From the NCBI RefSeq assembly GCF_009766065.1, contig NZ_LMUE01000002.1:866514-930513 (forward strand): a stretch of DNA of 64,000 nucleotides, given 5' to 3'. The notes under the pieces were generated by a model, which did not search any database, was not told the origin of the DNA, and was given only the letters and a program-made list of their open reading frames with translations. The position numbers and the translations under genes are program-made. How positions within the stretch are numbered: the first letter of the stretch is position 1; every line of letters starts with the position of its first letter. Below are positions 1 to 64,000 of the stretch, one piece after another. The stretch is from Dyella sp. S184 (GTDB taxonomy: Bacteria; Pseudomonadota; Gammaproteobacteria; Xanthomonadales; Rhodanobacteraceae).

Positions 1-650
1 ATGAGCACGGCGCCCAGCGGAGCGCGCACCCACGCGCCGGCCCGGCCGAGCAGGCTGCGCAGGAACAGCGCCACGAATACGCCGATCATCAGGCTATTCT
101 GCAATCCGGGACCGGCATGCCCCTCGCTGGGAGCGCCCTGCACTGGTGGCGGCAACGGCTCGCCGTTGATCAGCTGGGTCAGCGCGCCGACCGCGTCGCT
201 GATGCCGCCGAAGTAGTCGTTGCTGCGGAATTTCGGCGCGATGTACTCGCGGATGATGCGCGCGTTCGCCGCGTCCGGAATCGCGCCTTCCAGGCCATAA
301 CCCACTTCGATGCGCACGCGCCGATCATTCTTCGCGACCAGCAGCAGCACGCCATCGTCGGTTCCCTTGCGGCCGATCTTGTTCGCTTCGGCTACCGCCA
401 GCGAATATTCTTCGATCGCCTGCGGCTCGGTACTGCCGACCATCAGCACCACCAGCTGCGCACCCTTGGCTTTCTCCAGCGCGACCAGTTGCGCATCCAG
501 CTGGTTGACCTGGACTGCGGTCAGCGTGCCGGTGAGGTCGGTGACGTGGCGCGCCAGCTTCGGCACCGCCGTGTCCGCATGCAGGAGTGCCGGCGACAGC
601 AACGCCATCGCCAGCATCAGCAGCAGGCGCGGAAAGCGCCGAAGCATCAT
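1..650 (-). CDS. TPM-domain (YgcG-like) membrane protein, 3' end beyond window
   Basis: The frame is open from the ATG at 650 to the left edge, so the C-terminus is missing. The N-terminus is a signal peptide (LLLMLAMALLSPALLHA). It is followed by a TPM domain of about 120 residues, with the family hallmarks GTDDGVLLLVAKNDRR and VRIEVGYGLEGAIPD. A hydrophobic segment (SLMIGVFVALFLRSLLG) near residue 190 suggests membrane anchoring. The start overlaps the lemA stop (ATGA), so the two genes are translationally coupled, as LemA/TPM pairs usually are. The family is extracytoplasmic and has no settled biochemical role; a phosphatase-like fold is reported for some members. The family call is firm and the function open. 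Confidence 0.85.
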   Translation of the reverse strand, partial: MMLRRFPRLLLMLAMALLSPALLHADTAVPKLARHVTDLTGTLTAVQVNQLDAQLVALEKAKGAQLVVLMVGSTEPQAIEEYSLAVAEANKIGRKGTDDGVLLLVAKNDRRVRIEVGYGLEGAIPDAANARIIREYIAPKFRSNDYFGGISDAVGALTQLINGEPLPPPVQGAPSEGHAGPGLQNSLMIGVFVALFLRSLLGRAGAWVRAPLGAVL

Positions 651-1270
651 CAGTGCGCCGAGGCGGCGGGCGCCGGTGCGCTGTTGCCGAAGTCCACCGT
701 CGGCGCGGTGGAGATCGCCTTCTCGTTATCCACACTGAAGTTCGGCTTTATCGTGTAGCCGAACATCTTCGCGGTGAGATTGTTCGGGAAAGTGCGGATC
801 ATCGAGTTGTAGTCCTGCACCGCCTGCACATAGCGGTTACGCGCCACGGTGACCCTGTTCTCGGTGCCTTCCAGCTGCGCCTGCAGGTTCTGGAACAGGC
901 CGTCGGCCTTGAGGGTGGGATAGTTCTCGCTGACCACCATCAGTCGCGAGAGCGCACTGCCCAGCTCGCCCTGCGCGGCCTGGAATTTCGCCAGCGCCTG
1001 CGGATCGTTGGCCAGCTCCGGCGTCATTTGGATGCTGCCGACCTTGGCACGGGCGTTGGTGACTTCCGTGAAGACCTTTTCCTCATGCTGGGCGTAACCC
1101 TTGACCGTATTGACCAGGTTCGGCACCAGGTCGGCACGCCGCTGGTACTGGTTGATCACTTCCGACCAGGCCGCCTTGACCGCCTCGTCCTGTCGCTGCA
1201 TGGCGTTGTAGCCGCAACCGGTCAGGCTGACGGCGAGCAACAACAGCACGAAGTTGCGCAGAAGTTTCAT
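650..1270 (-). CDS. lemA: LemA family protein
   Basis: The protein has 206 residues. Its N-terminus (KLLRNFVLLLLAVSLTGC) ends in a lipobox-like LTGC at residues 16-19, so this copy may be a lipoprotein rather than only a transmembrane protein. The LemA body follows, with the typical VKAAWSEVINQYQRRADLVPNLVNTV segment split around residues 31-56. Helical regions and the closing motif NNLTAKMFGY are also present. It is the first gene of the lemA-TPM pair (ATGA overlap). LemA proteins are envelope proteins of unknown mechanism that commonly accompany TPM proteins. Confidence 0.9.
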   Translation of the reverse strand: MKLLRNFVLLLLAVSLTGCGYNAMQRQDEAVKAAWSEVINQYQRRADLVPNLVNTVKGYAQHEEKVFTEVTNARAKVGSIQMTPELANDPQALAKFQAAQGELGSALSRLMVVSENYPTLKADGLFQNLQAQLEGTENRVTVARNRYVQAVQDYNSMIRTFPNNLTAKMFGYTIKPNFSVDNEKAISTAPTVDFGNSAPAPAASAH

Positions 1271-1355
1271 GAGGTCGCTCCAGTGCGATGGATAGTCATT
1301 GCATCATCCCACACCACCCGGCGCAATCCAGTCACGCAGGAAGGCGTGCGCTGGC

Positions 1356-1730
1356 TCACCCGAGCAGGCGCGGGCCGAGAATCAAGCCCCAACTGAGCAC
1401 CACCAGCACCAGCAGCACGAACACCGCCGCCGAGCCCATGTCCTTGGCGCGGCCGGCCAGTTCGTGGAACTCCGGACTGACCTTGTCAACCACCGCTTCG
1501 ATCGCCGAATTGAGCAGTTCGGCCGACAACACCAGCATGGACGGAAATACCAGGGCGAGCTTTTCCAGTGGACCATGACCCAGCCACAGGCCGAGCGGAA
1601 TCAGGACGATCGCCAGGCAGGCTTCGAGCCGGAACGAGGCCTCATGGCGCCAGCCGGCACGAAAACCCTTCATCGACCACTGGAGCGCTTGCCAGAGCTG
1701 CTTCGGACCGCGAAAACCTTCGGCTGCCAT
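1356..1730 (-). CDS. dgkA: Diacylglycerol kinase
   Basis: This is a small integral-membrane diacylglycerol kinase of 124 residues. It phosphorylates diacylglycerol to phosphatidate, recycling lipid released during periplasmic glucan or LPS modification. The family signature is visible (SAELLNSAIEAVVDKVS, then AGRAKDMGSAAV), with three hydrophobic helices. I chose the ATG at 1730 (MAAEGFRGPKQLW), which gives the usual family length. The frame stays open upstream to 1847, but that extension is arginine and proline rich with no family similarity. Confidence 0.9.
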   Translation of the reverse strand: MAAEGFRGPKQLWQALQWSMKGFRAGWRHEASFRLEACLAIVLIPLGLWLGHGPLEKLALVFPSMLVLSAELLNSAIEAVVDKVSPEFHELAGRAKDMGSAAVFVLLVLVVLSWGLILGPRLLG

Positions 1731-2068
1731 CTCGACGCGACCGCTCAGGCGAACGCCGGCAATCGCCGGGCTGGAAAGGCAGGGACGGCCACGCCGAACG
1801 GGCGGCCTGAAAGCTCGAAGATCGGCATGGCGGGCGGAGCTCTCCATAGGGCGCGCAAGCCATCAATAATGCCACAGGCGGCCTTGCCACAGGAGTGGCT
1901 CAAGCGGAACCGGCACAACCCGGCGCCAGTCGCAAGATTCCGTCATGTCGCAGTGCAGCTACACCAGGATGGCGAATAGGTTACGCTTCGGCGGTTGTGA
2001 TCCGTTCAGGGTCGCATGTCACCGGCGGCCCTGGCGTCGCCATAGTTCGAATCACGTACGGAAAAGAT

Positions 2069-3667
2069 ATGGCAATCCAGAACCCGCCCGTCTCCCAGAC
2101 GCGCTCCTTCACTACCGTCTTCATGATCGAGATGTGGGAGCGCTTCGGCTTCTACGGCATGCAGGTGTTGATGGTCACGTTTCTGATGAAGAAGCTTGGC
2201 TTCGTCGACACCAAGGCCAACCTGGTCTGGGGTGCAGCGGCAGCGCTGATCTACGCGACGCCTGCCATCGGGGGTTGGGTCGGCGACAAGCTGCTGGGTA
2301 CGCGTCGCACAATGCTGATCGGCGCTGTTGTTCTGGCACTCGGCTACGGCATCCTGTGGATACCGCCGGAAGCGCTGGGCCTGACCGATGGCGGCAGCGG
2401 CCTGATGGCTTTGCTGACCCCGGCCAACCTCACCTATTTCGCGCTCGGCGTGATCGTGGTCGGCAACGGCTTCTTCAAGCCCAATGCGGGCAACCTGGTG
2501 CGCAAGATCTACGAGGGCGACGACACCAAGATCGACAGCGCATTCACCATCTACTACATGGCGGTGAACATCGGCTCATTCTTCTCGATGACACTGACGC
2601 CGATCATCCGCGATAAGGTTGCCGCCCATTACGGCGATTCGATGGGCTGGCACACCGCGTTCGGCTCGTGCGCGGTGGGTCTGGTCCTGGGTTTGATCAT
2701 CTATTACTTCATGCGTCGCGCGCTGGGCCGCATCGGCTCGCCTGCGGACGACCAACCGATGAACATGCGTCGCGCGCTGCCTGTGTTCGGTGTCGCGTTC
2801 CTGCTGGTCTTCGTGGTCGCCTTCATTCTGCAGAGCGAAACGGTGGCGAAGGTCTGCGTGTACGCCGCCGGCGTCGTGATCCTCGGCGTGTTCGCCCACC
2901 TGATCCGCAGCAGTCAGCCGAGTGAACGCGCCGGCCTGATCGCGGCGCTGGTGCTGACCGTGCAGACGATCTTCTTCTTCATCTTCTACTCGCAGATGGC
3001 GACGTCGCTGAACTTGTTCGCGCAGCACAACGTGGACCTCTCGTTCAACGTGTTCGGCGCCCACCTGTTCAACTGGATCCCCGAGCAGTACCAGAACCTC
3101 AACGCGTTCTGGATCGTTGTCCTGAGCCCGGTGCTGGTGTTCGCCTATAACGCGCTCGGCCGGGTCGGCAAGGATCCGTCGATCGCACTGAAGTTCGCGC
3201 TGGGTTTTGCCGCGGTGGCCGTAGGCTTCTTCATGTACGGCGTGGGCGCAAGCGCAGCGGTGGCCGGCCAGGTGTCGTCGTGGACGATGGTCTGGGGCTA
3301 CGGCTGGTATTCGCTGGGCGAGATGCTGGTCAGCGGTCTCGGTCTGGCGATGATCGCGCGCTATGTGCCTTCGCGCATGGGCGGCTTCATGATGGGTGCG
3401 TACTACGTGGCCGTGGGCCTGTCGCAGTATCTCGGCAGCATCGTGGCCAACTATGCGCACATCCCCGACAACATCACCGATCCGGTGCAGTCGCTGACGA
3501 TCTACGTGAGCCTGTTCAACAAGCTCGGCTTCGTGGGCATCGCCTGCGTAGTGATCGCTCTGGTCATGCTGCCGCTGATGAACAAGCTGTCGGCCAGTCA
3601 CTCCGATTCGGCGAACAACCACACTCCGCTGCCCGCTGTACGCAGCGAGGAATTCGACAGCCCGTGA
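2069..3667 (+). CDS. POT/PTR family proton-coupled peptide transporter
   Basis: This is a 532-residue major-facilitator protein of the POT (PTR2) family, which imports di- and tripeptides with protons across the inner membrane. The EMWERFGFYGMQ segment near the N-terminus is the POT ExxERxxYY-type motif. FFKPNAGNLVRKIY is a second family signature, and there are many hydrophobic segments. The ATG at 2069 (MAIQNPP) is preferred, because the frame upstream to 1895 is not peptide-transporter-like. The gene stands alone between dgkA and the RegBA pair and ends just before a hairpin. Confidence 0.9.
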   Translation: MAIQNPPVSQTRSFTTVFMIEMWERFGFYGMQVLMVTFLMKKLGFVDTKANLVWGAAAALIYATPAIGGWVGDKLLGTRRTMLIGAVVLALGYGILWIPPEALGLTDGGSGLMALLTPANLTYFALGVIVVGNGFFKPNAGNLVRKIYEGDDTKIDSAFTIYYMAVNIGSFFSMTLTPIIRDKVAAHYGDSMGWHTAFGSCAVGLVLGLIIYYFMRRALGRIGSPADDQPMNMRRALPVFGVAFLLVFVVAFILQSETVAKVCVYAAGVVILGVFAHLIRSSQPSERAGLIAALVLTVQTIFFFIFYSQMATSLNLFAQHNVDLSFNVFGAHLFNWIPEQYQNLNAFWIVVLSPVLVFAYNALGRVGKDPSIALKFALGFAAVAVGFFMYGVGASAAVAGQVSSWTMVWGYGWYSLGEMLVSGLGLAMIARYVPSRMGGFMMGAYYVAVGLSQYLGSIVANYAHIPDNITDPVQSLTIYVSLFNKLGFVGIACVVIALVMLPLMNKLSASHSDSANNHTPLPAVRSEEFDSP

Positions 3668-3675
3668 GTCCGATG

Positions 3676-3700
3676 AACCCGCCGCCAACGGTGGCGGGTT
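3676..3700 (+). terminator. Hairpin after the peptide transporter
   Basis: A GC-rich inverted repeat (aacccgcc ... ggcgggtt) begins 9 nt after the transporter stop. The stem is about 10-11 bp with a short loop. No strong T-run follows, so it is a terminator-like hairpin rather than a canonical intrinsic terminator. Confidence 0.5.
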
Positions 3701-3722
3701 CCACAGGGTTTCTGATCAGCCC

Positions 3723-5003
3723 ATGATCGCGATGTCCCATCGAACCACACGCATCGGCCCGTTTGCTCTGGCCCGGACGCTGGCGTGGCTGCGGCTCTGC
3801 GCGATCGCCGGGCAAAGCGTGGCCGTGCTGGTCTGCGCCTGGTGGATGCAGCTGCAGATTCCGCTGCTGCCGCTGCTGCTCGGCATCGGCCTGCTCGCCA
3901 TCTTCTCGGTATTCGCCGCCTGGCGACTGCGCCAGCCGTGGCCGCTGCGCGAATGGGAAACCATCGGCCATATCGGCGCCGATACGCTGGTCCTCGGCTA
4001 CCTGCTGTATTTCACCGGCGGCGCCAGCAATCCGTTTATCACCCTGTTGCTGGTGCCGATCGCGCTGAGCGCCGCGGCGCTGTCGGTACCCGCGATCCTG
4101 GCGGTGTCCGCACTGGCCGGCCTCGCCTACCTGGTCCTGCTGCGCTGGCATGTGCCGTTACCGATGCCAATGCAAGGCGAACTACATGGCGGCTTTTCGC
4201 TGCATGTGGCCGGCATGGGCGTGAACTTCGTGATCAGCGCGCTGTTACTGGGTTTCTTCATCAATCGGCTGGCACATGCGTTGCGTGTGCAGCAGCTGGA
4301 AGTGCAGCGGGTACGCGAACGGGCGCTGCGTGACGAAGGCATCCTGGCGATTGCCACCCAAGCCGCCGGCGCCGCGCATGAGCTCAATACACCGCTGTCG
4401 ACGATGCGCACGCTGTTGCCCGAGATTCGCCGCGAACATGCCGGCGATGCCCTGCTGGCCGAAGATCTGGCCTTGCTCGAAGGTCAGGTCGATCGCTGCC
4501 GCACGATCCTGCGCGAGATGGTCGCGTTCGGCAAGGCGCAGCTATCGCAGGAGCCGGAGCGGCTCAGCGTGGCGCAGTTCATCCACAGTTGCCTGGAGCG
4601 CTTCCAGCTGCTGCGGCCGGAAGCAGACTTGATCCTGGAGCTGGACCAGGTCACCGCACAGACCGTGTTGCGCACACCGCCGGGCCTGCGCCATGCCCTG
4701 CTCAACCTGCTCAACAATGCGGCCGATGCCTCGGCCAGCTGCGACTCGCAGATGGTGGTGCTGCAGGTCGCGCGCGATGCTGGCTGGCTGCAGTTGAGCG
4801 TGAGCGATCGAGGCCCCGGCTTTGACGACACGGACGACGCTGCACTACTCGGATACTCGCAAAAGCAGGCGGGGCTTGGTATTGGCCTGGCCTTGGCCGA
4901 GGCCACTGCCGAACGCCTGAACGGTGAACTGACCGCGCGCAATACCCATCACGGCGCCGAGGTGTGCCTGCGCCTGCCGCTGGCGGTCATTGCGGAGCAG
5001 TGA
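3723..5003 (+). CDS. regB: RegB/PrrB-type redox sensor histidine kinase
   Basis: This is a 426-residue sensor kinase with about six N-terminal transmembrane helices. The RegB quinone-site motif GGASNPF lies at residues 99-105. The H-box AAGAAHELNTPLST carries His219. A cysteine lies exactly 40 residues later (Cys259 in VDRCRTI), the same spacing as His225/Cys265 in Rhodobacter RegB. N-box (LLNLLNNAADA) and G-box (DRGPGFDD, GLGIGLALA) ATP-binding motifs follow. The family autophosphorylates in response to quinone and redox state and passes phosphate to RegA, encoded 84 bp downstream. An ATG at 3735 is an alternative start. The symbol is by homology. Confidence 0.88.
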   Translation: MIAMSHRTTRIGPFALARTLAWLRLCAIAGQSVAVLVCAWWMQLQIPLLPLLLGIGLLAIFSVFAAWRLRQPWPLREWETIGHIGADTLVLGYLLYFTGGASNPFITLLLVPIALSAAALSVPAILAVSALAGLAYLVLLRWHVPLPMPMQGELHGGFSLHVAGMGVNFVISALLLGFFINRLAHALRVQQLEVQRVRERALRDEGILAIATQAAGAAHELNTPLSTMRTLLPEIRREHAGDALLAEDLALLEGQVDRCRTILREMVAFGKAQLSQEPERLSVAQFIHSCLERFQLLRPEADLILELDQVTAQTVLRTPPGLRHALLNLLNNAADASASCDSQMVVLQVARDAGWLQLSVSDRGPGFDDTDDAALLGYSQKQAGLGIGLALAEATAERLNGELTARNTHHGAEVCLRLPLAVIAEQ

Positions 5004-5087
5004 GCGCACTGCGACACGACGCCACACGTGCACCCGATGTCGCATCCGGCAAGAATGAGCACTGCACGACCCTGAGGAACCGCTGCG

Positions 5088-5672
5088 ATGACCGAGTTGC
5101 CCCCAACCGCCACGGCACGTCCACTGCTACTGGTCGACGACGACACCACTTTCGTGCGCGTGCTGGCACGAGCACTCGGCTCGCGCGGTTTCGAGGTGAT
5201 CACGGCAACCAATTTCGACGAGGCTCGCGCGCTGACACGTCGGCATCATCCGCGTTACTGCGTACTCGACCTCAAGCTGGGCGAGGAAAATGGCCTGCGG
5301 CTGATTCCCGAACTGCATGCCCTGGTACCCGATCTGCGCGTACTGCTGCTGACCGGATACGCCTCGATCGCCACCGCGGTCGAGGCGATCAAGCGCGGCG
5401 CACACGACTACCTGGCCAAGCCGGTCGATGCCGATGCCGTGGTGCGCGCCCTGCTCGACGGTGACAGCAACGATATCGACGAGCATGAGTTGCCAGATAC
5501 GCCCGAAGCACCGCTGGCACTGCGCCGGCTGGAGTGGGAGCACATCCAGCGCGTACTGACCGAATGCGACGGCAACATCTCCGAAACCGCGCGCCGGCTC
5601 GGCATGCACCGCCGTACCCTGCAGCGCAAACTGAGCAAGCATCCGGTACGCGAACGGCCCGACCGCGAGTAA
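5088..5672 (+). CDS. regA: RegA/PrrA-type response regulator
   Basis: The protein has 194 residues. The receiver domain has an acidic pocket (VDDD, residues 16-19), phospho-acceptor Asp61 (VLDLKLGEENG), Thr89 and Lys111. A short linker leads to a Fis-type helix-turn-helix, GNISETARRLGMHRRTLQRK, the almost invariant DNA-recognition motif of RegA/ActR/RoxR proteins. GAGGA lies 9 nt before the ATG. It follows the cognate kinase on the same strand. RegA homologues control respiratory and redox-responsive genes, and a cytochrome bd operon is present at 55.5 kb of this window. Confidence 0.9.
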   Translation: MTELPPTATARPLLLVDDDTTFVRVLARALGSRGFEVITATNFDEARALTRRHHPRYCVLDLKLGEENGLRLIPELHALVPDLRVLLLTGYASIATAVEAIKRGAHDYLAKPVDADAVVRALLDGDSNDIDEHELPDTPEAPLALRRLEWEHIQRVLTECDGNISETARRLGMHRRTLQRKLSKHPVRERPDRE

Positions 5673-5742
5673 CACCATGGTTGGCAGAACCCGTCTGTGG
5701 CTGCTGGTACACCTGTGCTCGGGCTCGGCCTGATACTCACTC

Positions 5743-5779
5743 AGAGGTGACGTGCGCTGCAGTAGCGCACGTCACCTCT
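5743..5779. terminator. Bidirectional terminator between regA and the ABC exporter operon
   Basis: A perfect 16-bp inverted repeat (agaggtgacgtgcgct / agcgcacgtcacctct) with a 5-nt loop lies between the convergent ends of regA (5672) and the exporter operon (5784). No long T-run is present on either side. Its position and perfect stem support a shared terminator. Confidence 0.7.
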
Positions 5780-5783
5780 CCGC

Positions 5784-7058
5784 TTAAAGCTCACGCAATG
5801 CCGTGGTCACCGGCAATCGCGCCGCACGCACGGCGGGAAACAGGCCACCGATGAAACCGATCGTCAGCGCCCACAGCAGGCCGACCCACAGCAGTTCCGC
5901 CGAGACCTTGAGTTCGAAGCTGAGCTTGCCGACCGTACCGGCCGCCAACGTGGAGGCGCTGTAGCCGTTGAAGACTAGCCATGCGAGCAGACCGCCGAGC
6001 AGGCCACCGAGCAAGGCCAGCAACATGGTTTCCAGCATCACCGCCACTACCACCGGTAGGCCACGGAAACCGATCGCGCGCAGCGTGGCGATCTCGCGCG
6101 CACGCGCCGCGACCGCGGCAAACATGCAGTTGAGTGCGCCGAAAATAGCACCGATCGCCATGATCGAGCCCACCACGATGCCGATCACCGTGAGAAAGCT
6201 ACTCATGCCTTCGGACTGCTTGCTGAAGTAATCCAGCGTGGTGCTGACATCGACCTTGAGTTGCGGATTCGCTTCCAGCTCGGTCTTGAACGCATCGAAT
6301 GCCTTGGGATCGGCCAGCTTCACGGTAACCGACGCCCGGCTGCCGCCGCGGCGATACGTATCAGCCACCACGCCCGCGTCGCCCCATACCTCGGAATCCA
6401 TCGCATCGCCGGAGGCGAACACGCCGACCACGGTCCACAGCTGGCTACCGAGACGGATCTCGTGACCCGGCTCCAGTCCGGCAAACTGCTTCGCTGCACC
6501 CTTGCCGACAATCAGCTCGCGCATGCCGGGGGTGAACTTGCGGCCCTCGATGATCTTCAAGTTCGGTCGCACCGCCCAGGCCTGTTCACCGACACCACGC
6601 AACTGCACACTGCCCTCGTCGTCTGCACTACCGCCTTTCAGCGGCAGGTTCGCCGCGACCACCAGCTCGGGCGAGGCGATCGGCTGCCCCTTCGCATCCT
6701 TCGCGATGCCGACGGCCTGCGGAATCAGGGTGACACTGTCGTGATCGAGCACCGACATCACTTCGGAGGCGGAGGCGCCACGCATCACGATGGCGGTATC
6801 AGCGCTGCCGGTCTTGTTCAGCGTCTCGCGGTAGCCGTCACTCATCGCCAACAACGCGACCAGTACTGCCACGACGCCGGCGATGCCCACCACGATCACC
6901 GACGACATGCCCAGTCGCTGCCTGAGCGTGCTAAGCCCGACCGATGTGATCGAAACCGCCTGCCTGCCCTGCCGGGTCAGCAGCATCCAGATCGCCAGGA
7001 AAACCGCAGACACCAGCGCGAAAGTGGAAAACAACAACATCAGAAAGTGCAGGAACAT
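5784..7058 (-). CDS. ABC transporter permease, MacB/FtsX type (second permease)
   Basis: The protein has 424 residues. It has an N-terminal transmembrane helix, a large periplasmic MacB-PCD-like region (about residues 50-270) and a C-terminal FtsX domain with three helices. The FtsX segment includes VAARAREIATLRAIGFRG and the closing GGLFPAVRAARLPVTTALREL. An AGGAGA Shine-Dalgarno precedes the ATG. It is the last gene of a four-gene operon (adaptor, ATPase, permease, permease), 11 bp after its sister permease. Such systems export small molecules or peptides, or act as mechanotransmitters. The substrate cannot be read from sequence. Confidence 0.88.
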   Translation of the reverse strand: MFLHFLMLLFSTFALVSAVFLAIWMLLTRQGRQAVSITSVGLSTLRQRLGMSSVIVVGIAGVVAVLVALLAMSDGYRETLNKTGSADTAIVMRGASASEVMSVLDHDSVTLIPQAVGIAKDAKGQPIASPELVVAANLPLKGGSADDEGSVQLRGVGEQAWAVRPNLKIIEGRKFTPGMRELIVGKGAAKQFAGLEPGHEIRLGSQLWTVVGVFASGDAMDSEVWGDAGVVADTYRRGGSRASVTVKLADPKAFDAFKTELEANPQLKVDVSTTLDYFSKQSEGMSSFLTVIGIVVGSIMAIGAIFGALNCMFAAVAARAREIATLRAIGFRGLPVVVAVMLETMLLALLGGLLGGLLAWLVFNGYSASTLAAGTVGKLSFELKVSAELLWVGLLWALTIGFIGGLFPAVRAARLPVTTALREL

Positions 7059-7069
7059 GCTCGTTCTCC

Positions 7070-8236
7070 TCAGCGCCCGGCCAGTGCATCGACGATATTC
7101 AGACGCATCGCGCGGATCGCCGGCAACGCGCCGACCAGCAGGCCGACCGCGACCATCAGCAGCAAGCCGTGCACCCAGATGCCCGCATCCACCGGGCCCA
7201 TCGGTATCGCACCACCCATCTTTGACTGGATGCCGCCCACCATCAGCATCGCCAGGCCAAGTCCCAATACGCCACCAAGCAACAGCAGCAGCACCGACTC
7301 GGCCAGCACCATCGCCAGCACGCTATGGCTGGAAAAACCGATCGTCTTCAGCACCGCCAGTTCGGAGGTGCGCTCGCGTACCGCCTGCATCATGGTGTTG
7401 CCCGACAGCAGCAGCAGGGTGAAGAACACCGCGCCCATGATCGAGCTGACGATCAGGCCAATGTCGGCAAGCTGTTTCATCCAGCTGGCAGTCGCCGCCG
7501 CTTCGGTCTGCGTGCGGGTTTCATGATCGGAGTTGGCCGAAATCGCATCGATCGCCTTGGCCACGCGATCGGCCTGATTCACGTCGGTGACGCGCGTGAC
7601 ATACCAGCCGACCTGGCCACGGTTGTAGGGCGTGGTCTCGTCAAAGTACTTCCAGTTCAGTAGGAACATCTGGTCGTAGAAACCGCCAGCCTTCTTGTCC
7701 TTCGAATGCAGGATGCCGACGATGTCGAACGTCCAGTTCTTGCTGCCTTCGTGGTTCGGGAAGATCGTCGACTGCATCGGGATCTTGTCGCCCACCTTCC
7801 AGTGGAATCGCTCAGCCAGCTTTTCACCAACCAGCGCGCCGGTACGGGTATTGTCGAACGCCTTGCGCTCCGCCGCGCTCACTTCCATCTCGGGATAGAG
7901 ATCGAGGTAGTTCGGCTCCACCGCAAAGCTGAAGACCTGGTTGTGCGGGTCTTGGTAGGCCCCGCCGAACCAGTTCGCGTAAGTCACCATCTTCACGCCA
8001 GGCACCTGCGCGATCCGTGCTTCCAGCGACTGCGGCAAGGTCTGGATGAAGGAGAGCCGGGAGCCGGTCTGCAAGCGCTCTGCGCCATTGGCGCTGTTGC
8101 CGGCCTGGTCGAAACCGGTGCGCACCGCATCGAGCATGCCGAACAGCAGGAACGCGGCGATGATCGACACCAGGGTGAGTATCGTACGGGTCTTGCGCCG
8201 GAACAGCGCCGCCCAGATCAGATGAAGGTATTTCAT
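7070..8236 (-). CDS. ABC transporter permease, MacB/FtsX type (first permease)
   Basis: The 388-residue protein begins [25 protein letters not shown], a typical FtsX-type first helix. A periplasmic domain follows, then a three-helix FtsX domain ([21 protein letters not shown]). It is paired with the 424-residue permease downstream, and the two probably form a heterodimer served by the single ATPase upstream. The start has GGAGACG in front. Spacing to both neighbours is about 10 bp, so the operon is compact. Confidence 0.88.
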
Positions 8237-8246
8237 CGTCGTCTCC

Positions 8247-8933
8247 TCACGCCGTTGCCTGTTCGACCAGGGTGCCCTTGTCCAGATGCAGCGTATGGCT
8301 GGCGTACTCGGCCGCCTTCGGATCGTGGGTGACCATCACGATGGTCTTGCCGTGCTCGCGGTTGAGTTGCTGCAGCAGGCCGAGTACATCCTCGGCGGAC
8401 TGGCGATCCAGGTCACCGGTTGGCTCGTCGCAGACCAGCAGAGTGGGATCAGACACGATCGCCCGGGCGATCGCCACACGCTGCTGCTGGCCGCCGGACA
8501 GTTCGCTTGGTTTGTGCGTGGCGCGATCGGCCAGCCCCACCAGCTGCAAGGCTATTGAGGCATTCTTCTTGCGCTGGGCACCGGATAGCTTGGTGAGCAG
8601 CAGCGGCAGTTCCACATTACGCTGCGCCGACAGCATCGGCATCAGATTGTAGAACTGAAAGATGAAGCCAACATTCGACGCGCGCCATTTTGCCAGTGCG
8701 CCGCCGCCGAGCTGATCGATGCGCTGACCGCCCACCGTGATGCTGCCGGCCGTCGGCGTATCGAGGCCGCCGATCAGGTTCAGCAAGGTGGTCTTGCCTG
8801 AACCCGATGGCCCCATCAGCGCCAGGAAGTCGCCTTCGGCGATCGCCAGGTTGACGTGGTGCAGCACCTCGACCTTCTGCTTGCCGCGCTCGTAGGTCTT
8901 GGCGAGATTCTGGATATCGATCAGTGTGCCCAT
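8247..8933 (-). CDS. ABC transporter ATPase, MacB/LolD type
   Basis: This 228-residue ATP-binding subunit has Walker [11 protein letters not shown] (about residues 41-50), the signature [14 protein letters not shown] and Walker [13 protein letters not shown] with the LolD/MacB-type GDLD extension. It powers the two FtsX-type permeases encoded directly downstream. It lies between the periplasmic adaptor gene and the permeases, the usual order for tripartite MacAB-like exporters. Confidence 0.92.
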
Positions 8934-8990
8934 GTGTTTCTCCGGATACCTTGTGTCTGTCGCGGCTGAAGCCGCTGCAAAAGAATGGCT

Positions 8991-10232
8991 CTATGGCGTT
9001 GCGGTTTTCGTCTGGACGTCCGAACCGTCGTGCAAGTCGGTGGGCGGCGAAATCACCACGCTGTCGCCCGGCTTCACTGCCGCCGGCAGCAGGCGCAGTT
9101 CGCCATAGGCTTGTGCGGTCGGGTTCACCGTGCGCTGTTTCGCCTGAGCGCCCTCGACCACGAACACCACGCTATGCCCGTCGCGCTGCACGATCGCCGT
9201 AGCCGGCACCAGCACACCTTGCGGCGCCTGTGCGGCGGCCTGCGGCTTCACCTCGAGGAACGACACGCGCACACCCATGTCGGGCACGATGCGTGCATCC
9301 TTTTTCTCCAGCGCCACGCGCACCTTGATGGTGGCCTTGCCACGATCGGCAGTCGGCACGATGGCAATGACATGGGCAGGAATCTTCCAGTCGGGATAGG
9401 CGTCCAGTACCGCCTCCGCCGACATGTCCGGCTTGACCCGACCGATATAGGCCTCGTTGACGTCGACGTCCACTTCCAGCGAATCCATGTCGACGATGGT
9501 GCCCACGCCGGTGCGGGTGAAACCGCCGCCGGCGGAGAATGGCGAGATGATCTCGCCGACCTGCGCGTCCTTGGTGGTGATCACGCCGGTGAACGGCGCA
9601 CGCACCACGCAGTAATCGAAATTGACTTGTGCCTCGGTGACCTGGGCGTCATAGGAAATTGCCTGACGCTGCTGCGATACCAGCTGTGCTCGCGTGCTGT
9701 CGGCCAGCGTCCGGGCTTGCTCGGCGACCTGCCTGGCCACGAGACCTTGTGCGGCCAGGGTGTCGTCTCGTGCAGCGTCGCGCAGGTTTTGCGCCAACTG
9801 CGACTGGAATTGTGCAACCAGTGCGTGTTCGGCTTCGGCCGCTGCCTTGGCGGCATCCAGCGCCGACTTGTAGGCACTGTCGTCCAGCCGCGCCAGCACC
9901 TGATCCTTGGTGACGTGGTCACCTTCCTCGATCAGCACCGCGGTCAGCGTACCGGTGATCTGCGCGGACACGGTCGCCTGCCGACGCGCCGTGACATAAC
10001 CGGTGGCCTGGAGCACCGCACCGGCTTCACTGTCCGACGTGGGTGTTACCGCGACAGCCGTCTGCACCGGCACGGGACGATGTCCGAGCAGCATCCAGCC
10101 GGCGCCACCCAGCAGCAACAGGATCACGACGATAACGCCGATGATCCATGGCCAGCGGCCGCCGCCACCGTCGTGATCGTCACGCTGATGGCGCTCGATG
10201 CGCAGTTCCTTCAACAGATCGGTGTTGCTCAC
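8991..10232 (-). CDS. Periplasmic adaptor (HlyD/MacA-like membrane fusion protein)
   Basis: The 413-residue protein has a short cytoplasmic N-terminus, one transmembrane helix (WIIGVIVVILLLLGGAGWMLL, about residues 30-50) and the lipoyl/barrel-sandwich halves flanking a long alpha-helical hairpin (about residues 95-210). A beta-barrel and a membrane-proximal domain follow. It begins the four-gene exporter operon and would link the inner-membrane ABC complex to an outer-membrane channel. No TolC-like gene lies nearby, so an outer-membrane partner would be encoded elsewhere. Confidence 0.87.
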   Translation of the reverse strand: MSNTDLLKELRIERHQRDDHDGGGGRWPWIIGVIVVILLLLGGAGWMLLGHRPVPVQTAVAVTPTSDSEAGAVLQATGYVTARRQATVSAQITGTLTAVLIEEGDHVTKDQVLARLDDSAYKSALDAAKAAAEAEHALVAQFQSQLAQNLRDAARDDTLAAQGLVARQVAEQARTLADSTRAQLVSQQRQAISYDAQVTEAQVNFDYCVVRAPFTGVITTKDAQVGEIISPFSAGGGFTRTGVGTIVDMDSLEVDVDVNEAYIGRVKPDMSAEAVLDAYPDWKIPAHVIAIVPTADRGKATIKVRVALEKKDARIVPDMGVRVSFLEVKPQAAAQAPQGVLVPATAIVQRDGHSVVFVVEGAQAKQRTVNPTAQAYGELRLLPAAVKPGDSVVISPPTDLHDGSDVQTKTATP

Positions 10233-10389
10233 CCTTACTCCCTGCCCGGCCCCGGCCGGTTGCTCGACAAGTACAAGACTGGCTGATCAGCTGAGGCGCC
10301 ATCAGGGTGCAGCATCAGCCATCGTCAATGACAGCTGTCACCCATGCAAGCCCCAGTCATCCCCTTGATCAGTTTGCTACGCTTGCGCC

Positions 10390-11076
10390 ATGACCTACAC
10401 GATTGTGCCACCAGCCCTTCCCAGCCTGCCGATCATCGGCAGCGATCAGCGCTTCCCGATCCGCCGGGTGTTCTGCATCGGCCGCAACTACGCCGAGCAT
10501 GCCCGTGAAATGGGCGCCAGCGTGGACAAGTCCGCGCCGATGTTCTTCTGCAAGCCAGCCGACGCGGTGGTCAGCGACGGTGCCGACGTACCTTATCCCT
10601 CAGCCACTACCGACCTGCATCACGAAGTGGAAATGGTGGTGGCGCTCGGCAGCGGCGGCCACGACCTCACACCGGAACAGGCCGCCACACTCGTATGGGG
10701 CTACGGTGTAGGGCTGGACCTGACCCGCCGCGACCTGCAGGCGCAAGCCAAGGCCAAGGGACATCCGTGGGACGTGGCCAAGGCGTTCGACCATTCCGCA
10801 CCGGTTTCCGCACTGCGCCCGGCTGCTGAAGCGACGCTGGATGCGAACAGTGTGCTGCAACTAAGCGTCAACGGCGAGCTGCGCCAGCGAACCACCCTGG
10901 GCGAAATGGTGCACGGCGTACCGCAAATAATTGCGGCGCTATCGACGCTGTTCGAGCTGAAAGGCGGCGATCTGATCTTCACCGGCACACCGGCTGGCGT
11001 TGCTGCATTGCAACGCGGTGACCGCTTCCACGCCGAGCTGATCGGGGTTGCCGAATTGGATGGCCAGATCGTCTGA
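10390..11076 (+). CDS. Fumarylacetoacetate hydrolase (FAH) family protein
   Basis: This 228-residue single-domain FAH-fold hydrolase has the characteristic RRVFCIGRNYAEHAREMGA start, the DLHHEVEMVVALG metal-binding segment and the terminal FTGTPAGVAALQRGD motif. Family members hydrolyse acylpyruvates or decarboxylate oxaloacetate. The size and N-terminus resemble YcgM/maleylpyruvate-hydrolase-like enzymes. It is divergent from the exporter operon and monocistronic, so the context gives no pathway. Confidence 0.85.
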   Translation: MTYTIVPPALPSLPIIGSDQRFPIRRVFCIGRNYAEHAREMGASVDKSAPMFFCKPADAVVSDGADVPYPSATTDLHHEVEMVVALGSGGHDLTPEQAATLVWGYGVGLDLTRRDLQAQAKAKGHPWDVAKAFDHSAPVSALRPAAEATLDANSVLQLSVNGELRQRTTLGEMVHGVPQIIAALSTLFELKGGDLIFTGTPAGVAALQRGDRFHAELIGVAELDGQIV

Positions 11077-11158
11077 ATTCATGCGCCACGCCCTGTGCTC
11101 AACGATATTCCTGCGCTAAAGTCCATAGGCCATTCGGCCCAACCTACGGAGAAAAAGC

Positions 11159-11569
11159 ATGAGCATGCTGCAGGAATTCAAGGCTTTCGCCATGCGCGGC
11201 AGCGTCGTTGATCTGGCGGTCGGTGTGGTCATCGGCGGCGCGTTCGGCAAGATTGTCAGTTCGTTGGTCGACAAGATCATCATGCCGCCAATCGGCATGC
11301 TTACCGGCGGCATCGATTTCAGCCAGTTGAAATGGGTACTCAAGCCGGGCGATGACAGTGATCCGAAGCACAAGATCGCCGAAGTGGCTGTTGGTTATGG
11401 CGACTTCATCAATACCGTGATCACCTTCCTGATCATCGCTGCTGCGATCTTCCTGGTGGTCAAGGCAATCAACAGCATGCAGAAGAAACAGGAAGCAGCT
11501 CCGGCGCCACCACCGGCTGACGTGGTCCTGCTCACCGAGATCCGCGACCTGCTGAAGAACAAACCGTAA
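11159..11569 (+). CDS. mscL: Large-conductance mechanosensitive channel
   Basis: This is a 136-residue MscL. The N-terminal [24 protein letters not shown] helix lines the gate. A periplasmic loop ([16 protein letters not shown]) follows, then the second helix ([19 protein letters not shown]) and a charged C-terminal helix ending [11 protein letters not shown]. The channel opens under membrane tension to release solutes during osmotic downshock. GGAG lies about 7 nt before the ATG. Confidence 0.97.
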
Positions 11570-11700
11570 GGCAACACCGCACCCAAGGGCCGGGCCACCA
11601 GTGTCCCGGCTCTTGTCGTTTCCACGGCAGGCATGACTTCTGGCCTAAGCGATACCTGGCAGCAGCGCCATAATCGGTGTTTACCCTGCGGAGTAACCCG

Positions 11701-13140
11701 ATGCGCCATCTTCCCCTCACCCTGCTCGCTGCCAGCCTGATGCTGGCCACCGGCATCGCCAGCGCCGCCAGTATCACCACGATCCCCGCTGCAGCCGTAA
11801 AGACGGCCGAACAGCTGCGCAACAAGGCCATGCATGACGACACCGGCTACCGGGTCGTCGCATCACTGACCACCGAGGTCGGCCCACGCATGGCCGGCAG
11901 TGATGCCGATCCGCGCGCGCGCGCATGGGCCATCGCCAAGTTCAAGGCACTCGGCTACGACAAGGTCTATACCGAAGCGGTGACGTATCCGTTGTGGGTA
12001 CGTCGCAGCGAGCACGGCGCGATCGTCGCGCCGTTCCCGCAATCGCTGGTGCTGACCGCGCTGGGCTACTCGGCCGGCACGCCGAAGGGTGGCCTAACCG
12101 CACAGGTAGTGAAATTCGACAGCCTGGCCGCACTGAAGGCGGCCGACCCGGCCAGCGTGAAGGGCCGGATCGTCTACATCGGTTACCGCATGCAGCGCCA
12201 CAAGGATGGCCACGACTACGGCATGGGTTCGGCGGTCCGCACCGCCGGGCCGGTGATCGCTGCCTCCAAGGGCGCGGCGGGCTACCTGTTGCGCTCGGCC
12301 GGCACCGATGCGAATGAGCGCATTGCGCATACCGGCGTCACCGGCTTCACCGATCCGGCCAAGGCGATTCCCGCCGCGGCGCTGTCCAATCCCGACGCCG
12401 ACCAGCTGGAACGCGTGCTGGCCTACGGCAAGCCGGTCGTGGTGAAGCTGGATCTGGACTGCGGCATTGTCGGCGAGTACACCGGCGCGAATGTGATCGG
12501 CGAGATCACTGGCAAGAAATATCCTGACCAGGTCGTTGCGATCGGCGGTCATCTGGACTCATGGGATCCGGGCACGGGCGCAATCGACGACGGCGCTGGC
12601 GTGGCGATCGCGATGGCCGCCGGCAAGCTGATCCACGACCTGCCGCAGCGACCGGATCGTACCATCCGCGTGATCGCGTTCGCCAACGAGGAGATGGGCC
12701 TGTGGGGTGGCAAGGCGTATGCCGAGAAGCACGCCGCCGACGTCGGCAACTTCCAGCTCGGCACCGAGTCCGATTTCGGCTCCGGCCCGGTCTGGCGCAT
12801 GAGCGCCAGCGTGAAGCCCGAGGCACGCGATGCGATCGGGCAGATCGCCAAGGTACTGGCGCCAATCGGCGTGGCCTACGATGCCAAACTCCCTGGCGGC
12901 GGCGGCTCGGATCTGTCGCAGATGCATGGCAAGGGCATGGCCGCGTTGTCGCTGACCCAGGACGGCACGGACTACTTCGACTGGCACCACACCTCCAACG
13001 ACACGCTCGACAAGATCGACCCGCAGCAGCTGGCGCAAAACATCGCCGTCTATGCGGCCTTCTCATACATGGCCGCGCAGGCTGATGGTGACTTCGGTTC
13101 CGCGCCGGGCGCATTCGCCAAAGACGGCGCCGGGGAATAA
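11701..13140 (+). CDS. Secreted M28 family zinc metallopeptidase
   Basis: This is a 479-residue aminopeptidase/carboxypeptidase-Q-like protein. The ATG at 11701 begins a clean signal peptide (MRHLPLTLLAASLMLATG) with GGAG 7-8 nt upstream, and is preferred over 11677. A PA-like insert lies around residues 120-200. The M28 di-zinc site is complete: His-x-Asp in GGHLDSWDPG, Asp in AIDDGAGVA, the catalytic Glu-Glu in FANEEMGLWGG, an acid in GTESDFGSG and His in DWHHTSNDT. It is probably periplasmic or secreted and acts in peptide utilisation. Confidence 0.9.
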   Translation: MRHLPLTLLAASLMLATGIASAASITTIPAAAVKTAEQLRNKAMHDDTGYRVVASLTTEVGPRMAGSDADPRARAWAIAKFKALGYDKVYTEAVTYPLWVRRSEHGAIVAPFPQSLVLTALGYSAGTPKGGLTAQVVKFDSLAALKAADPASVKGRIVYIGYRMQRHKDGHDYGMGSAVRTAGPVIAASKGAAGYLLRSAGTDANERIAHTGVTGFTDPAKAIPAAALSNPDADQLERVLAYGKPVVVKLDLDCGIVGEYTGANVIGEITGKKYPDQVVAIGGHLDSWDPGTGAIDDGAGVAIAMAAGKLIHDLPQRPDRTIRVIAFANEEMGLWGGKAYAEKHAADVGNFQLGTESDFGSGPVWRMSASVKPEARDAIGQIAKVLAPIGVAYDAKLPGGGGSDLSQMHGKGMAALSLTQDGTDYFDWHHTSNDTLDKIDPQQLAQNIAVYAAFSYMAAQADGDFGSAPGAFAKDGAGE

Positions 13141-13158
13141 GGCCTCACGCAAGCCAGC

Positions 13159-13192
13159 ATTAAAAAAGGCGGCCCATGGCCGCCTTTTTTAA
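13159..13192. terminator. Bidirectional intrinsic terminator
   Basis: A GC stem (ggcggcc/ggccgcc) is flanked by an A-run on the left and a T-run on the right, between the convergent peptidase and MarR genes. It is a textbook factor-independent terminator in both directions. Confidence 0.92.
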
Positions 13193-13225
13193 TGCCACCG
13201 ACTACACGACCTGCAAACCCCGGTT

Positions 13226-13690
13226 TCAGGTTGACTGGGCGGCTTCGCCCGGCAGCTGCTCCAGCGCCAGCAGGTTGTCCTTGATCCGGCCGATCACTGC
13301 CAGCGCCTGCTGCAATTCGTCGTAGTCGATACCACGAGTGGAATCCTTGCGCAGGTCGCGGGCGATCAGCTCCATATCGTCGATGATCACCCGCGCCTGT
13401 TCGGTGGTGTAAAGCCGCCAGGCACGGCGGTCCTTCGGATCAGCACGGCGCTCGACGAAACCGGCGGCCTGCAGACGGTCGATCACCCGGCCCACCGCGA
13501 TCGGTTCCATTTCCAGATATTCGGCCAGTTCGGTTTGCCGCAAGCCCTCGCGGTGATACAACATCTTGGTCGCTCGCCACTGCGCCCGGGTCAAGCCGAA
13601 CTTCACCGCACGCCGGTCGAAGTGCTTGCGAAACAGCAAGGTCACGTCGTTCAGCAGATACCCGAAGGAAATGTCTTCCGTACTCGCCAT
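13226..13690 (-). CDS. MarR family transcriptional regulator
   Basis: The 154-residue protein starts at MASTEDISFGYLL. The frame is open further upstream, but that part overlaps the divergent macrodomain gene and is not MarR-like. The winged-helix core is clear: TRAQWRATKMLYHREGLRQT, then TELAEYLEMEPIAVGRVIDR, then the wing RRADPKDRRAWRLYTT. It starts 67 bp from the divergent macrodomain gene, so it could control that gene or itself. No ligand can be inferred. Confidence 0.88.
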   Translation of the reverse strand: MASTEDISFGYLLNDVTLLFRKHFDRRAVKFGLTRAQWRATKMLYHREGLRQTELAEYLEMEPIAVGRVIDRLQAAGFVERRADPKDRRAWRLYTTEQARVIIDDMELIARDLRKDSTRGIDYDELQQALAVIGRIKDNLLALEQLPGEAAQST

Positions 13691-13757
13691 GATCCGTTGC
13701 AACCTCTGCGTACCCGAATGTACGCCTGAAGCATAAGCCGCCACCCTCGCCGAAACC

Positions 13758-14279
13758 ATGCCCATCAAGGCCATCACCGCCGACATCACCACGCTGCGCA
13801 TGGATGCCATCGTCAACGCCGCCAACCCGAGCCTGCTCGGCGGCGGCGGCGTGGATGGCGCGATCCATCGTGCGGCCGGACCAGCCCTGCTTGAAGCCTG
13901 CCGCGCCCTGCCCGAATCCGCGCCTGGCATGCGCTGCCCAACTGGCGAAGCGCGCATCACAGCTGGCTTTGCACTACCCGCGCGCCACGTGATCCATACC
14001 GTGGGACCGATCTGGCATGGCGGCGGTCACGACGAGGCGTGGTTGCTTGAACGCTGTTACCGAAACGCGATGCGCCTGCTGCGCGAACACGCCGGGCACA
14101 CGATCGCGTTCCCGGCGATCAGCTGTGGCGTCTACGGCTATCCATCCGCGTTGGCTGCTGCGGTGGCCGTGTATGCATTGCACGATGAGCTTGCCGATGA
14201 TGCCGCCACCGAGGTCACCTTGTGCTGTTTCAGCGATGCCATGCGCGCAGTCTTCCAGCACGCGCTCGATACCAAGTAA
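13758..14279 (+). CDS. Macrodomain protein, O-acetyl-ADP-ribose deacetylase (YmdB-like)
   Basis: This 173-residue single macrodomain has the ADP-ribose-binding motifs IVNAANPSLLGGGGVDGAIH, then GEARITAGFALPARHVIHTVGP, and IAFPAISCGVYGYP. Proteins of this class hydrolyse O-acetyl-ADP-ribose and can remove mono-ADP-ribose from proteins. E. coli YmdB also modulates RNase III. It is divergent from the MarR gene and converges on the bat operon with only 7 bp between. Confidence 0.92.
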   Translation: MPIKAITADITTLRMDAIVNAANPSLLGGGGVDGAIHRAAGPALLEACRALPESAPGMRCPTGEARITAGFALPARHVIHTVGPIWHGGGHDEAWLLERCYRNAMRLLREHAGHTIAFPAISCGVYGYPSALAAAVAVYALHDELADDAATEVTLCCFSDAMRAVFQHALDTK

Positions 14280-14286
14280 CCCGTAC

Positions 14287-16002
14287 TCAATGCAGCTTGA
14301 ACGGGTACAGCGGCGGCAGCACTGCATCGTCGTCAGTCCCATCGATGGCGCGCCACATGAAACCGCGTTTGAACACCTCGACCAGACTTTCTTTACCCTT
14401 GACGACCGGCGCGCCAGCGTAGTGGCGCTGCTGCAGGGTGGCGATCGCTGCGCGCTGCGATTCGTCACCCAGCGCCGCCGCCAGTTCGCCCAGGTGCTGG
14501 ATTGCCGGTCGCTCCGCACGCGCCCATGCCAGCAAATTGTGCACTTGCAACGACGTGTCGCTGCCGCAGGCCGCGGCGATGAAGGCCTGCTGGCATTCGC
14601 GCGCCGACGTGTGCGTTGGCATCGGTGTTGGCATTGGTGCAATGCTTACGCTTGCCGCACGGCGTCGGCGCCACAGCCACCACGCCAATACGCTGAGCAG
14701 CCACAGGCCGATGCTGGCCAGGGCTATCCAGCGCCATGGCGTGGCCGGCGCCACGGTGGTCACCCTGGCCGTCGACGCCGGCACGTTTGCCGCCGTGCTT
14801 GCTGCAGTCGCTAGCGGGCTGGCCGGAGTGGCAGCACCGCCGATCGCCGGCAGGATGGTGATGCTGCGCGCCGGGATCTGCGCCACTTCCATGCGGTCGG
14901 TCAACACGTTCCACCATTTCAAGGTGGTGGCGGGAATGGTCAGCGTACCGGCGCGCTCCGGCACGACTGCAAATGCCTGCTGACGCCAGCCAATGATCCA
15001 CTGACCATCGTTGTGATTGCCGCTGGCCGGCTTGTCCGGATACACCGTGGCGCCATCCAGTGGCGGCAGACTCAGCGCGGGCAGCGCCTCGTACGACAGG
15101 CCGGTCGCCTGCAGGTTCATGGTGAGGTTCAGTGGCTGGCCGACCCGCGGCGAATCCTGTGCCGTCGGCAAACCGTCCAGGCTCAGGTTCAACTGACGCG
15201 CCGGCAGCCACGCGATCTTGCCCCAGTCGGCCGGGGCGGCCTGCACCTCGATGGCCTGTGCCGGCGCACTGGCCGAGACCGGGATGCTGGCACCGAAGAA
15301 GCTGTTGGGATCATTTGGATCGATCGCCGCGCCCTGGAAATCCACGGCGGGAATGTCGATGTGCCCGGCACGCTGCGGGATCAGTGCATAGCGCTGTTCC
15401 AGCACATGATAGGTGCGGCCGCCACGCTCGGCATCGTAGTTCAGGCCGTTGCCAAGCTGGCTGATCTCCACATTGTCGACCTGCGGCGGCGCAGGTGCAT
15501 CGCCGTTGATGCGGTTGGCGTAGTACAGCCGCACGATGTAACTCAGCTGCTGGCCGACGTAGCCGTGTGCCGGCTCGACCTGCGCCTCCATGAAGACGTC
15601 CTTGTGCGTGGTGGCAGCTGTCGCCGGATCGGGCGCGCTCACCTGAAGCTGCAACGGTGCCGTCTGGCTGCCAGCCACGCTCAGTGCGGGAATCTGCAAG
15701 TCGCCGACATGCTTCGGTCGCAGGGCGATGCCGAATGTCATCGAGGAAGTCGCCGCGCCATTGACGACGCTGAGGCTGCTGTTCTGTGAGGTACCCAGGA
15801 TGTCGAAGTCGTTGGCCAGCGCGTGCAGGTCGGGCACGTCGACGTTGCCGGCGCTGCCGTTGATGCGCAGGTTCAGCGTCACCGTCTCGCCCAGCTGCAC
15901 GCTGTCGCGATCCAGACTGGCCGTCACATCAGTGGCATGGCCGAGTGCCGGAATCAGCAGCAACACCAGCAACCATCCTGCAATGAATCGTCGAAACATC
16001 AC
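14287..16002 (-). CDS. batD: BatD-like protein (BatD/oxygen-tolerance family)
   Basis: The 571-residue protein has a signal peptide (RFIAGWLLVLLLIPALGHA). Immunoglobulin-like BatD modules follow, beginning ATDVTASLDRDSVQLGETVTLNLRI. A transmembrane helix (WRWIALASIGLWLLSVLAWWLW, about residues 425-445) precedes a cytoplasmic C-terminal tail. It is the last gene of the moxR-bat operon, starting 4 bp inside batBC. Bat (Bacteroides aerotolerance) proteins form an envelope complex of unclear function, linked in several bacteria to stress tolerance and virulence. Confidence 0.87.
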   Translation of the reverse strand: MMFRRFIAGWLLVLLLIPALGHATDVTASLDRDSVQLGETVTLNLRINGSAGNVDVPDLHALANDFDILGTSQNSSLSVVNGAATSSMTFGIALRPKHVGDLQIPALSVAGSQTAPLQLQVSAPDPATAATTHKDVFMEAQVEPAHGYVGQQLSYIVRLYYANRINGDAPAPPQVDNVEISQLGNGLNYDAERGGRTYHVLEQRYALIPQRAGHIDIPAVDFQGAAIDPNDPNSFFGASIPVSASAPAQAIEVQAAPADWGKIAWLPARQLNLSLDGLPTAQDSPRVGQPLNLTMNLQATGLSYEALPALSLPPLDGATVYPDKPASGNHNDGQWIIGWRQQAFAVVPERAGTLTIPATTLKWWNVLTDRMEVAQIPARSITILPAIGGAATPASPLATAASTAANVPASTARVTTVAPATPWRWIALASIGLWLLSVLAWWLWRRRRAASVSIAPMPTPMPTHTSARECQQAFIAAACGSDTSLQVHNLLAWARAERPAIQHLGELAAALGDESQRAAIATLQQRHYAGAPVVKGKESLVEVFKRGFMWRAIDGTDDDAVLPPLYPFKLH

Positions 16003-17903
16003 GGCTGATCATCCTCGTTTGGCGCGCCGCCGTGGCGCTGCAGATATTCCAGTTCGAACTTGCGCCGCAGCAGCGCGCCGGGATCATCCGGTACACGTTC
16101 CAGGGCCTGGCGCAGATCCGCCGGCAGCTTTGATTGCGGATCGTCCTTCGATATCGAACCGAGTTGATGGGTCGGCGTGCCTTGCTGATCCTTCGGCTGC
16201 CCTGCCAGCGCCTGATCCATCTGCTGCTTCAGGGCCTTCTGGACCTGCTCGGCCTGGGCCTTCTGTTCGGCCTGCTGCTGCGGAGTCAGCGGTTTGGGCT
16301 GATCACCGGACTGATCCTTGCCGGAGCGATCATTGCCCTGTTGGTCCTGCGCTTTCGGCTGCCCATCCTGGGCCGCCTTGTCGGATGGCTTGCCGCTGCC
16401 CTGCTCGGACTTCTGGTCCTGCGACTGTGGTTTATCCGCCTTGTCATCCTTGCCCTGCGTGCCGGATGAGGACTGGCCCTTGTCGCCGCTCTTGCCCTGT
16501 TGCTGTTGCTTGTCCTTTTGCTGGTCCTGTTGCTTTTTCTGCTGCTGGTGCAACCAGTCCTCGATTGCCTGACGATTTGCCTTGGCGTCGGCATTCGCGG
16601 GATCGAGTTTCAACGCATGGTCGTAGGCAGCAATGGCCTGTTGATACTGACCTTGCTTGGCCAGTGCATTGCCGAGGTTGTATGCCGGATCGCTGCCGGG
16701 CGCATGCTGCAGGGACTGCGTTGCACTGGCATAGTCGCCGGCACAATACGCGGCCACGCCACGCCACGCCGGATTACGCGCAAGCTGCTGCGCCTGCTTC
16801 GCATTGCCGCTGCGCAGCGCCTGCGCCGCCTGCTGATCGGGGCGCTGCCACAGGTCATGCCAGGTGGTTGCCTCGGCCGTGGCCGGCAACAGCGGTAGCA
16901 GCACCAACGGCAGCAACAGCAACCAGCCGCGCCGGAATGCCAGCGCCACGAGTGGCAGCAACGGCAACAGCAGCCACGGACCGCGGTCCTGCCATTCGTC
17001 ACCGCTCTGCCCGCTTGCCACGGTAGCCGGCCCGGCATGCAACTGCGTCTGCAATGCATCGATATCGTCGTGCCCTGCGCTCATCGGCACATAGCGGCCG
17101 CCACCAGCGCTGGCCAGCGCGGCCAGTGCGGCGTCATCCCGGCGGGCCAGCACCATGTTGCCTTGCGCGTCTCGCAGGAAGCCACCGTCGGCCACTGGTA
17201 CCGGTCCACCTTGCGGTGTACCCACGCCGAGCACGGATACCCGTACACCGGCAGCGATGGCCTTGCGCGCAGCGGCATCTGCCGCTGCATCGGCCTGGTC
17301 GGTGATCAACACCAGCGAGCCGCCACTGGCGTTGGCGTCATGAATCAGCGCCACGCCGCGTTCGATTGCCAGCGCCGCGTTGTTGCCGTCCACCGGCATG
17401 GTGTCCGGCGCCATCGCATCGAGCAGGTCATCGAGGCTGTTCGCGTCGGAGGTCAGCGGCGCCACCACGAAGGCTTCCCCTGCATAGCCGATCAGCGCGT
17501 TCAACCCATCGCGATTGCTGGCCAGCAGGTCGTGCGCCTTGTAGCGCGCGCGATCGAGCCGGCTCGGCGCGACGTCGCGCGACAGCATGTGCTGCGACAG
17601 TGAGATCGCCACCACCTGCGCCGCACGGCTCGCATACAGCGGTTGCGCGATGCGGCTCCAGCTGGGGCCGGCCAGCGCCAGCGCGCACAGCATCCAGCCC
17701 AGCACAAACAACCACAGCGGCAGGTTTCGGTTGCCGGCGCGGCCACGCAGCAGATGCGGCAGCAGGTCGGCATCGACCAGCCGCGACAACTCCAGCTGCG
17801 TCACGTTGCGCCGCGTACCGAGCCAGCCCAGCAACGGCAAGGCGACCAGCATTAGCAACCACCATGGCCGCATGAAATGGAATTGTTGCAGCGCCTCGTT
17901 CAC
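15999..17903 (-). CDS. BatB-BatC fusion: VWA domain plus TPR membrane protein
   Basis: The 634-residue protein has two N-terminal transmembrane helices, a VWA domain (about residues 93-290) and a third helix region (about 310-345). A TPR segment follows (NLGNALAKQGQYQQAIAAYD, about 415-435). The tail from about residue 460 is roughly 170 residues rich in Q, K, D, G and S. The VWA MIDAS motif, normally DxSxS, reads S-L-S-Q-H at residues 101-105, so the metal-coordinating Asp and last Ser are lost. The gene overlaps batA and batD by 4 bp each. The fused architecture is usual for gammaproteobacteria. Confidence 0.87.
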   Translation of the reverse strand: MNEALQQFHFMRPWWLLMLVALPLLGWLGTRRNVTQLELSRLVDADLLPHLLRGRAGNRNLPLWLFVLGWMLCALALAGPSWSRIAQPLYASRAAQVVAISLSQHMLSRDVAPSRLDRARYKAHDLLASNRDGLNALIGYAGEAFVVAPLTSDANSLDDLLDAMAPDTMPVDGNNAALAIERGVALIHDANASGGSLVLITDQADAAADAAARKAIAAGVRVSVLGVGTPQGGPVPVADGGFLRDAQGNMVLARRDDAALAALASAGGGRYVPMSAGHDDIDALQTQLHAGPATVASGQSGDEWQDRGPWLLLPLLPLVALAFRRGWLLLLPLVLLPLLPATAEATTWHDLWQRPDQQAAQALRSGNAKQAQQLARNPAWRGVAAYCAGDYASATQSLQHAPGSDPAYNLGNALAKQGQYQQAIAAYDHALKLDPANADAKANRQAIEDWLHQQQKKQQDQQKDKQQQQGKSGDKGQSSSGTQGKDDKADKPQSQDQKSEQGSGKPSDKAAQDGQPKAQDQQGNDRSGKDQSGDQPKPLTPQQQAEQKAQAEQVQKALKQQMDQALAGQPKDQQGTPTHQLGSISKDDPQSKLPADLRQALERVPDDPGALLRRKFELEYLQRHGGAPNEDDQP

Positions 17904-18886
17904 GCAAGCTGCTCCGGTGCGCGGCCAAACTGGCGTGGCACGATCACCAGCAATAGCAACACGATCGCAGCCAGCAACGGCCAGCGGAACAATTCATGGC
18001 GCGGCCGCAACGTCGGCCCGTGCTGCGGCATGGGCTCCAGCGCATCGACCGCGCGGTAGGCATCCGCCAGTTGATTGCCGTCGGTGGCACGGAAGAACTG
18101 GCCGCCGGTTTCCTTGGCGATCGTGGTGAGCATGTCCGCATCCAGATCCGCCGAGGGATTGACCAGCTGGCTGCCGAAGAATCCCGGCACGCGCATCTGC
18201 GTGGCGCCAATGCCGATGGTGTAGATACGCACACCAGCGGCCTTGGCCGCACGCGCTGCCTCGCGCGGCGAAATGCTGCCGGCATTGTTGACGCCGTCGG
18301 TGAGCAGCACCAGCACACGGGCCTGCTCGGGCAACGCCGACAGCCGCTTCACCGCCACCGCGATCGCATCGCCGATCGCCGTCTCCGTACCGGCCAGTCC
18401 CACCGCTGCACCCTGCAATTGCGCACGCACGGCCGACAGATCGTAGGTCAGCGGGGTCACCAGGAAGGCCTGGCTGCCGAACAGGACCAGGCCCATCTCG
18501 TCGCCACGGCGGCGATCGATGAAGTCACCGGCAATCGCCTCGACCGCACCGAAGCGGCTGATCGATTGCCCCGCCAGTTCCATATCCGGCGTCCGCATGC
18601 TGCCGGACAAATCCACCGCCAGCATCACGGCGCGTCCACTGCGCTGCTGGGCCTGCGGTGGTCCGATCCATTGCGGGCGCGCCGCTGCGGTCAGCAGGCA
18701 CAGCCATGCCAATGCCAGCAACCAGGGTACGATACCGTGCGCGGCATTGCCGCCCACCGTGGCTAGTTGCAGCCCCGGTTGCGGCAGATGCAAGGCCTGC
18801 CCCGGTGCCGCTGGCCGCAGCCAGCGACGCAGCAGCCACGGCAACGGCAGCAACACGATCACCCAAGGCCACGCAAACTCAGGCAT
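17900..18886 (-). CDS. batA: BatA-like VWA domain membrane protein
   Basis: The 328-residue protein has N-terminal membrane helices, then a VWA domain with an intact MIDAS (AVDLSGSMRTPDM) and the second MIDAS region VLLTDGVNNAG. A C-terminal helix (WPLLAAIVLLLLVIVPRQFG) closes the protein. The VWA domain would face the periplasm. It overlaps the DUF4381 gene by 8 bp and batBC by 4 bp, so the proteins are probably made in stoichiometric amounts. In contrast to its BatB partner it keeps the metal site. Confidence 0.9.
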   Translation of the reverse strand: MPEFAWPWVIVLLPLPWLLRRWLRPAAPGQALHLPQPGLQLATVGGNAAHGIVPWLLALAWLCLLTAAARPQWIGPPQAQQRSGRAVMLAVDLSGSMRTPDMELAGQSISRFGAVEAIAGDFIDRRRGDEMGLVLFGSQAFLVTPLTYDLSAVRAQLQGAAVGLAGTETAIGDAIAVAVKRLSALPEQARVLVLLTDGVNNAGSISPREAARAAKAAGVRIYTIGIGATQMRVPGFFGSQLVNPSADLDADMLTTIAKETGGQFFRATDGNQLADAYRAVDALEPMPQHGPTLRPRHELFRWPLLAAIVLLLLVIVPRQFGRAPEQLA

Positions 18887-19415
18887 GGGTGCGCTCCGCT
18901 GCCGGCGGCTTCCATATCGTCGGTTTCAATGCCAGACCTAGCCACTGCCGCACGGCCGCCACGGCGGCGGCATGATCGAACGACGGCTGCGGGCGATAGA
19001 TCGCCTGTTCCAACATCAGCAACCGATCCAGTGTGATCGCATCGATCGGCACCCTTGCCAGCGTCTGCCGCCACGCTTCGCCACGCTGTTGCGTGGCCAT
19101 TGCATCGTGCCGGCGCGCCACGCGTCGCAGCAGCTGATGCAAGCCGTTCGCCAGCGCCGCCTGATCGCCGTCGAACTGATGCCGGCGTGCAAGTGCGTCG
19201 AGTTCGAGCAGCACTTGTTCACGTCGCCAAACCACACGCCGATGCCGTCGCCATAGCCAGACGCCAAACAGCAGCAACGCTAGCAGCAACACGGCCAGCA
19301 CCCACCAACCCGGTGCCGGCGGCCACCACGATGGTTGGGGTGGCAGGTGGATATCACGCAGGCTGGGGCCCGCTGGTGCAGCCGCCGCGCCAGGCTGGAT
19401 AGCCTGAGTAGTCAT
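18879..19415 (-). CDS. DUF4381 family membrane protein
   Basis: The 178-residue protein opens with a proline-rich segment (LRDIHLPPQPSWWPPAPGWW), characteristic of DUF4381. A single transmembrane helix (VLAVLLLALLLFGVWLWRR) and a cytoplasmic helical domain follow. The family is almost always found between the DUF58 and batA genes, as here, with 4-bp and 8-bp overlaps. Its biochemical role is unknown; it is probably a small subunit of the MoxR/Bat membrane complex. Confidence 0.88.
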   Translation of the reverse strand: MTTQAIQPGAAAAPAGPSLRDIHLPPQPSWWPPAPGWWVLAVLLLALLLFGVWLWRRHRRVVWRREQVLLELDALARRHQFDGDQAALANGLHQLLRRVARRHDAMATQQRGEAWRQTLARVPIDAITLDRLLMLEQAIYRPQPSFDHAAAVAAVRQWLGLALKPTIWKPPAAERTHA

Positions 19416-20347
19416 CGCGTCGACCTCGCGGCGCCGAACAGGCCCGTGATCGATTCAAGCGGGTCAGCCACGGTATCGATGCGGCTACAACGCAGATTCA
19501 GTGATTGCGCCAACTCGCCAAGCCGGGCCGAGCCGGCACCGAGTACACGCTGGAAGTCGTGGCGCTGACGCTCGGACTGCAGCAGCACTTCGCTGCGCTC
19601 ACCGGCATGCTCCAGCGGATAGCGGCCGGCCGGTGCCAGTGCGAGTTCCAATGCATCGGCGACTACCAGCACGCTGACGCTAGCGTGTCGGGTGAGATCG
19701 AGCAGGCGCTGCCGCGCCGACGCATCGCAGCTGAAGCCATCGCTGATCAGCAACACGCGGCTGGCACCATGCAGCACACGGCTGGCACGCGTCAGCGCGT
19801 CGGCTAGCGGCTCGATCTTGTCTGAAGATGGCTGCGCGTCCCAATTGGCCAGCGCACCACATACCGCCAGCGCACCGTGTGGGCCGGGCTGTGGGCGCAA
19901 CAACTGCTCGGCATGGCCAAACGCCATCACCCCGACCCGCTCGCCGGCGCGAACCGCATACCAGGCGGCGCAGGCCGCCGCGCGCGCCGCCTGTACCGAT
20001 TTGAAGCGCGCCCGCGTACCGAAACGCATGCTGGCGTGGGTGTCCAGCAGGATCAGCAGGCAGCCTTCGCGATCCTCCTGGAACAGCTTGGTGTGCAGCT
20101 TTCCACTACGCGCGGTCAGGCGCCAGTCGAGCCGGCGCACATCGTCCCCGGCCTGGTAGACGCGCGACTCGGCGTAGTCCATGCCGCGGCCGTATAGACG
20201 GCTGGACTGCTGACCGCTGCGCGCCGCACGACTGAGCAACGGCGCCATGCGAACACGACCGACTCGCGCACGCAGCGCGATCAGTTCGGCCAGCGACACC
20301 TGGCTACGACCATCGCCATCCGCACGTTGTGATGCGACAGCGTTCAC
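19412..20347 (-). CDS. DUF58 domain protein
   Basis: This 311-residue DUF58 protein has the hallmark segment SRVYQAGDDVRRLDWRLTARSG (split at RR). A degenerate VWA-like domain follows (LLDTHASMRFGTRARFKSVQ). DUF58 proteins are encoded beside MoxR ATPases, and the VWA-like part is thought to be the client or adaptor of the ATPase. It overlaps moxR and the DUF4381 gene by 4 bp each. Confidence 0.9.
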   Translation of the reverse strand: MNAVASQRADGDGRSQVSLAELIALRARVGRVRMAPLLSRAARSGQQSSRLYGRGMDYAESRVYQAGDDVRRLDWRLTARSGKLHTKLFQEDREGCLLILLDTHASMRFGTRARFKSVQAARAAACAAWYAVRAGERVGVMAFGHAEQLLRPQPGPHGALAVCGALANWDAQPSSDKIEPLADALTRASRVLHGASRVLLISDGFSCDASARQRLLDLTRHASVSVLVVADALELALAPAGRYPLEHAGERSEVLLQSERQRHDFQRVLGAGSARLGELAQSLNLRCSRIDTVADPLESITGLFGAARSTR

Positions 20348-21339
20348 GGCAGCGGCACGAGATCCAGCAGGCGATCGATCACTTGATCCGGCCGCACACC
20401 TTCAGCTTCCGCCTCGTAACTGAGCAGCACGCGGTGACGCAGTACCTCGTGAGCAATGGCATGCACATCTTCGGGCAACACATAGTCGCGGCCGGCCAGC
20501 CACGCCATGGCTCGCGCACAGCGGTCGAGGGCAATCGTTGCACGAGGGCTGGCGCCCCACGCAATCCAGCGCTTCAGCTCGGCGCCGTAGCGACCGGCAT
20601 CACGCGTGGCCAGGACCAGCTGGGTAAGGTATTCCTCCAGTGCTGGCGCCATATGCACCGCCATCGCCGCATCGCGTGCCGCGAACACGTCGGTCTGGTT
20701 CAGCAGGGCCGGTGGCGCGATCGCGGGATGCGCGCGACGACTGGCCTGCTCGCGGGCCAGCTTGAGTATCGCCAGCTCGGCGACGGCATCGGGGTAACCG
20801 ATCGTCACGTGCATCAGGAAGCGGTCGAGCTGGGCTTCCGGCAAGGTGAACGTACCTTCCTGCTCGATCGGATTCTGCGTCGCCATCACCATGAACAGGT
20901 CTGGCAACTGCCAGGTGCTGCGACCCACGGTGATCTGCTGCTCGGCCATGGCCTCCAGCAGTGCCGACTGCACCTTCGCCGGTGCCCGGTTGATCTCGTC
21001 CGCCAGCACGATGTTGTGGAACAACGGCCCACGCTCGAATTCGAAACTGCCTGTTTGCGGACGAAACACATCGGTACCGGTGAGATCCGCCGGCAACAGG
21101 TCGGGCGTGAACTGTACCCGATGAAAATCCGCCTTGATCCGGGCCGCCAGCGCCTTCACCGCAGTGGTCTTGGCCAGGCCTGGCGCGCCCTCGACCAGCA
21201 AATGACCGTCGGCAAGCAAGGCGACCAATAGGCAATCGATCAGATGCGGCTGGCCGATCACGCAGCCTTGCAGCTCATCGCGCAATCGCGCGAAGACCTG
21301 CTGCAGGCGAGTCTGGGATTGGGCTTCGGGTATATCCAT
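20344..21339 (-). CDS. MoxR family AAA+ ATPase
   Basis: The 331-residue protein has Walker A EGAPGLAKTTAVKAL, Walker B NIVLADEINRAPAKVQSALL, sensor 1 FMVMATQNPIEQEGTF and the MoxR lid (DYVLPEDVHAIAHEVLRHRV). It is the first gene of the moxR-DUF58-DUF4381-batA-batBC-batD operon. MoxR ATPases act as chaperones that mature VWA-domain partners, which matches the two VWA proteins encoded downstream. Confidence 0.93.
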   Translation of the reverse strand: MDIPEAQSQTRLQQVFARLRDELQGCVIGQPHLIDCLLVALLADGHLLVEGAPGLAKTTAVKALAARIKADFHRVQFTPDLLPADLTGTDVFRPQTGSFEFERGPLFHNIVLADEINRAPAKVQSALLEAMAEQQITVGRSTWQLPDLFMVMATQNPIEQEGTFTLPEAQLDRFLMHVTIGYPDAVAELAILKLAREQASRRAHPAIAPPALLNQTDVFAARDAAMAVHMAPALEEYLTQLVLATRDAGRYGAELKRWIAWGASPRATIALDRCARAMAWLAGRDYVLPEDVHAIAHEVLRHRVLLSYEAEAEGVRPDQVIDRLLDLVPLP

Positions 21340-21470
21340 TATCAGTTTCCGTGGTCGGTGTATACCGCTTAAACCAGGCTTGCCAGAGGCAGCATGGACT
21401 TCAGCGGCGTGCTACAGACCATAAACGATGCCAGAAGTTTAACCAGCGGCTGGCGCTGCCAGGACAACAC

Positions 21471-21505
21471 AAAAAGAGAGGCGGCCGAAGCCGCCTCTCT
21501 TTTTG
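21471..21505. terminator. Intrinsic terminator of the pilMNOPQ operon
   Basis: The stem gagaggcggc/gccgcctctc is flanked by aaaaa and ttttt, 18 bp after the pilQ stop. On the minus strand the hairpin is followed by a T-run, so it should end the pil operon. The remaining 130 bp before moxR must hold the moxR promoter. Confidence 0.92.
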
Positions 21506-21522
21506 TTCGAATTACGTAAAAC

Positions 21523-23751
21523 TTACTGCAATGTGCTGCTGAGAATGCGCGGCGTCACGAAGATCAGCAATTCAGCCTTTGTATCGCCACGCGTCGTCTG
21601 CCGGAACAGCGCACCGAGAACAGGGATGTCCCCCAGACCCGGTACTTTGACGATCGTGTTGGTCTTGTCAACCTCGTAGATACCGCCAAGCACCACGGTT
21701 TGCCCATTGTCCACCAGCACCGAGGTGTTGATCGAGCGGGTGTCGATGGTCGGCACCTGGCCGCTGCCCGGAACCGTGATGTAACCATCCAGCGCATCCT
21801 TGGTGACATTGATCGTCAGATAGACGCGGTTGTCCGCCGTGATCGTCGGGGTCACCTTCAACTCCAGTACGGCATCCTTGAACGCCACCGTGGCGGTGCC
21901 GCTGCCGGCGCTGCCCCCGGAGGTGTTCTGGAACGTGACGTAACCGATTTCCTGACCTTGGCGGATATCCGCCTCGACATTGTTGGCGGTGATCACCCGA
22001 GGACTGGAAATAACTTCACTGGTACCTTCGGTCTGTGCCGCGGAAAGCTCCAGATCCAGCGAATAATTGGCGCCGAGTATCCCCAAGCCAATGCTTCCGG
22101 AAGGGCTGCCAGAGCCAGCAGGCAGATTGACGTTGAGTCCACCGGTAGTGCCACCGCCCAGGTCAGAGCCACCGATCGAGACCACATTGCCGCCGCCGAC
22201 GCCTGTCTGCAAGGACGTGGTGGCGGTAGTGGAATTCGAGAACGAAGTATTATTCTGACGACCGTTCACGCCGAACTTCGCACCCAACTCGCGGGAGAAG
22301 GTATCCGTGGCGATCACAATGCGTGATTCGATCAGCACCTGCTGCACCGGCTTGTCCAGCACGGCAATCAGATCACGCAGTTCCTTGACCTTTTCTGGTG
22401 TGTCGTTGAGTAGCAGCGTGTTGGTGCGCACGTCGAAGGAGACGCTGCCGCGGGTCGACAGAAAGCCGCGATTGGCGGTGGAAGAACCACCACCGCCATT
22501 TTGAGCTTGCAGGGCGCCGGACGTCAGCAGTTTGGCGATGTCCGAGGCCTTGCCGTAGCTGATCGGCACGTAGTCGGTGACCAGCTCTGCCGTGTCTTGC
22601 GCCTTCAGCTTGGCGTTGGCAACGTCCTCCTCGTACTTGGCCAGCTCGGCCTGCGGCGCCACCCAGATAACATTGCCATTACGGCGTTTGTCCAGGGTTT
22701 TGGCACGCAGGATCACATCCAGGGCCTGATCCCACGGCACATTGACCAGCCGCAGGGTGACGCTGCCGCCAACGCTGTCCGAAGCGACCAGGTTGAGCTT
22801 GGATACATCAGCGATCAATTGCAGCGCCGAGCGCACCGGGATGTCCTGGAAATTGAAGGTGACACGCGAACCGCTATAGCTCGGCTCCTGGCCGATCTTG
22901 GCGAGCATGGCCGCCTTGGAGGTATCGGCTTTCTTTGGCGCCACTTCGACCACGTACTGATCAGGAGTCTGGTAGGCCGAAGTATCAACATCGCCCTTGA
23001 CCGCGATTTCCATGCGGGCACCGCCACCTATGCTTGCATGGGTGACGACGGATTGCACCGGCGTGGCGAAATCCAGCGTGTCCAGGCGCTGTGCGAGATT
23101 GGCTGGCAGGTTGGCGTGATCGATCGTGACCAGCAGTTTGTCGCCTTTGCGGGTCATCTCGGCATTCGCGCCGCTGCCGCTGAAGCTGATCAATACACGA
23201 CCTTCGCCATTCGGGCCACGGCGGAAGTCGATATTGGAGATCGCCGGGCCATTTGATGCTGAGGGCAATGCCTTGCTCGGATCGATTGTGGCCGCCGTAG
23301 TCACGGACTGATCTGAAGTACCGTTGTTGATGGTCAGCACCAGGCTGTTGCCTTCGACCCGCGAGCGATAGCTCGACTCGCGCATCAGTTCAATCACCAC
23401 CCGGGTACGGCCGCCGGCCTCGACCGCTGATACGCCGGAGGTCGAGCCCTTGCCAATGTCGAGGTGGCGTGCGGCTGCATTGTCAGTATCGGGAAAGTCG
23501 ATTGCAATGCGTGGCGGGTTGCCGGTGGTGAAGATCCTCGGTTGCGGCACCGGGCCACTGCCGAAGTCCATATGCAACTGGACACTGCCACCTGGCAGTG
23601 TGTCGTAGCTGATGTTCTTCAGTGTGGTGCTGGCTGCCATCGCGGCGCTGGCCCAGGTAGCACTGGCGATCAACAGGCCCATCAGCATGTAACGGCTCGC
23701 ATGGCGCATGACACGGCCCCGGACGGATTGGATTTGGTTGGTCATTAGCAT
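21523..23751 (-). CDS. pilQ: Type IV pilus secretin PilQ
   Basis: The 742-residue protein has a signal peptide (YMLMGLLIASATWASAAMA). Two AMIN domains (about residues 40-130 and 165-260) bind peptidoglycan. An STN/N0 domain (VTFNFQDIPVRSALQLIADV), an N1 domain and the C-terminal secretin domain follow, the last with VPGLGDIPVLGALFR. It forms the outer-membrane gate through which the pilus fibre exits. It is the last gene of pilMNOPQ, 14 bp after pilP. An ATG at 23745 is an equally good start. Confidence 0.96.
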   Translation of the reverse strand: MLMTNQIQSVRGRVMRHASRYMLMGLLIASATWASAAMAASTTLKNISYDTLPGGSVQLHMDFGSGPVPQPRIFTTGNPPRIAIDFPDTDNAAARHLDIGKGSTSGVSAVEAGGRTRVVIELMRESSYRSRVEGNSLVLTINNGTSDQSVTTAATIDPSKALPSASNGPAISNIDFRRGPNGEGRVLISFSGSGANAEMTRKGDKLLVTIDHANLPANLAQRLDTLDFATPVQSVVTHASIGGGARMEIAVKGDVDTSAYQTPDQYVVEVAPKKADTSKAAMLAKIGQEPSYSGSRVTFNFQDIPVRSALQLIADVSKLNLVASDSVGGSVTLRLVNVPWDQALDVILRAKTLDKRRNGNVIWVAPQAELAKYEEDVANAKLKAQDTAELVTDYVPISYGKASDIAKLLTSGALQAQNGGGGSSTANRGFLSTRGSVSFDVRTNTLLLNDTPEKVKELRDLIAVLDKPVQQVLIESRIVIATDTFSRELGAKFGVNGRQNNTSFSNSTTATTSLQTGVGGGNVVSIGGSDLGGGTTGGLNVNLPAGSGSPSGSIGLGILGANYSLDLELSAAQTEGTSEVISSPRVITANNVEADIRQGQEIGYVTFQNTSGGSAGSGTATVAFKDAVLELKVTPTITADNRVYLTINVTKDALDGYITVPGSGQVPTIDTRSINTSVLVDNGQTVVLGGIYEVDKTNTIVKVPGLGDIPVLGALFRQTTRGDTKAELLIFVTPRILSSTLQ

Positions 23752-23765
23752 CAGCCCCTGTCTAC

Positions 23766-24308
23766 CTATTTCGCGTCGAGCGCGATGCTGGCCGGACGTT
23801 CCATCCAGCCACCATTACCGTTGGATACCAGCTCGACCAGATCAATATGGTCATCGCTGATGGCCGTGACGTGCCCGTAGTTCTGGCCCATGTATTCACC
23901 GACGTGGACCCGATGGATCACTGCACCCGGATCCTTGACCAGTACTTCCAGGCTGCTGCCGGTACCAAGCGTGCCGACCATCTTCAGGGTGTCGAGGGAA
24001 AACATCTCCAGCGGCTCCCTCGGACGGTTGGCGTCTGGCCGCGGACCGTTGCTAGCGTTGTTGTTCTGCAGTTCAACCGTGCTCGGACTGAACGGATCGC
24101 GCTTGTCCTGATCGTCGTACTTGAATGTCTCGAACGTCTTGATCACTGGCAATGCCGGGATCGGCGCACCCTTCTTGGCTTTTTCCTGCGCAACCCAGTC
24201 GCGCAGATCCGACATGCCGCGGGTACAGCCGCTCAGAACCATCGCAATACCGAGCATCAGCAGCAGTCGCGCCACATGGGCCGGCTTGATGGCAGCAAAC
24301 TTGTTCAT
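23766..24308 (-). CDS. pilP: Type IV pilus pilotin/lipoprotein PilP
   Basis: The 180-residue lipoprotein has lipobox LSGC at about residues 25-28. A flexible linker leads to a C-terminal beta domain (LDTLKMVGTLGTGSSLEVLV ... VHRVHVGEYMGQNYGHVTAI, split here) that docks on PilQ. It links the inner-membrane PilMNO alignment complex to the secretin. Its start overlaps the pilO stop by 4 bp. Confidence 0.95.
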   Translation of the reverse strand: MNKFAAIKPAHVARLLLMLGIAMVLSGCTRGMSDLRDWVAQEKAKKGAPIPALPVIKTFETFKYDDQDKRDPFSPSTVELQNNNASNGPRPDANRPREPLEMFSLDTLKMVGTLGTGSSLEVLVKDPGAVIHRVHVGEYMGQNYGHVTAISDDHIDLVELVSNGNGGWMERPASIALDAK

Positions 24309-24967
24309 TTCTGCCCCCCTGCCTTGGCGTTGCTCTTGATCGCAGCTGCGCTCTCTTCGTCATCCAGATAGCGGTAGGTCTTCACGGTGCCCTGCAGAAC
24401 AAGTTGACCATCCGCAGGAGCGGCGCCGCCCTTGGTTGCCGTCTTCGGGGTCAGCGAGACATCGTGCAGGGTCAGGATCACAACCCGTGGCAATGAGGCC
24501 ACACCGCTGATGAATGTACCGAACTGGTGATAGGTACCCGTCATGCGCAGGGTGATTGGCCTCTCGGCGTAAAAGTCCTTCGGCGTCTCAGGGCCCGGCT
24601 GGAATAGCTCGGTTTCCAAACCTGCCGACAACGCAGTCTGCGAGATATCCACCAACAGCTCGGGCATTTCTGTTCTGCTGGGGAGCTGACGCAGCAGCTG
24701 ACGCAGCATGTCCTGCATCTCATCGAGCTGCTGCTGCAATGCCTCAAGGTTGACTGCCTTGGCCTGCTTGGTCGAAAACTCCTGCTTGAGGCCCTCTTCC
24801 TTGCTGGCCAGCGAGGTCAGGCTGTCCTGCTGACCGCTGACAAAGAAGTACCAGCCCACCAGCAATACCACCGCAAACACCAGCACAGTGAAGAAGATCT
24901 TGACCGATTGCGGCCAGCCACCGACGTTGTTGCGATCCAGGTTGCGGATGTCATCGAGGAACTTCAT
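24305..24967 (-). CDS. pilO: Type IV pilus alignment protein PilO
   Basis: The 220-residue protein has a cytoplasmic N-terminus (FLDDIRNLDRNNVGGWPQSV), a single transmembrane helix (KIFFTVLVFAVVLLVGWYFF), a coiled coil (about residues 50-100) and a ferredoxin-like domain. It heterodimerises with PilN. It overlaps pilN and pilP by 4 bp each. Confidence 0.95.
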   Translation of the reverse strand: MKFLDDIRNLDRNNVGGWPQSVKIFFTVLVFAVVLLVGWYFFVSGQQDSLTSLASKEEGLKQEFSTKQAKAVNLEALQQQLDEMQDMLRQLLRQLPSRTEMPELLVDISQTALSAGLETELFQPGPETPKDFYAERPITLRMTGTYHQFGTFISGVASLPRVVILTLHDVSLTPKTATKGGAAPADGQLVLQGTVKTYRYLDDEESAAAIKSNAKAGGQK

Positions 24968-25745
24968 GGCTTGGTTCCTCCCGTAGTAGCCGCGCTCACC
25001 GGATGGGTTTCTGGCTTGACCGCTACGGACGCGCTGGTCGACTTTGCTGGCGAGCTACTGACCGGGGTGCCCGTGGGAGTGCCCGTGACTGCCTTGGCCG
25101 GATTCCCGAGTGGCGCCGGCGCGGAAACAGCAGCGGCTGGCACGCTGGCAGCGCTGCTCGCATCGGCAGGAACCGAGTCGCTGCCGCTCTTCGCATCGTC
25201 AGCCTTCGGTCGGCTCAGCGCTACGTCCAGACCAAAGGTGTATGGCATGCGGGAGGAGTCATGGCTGTTTTCGGTCTTGCGCAGGTCCGCGTGCCCCATC
25301 CAAGGTGAGACCTCGATGTTGCGCATGTATTCGGCGACGCTGGCGTTGGACTGTGCCACGCCGTCGAGAGACATCGACTGACCGCTCTGCTTCAGACCGG
25401 AAAGGCGTGCACTGGAAGGGATCGTCCGCACCAGCTCGTCGAACAGGTGCACCATCTGCGAGCGGTCGGCCTGCAGCTGTTCGATGATCTGCTTGCGTGC
25501 AAGTAGATGCGCGCGCACCGTTTCCAGATCCTTGATCTTGGCGATGCGCACGTCCAGCTGCTTGATTTCAGTCTGCAGGTACGTGTTGCGGTCGTTCTGA
25601 TTATCGATGCGCTGATCCATCCAGAACACCCATATCAGCATGACGGCGAATGCTGCCACGAATGCAGCGGCGAGCTGCATATAGAACTCGCGCTCCCGCT
25701 GTTTGCGTCGTGCGGCGCGCCACGGTAGTAGATTGACGTGTGCCA

Positions 25746-25746
<1 letters not shown>
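24964..25746 (-). CDS. pilN: Type IV pilus alignment protein PilN
   Basis: The protein has 260 residues from the ATG at 25746, which overlaps the pilM stop (ATGA). The N-terminal INLLPW-type PilM-binding motif is present as AHVNLLPWRAARRKQRERE. A transmembrane helix (AAFVAAFAVMLIWVFWM) and a coiled coil follow, then a ferredoxin-like domain. An Ala/Ser/Pro-rich tail of about 70 residues (from about 190) is longer than in Pseudomonas PilN and looks disordered. The upstream extension of the frame to 25923 is rejected because it lies wholly inside pilM. Confidence 0.93.
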
Positions 25747-26822
<1,076 letters not shown>

Positions 26823-26862
26823 CTAGCGCCCCAACCAGAATCCTGGCGGGATGCGCAGTGGC

Positions 26863-26891
26863 ATTAAATCGAAAAATTAACGCAATGGCAA
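26863..26891 (-). promoter_or_regulatory. Sigma-70-type promoter for pilMNOPQ
   Basis: On the minus strand TTGCCA (-35, 5/6) and TTTAAT (-10, 5/6) are separated by exactly 17 nt in an AT-rich stretch. The predicted start lies about 50 nt before the pilM GTG. No experimental support is available here. Confidence 0.5.
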
Positions 26892-27055
26892 CGGTCTACA
26901 AGAACTTTCTCAAGTAATTCGCGTGATGTCCAACACAATTGCGGATTTACCTAGTTTGGCGCGACCCTTGCTTTAGCCGACTACACCTCATGTGCAGAAT
27001 ACTGCTACATCTATACTCTGCCATGTTTTGACTCAGGTCTCGCTATCCCCACACC

Positions 27056-29605
27056 ATGCGAATTTTGAAGCGTTTGTTGCGCTGGGCATTGATCCTGGCC
27101 TTTTCCGGTTTGCTCCTGGCAGTTATAGCGATAGGTGTGGCGTATTGGCTGGTAGCCCCCAGACTCCCCTCGGTGGCGGTTCTCAAGGACTACCACATGC
27201 AGGTACCGCTGCGCGTGTTGAGCGCCGACGACAAGCTGATTGCCAGTTTCGGCGAAACACGACGCATCCCGGTGGCGATCGCCGACGTGCCGGACCTGCT
27301 CAAGCACGCGGTGCTCTCGGCCGAGGATGCAGACTTCTACCATCATCCCGGCGTCGACTGGCATGGCATCGTGCGTGCCGGCTGGCATGTCGTGGTGACT
27401 GGCGGCGACAAGGGCCCCGGTGGCTCGACGATCACCCAGCAGGTGGCGCGAAACATCTTCCTGAGCCCTGAAAAGCTGTACTCGCGCAAGCTCACCGAGA
27501 TCTTCATCGCACTGCGCATCGAACACGAGCTGAGCAAGGATCAGATCCTCGAGTTGTATCTCAACAAGATGTTCCTCGGTCATCGCTCCTACGGCGTGGC
27601 CGCGGCTGCGGAGTATTACTACGGCAAGACGCTGGATCAGCTGACCGTGGCCGAATGCGCACTGATCGCCTCCACCTTCCAGCTGCCTTCGGTGGTCAAC
27701 CCACTCAACAGTCCCAAGCGCGCGATTGCCCGACGCAACTGGGTGCTGGGGGAAATGTTCAGGCATGGCTACATCACCAGGGCGGTGTATGAGCAGGCCA
27801 TCGCCGAGCCAAATCACGCTTCCCCGCACGAACAGCCGATCGAGGTGGACGCACCCTATCTGGCGGAGATGGTGCGCCGGCAAGTACTCGACCGCCTGGG
27901 CAATGATGCGCTGACCGAAGGTTACGTGGTCAAGACCACGGTGCAGAGCAGCCGTCAGCAAGCGGCACTGGAAGCGCTGCGCAATGGCCTGACCTCCTAC
28001 GATCATCGGCATGGCTGGCGTGGACCGGAAGCACATCAGGATCTGCCCGCCGAGGCCAGCGAACAGGATTACGACAACCTGCTATCCAGCTATACCGTCA
28101 TCTCCGGGCTGCAGCCCGCACTGGTCACGGCCAGCAGCGCGAAGGAAGCCACTGTTTACCTGGCCAGCCATGAAAGCGTGAAGCTCGACCTAGCCGCTGT
28201 CAGCTGGGCCCGCCCGCATATCGACGAGAACCGTGTCGGTGCCGCACCCAGCAGCGTCGACAGCGTGCTGAAGCGCGGCGATATCGTGCGGCTGTCGCGT
28301 AACAACAAGGGCGACTGGCAACTCGACCAGATTCCGGCCGCCCAGGCTGCGCTGGCCTCGATCAATCCGGAAGACGGCTCGATCCAGGCGCTGGTCGGCG
28401 GCTTCAATTTCGGGCGCAGCAAGTTCAACCGCGCCGTGATGGCAGCGCGCCAGCCTGGCTCCAGCTTCAAGCCGTACCTGTATTCGGCGGCCTTCGAACG
28501 GGGTTTCACGCCGTCCTCGATCGTCAACGACGCGCCACTGGCGCTGCCAGATCCCTCGCTACCCGGCGGCATCTGGACGCCGTCCAATGATGACGGCAAG
28601 TTCGCCGGCCCCATGCGCCTGCGCGAAGCCCTGCTGCAGTCGAAGAACCTTGTCTCGGTGCGCCTGCTCGATGCCATGGGCCTGCGCTTCGCGCGCGAGT
28701 ACGCCACCCGTTTCGGCTTCCCGCTTGGCGCGCTGCCGTCCAATCTTTCGCTGGCCCTCGGCACGGCCTCGGTATCGCCGATGGGTATGGCACGCGGTTA
28801 CGCGGTGTTCGCCAACGGCGGCTATCTGGTCACACCGTATTTCATCAGCGAGATCGACGATCGCAATGGCAAGCCGGTGTACTTGGCCAATCCCGCTCGC
28901 GCCTGCAGCAACTGCCAGGAACGCCTGCTCGACACGAGTCCCCCAGGGCCGCCGCCGGCCGACATGCTCAAGACTCCGGCCAACGACATTGTCGCGTCCA
29001 GTACGGCCCAGGCACCAGCTGAAGCCAGCAGCATCGATGGCACGGGCGTCGCGGTACTGCCTGCGGACGTCCACGGCGAGAACAGCCACCCGCCCGTGCT
29101 CGCCCCTCGCGTGATCGACCCACGCAACGACTACCTGGTCACCTCGCTGATGAAGGACGTGATCGCCAGTCCCCGTGGCACCGGCTACGCCGCCAAGGCG
29201 CTGGATCGTGCCGACCTGGCCGGCAAGACCGGTTCCACCAACGATCATCGTGATGCCTGGTTCGTCGGCTTCAATGGCGACCTGGTAACTGCGGTATGGG
29301 TCGGCTTCGACGATTTCAGCGCACTGGGCAAGTCCAACGGCGTCGGTGAATTCGGCGCCCAGGCCGCCTTGCCGATCTGGATGGATTACATGGGCGCCGT
29401 GCTGAAGGGCCTGCCGGAGAACACCTTGCAGATGCCGCCCGGCATTAGCACGGTGCTGATCAATCGGGACAACGGCTTGCCGACGTCGCCAGGCGATCCC
29501 AACAGCATGAACGAGATCTTCAAGGTGGAAGATGTTGATCGCCTGCGCGCACAAGCCACCCAGCAGGACCAGCAGGATCAGCAGCACGCCTACGATATCT
29601 TCTGA
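27056..29605 (+). CDS. mrcA: Bifunctional penicillin-binding protein 1A
   Basis: This 849-residue class A PBP polymerises and cross-links peptidoglycan. An N-terminal anchor helix is followed by the GT51 glycosyltransferase, with SAEDADFYHHPGVDW, GGSTITQQVARNIFL and ELYLNKMFLG. The OB-like insert and transpeptidase follow. The active-site Ser lies in RQPGSSFKPYLYSAAF (SxxK), and the KTG motif in DLAGKTGSTNDHRDAW. Length and layout match PBP1A. It is divergent from pilMNOPQ, as in many Proteobacteria. Confidence 0.95.
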   Translation: MRILKRLLRWALILAFSGLLLAVIAIGVAYWLVAPRLPSVAVLKDYHMQVPLRVLSADDKLIASFGETRRIPVAIADVPDLLKHAVLSAEDADFYHHPGVDWHGIVRAGWHVVVTGGDKGPGGSTITQQVARNIFLSPEKLYSRKLTEIFIALRIEHELSKDQILELYLNKMFLGHRSYGVAAAAEYYYGKTLDQLTVAECALIASTFQLPSVVNPLNSPKRAIARRNWVLGEMFRHGYITRAVYEQAIAEPNHASPHEQPIEVDAPYLAEMVRRQVLDRLGNDALTEGYVVKTTVQSSRQQAALEALRNGLTSYDHRHGWRGPEAHQDLPAEASEQDYDNLLSSYTVISGLQPALVTASSAKEATVYLASHESVKLDLAAVSWARPHIDENRVGAAPSSVDSVLKRGDIVRLSRNNKGDWQLDQIPAAQAALASINPEDGSIQALVGGFNFGRSKFNRAVMAARQPGSSFKPYLYSAAFERGFTPSSIVNDAPLALPDPSLPGGIWTPSNDDGKFAGPMRLREALLQSKNLVSVRLLDAMGLRFAREYATRFGFPLGALPSNLSLALGTASVSPMGMARGYAVFANGGYLVTPYFISEIDDRNGKPVYLANPARACSNCQERLLDTSPPGPPPADMLKTPANDIVASSTAQAPAEASSIDGTGVAVLPADVHGENSHPPVLAPRVIDPRNDYLVTSLMKDVIASPRGTGYAAKALDRADLAGKTGSTNDHRDAWFVGFNGDLVTAVWVGFDDFSALGKSNGVGEFGAQAALPIWMDYMGAVLKGLPENTLQMPPGISTVLINRDNGLPTSPGDPNSMNEIFKVEDVDRLRAQATQQDQQDQQHAYDIF

Positions 29606-29700
29606 ACCCTGGATCTTCCGACCCCCGATCTTCTGAACTTTTGGCCGGCCGCTTCGGGTAAGGTGTAGGCCGCCGGTTACCGAACGATGAGGAGTACGCC

Positions 29701-30372
29701 ATGTCGCGAGGCGAACATCACCGCATCCATGCGCATGATCGAGTACAACGCAACCGGTTGCGCATCGCGCAGGAAGCCGCCCGCCTGATGAGCGAGCACG
29801 GCATTCGCGACTTTCATCACGCCAAGCTGAAGGCCGCCGAACGACTCGGCATCCTCGACGCGCAGGCGTTGCCGCGTAATCTGGAAATCGAGCAGGCGCT
29901 ACGCGAACACCAGCGCCTGTTTCTCGCCGACAGCCAGCCACAGCTACTGCGTCAACGACGAGAGGCCGCCATCGAGGCGATGCAATTCCTCGTCGCGTTC
30001 GAACCACGCCTGGTCGGCGCCGTGCTCGAGGGCACCGCCGACGCGCATTCGGCGGTATGCCTGCATGTGTTCAGCGATGATCCCGATGCGGTCGGGCTGT
30101 ACCTGCGCGAACACGGAGTACCGATCGAGACGCAGACCCGGCGCCTGCGCTACGGCCGCGATGAGCAACCCGAATATCCGGTGCTGCTGTTTGCCGCCGA
30201 CGAGTTGCCGTTCGACCTGACCGTGCTGCCACGCGACGCCCTGCGCCAGGCGCCGCTGGATCGGGCCGATGACCGGCCAATGCGCCGCGCCTCACTGGCG
30301 CAGGTGGAAATCCTGCTGGCGGAAGATTCCGACGACGTGTTCGAACAGCGGCTCACGGCCGCGTTGCGCTGA
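29701..30372 (+). CDS. Conserved hypothetical protein (possible nucleotidyltransferase-like fold)
   Basis: The protein has 223 residues, is soluble and has no signal peptide. The N-terminal 80 residues are a charged helical region (RLRIAQEAARLMSEHGIRDF ... LKAAERLGI). The middle reads LVGAVLEGTADAHSAVCLHV then FSDDPDAVGLYLREHGVP. This loosely recalls the GS...D-x-hydrophobic pattern of minimal nucleotidyltransferases, but I would not assert activity. A GAGGAG ribosome site precedes the ATG. It follows mrcA by 95 bp on the same strand and ends at a strong terminator. Function unknown. Confidence 0.75.
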   Translation: MSRGEHHRIHAHDRVQRNRLRIAQEAARLMSEHGIRDFHHAKLKAAERLGILDAQALPRNLEIEQALREHQRLFLADSQPQLLRQRREAAIEAMQFLVAFEPRLVGAVLEGTADAHSAVCLHVFSDDPDAVGLYLREHGVPIETQTRRLRYGRDEQPEYPVLLFAADELPFDLTVLPRDALRQAPLDRADDRPMRRASLAQVEILLAEDSDDVFEQRLTAALR

Positions 30373-30396
30373 GCCCGTTTCGCCAGACCCCAACAC

Positions 30397-30428
30397 ACAA
30401 ACGCCCCGATCAAAGTCGGGGCGTTTGT
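30397..30428. terminator. Bidirectional terminator between the hypothetical gene and gltA
   Basis: A perfect 13-bp stem (acaaacgccccga / tcggggcgtttgt) with a 6-nt loop lies between convergent genes. It has A-rich and T-rich bases at its foot. Confidence 0.85.
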
Positions 30429-30450
30429 CTTGCGGCAATGGAACCGTCGA

Positions 30451-31746
30451 TCAGCGCTTGGCGGACGGCACGTAGTCACGCACACCGGCGCCGGTATAGA
30501 TCTGCCGCGGACGACCAATACGCGATCCCGGCGTTTCGTGCTGCTCGATCCAGTGCGAGATCCAGCCAGCGGTGCGCGCGATCGCGAACATCACCGTGAA
30601 CATCTCGGTGGGGATGCCCAGTGCCTTGTAGATGATGCCGGAATAGAAATCAACGTTCGGATACAGCTTGCGCTCGACGAAGTACTCGTCCTTCAGTGCC
30701 GCCTCTTCCAGCTTCATTGCCACATCCAGCAACGGATCGTTGACGCCCAGCTCGGCCAGCACCTTGTGGCACATCTCGCGGATGATCTTGGCGCGCGGGT
30801 CGAAGTTCTTGTAGACGCGATGGCCAAAGCCCATCAGGCGGAAGCTGTCGTTCTTGTCCTTTGCGCGCTTGACCGCGGTCTCGACATTGTCGGGTGTGCC
30901 GATTTCCTTGAGCTGCTTGAGCACAGCCTCATTGGCACCGCCATGCGCCGGACCCCACAACGCGGTGATACCGGCAGCAACCGACGCATACGGGTTGGCA
31001 CCGGTGGAACCGACCAGGCGCACGGTCGAAGTGGATGCATTCTGCTCATGGTCGGCGTGCAGAATGAACAGCAGATCCAGCGCCTTGGCGGCGACCGGAT
31101 TCAACTGCAGCGGCTCGCTCGGCACCTCGAACATCATGTGCAGGAAACGCGTGACGTACTCGAGGTTGTTGCGCGGATAGCGCATCGGCCAGCCCACCGA
31201 ATAACGGAAGCAGGCGGCCGCTATGGTCGGCATCTTGGCAATCAGGCGGATCGCGGCAAGCTTGCGATCGGCCGGGTTCTCCACATCCAGGTCGTCGTGA
31301 TAGAACGCCGACAGCGACGCGACTGCCGCGGCAAGCATTGCCATCGGATGCGCGTCGTGGTGGAAGCCCTGGAAGAAGTTCTTCTGCGCCTCGTGCATCA
31401 TCGTGTGATGCGTGATCTGGTGCTCGAAGCCCTCGAACTGCGTCTTGTCCGGCAGCTCGCCATTGAGCAACAGGTAGGACACCTCAAGGAAACTGGACTT
31501 CTCCGCCAGCTGCTCGATCGGGTAACCGCGATAAAGCAGTACACCCTCGTCGCCGTCGATGTAGGTGATCGCGCTCTTGGTACTGGCGGTACTGCCGTAA
31601 CCGGGATCGTAGGTAAAATGGCCGGTGTCCTTGTACAGCGTGCCGATGTCGATGCAGGCCGGACCGAGCGTACCGCTGATCAGCGGCAGCTCACTGCTGC
31701 GGTTATTCGACTCATCCACCAATTTGACGATCTTGGAATCGGACAC
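30451..31746 (-). CDS. gltA: Citrate synthase
   Basis: This 431-residue type II citrate synthase condenses acetyl-CoA and oxaloacetate at the TCA cycle entry. Catalytic His segments are [17 protein letters not shown] and [13 protein letters not shown], and the C-terminal region has [10 protein letters not shown]. The chosen start is the GTG at 31746 ([13 protein letters not shown]), because GGAGG lies 5 nt upstream of it. An in-frame ATG a few codons earlier would put that Shine-Dalgarno inside the coding region. The frame is open to 31950, but that part is not citrate synthase. Confidence 0.96.
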
Positions 31747-31878
31747 GGAAACCTCCTTCATGTGGGTCACCACCGGCGGCAACCGCGATGACGGCGCTGT
31801 CCGGCGAGGGAATGCTTGGCATCGCACGCCGGGGAAAGCATGCGATGCAACGGACGCCGAGGGCGTCTGACACTCACC

Positions 31879-31884
31879 ATTATC
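31879..31884 (-). promoter_or_regulatory. Possible extended -10 for gltA
   Basis: On the minus strand TGCGATAAT fits an extended -10 (TGnTATAAT) about 130 nt upstream of the gltA GTG. No convincing -35 is seen, so this is a weak candidate. Confidence 0.25.
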
Positions 31885-31934
31885 GCACAAGGCCCTGCAC
31901 ACATTCGATGGCGAATGGTCGAATGGCGGGCACG

Positions 31935-31969
31935 AAAAAACACGGGGCAAGCCTGCGCTCGCCCCGTGT
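31935..31969 (-). terminator. Intrinsic terminator after rpmE2
   Basis: On the minus strand a 9-bp stem (ACACGGGGC/GCCCCGTGT) is followed directly by TTTTTT. It lies 50 bp beyond the rpmE2 stop. Confidence 0.9.
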
Positions 31970-32019
31970 CTCGAATCGGATCTGGCTGGCCATCAGATAA
32001 CGATGACCATGCAGCCGTT

Positions 32020-32274
32020 TTATTCCTTGGCAGCGCCCGCGTAGCGGCGACGGAACTTGTCGACGCGACCGCCAACGTCTAGCGTCTTCTGCTTGCCGGT
32101 ATAGAACGGGTGCGAATGGCTGGAGATATCCACCTTGATCAGCGGGTACTCGTTACCGTCTTCCCACTTGATGGTTTCCTTGCTGGACATGGTCGACTTG
32201 GTCAGGAACGAGAAGTCGGACGACAGGTCCTGGAAAACCACCGGGTTGTAGTTCGGATGGATATCAGGCTTCAT
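32020..32274 (-). CDS. rpmE2: 50S ribosomal protein L31, type B (zinc-free)
   Basis: The 84-residue protein begins [16 protein letters not shown] and has [20 protein letters not shown], the type B L31 pattern. It contains no cysteine, so it is the zinc-independent form. Such forms can replace zinc-binding L31 under zinc limitation where both exist. I see no Zur box by eye. The ATG at 32274 is chosen over the longer open frame to 32430, which has no L31 similarity. Confidence 0.95.
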
Positions 32275-32389
32275 GACAGGCTCTAAAGCGATGGTGACAA
32301 GAGCGGTATTGTAACGAGGAATCGACCGTTGCCGCAAGTCTGAGGGGCCATTCGGCGGGATGACCCAGCTGACGCAGGCCCGCAACCGA

Positions 32390-33325
32390 TCAGGCTTCCG
32401 CCCCCAAGGCGCGTCGCACCATCGCGGCAAAGCGGGACTGGTCCACTTCCAGCACGATGTTCGCCTGGGCTGGCCGATCCAGCCGCCCGGCCCAGTCGAC
32501 CACGGTGGCGCCGCGGGTCAGGCGCCCATCCAGCTCCACTGCCACCGCGCGCATCTCGCTGCGGGTGACGATCGACGGGTCGATGGCCACCGCCATCGCC
32601 AGTGCGTCGGCGGCGATCACCCCGCTGCGATCATGCTTGGCGTTGTAGCGGCGCGCGGTGGCGACGATCTGCGCAAAGAAATCGGCGCGATGGTCACCGG
32701 CCGCCAGCCAGCGATCGAATTCGGCATCGTCGAATGCATGCCGCAAGGTAGCCTCCCAGTCGACCAGATCGAACGACGGGAACGCCTCGAATACCACGTG
32801 CGCCGCCTCCGGATCGAAGCCGACATTGAACTCGGCCGGCACGTTGCCGGTGTTGCCGTGACCGGTCACCGCGCCGCCCATCACCACCAGTCGCGCCACC
32901 CGCTCGGGCAGCGTGGGGTCGAGCCGCAGCGCCAGCGCGAGATTGGTCAGCGGCGCCAGCGCCACCAGGGTCAGTTCGCCGGGGCGCTCGCGGGTCAGGC
33001 GCAGCAGGGCCAAGGCTGCTGATTCGGCGGTCGGTACAGCTTTCGGCTCGGGAAAGCCGATGTCGCCAAAACCATCCGCACCATGCACGAACGCGGCATC
33101 CTCCTCCGGCGCACGCACCAGTGGCGTGGCACAGCCGGCAAACACGGGAGTGTCGGCGCCGAGCAGATCGACCAGCGTGCGCGCATTGCGCACGGTATGC
33201 CCGAGTCCCACATTGCCGGCAGCAATGCTCAGGCCGGCGATATCGGCATGCGCGTGCGCCATCAGGATGGCCAGCGCGTCGTCCACGCCGGGGTCGGTAT
33301 CAATCAGCAGTTGCGGTTTGCTCAT
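32390..33325 (-). CDS. Inosine-uridine-type nucleoside hydrolase
   Basis: This 311-residue nucleoside hydrolase cleaves the N-glycosidic bond of ribonucleosides. The N-terminal calcium-binding cluster [16 protein letters not shown] and the [20 protein letters not shown] segment are diagnostic. [13 protein letters not shown] and [17 protein letters not shown] follow. There are no salvage genes alongside, so substrate preference cannot be read from context. Confidence 0.92.
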
Positions 33326-33412
33326 CAGGTGTCAGTCGTGTCGATGCAATGGAATAGCTTAGATGGAACAGGTAGTTCGGAATAGCCTGCGACCTGCCGC
33401 CGCCAATGCGCT

Positions 33413-35536
33413 TCAGGCATGCACATAACGCGCGGCACCGCCGATCCAGCGCTCGATCAATCGCTCGGTCTGCTGCGGCTGCTCTGCCAGCATGCGTTCG
33501 CCCACCTGCTGTACGGCCGGCAGCAAATGGGCGTCACGCGCAAGATCAGCGATACGGAAACTGAGCTGACCCGTCTGACGGGTGCCGAGTACTTCGCCGG
33601 GGCCACGCAGTTCCAGATCCTTCTCGGCGATGCGAAAGCCATCGTTGGTTTCGCGCATCACCTGCAGCCGCTCTCGCGCCAACTGGCCCAACGGCGGCTG
33701 ATAGAGGAGCACGCAATTTGACGCGAGCGCACCACGACCGACCCGGCCGCGCAGCTGATGCAACTGAGCCAGCCCCAGCCGCTCGCTGTTCTCGATCACC
33801 ATCAGGCTGGCTTTGGGCACGTCCACGCCGACCTCGATCACCGTGGTCGCCACCAGCACCGACAGCTCACCGGCCTTGAACGCATCCATCACGAGCTGCT
33901 TTTCCTTCGGCTTCATGCGGCCATGGATCAGGCCAACCTTGAAACCGGCCAGCGCAGCCGACAGCTCGGCGTGCGCCACTTCGGCCGCCTGCGCGCGCAG
34001 CTGCTCGGATTCCTCGATCAGCGTGCAAACCCAGTACACCTGCCGCCCTTCGCCGCAGGCCACATGGATGCGCTCGATCACCTCGACGCGACGCGCATTG
34101 GAGATCGCGATGGTCTGCACCGGTGTGCGGCCGGGCGGCAACTCGTCGATCGAGGACACATCCAGGTCGGCATAGGCGCTCATCGCCAACGTGCGCGGGA
34201 TCGGTGTGGCCGTTAGTACCAGCTGGTGCGGTCCCAGTTCGCCATCCTTGCCCTTGTCGCGCAACGCGAGACGCTGCTGCACGCCGAAGCGATGCTGCTC
34301 ATCGACGATCACCAGCCCGAGCTGCGCAAATGCCACGCCCTCCTGCATCAGAGCATGCGTGCCGATCACGACCGATGCACCGGCAGCGACCCGCTCCAGC
34401 GCCTGCTTGCGCGCCTTGCCACTGACCTTGCCGGCCAGCCACTCGACCTCAATGCCGAGCGGCTGCAGCCAGTGCCGGAAATTGTGCAGATGCTGTTCGG
34501 CCAGCAACTCGGTCGGTGCCATCAACGCCACCTGATAGCCCGACTCCACTGCGGCCAGCGCAGACAGCGCGGCTACCACCGTCTTGCCGCTGCCGACATC
34601 GCCCTGCACCAGCCGCAGCATCGGCTTGGACTGCGCCAGATCACGTGCGACTTCCGCGCTGACGCGCTGTTGCGCCGCGGTCAACTCGAACGACAAGCCA
34701 GTGAGCAACTGCTGGCGCAAGCTGCCATCGCCGCCCAGTGCCGGCGCATGCCGGCTGCGTACCGCCGCACGCATGCGCTTGAGGCTCAGATGCTGGGTCA
34801 GCAGCTCCTCGAACGCCAGCCGTTGTTGCGCCGGATGATGGCCGAGTGTGAGCTGACCCAGATGCGCGTCCGGCGGTGGCCGATGCACATACAGCAACGC
34901 ATCGCGCAGCGAGGTGAGGCCATGCTCTGCGCATAAGCGGGGCGGGATCAATTCCAGCTGTTCCGCGGGCGGCAGCAGCGCCAGCGCCTTGCTGATCACA
35001 CCGGCCAGCCGCTTCTGCCCCAGGCCTTCCGTAGTCGGGTAGATCGGGCTGAGCAATTCATCGACGATGACGACGTCATCGCCACTCAGCCGCTGATATT
35101 GCGGATGCACCATCTCCAGTCCCTGCGCGCCATGCCGCACTTCGCCAAAACAAAGCAGACGCGTCCCGGGCAGCAACTGCTCGGCCTGCGCGCGATTGAA
35201 ATGGAAGAAACGCAACAGCAGGGTCTGCTGGCTGGCATCGCCAATCGCCACCTTCAACTGCGGGCGATAACGGAAGCCACGCTCGACCGCCTCGACCACG
35301 CCTTCGACCTGCGCCCGCTCGCCGACGTGTAGATCGGCGATGGCGGTAACGCTGGTCTTGTCCTCGTAGCGCAGCGGCAGGTGAAACCATAGATCCTGTA
35401 CCCGCGCGAGCCCCAGCCGGGCGAGTGCCGCCACCAGCGACGGGCTGATGCCCGGCAATGCGCTGATCGGAGCGATGCCGGGATCGGCGCCAGCTATGGA
35501 AACAGAACGGGGGGTGCGGACGGTCATGTCAGGCAA
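33413..35536 (-). CDS. recG: ATP-dependent DNA helicase RecG
   Basis: This 707-residue helicase remodels stalled forks and Holliday junctions. An N-terminal wedge/OB domain (about residues 65-200) is followed by a superfamily 2 motor with Walker A VQGDVGSGKTVVA, motif II VIVDEQHRFG, motif III LTATPIPRTLAM and motif VI QLRGRVGRG. Size is standard. An ATG at 35527 is an alternative start. It follows ridA and spoT on the same strand, a common gammaproteobacterial neighbourhood. Confidence 0.96.
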   Translation of the reverse strand: MPDMTVRTPRSVSIAGADPGIAPISALPGISPSLVAALARLGLARVQDLWFHLPLRYEDKTSVTAIADLHVGERAQVEGVVEAVERGFRYRPQLKVAIGDASQQTLLLRFFHFNRAQAEQLLPGTRLLCFGEVRHGAQGLEMVHPQYQRLSGDDVVIVDELLSPIYPTTEGLGQKRLAGVISKALALLPPAEQLELIPPRLCAEHGLTSLRDALLYVHRPPPDAHLGQLTLGHHPAQQRLAFEELLTQHLSLKRMRAAVRSRHAPALGGDGSLRQQLLTGLSFELTAAQQRVSAEVARDLAQSKPMLRLVQGDVGSGKTVVAALSALAAVESGYQVALMAPTELLAEQHLHNFRHWLQPLGIEVEWLAGKVSGKARKQALERVAAGASVVIGTHALMQEGVAFAQLGLVIVDEQHRFGVQQRLALRDKGKDGELGPHQLVLTATPIPRTLAMSAYADLDVSSIDELPPGRTPVQTIAISNARRVEVIERIHVACGEGRQVYWVCTLIEESEQLRAQAAEVAHAELSAALAGFKVGLIHGRMKPKEKQLVMDAFKAGELSVLVATTVIEVGVDVPKASLMVIENSERLGLAQLHQLRGRVGRGALASNCVLLYQPPLGQLARERLQVMRETNDGFRIAEKDLELRGPGEVLGTRQTGQLSFRIADLARDAHLLPAVQQVGERMLAEQPQQTERLIERWIGGAARYVHA

Positions 35537-35637
35537 GCCTAACCGAGCGCCACCCGTCGTCGTAAGCCGGACAGCGACGATATCTGTCGGCTCTGGCCGT
35601 TGGACGCGATCAGTTCATCCCCGTCAAGGCTGCCTTG

Positions 35638-36021
35638 TTACGGCAGTACCATGACCGCATCGACCTCGACCTGCGCCGCCTTCGGTAGTCCCGATACCTC
35701 GATGGTGGAGCGTGCCGGGTACGGCGGCTGGAAATACTCGGCCATCACTGCGTTGACGGCGGCGAAGTTCGCCAGGTCGGTGACGTAGATGCCGACGCGC
35801 ACGATCTGCGCCAGCGAACCACCAGCGGCCTGCGCCACGGCGGCGAGGTTGTCGAACACGCGTCGCGTCTGCGCCGTGATGTCGCCATCGACCAGCGCGG
35901 CCGTGGCCGGGTCGAGCGGAATCTGGCCGGAGAAGTACACGGTGTTGCCAGCGCGTACGGCTTGCGAATACGGACCGATCGCTGCTGGCGCCAGTTCAGT
36001 GGCGATGATGCTGCGGGACAT
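35638..36021 (-). CDS. ridA: RidA family enamine/imine deaminase
   Basis: This 127-residue YjgF/YER057c/UK114 protein hydrolyses reactive 2-aminoacrylate-type imines. The signature [20 protein letters not shown] is present. The active-site arginine lies in [21 protein letters not shown]. It lies between recG and spoT, a typical position. Confidence 0.95.
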
Positions 36022-36040
36022 GGGGGCTTCCTCGAGTGGA

Positions 36041-36106
36041 GAGTGGAGAGGAGTCAGAAACGAGAGTGGGATGTTACCAGCCCTCGTTTCTCACTCCTCT
36101 CCACTC
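36041..36106. repeat. Imperfect inverted repeat between spoT and ridA
   Basis: Arms of 24 nt (36041-36064 and 36083-36106) match with one mismatch across an 18-nt loop. The left arm is almost pure purine (gagtggagaggagt...agaaacgag) and the right arm the complement. A partial direct repeat (gagtggagagtggagag) precedes it. It fills the whole spoT-ridA gap. It could act as an attenuator or terminator in the operon or be a dispersed genomic repeat; sequence alone does not decide. Confidence 0.75.
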
Positions 36107-36113
36107 ACTATCT

Positions 36114-38306
36114 CTACAACGGATATCGATACGCGCCGCTGACCACGCCGGTACGGCGCACGCGGCGGATTACGTCGGCCAGGTGTTTGCGATTCTTTAC
36201 TTCCAGTGCGAACAGCAGGGTCGCGGCAGAGGCATCGCGCTCGACGTATTCGACGTTCTCGATATTCGAATTGGCCGCGGCGATCGCAGCGGCCACCGTG
36301 GCCAGCACGCCAGGGCGATTGATCACCTCGATGCGCAGCTCGGCCCGGTAATCGCCTTCCACATCGCGATCCCATTCGATCGCCACGCAACGCTCTGGCG
36401 ACTTGCGCAGCTCGATCACGTTCGGGCATTCCTCGCGATGCACCACGATGCCCTTGCCCGAGGAAAGGTACCCGATGATGTCGTCGCCCGGCAGCGGATG
36501 GCAGCAGTTGGCAAAGCTGAGTACGCCACGCTCGGCGCCGGTGATGCGGATCTTCTCGTGCACATGCGGCGATACCTGCGTCTTGCCGCCAATCCGCTTG
36601 CTGCGCGACCCCAGCAACTGGCTGGCTACCACGTCGGGCATGCGATTGCCCAGGGCGATGTCGGACAGCAGTTCCTCCAGCCGCTTGAGCTTGGACGCTT
36701 CGAGGAAACGATCCAGCACGGCAGCCGGGATACCATCCAGGCTGCTGCCCTGCGCGTCCAGCGCGCGGTCGAGCATGCGATGGCCGAAATCGACCGCATC
36801 CTCGTGCTGCAGATGCTTCAGATACTGGCGGATCGCGGTGCGCGCCTTGCCGGTAACCACCACCTCCAGCCATGCCGGATTCGGTACCGCCGACGGTGCA
36901 GTGATGATTTCCACCAGCTGGCCCGACTCCAGTCGCGTGCGCAACGGCAACAGCTTCTTGTCGACGCGCGCGGCCACCGCATGATCGCCGACATCGGTGT
37001 GCACGGCGTAGGCGAAGTCCAGCGCGGTGGCGTTGCGCGGCAGCGACAGGATGTCTCCGCGCGGGGTGAACAGGTAGACCTCGTCGGGGAACAGGTCGAT
37101 CTTGACGTTCTCGATGAACTCCGACGACGAAACGGTGTTCGCGGAACTGTCCGCCAGCGAGGACAGCCATTCGCGTGCACGCGCCTGCGCACTGTTGGCC
37201 GGTCCGCTTTCGGTCTTGTAGGCCCAGTGTGCGGCGACGCCGCTTTCCGCCACCGAATCCATTTCGGGCGTGCGGATCTGCACTTCGATCGGCGCACCGA
37301 ACGGCCCCAGCAACACGGTGTGCAGCGACTGGTAGCCGTTCCCCTTGGGGATCGCGATGAAATCCTTGAAACGCTTGTCAACCGGCTTGTACAGCGCATG
37401 CACCGCGCCGAGCGCCATGTAGCAGCTCATCGCGTTGTCGACGACCACGCGAAAACCGTAGACGTCCATCAACTGGTTGAAGCTTTTGTGCTCGCCGCGC
37501 ATCTTCGAATAGATGCTCCACGGCGACTTGATCCGGCCGACCACGTGGTTCTGCAGATGATCGGTATTGAGCCGCGCCGACAGTGCCGCCTCGATCCGGC
37601 CCATCGCCTCGCGGCGGTTGCCGATCGCTGCGCGGATGCGCTCGCTGATCACACGGTAGCGATCCGGATACAACGCGCGAAAGCCCAGATCCTGCAGCTC
37701 GGCCTTGAACTTGTTCATGCCCAGCCGCTGTGCGATCGGCGCGAAGATCTCCAGCGTCTCGCGCGCGATGCGGCGGCGCGAGGGCGCGTCCTTGGCGCCG
37801 AGCGTGCGCATGTTGTGCAGGCGGTCGGCCAGCTTGATCAGGATCACGCGCAGGTCGCGCGCCATCGCCAGCAGCATCTTGCGGAAGCTTTCCGCATCGG
37901 CCTCCTGGCGACTGCCGAAACGCATCTTGTCCAGCTTGGTGACGCCATCGACCAGTTCGGCCACCACCTCGCCAAACTCGGCGGCCAGTGACTCGCGGGT
38001 CAGCTCGGTGTCTTCCAGGGTGTCGTGCAGAATCGCCGCGATGATCGTCTCGGCGTCCAGCCCCAGCTCGGCCAGAATGCCGGCTACCGCCACCGGATGC
38101 GTGATGTATGGTTCGCCGCTCTTGCGCTCCTGACCCTCGTGCGCCAGCGCGCCGATCTGGAACGCGCGCAGAACCCGTTCGACCTGCGCTTCGGGCAGGT
38201 AGGCAATGCGTTCTTTCAGTGCCAGCACATACGGCGGCAACGTGGACAGGTCGACGGAGGCGGGGGGCGTGGCCACGGTCATCGTTGCTGGCGCCGGCTC
38301 AGGCAC
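36114..38306 (-). CDS. spoT: Bifunctional (p)ppGpp synthetase/hydrolase SpoT
   Basis: The 730-residue protein has an HD hydrolase domain with AAILHDTLEDTELTRE intact, so it should degrade (p)ppGpp. The synthetase domain (about residues 225-345) has KMRGEHKSFNQLMDVYGFRV and GNGYQSLHTVLLGPFG. A TGS domain (VYLFTPRGDILSLPRNATAL), a helical/zinc-finger-like region (SFANCCHPLPGDDIIGY) and a C-terminal ACT domain complete it. It follows rpoZ and precedes ridA and recG. Confidence 0.96.
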   Translation of the reverse strand: MPEPAPATMTVATPPASVDLSTLPPYVLALKERIAYLPEAQVERVLRAFQIGALAHEGQERKSGEPYITHPVAVAGILAELGLDAETIIAAILHDTLEDTELTRESLAAEFGEVVAELVDGVTKLDKMRFGSRQEADAESFRKMLLAMARDLRVILIKLADRLHNMRTLGAKDAPSRRRIARETLEIFAPIAQRLGMNKFKAELQDLGFRALYPDRYRVISERIRAAIGNRREAMGRIEAALSARLNTDHLQNHVVGRIKSPWSIYSKMRGEHKSFNQLMDVYGFRVVVDNAMSCYMALGAVHALYKPVDKRFKDFIAIPKGNGYQSLHTVLLGPFGAPIEVQIRTPEMDSVAESGVAAHWAYKTESGPANSAQARAREWLSSLADSSANTVSSSEFIENVKIDLFPDEVYLFTPRGDILSLPRNATALDFAYAVHTDVGDHAVAARVDKKLLPLRTRLESGQLVEIITAPSAVPNPAWLEVVVTGKARTAIRQYLKHLQHEDAVDFGHRMLDRALDAQGSSLDGIPAAVLDRFLEASKLKRLEELLSDIALGNRMPDVVASQLLGSRSKRIGGKTQVSPHVHEKIRITGAERGVLSFANCCHPLPGDDIIGYLSSGKGIVVHREECPNVIELRKSPERCVAIEWDRDVEGDYRAELRIEVINRPGVLATVAAAIAAANSNIENVEYVERDASAATLLFALEVKNRKHLADVIRRVRRTGVVSGAYRYPL

Positions 38307-38408
38307 CCACCTCGCGACTGGGAAACTGACTGGCGGCCGAACGCGCGTGATCCATCACACCGGGCAAGCCGGTGTGGCGATCACGCGTTCTACAGCCGCC
38401 GCCATCCA

Positions 38409-38699
38409 TCAGTCATCGCCACCTTTGGAGAGGTCGTCGTCGACTTCGGCCGCAGCCCATTCCAGCGCTTCGCGCTCGGCCCGCTCGCGCTCAGCCTTGT
38501 CGATCTGGTCGATCGTGGCCTGATCGATGCGGCGCGCGGCGATCTCGCGCAGCGCCAGCACGGTCGGCTTGTCATGGTCAGGATTGACGGCCGGTTCGGC
38601 ACCCTTTTCCAGCTGACGTGCGCGTTTGGTCGCCATCAGCACCAGCTCGAAACGGTTGTCGACTACCTCGAGGCAGTCTTCCACGGTAATGCGTGCCAT
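38409..38699 (-). CDS. rpoZ: RNA polymerase omega subunit
   Basis: The 96-residue omega subunit begins [20 protein letters not shown] and has ATKRARQL, followed by [15 protein letters not shown]. It stabilises beta-prime and contributes the ppGpp site 1 interface. It sits directly upstream of spoT. In many relatives gmk precedes it; here the mla genes lie between gmk and rpoZ. Confidence 0.97.
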
Positions 38700-38837
38700 G
38701 CGAAATCCTTAGGGAATAAATAACTTATATGGTCTGACAGTGTAGCCAGCAGGTGCTTGGCTGGCAATCTGAGCGGCGCGTATGATGGTCGGCTGGGCAG
38801 GTTCGGGCGCACCGCCAGCGAAAGCGCACCGAAAGCC

Positions 38838-38866
38838 GTGCAAGATATAAAACCAGACGGTACAAT
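38838..38866 (+). promoter_or_regulatory. Possible mlaA promoter
   Basis: GTGCAA (-35, 3/6) and TACAAT (-10, 5/6) are spaced by 17 nt, about 30 nt before the mlaA ATG. The -10 is good and the -35 weak. Confidence 0.35.
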
Positions 38867-38897
38867 TATCCCGCCCTCGCCGCGATCCCCAGCTCCC

Positions 38898-39728
38898 ATG
38901 CCCCCACTGCCGCGCTTCCCCGCCCTGAGCCGCTGCCTGCCCCTGCTCGCCCTTGCGCTGCTGGCTGGTTGCACGATCGCCAAGCCGCGTACCGACGATC
39001 CGCTGGAGAAGGTCAACCGCAAGGTCTACGCCTTCAACAATTCGCTGGACAAGGCGATCATTCGCCCGGTGGCGGTGGGCTATCGCAACGTGACCAACGA
39101 ACCAGTGCGCAGCTCGGTCAGCGACTTCTTCAGCAACCTCCACATGCCGATCACGATCGCCAACGATCTGCTGCAGGCGCGGCCGAAGCAGGCCGCGCAA
39201 GGTACCGGTCGCTTCCTGGTCAACCTGACGCTGGGCATTGGTGGCATTTTCGATCCGGCCAGCAAGATGGGCATACCACAGGACAAGACCGACTTCGGCA
39301 TCACACTGGCCCGCTGGGGGGTTCCGGATGGTGACTTCGTGATGCTTCCGTTCTTCGGGCCGTCCACTTTCCGCGACGTGTGGCAGCTACCGGTCGATGG
39401 CTACTTCTTCGATCCACTGGCTTACTTCGAACGCGACCACTCCTTCAGGTACGGCCAGTACTATCTCCCTCAAGTGTTGTACCTGGTGTCGCTGCGCTCC
39501 CAGTACATCGATGCCGAGAGTTTCCTGCAATCGGCCTACGATCCCTACGCGTTCATACGCGATGCCTATCGCCAGCAACGGCTTTACCAGCTGTATGACG
39601 GCCACGTGCCGGACTCGGTCATCGAGCAGATGCAGGGTCTCGACAACAAGGACTTCGACCCCGATCAATTGCTGGATCAGCAGCATCAGTGGCAAAACGC
39701 GCACCCGGATCAAGGCACCAAACAGTAA
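38898..39728 (+). CDS. mlaA: Outer-membrane lipid asymmetry lipoprotein MlaA (VacJ)
   Basis: The 276-residue lipoprotein starts at 38898. Its signal sequence (LPLLALALLAGC) ends in lipobox LAGC. The MlaA core follows: DPLEKVNRKVYAFNNSLDKA, then VRSSVSDFFSNLHMPITIAND and GIGGIFDPASKMGI. It sits in the inner leaflet of the outer membrane and removes mislocalised phospholipids, passing them to MlaC. It converges on mlaFEDCB. In E. coli mlaA is at a separate locus. Confidence 0.95.
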   Translation: MPPLPRFPALSRCLPLLALALLAGCTIAKPRTDDPLEKVNRKVYAFNNSLDKAIIRPVAVGYRNVTNEPVRSSVSDFFSNLHMPITIANDLLQARPKQAAQGTGRFLVNLTLGIGGIFDPASKMGIPQDKTDFGITLARWGVPDGDFVMLPFFGPSTFRDVWQLPVDGYFFDPLAYFERDHSFRYGQYYLPQVLYLVSLRSQYIDAESFLQSAYDPYAFIRDAYRQQRLYQLYDGHVPDSVIEQMQGLDNKDFDPDQLLDQQHQWQNAHPDQGTKQ

Positions 39729-39761
39729 CGGATAGTTTCGGCGACTTTGATGTACGACACG

Positions 39762-39787
39762 AAGAAGGGGCCCGCAGGCCCCTTCTT
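39762..39787. terminator. Bidirectional terminator between mlaA and mlaB
   Basis: An 11-bp stem (aagaaggggcc / ggccccttctt) with a 4-nt loop lies between convergent mlaA and mlaB, with a short T-rich tail on the plus side. Confidence 0.85.
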
Positions 39788-39811
39788 TCGTTACTGCCAT
39801 CGTTATGCGGG

Positions 39812-40120
39812 TCAGCCGATCAGGCGATCGACTTCACAGACCTGTGCCAGCACTTGCATGCCGGCCGGCATGTGAATGACCTGCACGGCATGTCCGCGCC
39901 GGGCGGCCTCGGCCACCACGGCAAGCACGCACGACAGACCCGCACTGTCGCTATACCGCACGCCGGCCAGATCGAGTTGAGCCACCTTGTTTTCGGCCAA
40001 CGCGGCCTGTATCGCCCGCAACGCCGCCGCCGCCGTATCGAAGCTCAGCACGCCGCTCACGCCGAGCGTTCCCGGCGTATTCGTGGTCAGTTGAACACCA
40101 TGTTCGGCTGCGTTCGTCAC
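39812..40120 (-). CDS. mlaB: MlaB STAS-domain protein
   Basis: The 102-residue STAS domain has the conserved region LDLAGVRYSDSAGLSCVLAV with the Ser/Asp pair. MlaB binds the MlaF ATPase and stabilises the MlaFEDB inner-membrane complex. It is the last gene of mlaFEDCB and overlaps mlaC by 4 bp. Confidence 0.92.
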   Translation of the reverse strand: MTNAAEHGVQLTTNTPGTLGVSGVLSFDTAAAALRAIQAALAENKVAQLDLAGVRYSDSAGLSCVLAVVAEAARRGHAVQVIHMPAGMQVLAQVCEVDRLIG

Positions 40121-40809
40121 TTCCCGGCCTTGCTGTCCTGTTCCATCGTTTTCAGGGCATTCTCGCCCTGGGTCTCGAGGTTCTTGATCAGCTGATCGAT
40201 ACCGACCTTGCGAATCTCCGCATCCACCTGATTGCGGTAATTGGTGACGTAGGAGATGCCCTCGATGATCACGTCGTAGGCCTTCCAGTCGCCGCTGCGG
40301 CTCTTGCGGAACGCGTAGTCGATCGACACCGACTTGCCGTCGTCCATCAGCACCTGGGTGCGTACCACAGTGCGCTTGTCGTTGAGGTCGCCGTTGAACG
40401 GCAACACCTTGACGCGGCCGCGGGTGTAGTCGAGCAGGCCCGAGGCGTAACGGTGGGTGATCGAGTTGTAGAACGCCTTGGAGAAACGGTCGCGCTGTTC
40501 CGGCGTCGCCTCACGGGCGTGCTGGCCGAGCACCAGGATCGAGGCATAGTCGACGTCGAAATGCGGCAGGAACACCTCATCGATGATGCTGACCAACTTT
40601 TCCTGGTTGTGCTGCAACTCCTGACGGTGGCCGTCGATGTCATTGGACAGCTGATCGGCAATCGATTGCACGATCTGTTCGGGAGTCTGCTGGGTGGCGG
40701 GGGCCGTCGCCGGGGCAGCGTCCTGAGCGGCGCCTTGAGCGAATGCCGCCGGGGCTACGGCAATGACGCCCATTGCAATGGCGGTGGCAAGAGCCAGTCT
40801 GCGCAACAT
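40117..40809 (-). CDS. mlaC: Periplasmic phospholipid carrier MlaC
   Basis: The 230-residue protein starts at 40809 with AAGGAG 6 nt upstream. It has a signal peptide (RLALATAIAMGVIAVAPAAFA) and the MlaC/Ttg2D fold, with EVFLPHFDVDYASILVLGQH and SGDWKAYDVIIEGISYVTNY. It shuttles phospholipid between MlaA and the MlaFEDB complex. It is co-directional with mlaD, 25 bp apart. Confidence 0.94.
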   Translation of the reverse strand: MLRRLALATAIAMGVIAVAPAAFAQGAAQDAAPATAPATQQTPEQIVQSIADQLSNDIDGHRQELQHNQEKLVSIIDEVFLPHFDVDYASILVLGQHAREATPEQRDRFSKAFYNSITHRYASGLLDYTRGRVKVLPFNGDLNDKRTVVRTQVLMDDGKSVSIDYAFRKSRSGDWKAYDVIIEGISYVTNYRNQVDAEIRKVGIDQLIKNLETQGENALKTMEQDSKAGK

Positions 40810-40834
40810 GGGTAACTCCTTCAGCTGAGCCGGC

Positions 40835-41734
40835 TCAATGCTTGCCGGCGGGGGCGGGGGTATCGGACGATTTGCCGTTGCCGGCATCTTTCTTGTCGCT
40901 GGACGGACTGGACGAGCTGGACGAACCGTTGACCAGGAACTTGCCGATCAGGTCTTCCAGCTGCATCGCGGACTGGGTCAGCACCATCTCGTCGCCGTCC
41001 TTGAGCGCATCGGGCGAACCGCCGGGCTGGATCGCAACATACTGGGTGCCGATCAAACCGCTGGTGAACACTGCGGCGGACGAATCATCGGGAATCGCGT
41101 TATAGCGCTTGTCGATCGCCAGCGTGACCTTGGCATCCAGCTTCACCGGATCGGCGACGATTGCCTGCACACTGCCTATCGGCACGCCGGCCATCTTCAC
41201 CGGAGCGCCGACCGAGAGTGCACCGACATTGGTGAAATCAGCCTTCACTGAATACGTGCCACCTAGATTGTCGGCCACACCACCTGCGCCAAAGAACTTG
41301 CCGATCATCTCTTCCAACTGCTGTGCCGGCTTGGTCAGTGCCAGCGTGCCGCCGTCGGCCACGGTTTTCTTCGACGTGCCGTACAGGATGCCGATGTATT
41401 GGTCACCCAGCAGTCCACTGGTGTAGATCGTCGCCACCGAATCGAGCGGGATCTTGTCGTAGTTGTTGTCGATCTTCAGCTTCACGTCGGCCACTTCCTG
41501 ACCCGGCTCCAGCGTGATCGACTGCACCTGGCCAATCCGCACGCCGGCAACTTTCACCGGTGCACGCTCCTTCAGCTGGCCGATGTTGGCGAAATGCGCA
41601 TCCACGGTATAGCTGGCGCCCTGGTGCACATTTGCCACCGAACTGGTCTGCGTCGCCAGGTAGGCCAGCGCAGCGAAACCGAGCACGATGAACAGGCCGG
41701 TGCCGACGGCATAGGAACTTCTCTGTTGGCTCAC
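40835..41734 (-). CDS. mlaD: MlaD with two tandem MCE domains
   Basis: The 299-residue protein has an N-terminal transmembrane helix (VGTGLFIVLGFAALAYLA) and two MCE domains, about residues 41-120 and 160-240. Each has the core signature (APVKVAGVRIGQV at 58-70; APVKMAGVPIGSV at 177-189). Each is followed by a near-identical helix (LTKPAQQLEEMIGKFF at 133-148; LTQSAMQLEDLIGKFL at 252-267). The repeat period is about 119 residues. E. coli MlaD has one MCE domain and about 183 residues. A Ser/Lys/Pro-rich tail ends the protein. The protein should bind MlaE and receive lipid from MlaC. Confidence 0.93.
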   Translation of the reverse strand: MSQQRSSYAVGTGLFIVLGFAALAYLATQTSSVANVHQGASYTVDAHFANIGQLKERAPVKVAGVRIGQVQSITLEPGQEVADVKLKIDNNYDKIPLDSVATIYTSGLLGDQYIGILYGTSKKTVADGGTLALTKPAQQLEEMIGKFFGAGGVADNLGGTYSVKADFTNVGALSVGAPVKMAGVPIGSVQAIVADPVKLDAKVTLAIDKRYNAIPDDSSAAVFTSGLIGTQYVAIQPGGSPDALKDGDEMVLTQSAMQLEDLIGKFLVNGSSSSSSPSSDKKDAGNGKSSDTPAPAGKH

Positions 41735-41771
41735 GGCAGAATCCTCAACGAAAAACGATTGGTCATGACAG

Positions 41772-42548
41772 TCACATCAGGAAGGCGGTAAGCACGAAGT
41801 CCAATGCCAGGATGGCGATCGACGAGGCGACCACCGTGCGGGTGGTGGCATAGGCGACACCCTCGCTGGTCGGCGGCGTGGTGAAACCCTGGAATACCGC
41901 GATCAGCGACACCACCGCACCGAACACCAGGCTCTTGAACAGCACGCCGTTGACGATGTCGGTATGCACGACCACCACCGCGGTCATATTCGACCAGAAC
42001 GTGCCGTTATCGATGCCGAGCCAGGTCACGCCGACCAGGTGGCCGCCGAAGATCGCCATCGCGCAAAACACACAGCACAGCAACGGCATGGCAAGCAGGC
42101 CGGCCAGGAAACGCGGCGTGGCGACGTAGGCAATCGGGTCGACCGCCATCATCTCCATCGCGTCGATCTGGTCGGTGGCGCGCATCAGGCCGATTTCGGC
42201 GGTGATCGAGGTGCCGGCGCGCCCGGCGAACAGCAGCGCGGTCACCACCGGCCCCAGCTCGCGATACACCGCGAGCGCCACCACCATGCCGCTGGCCGAG
42301 GTGCTGCCAAAAATCGACAGCACGTTGTACAGCTGCAGCATCAGCACCATGCCGATGAACAGGCCGCAGACCATGATGATGGTCAGACTCATCGCGCCGA
42401 CGAACCACAGCTGGCGGATCGTCTCGCGGATATAACGGAAGCTGCGCGGAATCGCCATCAGCAAGGTGAGCAGGAACAGGCCACAGTTGCCGATCTGGGT
42501 CAGCGACTGGATCACCACGTTGTTGCTCTGTGGTGCGCGCACGTTCAT
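41772..42548 (-). CDS. mlaE: MlaE permease
   Basis: This 258-residue MlaE-family ABC permease has the conserved segments GPVVTALLFAGRAGTSITAEIG and ATDQIDAMEMMAVDPIAYVATPR. Hydrophobic helices run throughout and the C-terminus is TRTVVASSIAILALDFVLTAFLM. It forms the membrane core of MlaFEDB. Its start overlaps the mlaF stop (ATGA). Confidence 0.95.
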   Translation of the reverse strand: MNVRAPQSNNVVIQSLTQIGNCGLFLLTLLMAIPRSFRYIRETIRQLWFVGAMSLTIIMVCGLFIGMVLMLQLYNVLSIFGSTSASGMVVALAVYRELGPVVTALLFAGRAGTSITAEIGLMRATDQIDAMEMMAVDPIAYVATPRFLAGLLAMPLLCCVFCAMAIFGGHLVGVTWLGIDNGTFWSNMTAVVVVHTDIVNGVLFKSLVFGAVVSLIAVFQGFTTPPTSEGVAYATTRTVVASSIAILALDFVLTAFLM

Positions 42549-43381
42549 TTCGCTGCTCCGGTAAAGCCCAGCGCCTGCGCCAGATCGCCGGCCGGATACT
42601 GGAACGGCACCGGGCCATCCGCCTCACCGCCGAAGAATTGCCGCGTCCACGGCGAACCGTCATTCGCGATGGTCATCGGATTGCCCTGCGCCACCACCTT
42701 GCCATTGGCGATCAGGAATATATGATCGGCGACCTGCTTGATCGCCTCGAGCTCGTGCGCCACCAACACGCTGGTGATGCCAAGGGTCTGGTTGAGCGTA
42801 CGGATCAATTTCAACACCTGGTTCAGCGCCACCGGATCGAGCCCCACGAACGGCTCGTCGTACAGGATCAGCATCGGATCGAACACGATCGCCCGCGCTA
42901 GCGCCACGCGCCGCGCCATGCCACCGGACAGCTCGTTCGGCATCAGCCGCGCGGCACCGCGCAGGCCCACCGCCTGCAGCTTCAGCAGCACCAGGTCGCG
43001 GATCAGCACTTCTGGCAGCTTCGTATGCTGGCGCAGCGGAAACGCCACGTTCTCGAACACGTCGAAATCGGTCAGCAGGGCCGAGTTCTGGAACAGGTAA
43101 CCGATCCCCTCGCGCAGCTTGTACAGCTGTTCGCGCGACAGGTCGGCCACATTCTGGCCATTGACGCGGATCTCGCCCGCATCGGCACGCATCTGCCCGG
43201 TGATGTGCTTGAGCAGGGTGGTCTTGCCGGTGCCGCTGGGACCCATGATCGCGGTGACCTTGCCGCGCGGGATATCCAGATCCAGGGCGTCGAAGATGGT
43301 CTTGCCGTTGAGCACCGTGGTCAGCCCACGGATCCGCACCAGGGTGCTGTCATCGGGCGTGGCGCGAACGGGGTCGGTCAT
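42545..43381 (-). CDS. mlaF: MlaF ATPase
   Basis: The protein has 278 residues from the ATG at 43381 (MTDPVRATPDD). An upstream TTG at 43411 is possible but less likely. Walker A is GPSGTGKTTLLKHI, the signature LSGGMARRVALARA and Walker B LILYDEPFVGLDPV, with the Mla-type GLDPV. It energises lipid transport and is the first gene of mlaFEDCB. Confidence 0.94.
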   Translation of the reverse strand: MTDPVRATPDDSTLVRIRGLTTVLNGKTIFDALDLDIPRGKVTAIMGPSGTGKTTLLKHITGQMRADAGEIRVNGQNVADLSREQLYKLREGIGYLFQNSALLTDFDVFENVAFPLRQHTKLPEVLIRDLVLLKLQAVGLRGAARLMPNELSGGMARRVALARAIVFDPMLILYDEPFVGLDPVALNQVLKLIRTLNQTLGITSVLVAHELEAIKQVADHIFLIANGKVVAQGNPMTIANDGSPWTRQFFGGEADGPVPFQYPAGDLAQALGFTGAAK

Positions 43382-43459
43382 GGGCAGCAATAACTCTGGG
43401 GAAGCGGACAAGGTAGCCGAAGCGCGCTACGAAGGCCATGCGTGGGGCAGCGTCTCAAC

Positions 43460-44092
43460 TCAGGTTCCAGCAGCCAGCAACTCGGCAATCAAGACCTCAT
43501 GCCGCTGCCATTGCAAGACACTGCGCAGGCGCACCGCCCGCACAATCGCCTGCAGGTCGTCCAGGGCATCCTCGAACGCATCGTTGACCAGGATGTAGTC
43601 GAATTCATGCGCGTGGGCGATCTCGCCGCGCGAATTGCGCAGGCGGCGCTCGATCACCTCGGCGCTGTCCGAACCTCGACCGCGCAGTCGGCGTTCAAGT
43701 TCCGCCCGCGACGGCGGCAGGATGAACACGCTGACACAATCGGGCTTGCTGCGGCGGATCTGTTCGGCACCCTGCCAGTCGATCTCCAGCAGCACGTCGC
43801 GCCCCTGCGTCAGCAGCGTCTGTACCGTGGAGCGCGAGGTGCCATACAAGTTGCCATGTACTTCGGCATGTTCGAGGAAAATGCCCTCGGCGATTTCGCG
43901 CTCGAACTCGCCGCGCTCGACAAAGTAGTAATGCCGCCCGTACAACTCACCCGTGCGCGGCGGCCGTGTCGTGTGCGATACCGACAGCGAAATCGCCGGT
44001 TCGCGCTCGAGCAGGGCATTGACCAGGGTGGACTTGCCGGCACCCGAAGGCGCGGCGACCACGAACAATGTGCCTTCAAGCTGGGCATTCAT
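43460..44092 (-). CDS. gmk: Guanylate kinase
   Basis: The 210-residue protein phosphorylates GMP to GDP. P-loop VVAAPSGAGKSTLVNALL, then SVSHTTRPPRTGELYGRHYYF and the GMP-binding/lid region DVLLEIDWQGAEQIR are typical. It is normally near yicC and rph; here a 3.5-kb accessory block separates it from yicC. Confidence 0.96.
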   Translation of the reverse strand: MNAQLEGTLFVVAAPSGAGKSTLVNALLEREPAISLSVSHTTRPPRTGELYGRHYYFVERGEFEREIAEGIFLEHAEVHGNLYGTSRSTVQTLLTQGRDVLLEIDWQGAEQIRRSKPDCVSVFILPPSRAELERRLRGRGSDSAEVIERRLRNSRGEIAHAHEFDYILVNDAFEDALDDLQAIVRAVRLRSVLQWQRHEVLIAELLAAGT

Positions 44093-44414
44093 CCGATGGC
44101 ACCCAAACCCGCAGCGTGGTCGACAAACCGCACCACGTCAAGGTTTCGCCACTGCATTTTATGCACGCAGGCACAGGCATGGTGACAACGAATGGAATAG
44201 GCGGGCTTCATCGGGAAAGTATAGCGGGTGACCGCCGTCAGGCCGCCTGGGCGCCATAACGCCGCACGCATATAGTGCATAAAGTGGCGGTGGAAGCCGG
44301 TCTCCCGTTGCCTGGCTGCGGCCAAACCCAATGAGAACAGCCGGCTAATCGCTCGCTTCGTCCCTGACTCTCGTAGTCATCGTTCTGCGGGGATTTGGAA
44401 AAGCCCGACTCCCT
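44093..44414. other. Non-coding gap upstream of gmk
   Basis: These 322 bp hold the gmk leader on the minus strand. I see no convincing gene, RNA gene or strong hairpin. The composition is less GC-rich than neighbouring coding DNA, which fits the edge of an accessory block. Confidence 0.5.
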
Positions 44415-44657
44415 TCAAGCCGCCGCGGTGCTGTGTTGGATGGCAGGTCTTGCATACCTCGCCAGAAGGGTCATGCCGATGGGACAGATCATCACGACGA
44501 GTACCGCCATGCCGGTGTCGTCATGGGTCGCACGACCCAAGCCTCGTGCTATTCGTATGGCAGAGCCTAGACTTAGCTGCATGACCACGGGATTGATGTC
44601 GCGGCAAACGTTCCATAACCCGTCAGCACCTTCCTTGACCTTGATTACGATACTCAC
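44415..44657 (-). CDS. Small protein of unknown function, quorum-sensing block
   Basis: The 80-residue protein starts at GTG 44657 with GGAG 8 nt upstream. The N-terminal half reads MSIVIKVKEGADGLWNV then SLGSAIRIARGLGRATHDDTG, which loosely resembles small DUF2188-like proteins. The C-terminal half is hydrophobic (MAVLVVMICPIGMTLLARYA), possibly one membrane helix. It lies 35 bp after the fimbrial-like gene on the same strand. I do not recognise a family with confidence. Confidence 0.5.
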   Translation of the reverse strand: MSIVIKVKEGADGLWNVCRDINPVVMQLSLGSAIRIARGLGRATHDDTGMAVLVVMICPIGMTLLARYARPAIQHSTAAA

Positions 44658-44692
44658 ATCGGCAACTCCATGGTTTGATCGGATTCAACACA

Positions 44693-45088
44693 TCAATCGT
44701 AGGTCTGTGTCAGCAACACCGGGTCTGCACCGTCGGATCGACCTTCCTTGACGTATGCATCGAAGTACTTCAGCACTTGATCCGATACCGAACCCGACAG
44801 GCGCATGACCGTCAATGCATAGGTCGGCGATGCCCCTCTACTCGCGTTGCCGGATCTGTTGCAAGCCAGTCGATCCATGCGGACTTCCGTTTGTGATGCA
44901 TCGACCGCAGCCGCCGTGTTGTCCGCCGTCGAAACACTGCAAGTCGGCTCGACAATGGCACCTGAGAATGTGATCCGCCCACTTGCTGCCACGGCCGTTG
45001 ATGGAATGAACGTCGTCGCACACAAGCACATAGCAAGCAGGGTCACCGGGGAGATAGCCATGTCAAACCACGGTCGCACCTCATGCAT
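44693..45088 (-). CDS. Orphan type 1 fimbrial-like subunit
   Basis: The 131-residue protein has a signal peptide (MAISPVTLLAMCLCATTFIP...AVA) and the fimbrial-subunit opening SGRITFSGAIVEPTCSV. A second Cys (DRLACN) could form the family's disulfide. It ends DPVLLTQTYD, like the C-terminal donor strand of pilins. No chaperone or usher is adjacent; the Csu-type set at 60 kb is a different family. An alternative start is the ATG at 45061. It lies downstream of luxI on the same strand, 128 bp away. Confidence 0.65.
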   Translation of the reverse strand: MHEVRPWFDMAISPVTLLAMCLCATTFIPSTAVAASGRITFSGAIVEPTCSVSTADNTAAAVDASQTEVRMDRLACNRSGNASRGASPTYALTVMRLSGSVSDQVLKYFDAYVKEGRSDGADPVLLTQTYD

Positions 45089-45216
45089 GTGAAAAGCCGG
45101 CTCGCATCATTCGCGCCCGTAAAGATGGATCCCTGCGCAGCCTGCCTCATGACAATTGAGCTCTCATTCGTTCAGAGCCAAGCCCTCCTTTCGTACTACC
45201 ACCTCCGAACGAAGCT

Positions 45217-45828
45217 TTAATGTGGCATCCCTTTTGATTCTGTCAGTGGAAGCTGCAAGGCTTGCCTCGTCTGATCGTCCAATTCGATCCACAAGGCCAG
45301 GATATGCTCGCCATTAATCAATTGGGGTGGCCCAACACGATGCGCATGCATGCCGATGCTTCTGAGAATCCTTTCCATACCCATGGCCGTGAAGGTGATC
45401 AGCCGGGCAGCTCCATGTTCAATCGCCGCCCCGACTACAGCAGCAAACAACGCACAGAAACGCCTCCTGGCCTCGTCACGGGGAGGAGTGGAATCTTCGC
45501 CGATAGCCTTTGTGGTAAATCGCGATAACTCCCAGACATCCAATGCATGTGGTGAAGGTGCACCATTCATGAGACCCGGGGAGATTTCATCAAGTAAATA
45601 CGGCTGAGTCGTCGGCAATAACCGGGCGCAGCCACACACTGAGCCGCGCGCATCCCTGGCAATCACATACAACGTATCCGGCCGGTCAAACCGATCACGC
45701 TCCAATCCATTCTCAACCGGCAACTGCCAGCGCAAAGCCTCTACAAATACTTCGTATCTGTAAGCGGCAAGTGCCACCTCGAGGTCAGGTGACAGTTGAC
45801 TACCCATACCAGCCATCACTGTCAACAT
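45217..45828 (-). CDS. luxI: Acyl-homoserine-lactone synthase (LuxI family)
   Basis: The 203-residue protein makes an N-acyl-homoserine lactone from SAM and an acyl-ACP (or acyl-CoA). All the key residues are present in near-LuxI numbering: Arg24, Phe28, Trp34, Asp45 and Asp48 (ERDRFD), Arg69 (GCARL), Glu100 and Arg103 (VWELSRF). GGAG lies 9 nt before the ATG. A perfect 20-bp lux-box dyad lies 60 bp upstream, indicating autoinduction. It is divergent in layout from luxR, with rsaM between. The acyl chain cannot be predicted. Confidence 0.93.
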   Translation of the reverse strand: MLTVMAGMGSQLSPDLEVALAAYRYEVFVEALRWQLPVENGLERDRFDRPDTLYVIARDARGSVCGCARLLPTTQPYLLDEISPGLMNGAPSPHALDVWELSRFTTKAIGEDSTPPRDEARRRFCALFAAVVGAAIEHGAARLITFTAMGMERILRSIGMHAHRVGPPQLINGEHILALWIELDDQTRQALQLPLTESKGMPH

Positions 45829-45887
45829 TTGCCGTGTCTCCGCTGAATAGGGATAACGGCATTGAAGAATGATTTTTATCGAGCCAT

Positions 45888-45907
45888 AACTGTAGGCTTC
45901 TACAGTT
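45888..45907 (-). promoter_or_regulatory. lux box upstream of luxI (perfect dyad)
   Basis: AACTGTAGGCTTCTACAGTT: the two 8-nt arms AACTGTAG/CTACAGTT are perfectly symmetric. It fits the NNCT-N12-AGNN LuxR-type operator. It lies 60 nt upstream of the luxI ATG, compatible with a class II position at about -42. Confidence 0.85.
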
Positions 45908-46012
45908 GTGGACAGGAGAAACTCCGAGTATGGAATTTATCCGATAACGATTCCGGTAGACGGCTGGCGAACAGCACCGGTAACGTGCGGCCCAGAAAAA
46001 TAATCGCAGGGC

Positions 46013-46411
46013 TTAGAGGCCGCAGATAGCCTCACCGGTTTGCCAGCTTTCGCCTGACAACCACGCTCGCAACAGTTCATCGGTCCTATGCATGCCCAAG
46101 TCGTAACTGGTCTGCGTTACGAGCATGATATTGCTGTTTATCGCACCTGGTGCGATAAACTTTCGTCCATCAGCAACGCCAAACCAAGCCCATCCGATGC
46201 TGACCTGAAGCGCACCGTCGGTCGCCCATTCGCAGTAGCCTGCGCAGCAGGCCGGAACATCCTCTAGGATAAGATCCTGCTGAAGATCTTCATCTTCCCA
46301 TGCCAGCTTCCGGTGGAAGTTCAGTCTTGAAAATGCATCGAACGTGAGTCGTATATAGCCATCCAACGACCTTTTGGGGGAGACAGCACATGATGATAAC
46401 AATGAGTTCAT
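46013..46411 (-). CDS. rsaM: RsaM-like quorum-sensing regulator (DUF4902)
   Basis: The 132-residue protein matches my recollection of the RsaM/DUF4902 family: LDGYIRLTFDAFSRLNF near the start, then GYCEWATDGALQVSIGWAWF and APGAINSNIMLV...SYDLG, ending in WQTGE. RsaM proteins of Burkholderia and plant-associated Pseudomonas are encoded between luxI and luxR and restrain AHL production by an unknown mechanism. The position here is identical. It has no DNA-binding motif. The assignment is by motif and context; a profile search would confirm it. Confidence 0.8.
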   Translation of the reverse strand: MNSLLSSCAVSPKRSLDGYIRLTFDAFSRLNFHRKLAWEDEDLQQDLILEDVPACCAGYCEWATDGALQVSIGWAWFGVADGRKFIAPGAINSNIMLVTQTSYDLGMHRTDELLRAWLSGESWQTGEAICGL

Positions 46412-46477
46412 GGCGCTTCCCTTTAAAGACCCAGTGACCCCTGAGGCCTACCGTAACCCCGGCCTCGCATGACGACC

Positions 46478-46497
46478 AACTGTCAGTTTCCACAGAT
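46478..46497. promoter_or_regulatory. lux box between rsaM and luxR
   Basis: AACTGTCAGTTTCCACAGAT fits NNCT-N12-AGNN and shares AACTGT...CACAG with the luxI box. It is 67 nt from the rsaM start but only 17 nt from the luxR start. It is therefore well placed to activate rsaM and could block the luxR promoter. Confidence 0.7.
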
Positions 46498-46514
46498 GAC
46501 ACAGGATCATAAAA

Positions 46515-47228
46515 GTGAAGGCTTGGCGTGAAGATTGCCTGAATCGGCTCACTTCATCAGCAGGATCATCTGCTGAGGTCCTGAGAGAACTCGCCATCAT
46601 CGTGGGTGATTTGGGCTTCGAATACTGCTCCTATGTTCTGCGCGTACCTTTCCCTTTGTCGCGTCCAAGTGTCACATGGGCCAGCACATACCCCACTCAT
46701 TGGCTGGATCATTATTTCGCGAATGACTATCTTGAAATTGATCCACTCATTCAGCAGACATCGAAGAATTTGTCTCCTGTGGTCTGGAAGGATGATCTTT
46801 TCGAGAGCCAGCCAGCCTTTTGGGAAGAAGCACGCGCACATGGGATACGGCACGGCTGGGCGCTAGCCACTCATGGCAAGCACATGACGACCGGGATGCT
46901 TTCCCTGGCACGGTCACATCAGACAGTGACCTCGTCGGAACTGGCGGAGACTGAGATGCAGCTGGTCTGGCTATCGCATGTTATCCATGGGCTGATCGGG
47001 ACTGCAGAAATACAAAGACTCATACCTGAGCACGACTGCGAGTTGACCGCCCGTGAAAGTGAAGTGCTGCGATGGAGCGCTGCGGGCAAAACGGCAGATG
47101 CGATCGGGAGAATCCTGGGCATCTCCGAACGCACTGTGACGTTCCATATCGCAAGCAGCCTGACCAAACTCAACGTGACCAACAAAACGCAGGCCGTTGC
47201 GAAAGCCTTGCTGCTGGGAATCCTCTGA
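46515..47228 (+). CDS. luxR: LuxR family AHL-responsive regulator
   Basis: The 237-residue protein has an N-terminal autoinducer-binding domain with the conserved Trp55, Tyr59, Asp76-Pro77 (EIDPLI), Trp91 and Gly114. The C-terminal GerE helix-turn-helix (LTARESEVLRWSAAGKTADA ... SERTVTFHIASSLTKLNV) has the invariant Glu181, Leu185 and Gly191. The start is GTG with AGGA about 9 nt upstream. It is divergent from rsaM and luxI. It is the expected receptor for the LuxI product. Confidence 0.93.
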   Translation: MKAWREDCLNRLTSSAGSSAEVLRELAIIVGDLGFEYCSYVLRVPFPLSRPSVTWASTYPTHWLDHYFANDYLEIDPLIQQTSKNLSPVVWKDDLFESQPAFWEEARAHGIRHGWALATHGKHMTTGMLSLARSHQTVTSSELAETEMQLVWLSHVIHGLIGTAEIQRLIPEHDCELTARESEVLRWSAAGKTADAIGRILGISERTVTFHIASSLTKLNVTNKTQAVAKALLLGIL

Positions 47229-47358
47229 TCAAGGCGGTGCCACAGTAAATCCCTGGCACGACAGGTCTCTCCATCGTTTGGCAGCGAGTCATTCTTCTGG
47301 TCGTGATCTTCACGGTCGGTCGGCACTCGGGGCTAGCCTGCGGCCTTTGAGACAAGTC

Positions 47359-47378
47359 AACTGGTAAATTCTACAGGT
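47359..47378 (+). promoter_or_regulatory. Third lux box, upstream of a putative short transcript
   Basis: AACTGGTAAATTCTACAGGT fits NNCT-N12-AGNN. It matches the luxI box at AACTG and TTCTACAG. GATAGT (4/6 to TATAAT) follows at 47398-47403, the spacing expected for a lux box centred near -42 with a start near 47411. Confidence 0.6.
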
Positions 47379-47410
47379 TCACCCGAAGAGCCATCCCGAT
47401 AGTCTTCTGC

Positions 47411-47547
47411 CTCAGGTAGCTCTAGCCGAAGGATCCCCCGGCAGCATTGCCAACCCGGAATGCCAAGTGGAACGGATACACAGAGCGACCTCGTGCGTAT
47501 CATCGAAAGGACTCGCCTTGGCGCCCATCCGGGCGCCATTTTCTTTT
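47411..47547 (+). ncRNA. Candidate quorum-sensing-controlled small RNA
   Basis: The transcript of about 137 nt is inferred from the lux box/-10 upstream and the strong terminator at the end. No coding frame with a ribosome site lies inside it. Sequence gives no target. An alternative is that the terminator merely ends luxR transcription and the box acts on nothing or in trans. Confidence 0.3.
47519..47547 (+). terminator. Intrinsic terminator downstream of luxR
   Basis: A perfect 8-bp stem (tggcgccc/gggcgcca) with a 4-nt loop is followed by ttttctttt on the plus strand. It lies 290 bp after luxR and 70 bp before the convergent yicC stop. Confidence 0.85.
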
Positions 47548-47614
47548 CCATCTTCCTGTCGATGCCGCCCGTATCAACCGGGAGCAGGCAGCCAGACGGC
47601 CGCCGCCTGTAACA

Positions 47615-48475
47615 TCACTCGATGTTCTGCACCTGCTCGCGCATCTGCTCGATCAGCACCTTCAGCTCGACCGCGGCATTGGTGCTGCGTGCATCGACCG
47701 ATTTGGAACCCAGGGTGTTCGCCTCGCGGTTGAATTCCTGCATCAGGAAATCCAGCCGGCGACCGACCGGTTCCTTCAGGCCAAGTACGCGCCGCGTTTC
47801 GCTGATATGCGTGGTGAGGCGATCCAGTTCCTCGTCCACGTCGGTACGGGTGATCTGCAGCACCAGCTCCTGCTCCAGCCGCCCCGGCTCCACCGGCTGC
47901 TTGAGATCGGCCAGACGCCCTTCCAGCCGCGCGCGTAACGCGGCACGGATCTCCGGCATCCAGCCGCGCACGTCGGCGACCACGCGCTCGATGCTGTCCA
48001 GCTTGTCGCGCAGGATCTCGCCCAGCTTCTCGCCTTCGCGTTCACGGGTGGCGGTCAGCGCGTCCAGCGCGCGATCGAGTACATCGAACAAGGCTGCCTG
48101 TTGCGCCTCCGGATCCATCTCGGCCTGCTGCATCACACCGGGGAAGCGCAGCAACTCGGTGAATTGCACCTGCATGCCGGGAAACCGCGCTACCATGTCC
48201 AGGTTCAGTTCCGACAACCGGGCCAGCAGTGTGTTGTTGATCTGCAGCGATTCACTGCGCGCATCGCTGGCCCGGCGCACGGTAATGTCGAGTTTCCCGC
48301 GCGACAGCTTTGCGGCGATCCGTTCGCGCAACTGCGACTCGAAACTGCGTAAATCTTCCGGCAGCCGCGGGCTCAGCTCCAGGTAACGGTGGTTGACCGT
48401 ACGCAGCTCGCAACTAAGCGTGCCGGCGGGACCGGTGGTTTCGGCACTGGCGTAAGCCGTCATGCTGCGGATCAT
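47615..48475 (-). CDS. yicC: YicC/YloC family endoribonuclease
   Basis: The protein has 286 residues from ATG 48475 ([13 protein letters not shown]). The family opening [18 protein letters not shown]-type segment ([20 protein letters not shown]) and C-terminal [22 protein letters not shown] are all present. Members act as endoribonucleases in small-RNA and mRNA decay. It is divergent from rph, 93 bp apart. The upstream open frame to 48649 overlaps rph and is discarded. Confidence 0.94.
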
Positions 48476-48568
48476 CTGGGCGCCGTCCGGACGTGGGGAA
48501 AGAGCGCAATGGTAAACTCTCCCGTCACGCCTTGCCCAATCCGGCCAAGCGAAGTCAGGAAGCACCCC

Positions 48569-49300
48569 ATGAATCCCGTCCCCCGTCCCAGTGGTCGCGC
48601 CAGCGACCAGCTGCGCAACGTCAGCATCGAACGCCATTACACCCGCCACGCCGAAGGTTCGGTGCTGGTGAGCTTCGGCGACACCCGCGTGCTATGCACC
48701 GCCAGCATCGAGGACCGCGCGCCGGCATGGCTGCGCGGCAAGGGCGAAGGCTGGGTCACCGCCGAATACGGCATGCTGCCGCGCGCCACCAATACCCGCA
48801 TGCAGCGCGAAGCCGCTCGTGGCGGCCAGGGTGGCCGCACGATGGAAATCCAGCGGCTGATCGGGCGTTCCCTGCGCGCCTGCGTCAACCGCCAGGCATT
48901 GGGCGAGCGTGTGATCACGTTGGATTGCGACGTATTGCAGGCCGATGGCGGGACCCGCACCGCGGCGATCACCGGCGCCTATGTGGCCCTGGTCGACGCG
49001 GTGAACCTCCTGATGAAGCGCGAAAACCTCAAGCGCAACCCGATCGTCGGTGCAGTCGCCGCCGTATCGGTAGGTATTTACCAGGGCATGCCCGTGCTCG
49101 ATCTCGACTACGCCGAGGATTCGAATTGCGACACCGACATGAATGTCGTCATGAATGATGGCGGCGGCTTCATCGAGGTGCAGGGCACCGCCGAAGGCCA
49201 TGCATTCCGCCGCGACGAGATGGATGCCTTGCTGGCGCTGGCCGAGAAAGGCATCGGCGAACTGGTCGTGGCGCAGCGCGCGGCACTGGCGCAGGGCTGA
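48569..49300 (+). CDS. rph: Ribonuclease PH
   Basis: The 243-residue phosphorolytic 3'-5' exoribonuclease trims tRNA 3' ends. [20 protein letters not shown], then [19 protein letters not shown] and [19 protein letters not shown] are RNase PH signatures. The full C-terminal core is present ([17 protein letters not shown]). The ATG at 48569 follows AGGA. It begins the rph-rdgB-hemW run. Confidence 0.96.
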
Positions 49301-49305
49301 GTCAA

Positions 49306-49908
49306 ATGTCGCGCATCGTGCTGGCCAGCAGCAATCCGGGCAAGCTCAAGGAGTTCGGCGCACTGCTTGCCGAAAGTGGCCTCGAAGTCATACCCCAGGC
49401 CAGCCTGGGTATCGAGGACGCCGAGGAAACCGGCCTGACCTTCGTCGAGAATGCCCTGCTCAAGGCACGCCATGCGGCACTCGCCAGCGGCCTGCCTGCG
49501 CTGGCGGACGATTCGGGCTTGTGCGTGGACCATCTGCAAGGCGCGCCTGGCCTTTATTCAGCGCGCTACAGCGGTGGCCATGGCGATGCCGCGGCGAACA
49601 ACGCCAAGCTGCTGCGCGAACTCGATGGCGTGCCGACGGCGCAGCGCGGCGCGTTCTTCATCTGCGTGCTGGTGTTGCTGCGCCATGCCAACGATCCGGC
49701 CCCACTGATCGCCGAGGGCCGCTGGCACGGGCAGATCCTCACCGAAGGCCGCGGCACCGGTGGTTTCGGCTACAACCCGGTGTTCCTGCCTGAGGGCTAC
49801 AGCCAGAGCGTCGCCGAGATGGATGACGCGCTGAAGAACCAACTCAGCCACCGCGGCCAGGCGCTGGCGCTGCTGCACGATCGGCTGCGCGAAATGCACC
49901 ACGCATGA
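49306..49908 (+). CDS. rdgB: XTP/dITP diphosphatase (non-canonical purine NTPase)
   Basis: The 200-residue RdgB/HAM1 protein hydrolyses dITP, XTP and ITP to keep deaminated purines out of nucleic acids. It opens SRIVLASSNPGKLKEFGALL and carries ETGLTFVENALLKARHAA, LPALADDSGLCVD, GRGTGGFGYNPVFLPEG and LSHRGQAL. It starts 5 bp after rph and overlaps hemW by 4 bp. Confidence 0.96.
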   Translation: MSRIVLASSNPGKLKEFGALLAESGLEVIPQASLGIEDAEETGLTFVENALLKARHAALASGLPALADDSGLCVDHLQGAPGLYSARYSGGHGDAAANNAKLLRELDGVPTAQRGAFFICVLVLLRHANDPAPLIAEGRWHGQILTEGRGTGGFGYNPVFLPEGYSQSVAEMDDALKNQLSHRGQALALLHDRLREMHHA

Positions 49909-51071
49909 GCCGGCTCGCGCCACCGCTGTCGCTGTACATCCACATGCCGTGGTGCGTGAAAAAGTGCCCATACTGCGATTTCAATTCGCACGGGCTGCGC
50001 AGCGAACCGCCGCCGTATGCCGATTACATCAACCACCTGCTCGCTGACCTGGATGCCGATCGCATTGATTTCGGCGCAGCCCTGGCCAACCGGCCAGTCA
50101 TCAGCATCTTTTTCGGTGGCGGCACGCCCAGCCTCTTTTCACCCGAACTGATTGACCGCTTGCTTGATGGTGTGCGCGAGCGCCTTCCGCTGGCCGACGC
50201 CGCCGAGATCACCCTGGAGACCAATCCGGGCACGGTCGAACACGGTCGCTTCGATGGTTATCTGGCGGCGGGCGTCAACCGCATCTCGTTCGGCGTGCAG
50301 AGCTTCGACGACGACAAACTGAAGCGCCTCGGCCGCATTCATTCGGCGAATGAAGCCGAGGCCGCGGTGAAGTCGGCGCAGGATGCCGGCTACGCCAACA
50401 TCAACCTCGACCTGATGTACGCGCTGCCGCAGCAGACGCTGGACGACGCGTTGGCCGACGTGGATCGCGCAGTCGCGCTGCAACCCACCCATGTCTCGCA
50501 CTACCAGCTGACGCTCGAACCGAATACGGCGTTCGCCGCCAACCCGCCACCACTGCCGGACGACGATCACGCCTGGGCGATGCAGGAAGCCTGCGAAGAA
50601 CGCCTCGCCACGGCTGGCTACGGCCAGTACGAAATATCTGCCTATGCGCAACCCGACCGGCGCTGCGCGCACAACCTCAATTACTGGCGTTTCGGCGACT
50701 ACCTCGGCATCGGCGCTGGCGCACACGGCAAGCTGAGCGACGCCGCCCGTGGCCAGGTGCGCCGGCGCTGGAAAACCCGCCATCCGCGCGCGTACATGGA
50801 AGCCGCCGGCGGCACCGCGCGGATCGGCGGCGACAGCGTGGTCAGTGCCGCCGAACTGCCGTTCGAGTACATGCTGAACGCGCTGCGCCTGGTCGAGGGC
50901 GTACCGCTCGCCGATTTCTCCGAGCGCACCGGCCTGCCGCCCGAGCGCATCGCCGCAGCACTGGACACGGCGCGCCGGCGCGACTGGCTGCATGACGATC
51001 CACAGCAACTGCGCACCACCGCGCTGGGCCAGCGTTTCCTCAATGACGTGATTGCCAGTTTTCTCGATTGA
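49905..51071 (+). CDS. hemW: Radical SAM heme chaperone HemW
   Basis: The 388-residue protein has the 4Fe-4S motif MPWCVKKCPYCDF (CxxxCxxC). It also shows FFGGGTPSLF, ETNPGTVE, NRISFGVQSFDD and a C-terminal HemN-like domain. HemW delivers heme to respiratory enzymes such as cytochrome quinol oxidase, in keeping with the bd oxidase genes nearby. It was formerly annotated as HemN-like coproporphyrinogen dehydrogenase. Confidence 0.94.
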   Translation: MSRLAPPLSLYIHMPWCVKKCPYCDFNSHGLRSEPPPYADYINHLLADLDADRIDFGAALANRPVISIFFGGGTPSLFSPELIDRLLDGVRERLPLADAAEITLETNPGTVEHGRFDGYLAAGVNRISFGVQSFDDDKLKRLGRIHSANEAEAAVKSAQDAGYANINLDLMYALPQQTLDDALADVDRAVALQPTHVSHYQLTLEPNTAFAANPPPLPDDDHAWAMQEACEERLATAGYGQYEISAYAQPDRRCAHNLNYWRFGDYLGIGAGAHGKLSDAARGQVRRRWKTRHPRAYMEAAGGTARIGGDSVVSAAELPFEYMLNALRLVEGVPLADFSERTGLPPERIAAALDTARRRDWLHDDPQQLRTTALGQRFLNDVIASFLD

Positions 51072-51151
51072 CGCGGGGCATCCGCAGCGATGGCATACCC
51101 GTGGCAACCGGCATAGACTTGCCTCCACCGGGGAATAGACAGGTTTCATTC

Positions 51152-53533
51152 ATGAATGTCGGACAGGATCGACGCGGCTTGCCTGCGTTCCATCAAACTG
51201 CCCGCCTCAGCATCGGGCGCTGGCCCGCGCGTGCGCAACGGTTGCTGGAAGCAAGTTACAAGCTTTGCGTGGATGGGCTGCACGAGCCGCTGCGGCAGTG
51301 TCTGGGCGATTTCGAGCAGCAGCTGTTCGCACAGGCCGAGCGTGCACGCCAGCATACCCAACAGCAGGACTACTACAGCAGCCGGCAGCGTGTGCTGCAG
51401 GATCATATCCAGTTCGAACAGCGCTTCAACGAGCAACTCGCCGCCACCTTCAATGCGCTGGATACCACTGCCGCCGCGCCCACCACGGCTAGCGCAAGCG
51501 CAACCGCAACCAGGGAAAAGGCCTGGCAGTCACTCGAGCTGCTCGATCCGGTAGCGCAAGAGCTGACCATGGCGGTGGACCAGCTGGGTGCACGCGGCGA
51601 AGTCCGTCACAGCGGCGTGCTCTACGAACTGGGTTATCGGCTGGCGGTATTGATCAGCGCGCCACCCCTGGAAGGGGTAAAACTGCCGCTGGGGCCGCAC
51701 GCCCTGGCGGAGGCCTTTCACCAGGCCAGCAGCGAGCTGGAACTGCCGCTGGCACACCAGCTGATGCTGCTGCAAAGCTTTGACCAGTGGGTGATCCAGC
51801 CCCTGGCGCGTCTATACGACGCGATCAATGCGCAGCTGCAGGAAGACGGTATCTTGCCGCAATTGCGCAGCATCCCGATCCCGCGTCACCTCAGCAACAA
51901 GCAATCGCGTCCCGCCAGAAAAGAGAGCGCAGCGGCAGCGCTCGATGAAGCCGCCCATCCCGCCGACACCACGGCCGCTTCTTCAGGCTCAGGCGGCTCG
52001 ATCGAAGTGCTGGAATCCCTGCGCGACCTGCTGGCACAGCAGCGTACCAACCAGGCCAGCGCAACCGGCCAGCCGGCCGGACTGGTCGCCGGCCCGGAAG
52101 AGCTGCAGATCGCGCTGGGCGCGTTGCAGCAGCATCTGGCCCAGGTCACCGATCACGCCAGCCGCGAACTGCGCAGTGCGGCCCGATTGCGCGAGGAGTT
52201 GCTGACCCAGCTCAATATCGGCAAGCCCAGTGGTGCACCGCGTACCCAGCTCAGCAACGAACAGGGTGACACCGTGGAACTGGTCGCGATGCTGTTCGAG
52301 CAGCTCGGCCAGCAGTTGCAGCAAGGCGGCAATGCACGCGCCCTGCTCGGCGACATGCAGTTGCCGGTTCTGCGCATGGCCGTAGCCGACCAGGATTTTT
52401 TCGAAAAACGCGAGCATCCCGCGCGCAAGCTGCTGGATACGGTGACCGCCGCCGCCAACGACTGGCTTGACGGTAGCGACGACGAAAGCAACCGGCCGCT
52501 GGCGAACAAACTCGAGCAACTGGTGGCGCGCGCCAGCCAGGAACCACCCAGCGCGGGTCTGTACACCACCCTGCTGGCCGACATCGAGCACCACTTGGGC
52601 CTGCTCACGCGCAAGGCACAAGCCGCCGAGCGCCGCCACGTGGAAGCCGCGCAGGGGCGCGAACGGCTGGATCAGGCGCGTCATCGCGCGGGTCAGCTGA
52701 TGGCCGAGCGCTTTGCGCAGTCACCACCACGCGGCCTGCTGCGCGCGCTGCTGGATCGAGCCTGGTCGGACGTGCTGGCGCTGACCCTGCTGCGTCATGG
52801 CGAGGACAGCGAAGCATTCGGGAAACAGCTGGCGATCACCGACCAGCTGCTCGGCCGACTGCCCGTAGGTGACCGGCTGCAATTGCAGCAGAACGTGGAA
52901 AACGGCCTGCAGCAGATCGGCATGCACGCCGAGGAAGCCGAGCAGGTGGCGCAGCGACTGCTGGGTACGGAAAAGCCCGATGCCGCGGTGGAGCTGCCCA
53001 GTGCCACCGATCTCGCCATGCGCCTGAAGCAGCATCAGCGTCTTGGCGAGCATCAGTCCACTCAACCCACTGCGCCCACCACACCTGCTGTCCCATCCGC
53101 TCCGTTCATTCCGCCCACCAAGCATGAGCCGACCGTGGCTGCGGTGCAGGCGTCCCATGCGACGCAGTCGGCCCATCCGGCGCAGGCACCGGAGCCAAGT
53201 CCGCGTGAACGGCGCATCGAGCAGCACCTGGGCAAGCTGCCGTTCGGCAGCTGGTTCGAATTCGTCGACCCGACCACCGGGCAGATCGCACGGCGCAAGC
53301 TGGCCTGGCATTCGCCGATGTCCGGCCGCTGCCTGCTGGTCAGCCGGCGCGGCCAGCGTGGCGAGGAAATGACCCTGACCCAGCTCGCCCATGAAATTGC
53401 CGCCGGCCGCGTGTGTGAAGTGCCCGAGCAGCGCGAGAGCATGCTCGATCGCGCCTGGCGCGGCCTGACCGGCAACCTGCGCCAGTCGGCCGCCAAGCGA
53501 CTTGCTGCCACCCAGGAACCCGACCGTCGATGA
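51152..53533 (+). CDS. DUF1631 family protein
   Basis: The protein has 793 residues from ATG 51152. It is largely helical and Gln/Ala/Leu-rich, with no signal peptide or membrane segment. The region 170-270 (SGVLYELGYRLAVLISAPPL ... HQLMLLQSFDQWV) and the C-terminal part match DUF1631. The last 130 residues (KLPFGSWFEFVDPTTGQIAR, then KLAWHSPMSGRCLLVSRRG) look like a PilZ-like beta-barrel. Its stop overlaps the start of the PilZ gene by 4 bp, implying joint function, possibly in c-di-GMP signalling. Function unknown. Confidence 0.85.
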   Translation: MNVGQDRRGLPAFHQTARLSIGRWPARAQRLLEASYKLCVDGLHEPLRQCLGDFEQQLFAQAERARQHTQQQDYYSSRQRVLQDHIQFEQRFNEQLAATFNALDTTAAAPTTASASATATREKAWQSLELLDPVAQELTMAVDQLGARGEVRHSGVLYELGYRLAVLISAPPLEGVKLPLGPHALAEAFHQASSELELPLAHQLMLLQSFDQWVIQPLARLYDAINAQLQEDGILPQLRSIPIPRHLSNKQSRPARKESAAAALDEAAHPADTTAASSGSGGSIEVLESLRDLLAQQRTNQASATGQPAGLVAGPEELQIALGALQQHLAQVTDHASRELRSAARLREELLTQLNIGKPSGAPRTQLSNEQGDTVELVAMLFEQLGQQLQQGGNARALLGDMQLPVLRMAVADQDFFEKREHPARKLLDTVTAAANDWLDGSDDESNRPLANKLEQLVARASQEPPSAGLYTTLLADIEHHLGLLTRKAQAAERRHVEAAQGRERLDQARHRAGQLMAERFAQSPPRGLLRALLDRAWSDVLALTLLRHGEDSEAFGKQLAITDQLLGRLPVGDRLQLQQNVENGLQQIGMHAEEAEQVAQRLLGTEKPDAAVELPSATDLAMRLKQHQRLGEHQSTQPTAPTTPAVPSAPFIPPTKHEPTVAAVQASHATQSAHPAQAPEPSPRERRIEQHLGKLPFGSWFEFVDPTTGQIARRKLAWHSPMSGRCLLVSRRGQRGEEMTLTQLAHEIAAGRVCEVPEQRESMLDRAWRGLTGNLRQSAAKRLAATQEPDRR

Positions 53534-53889
53534 GTCAGCAAAACGACATCAGCAACCAGCGTCGCGCCGAGCGCAAGCGCACCTCGACCACGGCCATTGT
53601 GACCGACACGATCAGTGGCTTGCCGATCGGACATGTGGGCAACCTTTCCAGCAGTGGCATGCTGCTGATCACGGCGCAGGCACCGCGCAGCGAGGCGATC
53701 TATCAGGTCAGCCTGAGCCTGCCAACCGCGGGACGTGCACTGGTGCAATCGCAACCGATCGAAGCCGGCATCCAGGAACAATGGCACGAGCCCGCTGCCA
53801 GTTCCGGGCAGATCTGGGGTGGCTACCGGATCGTGGCGATCAGCGAATCCGACGCCGCCCGGCTCGACAGCTGGCTTGCGCAAGCCTGA
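53530..53889 (+). CDS. PilZ-domain c-di-GMP-binding protein
   Basis: The 119-residue single PilZ domain has the RxxxR motif in RRAERKR (residues 11-17) and the N-x-S-x-x-G motif in GNLSSSGM (about 37-44), so both halves of the c-di-GMP site are present. It is translationally coupled to the DUF1631 gene (ATGA). It would act as a cytoplasmic receptor for c-di-GMP, perhaps partnering the DUF1631 protein. Confidence 0.9.
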   Translation: MSQQNDISNQRRAERKRTSTTAIVTDTISGLPIGHVGNLSSSGMLLITAQAPRSEAIYQVSLSLPTAGRALVQSQPIEAGIQEQWHEPAASSGQIWGGYRIVAISESDAARLDSWLAQA

Positions 53890-54052
53890 CGCTCACGGCC
53901 TGAGCCACTGGAAGTGATGGCGATGGCGCGCGATCATGGGCGCCTTCCTTTCCCTATCCCACGTCATCCCACCCCACGCCATCGCGGGCATGTCGGGCCC
54001 GGCACGCGAATGCCCCTGCCGCAGATGACGTAGCTTGCCTGCAGGAATCACC

Positions 54053-55360
54053 GTGCACGATCAACTCGCTTCGCTCTATCCCGCGCATCTGGCCACACTG
54101 CGCGAACACGCCGACCACGCGCTCGCATTTGGCGGCTTCGACCACTTCGTAATCGCCGCCGGTACACCGCTGCGAAAATTTCTCGATGATCAGGACTACC
54201 CGTTCAAGGTCAATCCGCACTTCAAGCACTGGCTGCCGCTGACCGATGCCCCAGGTAGCTGGATCGCCTACACACCAGGCAGCAAGCCGAAGCTGATCTT
54301 CCTGCAGCCGCGCGACTACTGGCATGTAGTGCCGCAGGCGCCGGATGGCTACTGGGTGGAACATTTCGACGTCGTGATCGTGCGCAGCGCCGCCGATGCG
54401 GTGGCACAACTGCCTGCCGGCAACTGTGCAGTAATCGCAGCCGACGGCGATGGCGTCGAGGCGAACAACCCGTCGACCGTACTCGATTACCTGCACTGGC
54501 ATCGCAGCTACAAGACACCGTACGAACTCGCCCTGATGCGCGAAGCCAGCCACATCGGCGCGCGCGCGCATCGCGCAGCCGAAGCAGCATTCCGTGCCGG
54601 CCGCAGCGAGTTCGGCATCCACCTGACCTACCTCGCTGCCGCGCGCCAGACCGATGCCGAGCTGCCGTACTCCAGCATCGTCGGCCTCAACGAACATGGC
54701 GCGGTGCTGCACTACACGAACTTTGATCGCATACCGCCGGTGCACAGCCGCTCGTTCCTGATCGACGCCGGCGCCAGCGCGGCCGGTTACGCCAGCGACA
54801 TCACGCGCACCTACGCCACGCCACAAGCGGCGGAATTTCAGGCGCTGATCGACAGCGTCGATGCCGCCCAGCAGGGCTTCGTGGCAAAAGTGCGCGCCGG
54901 GCAGAGTTATCCCGAGCTGCACATCCACGCCCATCACGTGCTGGCCGGCGTACTGCGCGAACACGGTTTCATCCGCATGAGCGCGGAGAGCGCGGTCGAA
55001 TCCGGTGTCAGCAGCGCGTTCTTCCCGCACGGCCTCGGCCATCCGATCGGCCTGCAGGTACACGACGTCGGCGGCTTCCAGCAGAGTGAACGCGGCGGCA
55101 GCATCGCGCGGCCCGCCGGTCACCCCTACCTGCGCATGACTCGCGTGCTGGAACCCGGCATGGTGGTGACGATCGAGCCGGGCCTGTACTTCATCGACAT
55201 GTTGCTGGCCGAACTGCGCGAGAAGCCGGTATCCGCCGACATCGACTGGGCAAAGGTCGACGCATTCCGCCAATACGGCGGCATCCGCATCGAGGACGAC
55301 GTGGTGTGCACCGATGGCACGCCGGAAAACCTCACCCGCGATGCGTTCGCGCCGACCTGA
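54053..55360 (+). CDS. pepQ: Xaa-Pro dipeptidase
   Basis: The 435-residue PepQ is a metal-dependent M24 peptidase cleaving Xaa-Pro dipeptides. The GTG at 54053 gives VHDQLASLYPAHLATL, which aligns with E. coli PepQ, and AGGA lies 7 nt upstream. The pita-bread metal site is complete: Asp/Asp in LIDAGASAAGYASDITRTYA, His in PHGLGHPIGL, Glu in TIEPGLYF and Glu in IRIEDDV. It is monocistronic. Confidence 0.94.
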   Translation: MHDQLASLYPAHLATLREHADHALAFGGFDHFVIAAGTPLRKFLDDQDYPFKVNPHFKHWLPLTDAPGSWIAYTPGSKPKLIFLQPRDYWHVVPQAPDGYWVEHFDVVIVRSAADAVAQLPAGNCAVIAADGDGVEANNPSTVLDYLHWHRSYKTPYELALMREASHIGARAHRAAEAAFRAGRSEFGIHLTYLAAARQTDAELPYSSIVGLNEHGAVLHYTNFDRIPPVHSRSFLIDAGASAAGYASDITRTYATPQAAEFQALIDSVDAAQQGFVAKVRAGQSYPELHIHAHHVLAGVLREHGFIRMSAESAVESGVSSAFFPHGLGHPIGLQVHDVGGFQQSERGGSIARPAGHPYLRMTRVLEPGMVVTIEPGLYFIDMLLAELREKPVSADIDWAKVDAFRQYGGIRIEDDVVCTDGTPENLTRDAFAPT

Positions 55361-55551
55361 GCGCACCGATGCGGCCTCTTTTGCAGAAACGCCCCCTATC
55401 CACGAATAATCTTTACCTCAATCGTAACAACAGCATTCGTGCACTGGTTTGTTCTACATACTGCGACGATCCGCCACTGCGACATTGCTCCGCATAGGTG
55501 TAACAGCGTTAGAGCGTATGCTGACGTGCAGCTACTGCTCGGATTCGTCGC

Positions 55552-55782
55552 ATGCCTCGCTCAGCGCTTTCCAGCTCTTCGATTCAAGATGTAAATGTTT
55601 TGCGTCGTCCGCTGCGCCGGGTGACGCTCGAGCTGTTCGTTGTCATCGCACTCAAGATCGCGCTGCTGCTGCTGATCTGGTGGCTGCTCTTTGCGCCACA
55701 CCCGAAACCCGATACCCGCCCGGCCGCGATCGCGCGTCGGCTGGCACCCGCCGCACCCACCCCACCTGCAGGCCATCCATGA
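55552..55782 (+). CDS. cydP: Small cytochrome bd-associated membrane protein CydP
   Basis: The 76-residue protein has an arginine-rich cytoplasmic start (LRRPLRRVTLELFVV), one transmembrane helix (IALKIALLLLIWWLLFA) and a Pro/Ala-rich periplasmic tail. It matches the CydP small subunit described for cytochrome bd operons. Its stop overlaps the cydA ATG (ATGA), so it is made together with the oxidase. Confidence 0.82.
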   Translation: MPRSALSSSSIQDVNVLRRPLRRVTLELFVVIALKIALLLLIWWLLFAPHPKPDTRPAAIARRLAPAAPTPPAGHP

Positions 55783-57344
55783 TCATCGATACCGATGTCG
55801 TCACGTTGTCACGCCTGCAGTTTGCGCTGACCGCGCTCTACCACTTCCTGTTCGTGCCGCTGACGCTGGGCCTGGTGTGGATGCTGGCGATCATGGAGAG
55901 CGTCTACGTGATGACCGGGCGCGAGGTATGGAAGCGCATGGTGCAGTTCTGGGGCGTGCTGTTCGGCATCAACTTCGCGATGGGCGTGGCCACCGGTGTG
56001 ACGATGGAGTTCCAGTTCGGCATGAACTGGGCGTACTACTCGCATTACGTGGGCGATATCTTCGGTGCGCCGCTGGCGATCGAGGGGATGATGGCGTTCT
56101 TCCTCGAAGCAACCCTGGTTGGCGTGTTCTTCATGGGCTGGGAGCGCATCTCGCGGATCAAGCACCTGCTGGTGACCTGGTTCCTGGCGCTGGGTACCAG
56201 CCTGTCGGCGCTGTGGATCCTGGTCGCGAACGCGTGGATGCAGCATCCGGTCGGTGCCGCGTTCAATCCGCAGACGATGCGCATGGAAGTGACCTCGTTC
56301 TCCGAGGTGCTGTTCAATCCGGTGGCGCAGGACAAGTTCGTGCACACGGTGAGCGCGGGCTACGTGATGGGTGCGATGTTCGTGCTGTCGATCAGCGCCT
56401 GGTACCTGCTGCGCGGGCGCAATGTCGACTTCGCCAAGCGTTCGATGACGGTGGCAGCGAGTTTCGGACTGGCTGCGGCGCTGTCGGTGGTGGTGCTGGG
56501 CGACGCATCCGGCTACACCGTGTCGCTGAACCAGAAGATGAAGATGGCCGCGATCGAGGCGATGTGGCACACCGAACCGGCACCGGCCTCGTTCACCCTG
56601 ATCGGCATCCCGGACGTGCAGCAGCGCACGACGCACTTTGCAGTGAAGATTCCCTGGGTGATGGGCCTGATCGGCACCCATTCGACCGACCAGACCATGC
56701 CCGGTATCGCCGAGCTGGTGGACACCGCCAAGGGCCGCATCGGCAACGGCATCCAGGCCTATGACGCGATGCTGATGCTGCGCCAGGACAAGGACAACGC
56801 GCAGGCCAAGGCCACCCTCGCCGCGCACGACGAGGATCTGGGCTATGCCCTGCTGCTGAAGAAGTACGTCGATGACCCGCGACAGGCGACGCCGGCGGAT
56901 ATCCAGCAGGCCGCCGACAGCACGATCCCGAATGTGCCGGTGCTGTTCTGGGCGTTCCGCATCATGGTCGGCTGCGGCTTCTATTTCATCGCGCTGTTCG
57001 CGTTTTCGTTCTGGAAGGCGAGCAAGCGCCAGCTGGATAGCCAGCGCTGGTATCTGCGCTTGGCGCTGTGGAGCCTGCCGCTGCCGTGGGTGGCGATCGA
57101 GCTGGGTTGGATCGTTGCCGAATACGGCCGCCAGCCGTGGGCGATCGAAGGTGTCTTGCCGACCGCGCTTGGCGTGTCGTCGGTCAGCGCCGGTCAGGTC
57201 CTCACTTCGCTCGGAGGCTTCGTGCTGTTCTACACCGCGCTGGCGATCGTCGACGTGATGCTGATGCGGAAATTCATCCGCAAGGGGCCGGACGGTTTGG
57301 GCATCTGGCCGCCTGTCGACCCCTCCACCGCGGCTGGTCACTGA
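55779..57344 (+). CDS. cydA: Cytochrome bd ubiquinol oxidase subunit I
   Basis: The 521-residue protein is very close to E. coli CydA in length and has the long Q-loop, so it is the bd-I type rather than the short-loop CIO. The heme b595-ligand region [20 protein letters not shown], the [21 protein letters not shown] stretch, [13 protein letters not shown] and the quinol-site motif [15 protein letters not shown] are visible. It catalyses quinol oxidation at low oxygen. The ATG at 55779 overlaps cydP. The frame is open upstream but not related. Confidence 0.97.
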
Positions 57345-57354
57345 GGATATCGCC

Positions 57355-58485
57355 ATGCTCGACTACACCACGCTGCGGGTGATCTGGTGGGCCCTGCTCG
57401 GCACCCTGCTGATCGGCTTCGCGATCATGGACGGCTTCGATTTCGGCGTCGCCGGCCTGCTCAAGATCCTGGGCCGCGACAACGAAGAACGGCAAGTGCT
57501 GCTGGAGGGCATCGAACCGACCTGGGAGGGCAACCAGGTGTGGTTCATCCTCGCCGGCGGGGCGACGTTCGCGGCCTGGCCGACACTTTATGCCGTGTCG
57601 TTTTCCGGCATGTATCTGGCGATCGCGCTGGTGCTGCTGGCCTTTATCCTGCGCCCGGTTGGCTTCAATTTCCGCGGCAAGATCCATGATCCACGCTGGG
57701 CGTCGCTGTGGGACTGGGTACTCACCGGTTCCGGAGTGGTGGTGATGCTGGTCGCCGGCGTTGCGTTCGGCAACCTGTTCCTCGGCGCGCCGTTCCGGTT
57801 CGACGGCGACTTGCGCATGAGCTGGCATGGCGGTTTCTTCGAGCTGCTGCATCCCTTCGCACTGCTGTGCGGTCTGGTCTCGCTGAGCATGCTGCTGGCG
57901 CACGGTGCCTGCTGGGCGGCGTTGAAGGCCGACCACGCGATCGCGGTGCGCGCGGTGAAGATCGCGCGCTGGATGACGCTGATCTATGCCGCCCTTTACG
58001 TGCTGGCCGGTATCTGGGTGGCTTATGGGCTGTCCGGTTACGCGATAGGCAGCCCCATCGTGACCGACGGCGCCTCCAATCCGCTCTACAAGCAGGTCGC
58101 CGTCGGTGGTAGCTGGTTTGCCAGCTACATGCAATATCCGTGGTTCTGGATCGCACCGGTCCTGGCGCTGGTCTCGGCCGTCGGCGTACAGGCGTTGATC
58201 GGCCGGCGCAGCGTTGCCGGCTTCATCGCCAGCAGCCTGATGGTCGGCAGCACGATCGCCTCGGCCGGTTTCGCGCTGTTCCCCTTCCTGCTGCCGTCCA
58301 GCCTCGATCCGCGTTCCAGCCTCACCGTATGGGACGCGTCCTCCAGCCAGGGCACCTTGCAGTTGATGCTGATCGTCACCGTCGTGCTGCTGCCGATCGT
58401 TTTGCTCTATACCAGCTGGGTGTACCGCGTGATGCGCGGGCGGGTCACCCTCGAACAGGTGCGCAAAGCGCATGGCGGTTATTGA
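57355..58485 (+). CDS. cydB: Cytochrome bd ubiquinol oxidase subunit II
   Basis: The 376-residue protein has eight or more hydrophobic helices. It opens [20 protein letters not shown], then [11 protein letters not shown] and [20 protein letters not shown], the CydB signature. It is the second core subunit of the oxidase, 10 bp after cydA and 15 bp before cydX. Confidence 0.97.
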
Positions 58486-58500
58486 AAGGAGCGCAAGCTG

Positions 58501-58641
58501 ATGTGGTATTTCTCATGGATACTCGGACTGGGACTGGCCTGTGCCTTCGCCATCCTCAATGCGATGTGGTACGAGGTGCACGCCACCGATATAGCGAACC
58601 GCGAGCGCAATGATGCGGAATTGCCGGACGAACTGAGCTAG
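58501..58641 (+). CDS. cydX: Cytochrome bd small subunit CydX
   Basis: The 46-residue protein has a single helix (MWYFSWILGLGLACAFAILN) and the conserved AMWYE segment directly after. AAGGAG lies 8 nt before the ATG. CydX stabilises the heme groups of CydAB. It closes the cydP-cydA-cydB-cydX operon. Confidence 0.93.
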   Translation: MWYFSWILGLGLACAFAILNAMWYEVHATDIANRERNDAELPDELS

Positions 58642-58920
58642 CGTTCAGCAGTTTTGTCTCATCTGCGACCTCATTTTGCGCTCAGTGCGATAGCGCACAG
58701 ACGTACAAGCTCCCACACGCGCATCGTATTGACATGGTTGTCGGCTTGAATCCGACGCTATTCGATTTTTGCTTGCCAAGCTACCCCGTAAACCGTTTGC
58801 GGTATTGGTTTCTATCGATCTCGATTGGACTTTGGTGTTGCGGGTGTTGGCGAACGATGATCTTGGATGCTCTGGTGATTACCGACCGAGCCGCGTTTAG
58901 CTACTGAAGGAGATCGCACA

Positions 58921-59478
58921 ATGTCAGCCATTCCAACCGGGCAGCCACCAAGCATTGCTGAACTTGAAGGCGATCATTGGCTCGAAAAGTTGAGCGACGG
59001 AAGTCGTGTATTGCTAAGGCCGATTCGTCCCGAAGATCGTGAGCGCGAAAGAAAATTCATCGATCGGTTGTCGTCTGAATCGCGCCATTTTCGCTTTCTC
59101 GGCGAGATTCGTGAGGCGAGCCCATCGCTGCTTGACCAACTTGTAAACATCGACTACCACAACAGCATGGCCTTCGTCGCTCTGGTGCACGACAACGGCA
59201 CCCTGCGCGAGGTCGGGGTGAGCCGTTACAGTGCTTCGGGCGACGACAAACATTGCGAGTGTGCAGTGACGGTCGCCGACGACTGGCAACGTCGGGGTCT
59301 AGGCGTTGCATTGATGCGACATCTAATCGACTTGGCGCGCCAAAATGGCTTTCGTCAGATGTTCTCGATGGACTCTGCAGCCAACGAACCGATGCGTGAG
59401 CTGGCTAAGTACCTTGGCTTTCGATGCACGCGCGATTCGGAAGATGCCACCCAAGTCATGCATACCCTTGTTTTGTGA
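58921..59478 (+). CDS. GNAT family N-acetyltransferase
   Basis: The 185-residue protein has the GNAT acetyl-CoA motif ADDWQRRGLGVALMRHL (about residues 120-136). A typical beta-alpha core surrounds it (VLLRPIRPEDRERERKFIDR upstream; ANEPMRELAKYLGF downstream). Such stand-alone domains resemble the acetyltransferase part of protein lysine acetylases, but the substrate is unknown. A strong AAGGAG site lies 8 nt upstream. Base composition is lower in GC than the core genes, suggesting accessory origin. Confidence 0.85.
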   Translation: MSAIPTGQPPSIAELEGDHWLEKLSDGSRVLLRPIRPEDRERERKFIDRLSSESRHFRFLGEIREASPSLLDQLVNIDYHNSMAFVALVHDNGTLREVGVSRYSASGDDKHCECAVTVADDWQRRGLGVALMRHLIDLARQNGFRQMFSMDSAANEPMRELAKYLGFRCTRDSEDATQVMHTLVL

Positions 59479-59866
59479 TGTGAATCGACAAGATTGGTCG
59501 CCCGAAGGAGCCTTCAATCACTGGATCGCAAGAGGCGCGACTGGAATATCGGGCATAAAGAACGCTCACCAGTCAGTTTCTATGGAGAGTCTGTTGCAGC
59601 GAGAACGTGCTGTGTGAGGCATGAAAGATCGAAGAAGCATTCAAGCTTACTTCTGGGCGTCTACGATAAGTGCCAGCGCATAGACCGACGCGCCATCGTT
59701 GAGCTTCTAACTGCGATGGATACGGTATCTCTTGAGCATTACCCGAATGGCAACACCCACTTTGGCACGTCAATGCGAGAAGCATAGTAAAGGTGACGGG
59801 GTTCGTACTTTTTAATGGCAGGATGTGTCACTGATGATCCACAACGAATATTGCTTTGATTCCTGC

Positions 59867-59897
59867 GGGCCGGAACCATCGCGTCGCAAACCGGCCC
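59867..59897. repeat. Inverted repeat upstream of the sigma-54 promoter
   Basis: The arms GGGCCGG (59867-59873) and CCGGCCC (59891-59897) are separated by 17 nt, about 30-60 bp upstream of the -24 element. It could be an activator-binding site or chance in GC-rich DNA. Confidence 0.35.
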
Positions 59898-59928
59898 AGT
59901 GCCTGCTTTAACCGTTTCAAAGGGGGCA

Positions 59929-59943
59929 TGGCACGTAGCTTGC
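59929..59943 (+). promoter_or_regulatory. Sigma-54 (-24/-12) promoter of the SCPU pilus operon
   Basis: TGGCACGTAGCTTGC matches the RpoN consensus TGGCACR-N4-TTGC with GG and GC exactly 10 nt apart (GG 59930-59931, GC 59942-59943). The predicted start is near 59955, about 36 nt before the pilin ATG. Transcription would need an enhancer-binding activator. Confidence 0.8.
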
Positions 59944-59990
59944 GTACGGTTTCCATGCAAAGCATTTAAACCTAACCAAAGAGAATCGCC

Positions 59991-60509
59991 ATGATGTTCA
60001 AAAAAACCCTGCTTGCCACCGCCGTACTCGTTTTCGGTGGTTTTGCCATCAATGCCTCAGCCGCAACGCAACCAACTTCCTTTGCAGTCACTGCAACCGT
60101 CATCAATGACTGCGTCATCAGCAGTACCAATATTGCGTTTGGTAACTATGATCCGACCGTCGCCACCGTTATCACGGCGCAGGGTGCGGTCACCGCCTTG
60201 TGCACCATGGGTGACGTTGTCTCGGTAGGCCTCAACCAAGGCCTTACCCCGGGTACCGGTTCAACTGCAGCGGTGCCCGTCCGCCAGATGGTCAACGGCA
60301 CCAACGATCTGCCCTATCACATCTATATCGCCAGTAGCGGCACCACGGAATGGGGCACCGGAACGGTAGGTACCAACGAACCGGCAGCGCAGACCTCGGC
60401 CAGCGTCCTCATCCCACTCAGTTTCGTGACCTATGGCTCGCTGCCGGCCCACGCAAATGTACCGGCTGGCAGTTACAGCGACACGGTCGTTGCCACGGTG
60501 ACGTACTGA
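59991..60509 (+). CDS. Spore coat U/Csu-type major pilin (SCPU domain)
   Basis: The 172-residue protein has a signal peptide (KTLLATAVLVFGGFAINASA). A SCPU/CsuA-B-like domain follows: SFAVTATVINDCVISSTNIA, then FGNYDPTVATV, two Cys early in the mature chain and the C-terminal donor strand DTVVATVTY. It is the likely shaft subunit of an archaic (sigma-clade) chaperone-usher pilus. It is the first gene behind the sigma-54 promoter. Confidence 0.9.
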   Translation: MMFKKTLLATAVLVFGGFAINASAATQPTSFAVTATVINDCVISSTNIAFGNYDPTVATVITAQGAVTALCTMGDVVSVGLNQGLTPGTGSTAAVPVRQMVNGTNDLPYHIYIASSGTTEWGTGTVGTNEPAAQTSASVLIPLSFVTYGSLPAHANVPAGSYSDTVVATVTY

Positions 60510-60579
60510 GGCAGCTTCATGGGCGGAATGGCGTTTTCGTCATTGACCGTATGCCACTTCCGCCCTGGAAGCTTCTGCC

Positions 60580-61362
60580 ATGATTCGTCACCACACTATC
60601 GCCGGCGCCCAAACCCTGATCGGATTTCTGTTTGTCATGGTGCTGTCAGTGGCGAGCGCCGCCACGTTTTCCGTAAGCCCGACCCGGGTCGAGCTGGATG
60701 CTCGTCACCGTGCTGCCATCCTCACCTTCAGCAATAGCGGTGACGAGCCGTTGCGCATGCAGGTTCGCACGATGCGCTGGAGCGTGGCAGCCGATGGCCA
60801 ATGGCAACTGATTCCCAGCGATGATCTGATCGCCACCCCTGAGTTGCTCGAGATCGCTCCGGGACATAGCGTGCAACTGCGTATCGGCAGCTTGCTTGAT
60901 GCCGGTGCCAGCGAAGCAAGTTATCGCTTGCTGATCGATGAGCTTCCCAATCTCTCCGACAACAAATCGGTGCACAGCCCGGAGATCAAGGTGCTGACCC
61001 AGGTGAGTCTGCCGGTCTTTGTCGAGCCTGCGCAGGTCACACGTTCGCCAGTGTTGAGTGCGGCAACTATCGAACATGGCGTCATGGTGGTTGGCATAAG
61101 TGACAAAGGTACCCAGCGGCTGGACCCGCAGAGTGTCAAGGTAACCGTGACCGATCGCATGGGCCATGTACTCGGCCAGCACGACCAGATCGCGAACTAT
61201 GTCCTGCCAGGCAGCACATGGTTCTTGCGCATGAAATGGCCGGCTAATATTTGTTCGCGCATAGCATCGGTGTCGGTGTCCTGGCCAGGCATGGCAAACA
61301 CATCGCTCACTCACCCCATCAGTACAGGCGCCGAGGCATGCGAGGGCATAAGTTCTCTCTGA
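60580..61362 (+). CDS. Periplasmic pilus chaperone (Csu/FimC type)
   Basis: The 260-residue protein has a signal peptide (IGFLFVMVLSVASA) and an N-terminal PapD-like domain (FSVSPTRVELDARHRAAILT), then YRLLIDELPNLSDNKSV near the subunit-binding strand. The C-terminal Ig-like domain is present. It folds pilin subunits and delivers them to the usher. It overlaps the usher gene by 25 bp. Confidence 0.9.
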   Translation: MIRHHTIAGAQTLIGFLFVMVLSVASAATFSVSPTRVELDARHRAAILTFSNSGDEPLRMQVRTMRWSVAADGQWQLIPSDDLIATPELLEIAPGHSVQLRIGSLLDAGASEASYRLLIDELPNLSDNKSVHSPEIKVLTQVSLPVFVEPAQVTRSPVLSAATIEHGVMVVGISDKGTQRLDPQSVKVTVTDRMGHVLGQHDQIANYVLPGSTWFLRMKWPANICSRIASVSVSWPGMANTSLTHPISTGAEACEGISSL

Positions 61363-63635
61363 TCTGCCTCGCACTGCTCGCAGCCACTCCACTCATGGCG
61401 CAGCCAGACAAAATGTTGCTGGAACTTTGTATCAATGGCAGTTGCTATGGCACCGCTTTCGTAGTCGTGCGCAACCAGCACACCCTGGTAGACGAAGACG
61501 CACTCCAGCGCGCCCATCTGCCCTTGCAAAACACACAGGAACAGACCATCGGATCCAGGCACTTCGTCGACATGAGCGCCTACGACCGCGGCAGCCAAAT
61601 TCAATTGGATGAGGCTAGTGGCCGGTTGTCGGTGACCTTACCCGCCAGTGCGTTCGGAAATCACATAGTCGATCTGAATCCGCGCCCTTCAAAACTTACG
61701 CCAACAGCGGTGCCCAGCGCCTTCGTCAACTATGCGCTTAACGTCGGTACACAACGCAGTGACTCCTATGTGTATCTCGATGCCGGCCTCGCTTATGGGC
61801 AGGGGCTGTTGCGCGACAACCCTTCCTGGAATCCGACCGAGGGATTCTCCCGAGGCCTGACCCGGTTCGAATACGATGACACCGATAATATGCAACGCTG
61901 GACCATCGGTGATCAGTACGCCTATTCCAGCGATGGCCTCGGTGGCACGGCTCTGCTGGGCGGTATCGGTGTTGCACGCGCCTTTGATCTCAACCCGTAT
62001 CTGATTACCTTTCCACAGCCAACCATCAGCGGGCTGCTACAAGCGCCAGGTACGCTCGACGTCTATGAGAACGGCGTTCTGGTGGGACAGCGTCAGGTTC
62101 CTGCAGGTCCATTCAATCTGGCCAGTCTTGGACTGGGCGCTGGCGCCAACAACGTGCGTGTCGTGGTGCAGGATCCATTTGGCGGCACCACTGTACTGCA
62201 GCAGAACTTCTACGGCGCCAGCCAGATGCTGGCACAGGGCCTCAGCGATTACGCCTACGAGGTTGGCATAGAGCGTACTTCCACACTGGCCAATGGCTAT
62301 GAAGCCGGTCGAGGCGTGCTGTTGGCGCGTGAAAACTATGGCTTCACCGATGATGTGACTGCCGGTTATCGGGTCGAGGCCGAGAATGGCTTGGTCAATG
62401 CGGGCACGTCCGTGAGTCTGCGTCTACCCTTGGGCGTTCTGAGCACCGGTCTTGCTGCCAGCGATGCTGACGGATCCAGTGGTCATGGCAGTTCAGTGGC
62501 CTATCAGTTCAACGACCGCTATTTCAGTTTCGGCGCGGGGATGCAGGTGTACTCCAGCGCCTATCGCCGAGTCGGCGACGAATTGTTGCCGACATCCTTC
62601 CTGTCGCGCCGCGTGAGCTATGTCGACGCTACTTGGAATCCCGTATCGCGTCTGAGCCTGCAGATCAGTGCCGGAAATACCCTCTACAACGGTGGCACAC
62701 AGCAACGCAACATGGGTCTCAACAGTGCGCTTAACCTGGCTGGCGGCATGTCGTTGACGCTCGGCCTCAACCGGCAGCTCAATCACCCTGGCGCCAACGA
62801 CAGTCAGATAATGCTCAATTTGGTGATCTCGTTCGGCCACAGCAGCATCGGTTTCAATGCCACCCACGATGGCATCAATGGCAACAGTTACGGGTTATCC
62901 GCGCAACGCTCCGTCCCATCCGATAATGGTTGGGGTTACTCCGTCAATGCACAGAACGGAGATGAAGGCGCTTCCGGAATCGGCCAACTGGATTACCAGG
63001 GGAAGTATGGACTCGTGCAGCTAACGGACCAGCGCTTTGGCGGCCAAAGCAACGGCAGCATGCTGGTTTCCGGCAGCCTGGTCGCGCTGGACGACCATGT
63101 CTACGCGGGCCGCGTGCTGCAGAGCGGTTACGCATTGATCGAGACGCCCGGCACACCCGATGTCGAAATCACCCGCGAAAACCAACCCATCGGCAAAACC
63201 GATGCCGATGGCAATCTGCTGGTCACCAACTTGCTTCCTTACCAGGCGAACAAGGTCGGCATCGACCAGAACAGCGTGCCACTGCAGGACCAGATCGACA
63301 CCACCGACCAGATCATCAGTGTGCCGCGTCTGGGCGGAACGATTGTGCGTTTCGGTGTACACGCGCTGCACGCTGCACGAGGCGTGCTGCTACTTGATGG
63401 CAAGGTCGCACAATATGGCAACGCCACGCTCAAGACAAAGGACACCACCATGAAGACCCTGATCGGTCTGGATGGCAGCTTCTACTTCTCCGATCTGCCC
63501 GCTGGCAATTACGCATTACAAGCCGAGACGGCAGATGGCGATATGCGTTGTGCCTTCACTATGCCGAACAACACGCATCCCTTGACTAATCTGGGAAAAA
63601 TCGCCTGCACTCGCATTACCGGAGTGACACCATGA
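61338..63635 (+). CDS. Outer-membrane usher (Csu type)
   Basis: The protein has 765 residues from ATG 61338. A signal peptide (FSLICLALLAATPLMA) is followed by the usher N-domain, then the beta-barrel with its plug (PQPTISGLLQAPGTLDVYEN then GVLVGQRQVPAGPFNLASLG). C-terminal domains end near CAFTMPNNTHPLTNLG. It is the assembly pore of the archaic chaperone-usher pilus. The next gene overlaps its stop by 4 bp. Confidence 0.92.
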   Translation: MRGHKFSLICLALLAATPLMAQPDKMLLELCINGSCYGTAFVVVRNQHTLVDEDALQRAHLPLQNTQEQTIGSRHFVDMSAYDRGSQIQLDEASGRLSVTLPASAFGNHIVDLNPRPSKLTPTAVPSAFVNYALNVGTQRSDSYVYLDAGLAYGQGLLRDNPSWNPTEGFSRGLTRFEYDDTDNMQRWTIGDQYAYSSDGLGGTALLGGIGVARAFDLNPYLITFPQPTISGLLQAPGTLDVYENGVLVGQRQVPAGPFNLASLGLGAGANNVRVVVQDPFGGTTVLQQNFYGASQMLAQGLSDYAYEVGIERTSTLANGYEAGRGVLLARENYGFTDDVTAGYRVEAENGLVNAGTSVSLRLPLGVLSTGLAASDADGSSGHGSSVAYQFNDRYFSFGAGMQVYSSAYRRVGDELLPTSFLSRRVSYVDATWNPVSRLSLQISAGNTLYNGGTQQRNMGLNSALNLAGGMSLTLGLNRQLNHPGANDSQIMLNLVISFGHSSIGFNATHDGINGNSYGLSAQRSVPSDNGWGYSVNAQNGDEGASGIGQLDYQGKYGLVQLTDQRFGGQSNGSMLVSGSLVALDDHVYAGRVLQSGYALIETPGTPDVEITRENQPIGKTDADGNLLVTNLLPYQANKVGIDQNSVPLQDQIDTTDQIISVPRLGGTIVRFGVHALHAARGVLLLDGKVAQYGNATLKTKDTTMKTLIGLDGSFYFSDLPAGNYALQAETADGDMRCAFTMPNNTHPLTNLGKIACTRITGVTP

Positions 63636-64000
63636 GACCGGGGCTGCGCCACCTACTGCTCTGTATGCTGCTGTTGACTGCGAGCAGTTTCAGTTCACCA
63701 CTCTGGGCGAGTGCTACCACTACTTGCACGATAAGCGACATGGGCGTTGCCTTCGGCAGCTACGATCCGACGATTGGAACCGCCACTGCAGCCAACGGAA
63801 GCATCACTGTCACATGTACGCCAGGTTGCGTTTTATATGTCCTTGTTTGTTTGAGCGGGTATGAAGGAGTGGATGCCACCATCAGCCTGTCACCCAGCAG
63901 CAGCAATGGCTTGTTCGCGCCCCGGCAGATGCTTAGTGGTGGCGGCCAAATGCTCGCCTACAATCTCTACCTGGATGTAAATCACACCATGATTTTTGGC
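63632..64000 (+). CDS. SCPU-domain tip subunit of the pilus, cut by the right edge
   Basis: 123 residues are visible. A signal peptide (LLLCMLLLTASSFSSPLWA) is followed by a SCPU domain with TTTCTISDMGVAFGSYDPTI and GSITVTCTPGC. The frame is open to the window end. By position after the usher it is probably the tip adhesin (CsuE-like). It starts within the usher stop (ATGA). Confidence 0.85.
   Translation, partial: MRPGLRHLLLCMLLLTASSFSSPLWASATTTCTISDMGVAFGSYDPTIGTATAANGSITVTCTPGCVLYVLVCLSGYEGVDATISLSPSSSNGLFAPRQMLSGGGQMLAYNLYLDVNHTMIFG

Follow-up and report, generated by a model that had tools for sequence, protein, structure and literature searches.

Organization of the lux locus

The 64-kb stretch of DNA analyzed here (the window) contains a luxI-type AHL synthase gene at 45217 to 45828 on the minus strand (Pfam Autoind_synth, E = 4.3e-23), an rsaM-type gene at 46013 to 46411 on the same strand (DUF4902, PF16245, E = 1.1e-24), and a luxR-type regulator gene at 46515 to 47228 on the plus strand (Autoind_bind, E = 4.1e-37; GerE, E = 6.1e-19). 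Three relatives of the encoded LuxR were found among named genomes, those of Rhodanobacter sp. C05, B04, and C01. The relevant passages of a review equate rsaM with pfam16245 and name Rhodanobacter among its carriers (PMC10710839). Lux-like sites were scored over 12 half-site positions. Lux box 1 (AACTGTAGGCTTCTACAGTT on the plus strand, 45888 to 45907), upstream of luxI, scores 12/12; lux box 2 (46478 to 46497), between rsaM and luxR, scores 11/12; and lux box 3 (AACTGGTAAATTCTACAGGT, 47359 to 47378, plus strand) again scores 12/12. Box 3 lies downstream of luxR with no gene behind it, just as an earlier note on this DNA had described, and is the putative promoter element of an RNA gene. The -10-like hexamer GATAGT that the same note had pointed out is indeed read at 47398 to 47403 (plus strand), and the intrinsic terminator it had reported occupies 47519 to 47548, with the stem TGGCGCCCATCCGGGCGCCA at 47519 to 47538 followed by the U-rich tail TTTTCTTTTC. 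The predicted small RNA, about 137 nt long, would span 47411 to 47547 on the plus strand, its 5' end being placed 42.5 nt beyond the center of box 3. A convergent gene, which we take to be yicC, ends at 47615.

Taken singly, neither the box, the -10 hexamer, nor the terminator is beyond chance in the window sequence. The pattern CTG-N10-CAG occurs 33 times in the window versus 25.0 times in shuffles, a sigma-70 scan called no promoter at box 3 or GATAGT, and a terminator scan returned 2 sites in 5 kb versus 4.2 in shuffles. Five lux-like sites in the window score at least 11/12, whereas 30 shuffles averaged 0.83. Those at 45888, 46478, and 47359 belong to the lux locus; the other two (29214 and 57520) are presumably due to chance. 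The latter, at 57520 to 57539, is a palindrome (ACCTGGGAGGGCAACCAGGT) that scores 12/12 but is remote from the lux locus, and its resemblance is probably fortuitous.

Conservation of the unit downstream of luxR

When the luxR-to-yicC interval was used as a query, matches were obtained in 5 of 45 genus genomes, including the window's own (G000), and all five stand after luxR (G000, G013, G015, G016, and G025). Because of this conservation, the box-to-terminator unit rises above chance. In the most distant carrier, G025, the match covers query positions 131 to 319, which correspond to window positions 47359 to 47547, exactly the extent that the earlier note had given to the unit. The luxR-to-box interval and the downstream flank of G025 do not align with the window, and the frames around the island differ. 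Where the window has GATAGT, the -10 region of the relatives reads GATAAC, TATATC, or a CTATC-like sequence.

Identity to the window across the box, the RNA body, and the terminator was 95, 88, and 97% in G015; 90, 89, and 100% in G016; 90, 79, and 97% in G013; and 75, 72, and 83% in G025. At fourfold-degenerate sites of luxR, identity to the window was 66.9, 76.0, 67.5, and 51.5% in the same four genomes, and the RNA body is the slower changing of the two in all four relative-window pairs. Since RNA body identity exceeds that at fourfold-degenerate luxR sites, we read the RNA body as being under purifying selection outside any protein gene. The interval between luxR and the box is less conserved (14 to 67%) than the RNA body (72 to 89%).

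Close LuxR homologs (E up to 1e-40) occur in 12 of the 45 genomes of the genus and in 22 of the 233 of the family, and all five carriers have one. The hypergeometric probability of finding the carriers among the genomes with a LuxR homolog is 6.5e-4 in the genus and 4.8e-6 in the family, values that ignore shared ancestry. The earlier note had staked its proposal on conservation of the unit in relatives. The outcome is mixed: of the 12 genus genomes that encode such a LuxR homolog, five have the unit, and it was not found in the other seven, in all of which the DNA after luxR was read. Two of these seven genomes are less than 90% complete. Also among the seven is G040, whose LuxR is 83% identical, as near as the LuxR of the carrier G025 (82%).

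A dispersed family of copies

A covariance model of the five luxR-linked RNAs (R1) detected further strong copies in G025, G000, and G013 (42 to 97 bits), and in the five strong copies that were read, a lux box stands upstream of each. A second covariance model that includes the lux box (R2), run like R1 with stricter filters that can lose weak matches, gave 13 matches in 233 family genomes; all fall within the five Rhodanobacter carriers, with no match in the other 228 genomes (188 of them outside the genus). A 14th copy, which is partial, came from a pattern search. Eleven copies are intact, with box, helix, and terminator (two in G000, four in G013, one in G015, two in G016, and two in G025), and further dispersed copies occur in four of the five carrier genomes. 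Three partial copies, G000c (L105), G013e (L106), and G025c (L115), have kept the lux box and lost the 3' end of the RNA; they were left out of the 11-member counts because the family terminator was not seen. The distance from the box center to the first helix (P1) is 43.5 to 45.5 nt in the 11 intact copies. The comparison shows the box, this spacing, P1, the tail described below, and the terminator evolving together as one unit. A covariance search had been suggested in the earlier note, and it bore out conservation by revealing these further copies in four carrier genomes, each with a lux box. The multi-copy nature of the unit, which that note had missed, is its more unusual part.

The range of the family was also surveyed more widely. 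Of 369 genomes drawn from the class, only G000 matched, with none among the 368 others; one exact pattern had 0 matches in viral contigs, and plasmid records gave no match. R1 matched 51 of the 233 genomes of the family at E up to 0.01 and, at the level of the order, 57 of 398. Twenty-three of its weak matches (below 32 bits) were read, 3 by eye and 20 by scoring, and the best boxes of the scored ones reached 7 to 10 of 12. Because such box scores are those of random sequence, the weak matches were taken as chance. Searches of Rfam 15 gave no match in window positions 44000 to 49000 at E up to 1 and none in eight loci with copies at the gathering score.

Structure of the predicted RNA

Helix P1 is formed by 47414 to 47422 (AGGUAGCUC) and 47483 to 47491 (GAGCGACCU), both on the plus strand. 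Over the 11 intact copies, 88 of 98 cells are paired, and four of the nine pairs have changed on both sides in a compensatory manner. The covariation of P1 is 0.347 versus 0.252 in shuffles and was reached by 0 of 500, a figure that, like the other shuffle counts given here, is not a probability, since the structure itself was built from these sequences, which share ancestry, and sequences so related can exceed covariation shuffles of this kind. When the partner strand was slid, covariation was at most 0.178 and pairing fell to 20 to 46%. The number of pair types in P1 is not above that in shuffles (229/500). For the whole structure, the covariation score was reached by 1 of 500 shuffles, and neither the doubly changed pairs (96/500) nor the pair types (469/500) are unusual.

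Hairpin P3 (47444 to 47463, plus strand; GCAUU...AAUGC) lacks its 3' side in two copies, G013c and G016b, and the outer six stem pairs of the terminator are kept in 11/11 copies. Folding energy is unremarkable, with a z score of -1.75 when the terminator is included and scores of -0.05, -0.06, -0.13, +1.21, and -0.98 for the five luxR-linked RNAs cut before the terminator. For the G016 RNA, energy minimization gives a different fold, in which P1 is absent.

A conserved tail, GUGCGUAUCAUCGAAAGGACUCGCCUU, lies at 47493 to 47519 (plus strand) and is the proposed pairing region. It is unpaired in a 10-sequence consensus; in the five-sequence consensus of the luxR-linked RNAs, AAGG and CCUU inside the tail may pair as a small hairpin. 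In the 11 copies, the tail ends with CTCGCCTT (three copies), CTCACCTT (two), CTCATCTT (one), TACACCTC (three), TACATCTT (one), or TACATTTC (one). Two types can be told apart, GGACUCRYCUU near luxR and in G025b and mostly GGAUACAYCUY in the other copies.

Proposed function and target searches

We consider it probable, at roughly 0.7, that 47359 to 47547 is the gene of a trans-acting sRNA activated by LuxR-AHL and that it is one member of a dispersed family. At high cell density, AHL made by LuxI would bind LuxR, supplied by the gene just upstream, and LuxR-AHL would then bind box 3, which overlaps the -35 position and has its center 42.5 bp before the start, and would activate transcription. 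Activation rather than repression at box 3 is suggested by the position of the box and by its likeness to the luxI box. A lux box centered at -42.5 is the usual activating geometry. With P1 beginning 43.5 to 45.5 nt past the box center, this geometry places the predicted RNA start 1 to 3 nt before P1, so that the predicted 5' end near 47411 agrees with the spacing between box and P1 and gains indirect support from it. The product would be noncoding and about 137 nt long, with P1 closing it and the conserved tail preceding its intrinsic terminator. The tail would pair with mRNAs near the ribosome site and alter their translation or stability, base pairing being, we infer, the most likely action of the RNA, and the copies of the family would add to one quorum-controlled RNA dose. 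A bolder version, to which we would give a little less than even odds, is that up to four intact copies per genome form a multi-copy family of LuxR-activated RNAs, that their lux-box promoters feed one pool as a high-density mirror image of the Vibrio Qrr RNAs, and that the two tail types (GGACUC and GGAUAC) split the targets. If this is true, one RNA pool would carry the quorum signal to mRNAs.

Target searches yielded nothing convincing. Duplexes of the tail with the luxR, rsaM, and luxI starts in the five genomes were no better than those of shuffled tails; for the 15 starts, the fraction of 200 shuffled tails that did at least as well was 0.08 to 0.845. In the same number of genomes, the antisense of the luxR-linked tail had 14 forward and 15 reverse matches, own sites included, versus 14 and 14 for a reversed control, and at the 10 loci inspected, the recurrent matches fall inside long frames that are open on at least one strand. 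For the second tail type, the antisense matched 107 times in three genomes, counting own sites, and its reversed control 39 times, an excess that we are inclined to distrust because the reversed pattern differs in word composition. Thirty of these 107 loci were inspected, five of them being the copies themselves. Four have the possible start of a frame of at least 100 codons 33 to 43 nt past the first base of the site, and none has one nearer.

Alternative explanations

The RNA could work by protein binding rather than base pairing, for example by titrating RsmA/CsrA through GGA motifs, which we regard as unlikely. The luxR-linked RNAs carry four to five GGA each, and 10 of the 11 copies have retained one in the tail. 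However, the number is not constant, being 1, 1, 2, 3, 3, and 1 in six dispersed copies, and at 1 to 5 GGA per copy over all 11 copies, the family lacks the abundance of GGA throughout that characterizes CsrB/RsmY-type RNAs. The excess is also weak in the five luxR-linked RNAs, with P values from 0.0175 (window) to 0.22 (G025) by letter shuffles and from 0.023 to 0.4 by dinucleotide shuffles, and Rfam gave no match.

Similarly improbable is the idea that the box serves a divergent gene, whether one with RHS repeats or one for a small protein that starts with MPHTIYVVQG, or that it acts as a LuxR decoy, with the RNA as a by-product. Divergent frames do occur at several copies. G000b, G016b, and G000c, the last of them partial, have a small frame across the box (77 to 81 aa from its first start codon, with MPHTIYVVQG in it). 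The frame divergent from G013b is at least 1,482 aa long and has RHS repeats (Pfam E = 8.2e-50), and that divergent from G013c is at least 1,397 aa long, with DNA that partly aligns with the RHS frame of G013b. At the luxR-linked site, in contrast, G025 has what looks like a frameshifted version of the small gene, and none was seen in the window or in G013, G015, and G016, while the box and the RNA remain. At this site, it is the RNA side that stays constant. Neither the covariation of P1 nor the slow change of the RNA body is expected of a by-product.

Still less probable is that the unit is a short mRNA whose function lies in a small peptide. An open frame of 50 aa is present at 47460 to 47612, and as far as the terminator loop, the alignment of the five luxR-linked copies is gap-free over the 3' half of the unit. 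This frame, however, crosses the terminator, so that the transcript would lack its stop codon, and no ribosome site was seen before its ATG. The earlier note had held that no plausible coding frame with a ribosome site fits the unit, and the comparison agrees. Each of the six frames, counted from the first base of each sequence, is interrupted by a stop in at least one of the 11 copies; substitutions in the luxR-linked set are spread evenly over the three positions, without codon periodicity (5, 4, and 5 in G015; 10, 15, and 11 in G025); and G016 and G013 carry single-base indels. Finally, that this is merely the luxR terminator region with a chance lux-like site, as the position directly after luxR and the chance level of the single signals might suggest, is very improbable, being contradicted by the copies found elsewhere than at luxI-luxR, complete with box and terminator, and by the lower conservation of the luxR-to-box interval than of the RNA body.

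Of the quorum-controlled sRNA that had been proposed, then, a noncoding lux-box unit is what the comparison supports, through conservation, a covarying helix, slow change, and box-carrying paralogs; its transcription, the start at 47411, and the response to AHL are predictions.

Comparison with known quorum-controlled RNAs

In the usual picture of an AHL quorum circuit, LuxR acts on the promoters of protein genes. The Qrr RNAs of Vibrio, a family present in Rfam, occur in several copies per genome, each with its own quorum-linked promoter, and their genes are driven by sigma-54 and LuxO at low density. The family described here resembles Qrr in having several sRNA copies per genome, each with its own (here predicted) quorum-linked promoter, but differs in its LuxR-type box, its presumed activity at high density, and its lack of an Rfam match. 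The sigma-54 promoter consensus is TGGCAC-N5-TTGCW, and no such site with up to two mismatches was found between 45239 and 51090. The esaS RNA of Pantoea stewartii is controlled by EsaR at its own locus; the present RNA likewise lies at the locus of its LuxR-type protein, by which it would be controlled.

Few sRNAs activated by LuxR-type proteins are described in the passages available from the literature, namely, Lrs1, Lrs2, and RhlS (PMC3460626, PMC6739362, PMC6786874). According to these passages, Lrs1 and Lrs2 are sRNAs that Pseudomonas aeruginosa controls through LasR; the pqsA-E operon has lrs1 upstream of it, LasR dependence was demonstrated by fusions and Northern blotting, and Lrs1 is needed for lasR expression, giving positive feedback (PMC3460626, PMC6739362). 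Hfq binding is shown there for Lrs1 and not for Lrs2 (PMC3460626). Our unit is like these in being an sRNA with a site for a LuxR-type protein, although it is known by sequence only. A LuxR-type box stands in the window (12/12) and before all 11 intact copies, and the predicted RNA appears noncoding, with its own terminator in 11/11 copies and no conserved frame. It differs in forming a set of copies; the passages on Lrs1 and Lrs2 speak of none, and it is by description that the family is set apart from them.

RhlS, as portrayed in the corresponding passages, is an sRNA of about 70 nt that arises from the 5' leader of rhlI and the rhlI promoter, in the rhlR-rhlI locus and under LasR control (PMC6786874). 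The present RNA is similar in being an sRNA in a luxR-luxI-type locus with an intrinsic terminator, its quorum control being predicted. Unlike RhlS as described there, it is preceded by a lux box of its own, which lies beyond luxR and has no gene behind; it does not come from a luxI leader, luxI (45217 to 45828) being on the other strand. The novelty that the earlier note saw in a quorum-controlled sRNA at such a locus must therefore be narrowed, since RhlS precedes it (PMC6786874) and Lrs1 and Lrs2 are LasR controlled (PMC3460626). LuxR-type-controlled sRNAs were already known, and given these precedents and the lack of an Rfam match, what appears to be new is a dispersed multi-copy family with dedicated lux boxes. 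The RsaM review mentions no sRNA at the rsaM locus in its passages on RNA and intergenic regions (PMC10710839), and the available part of PMC7883899 deals with EanR and a lux box rather than with an sRNA there. Among the papers listed by literature searches, which covered a minority of subscription papers, none concerns an sRNA in Rhodanobacter quorum sensing. A lineage-specific family with a lux box in every intact member would be a compact case of an AHL system gaining an RNA arm, and such arms might be found elsewhere by seeking covarying RNA behind orphan lux boxes.

Neighborhoods of the copies

A second luxR copy, encoding an 83% identical protein, is present in G000 (L032 1501 to 2214; G000:C14:1683494-1684207) and in G013 (L033; G013:C12:108017-108730), and no lux box was found by the score used in the fetched flanks of either. 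The intact copy G000b lies about 3.4 kb beyond the second luxR in G000, and G013d lies about 12 kb away from it in G013.

The small protein beginning MPHTIYVVQGF is encoded divergently from the lux box, at about -42 to -287 (L065, L104, and L105). Its L065 copy has no Pfam match; in G025, the relative that looks frameshifted is situated after luxR and before the box. The RHS-repeat frame beside G013b occupies L066 3 to 4448 on the minus strand, and the long frame beside G013c, with DNA partly like it, occupies L067 1 to 4191, also on the minus strand. G013d is divergent from a YadA-type trimeric autotransporter gene (L068 5867 to 10627, plus strand) that lies beyond a 121-aa frame. All three of these neighbors are possible quorum-controlled contact proteins.

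A conserved stretch around TGTCATCAGAAGACA, an imperfect palindrome, lies about 10 to 25 nt before the box core in L064, L065, L104, L105, and L106 and is perhaps a second operator. In G016, L007 6804 to 6887 (minus strand), near a gene that is presumably gmk, is similar to the sequence immediately past the terminator (nhmmer E = 0.0013), as though the lux island were bounded in that genome by a short direct repeat.
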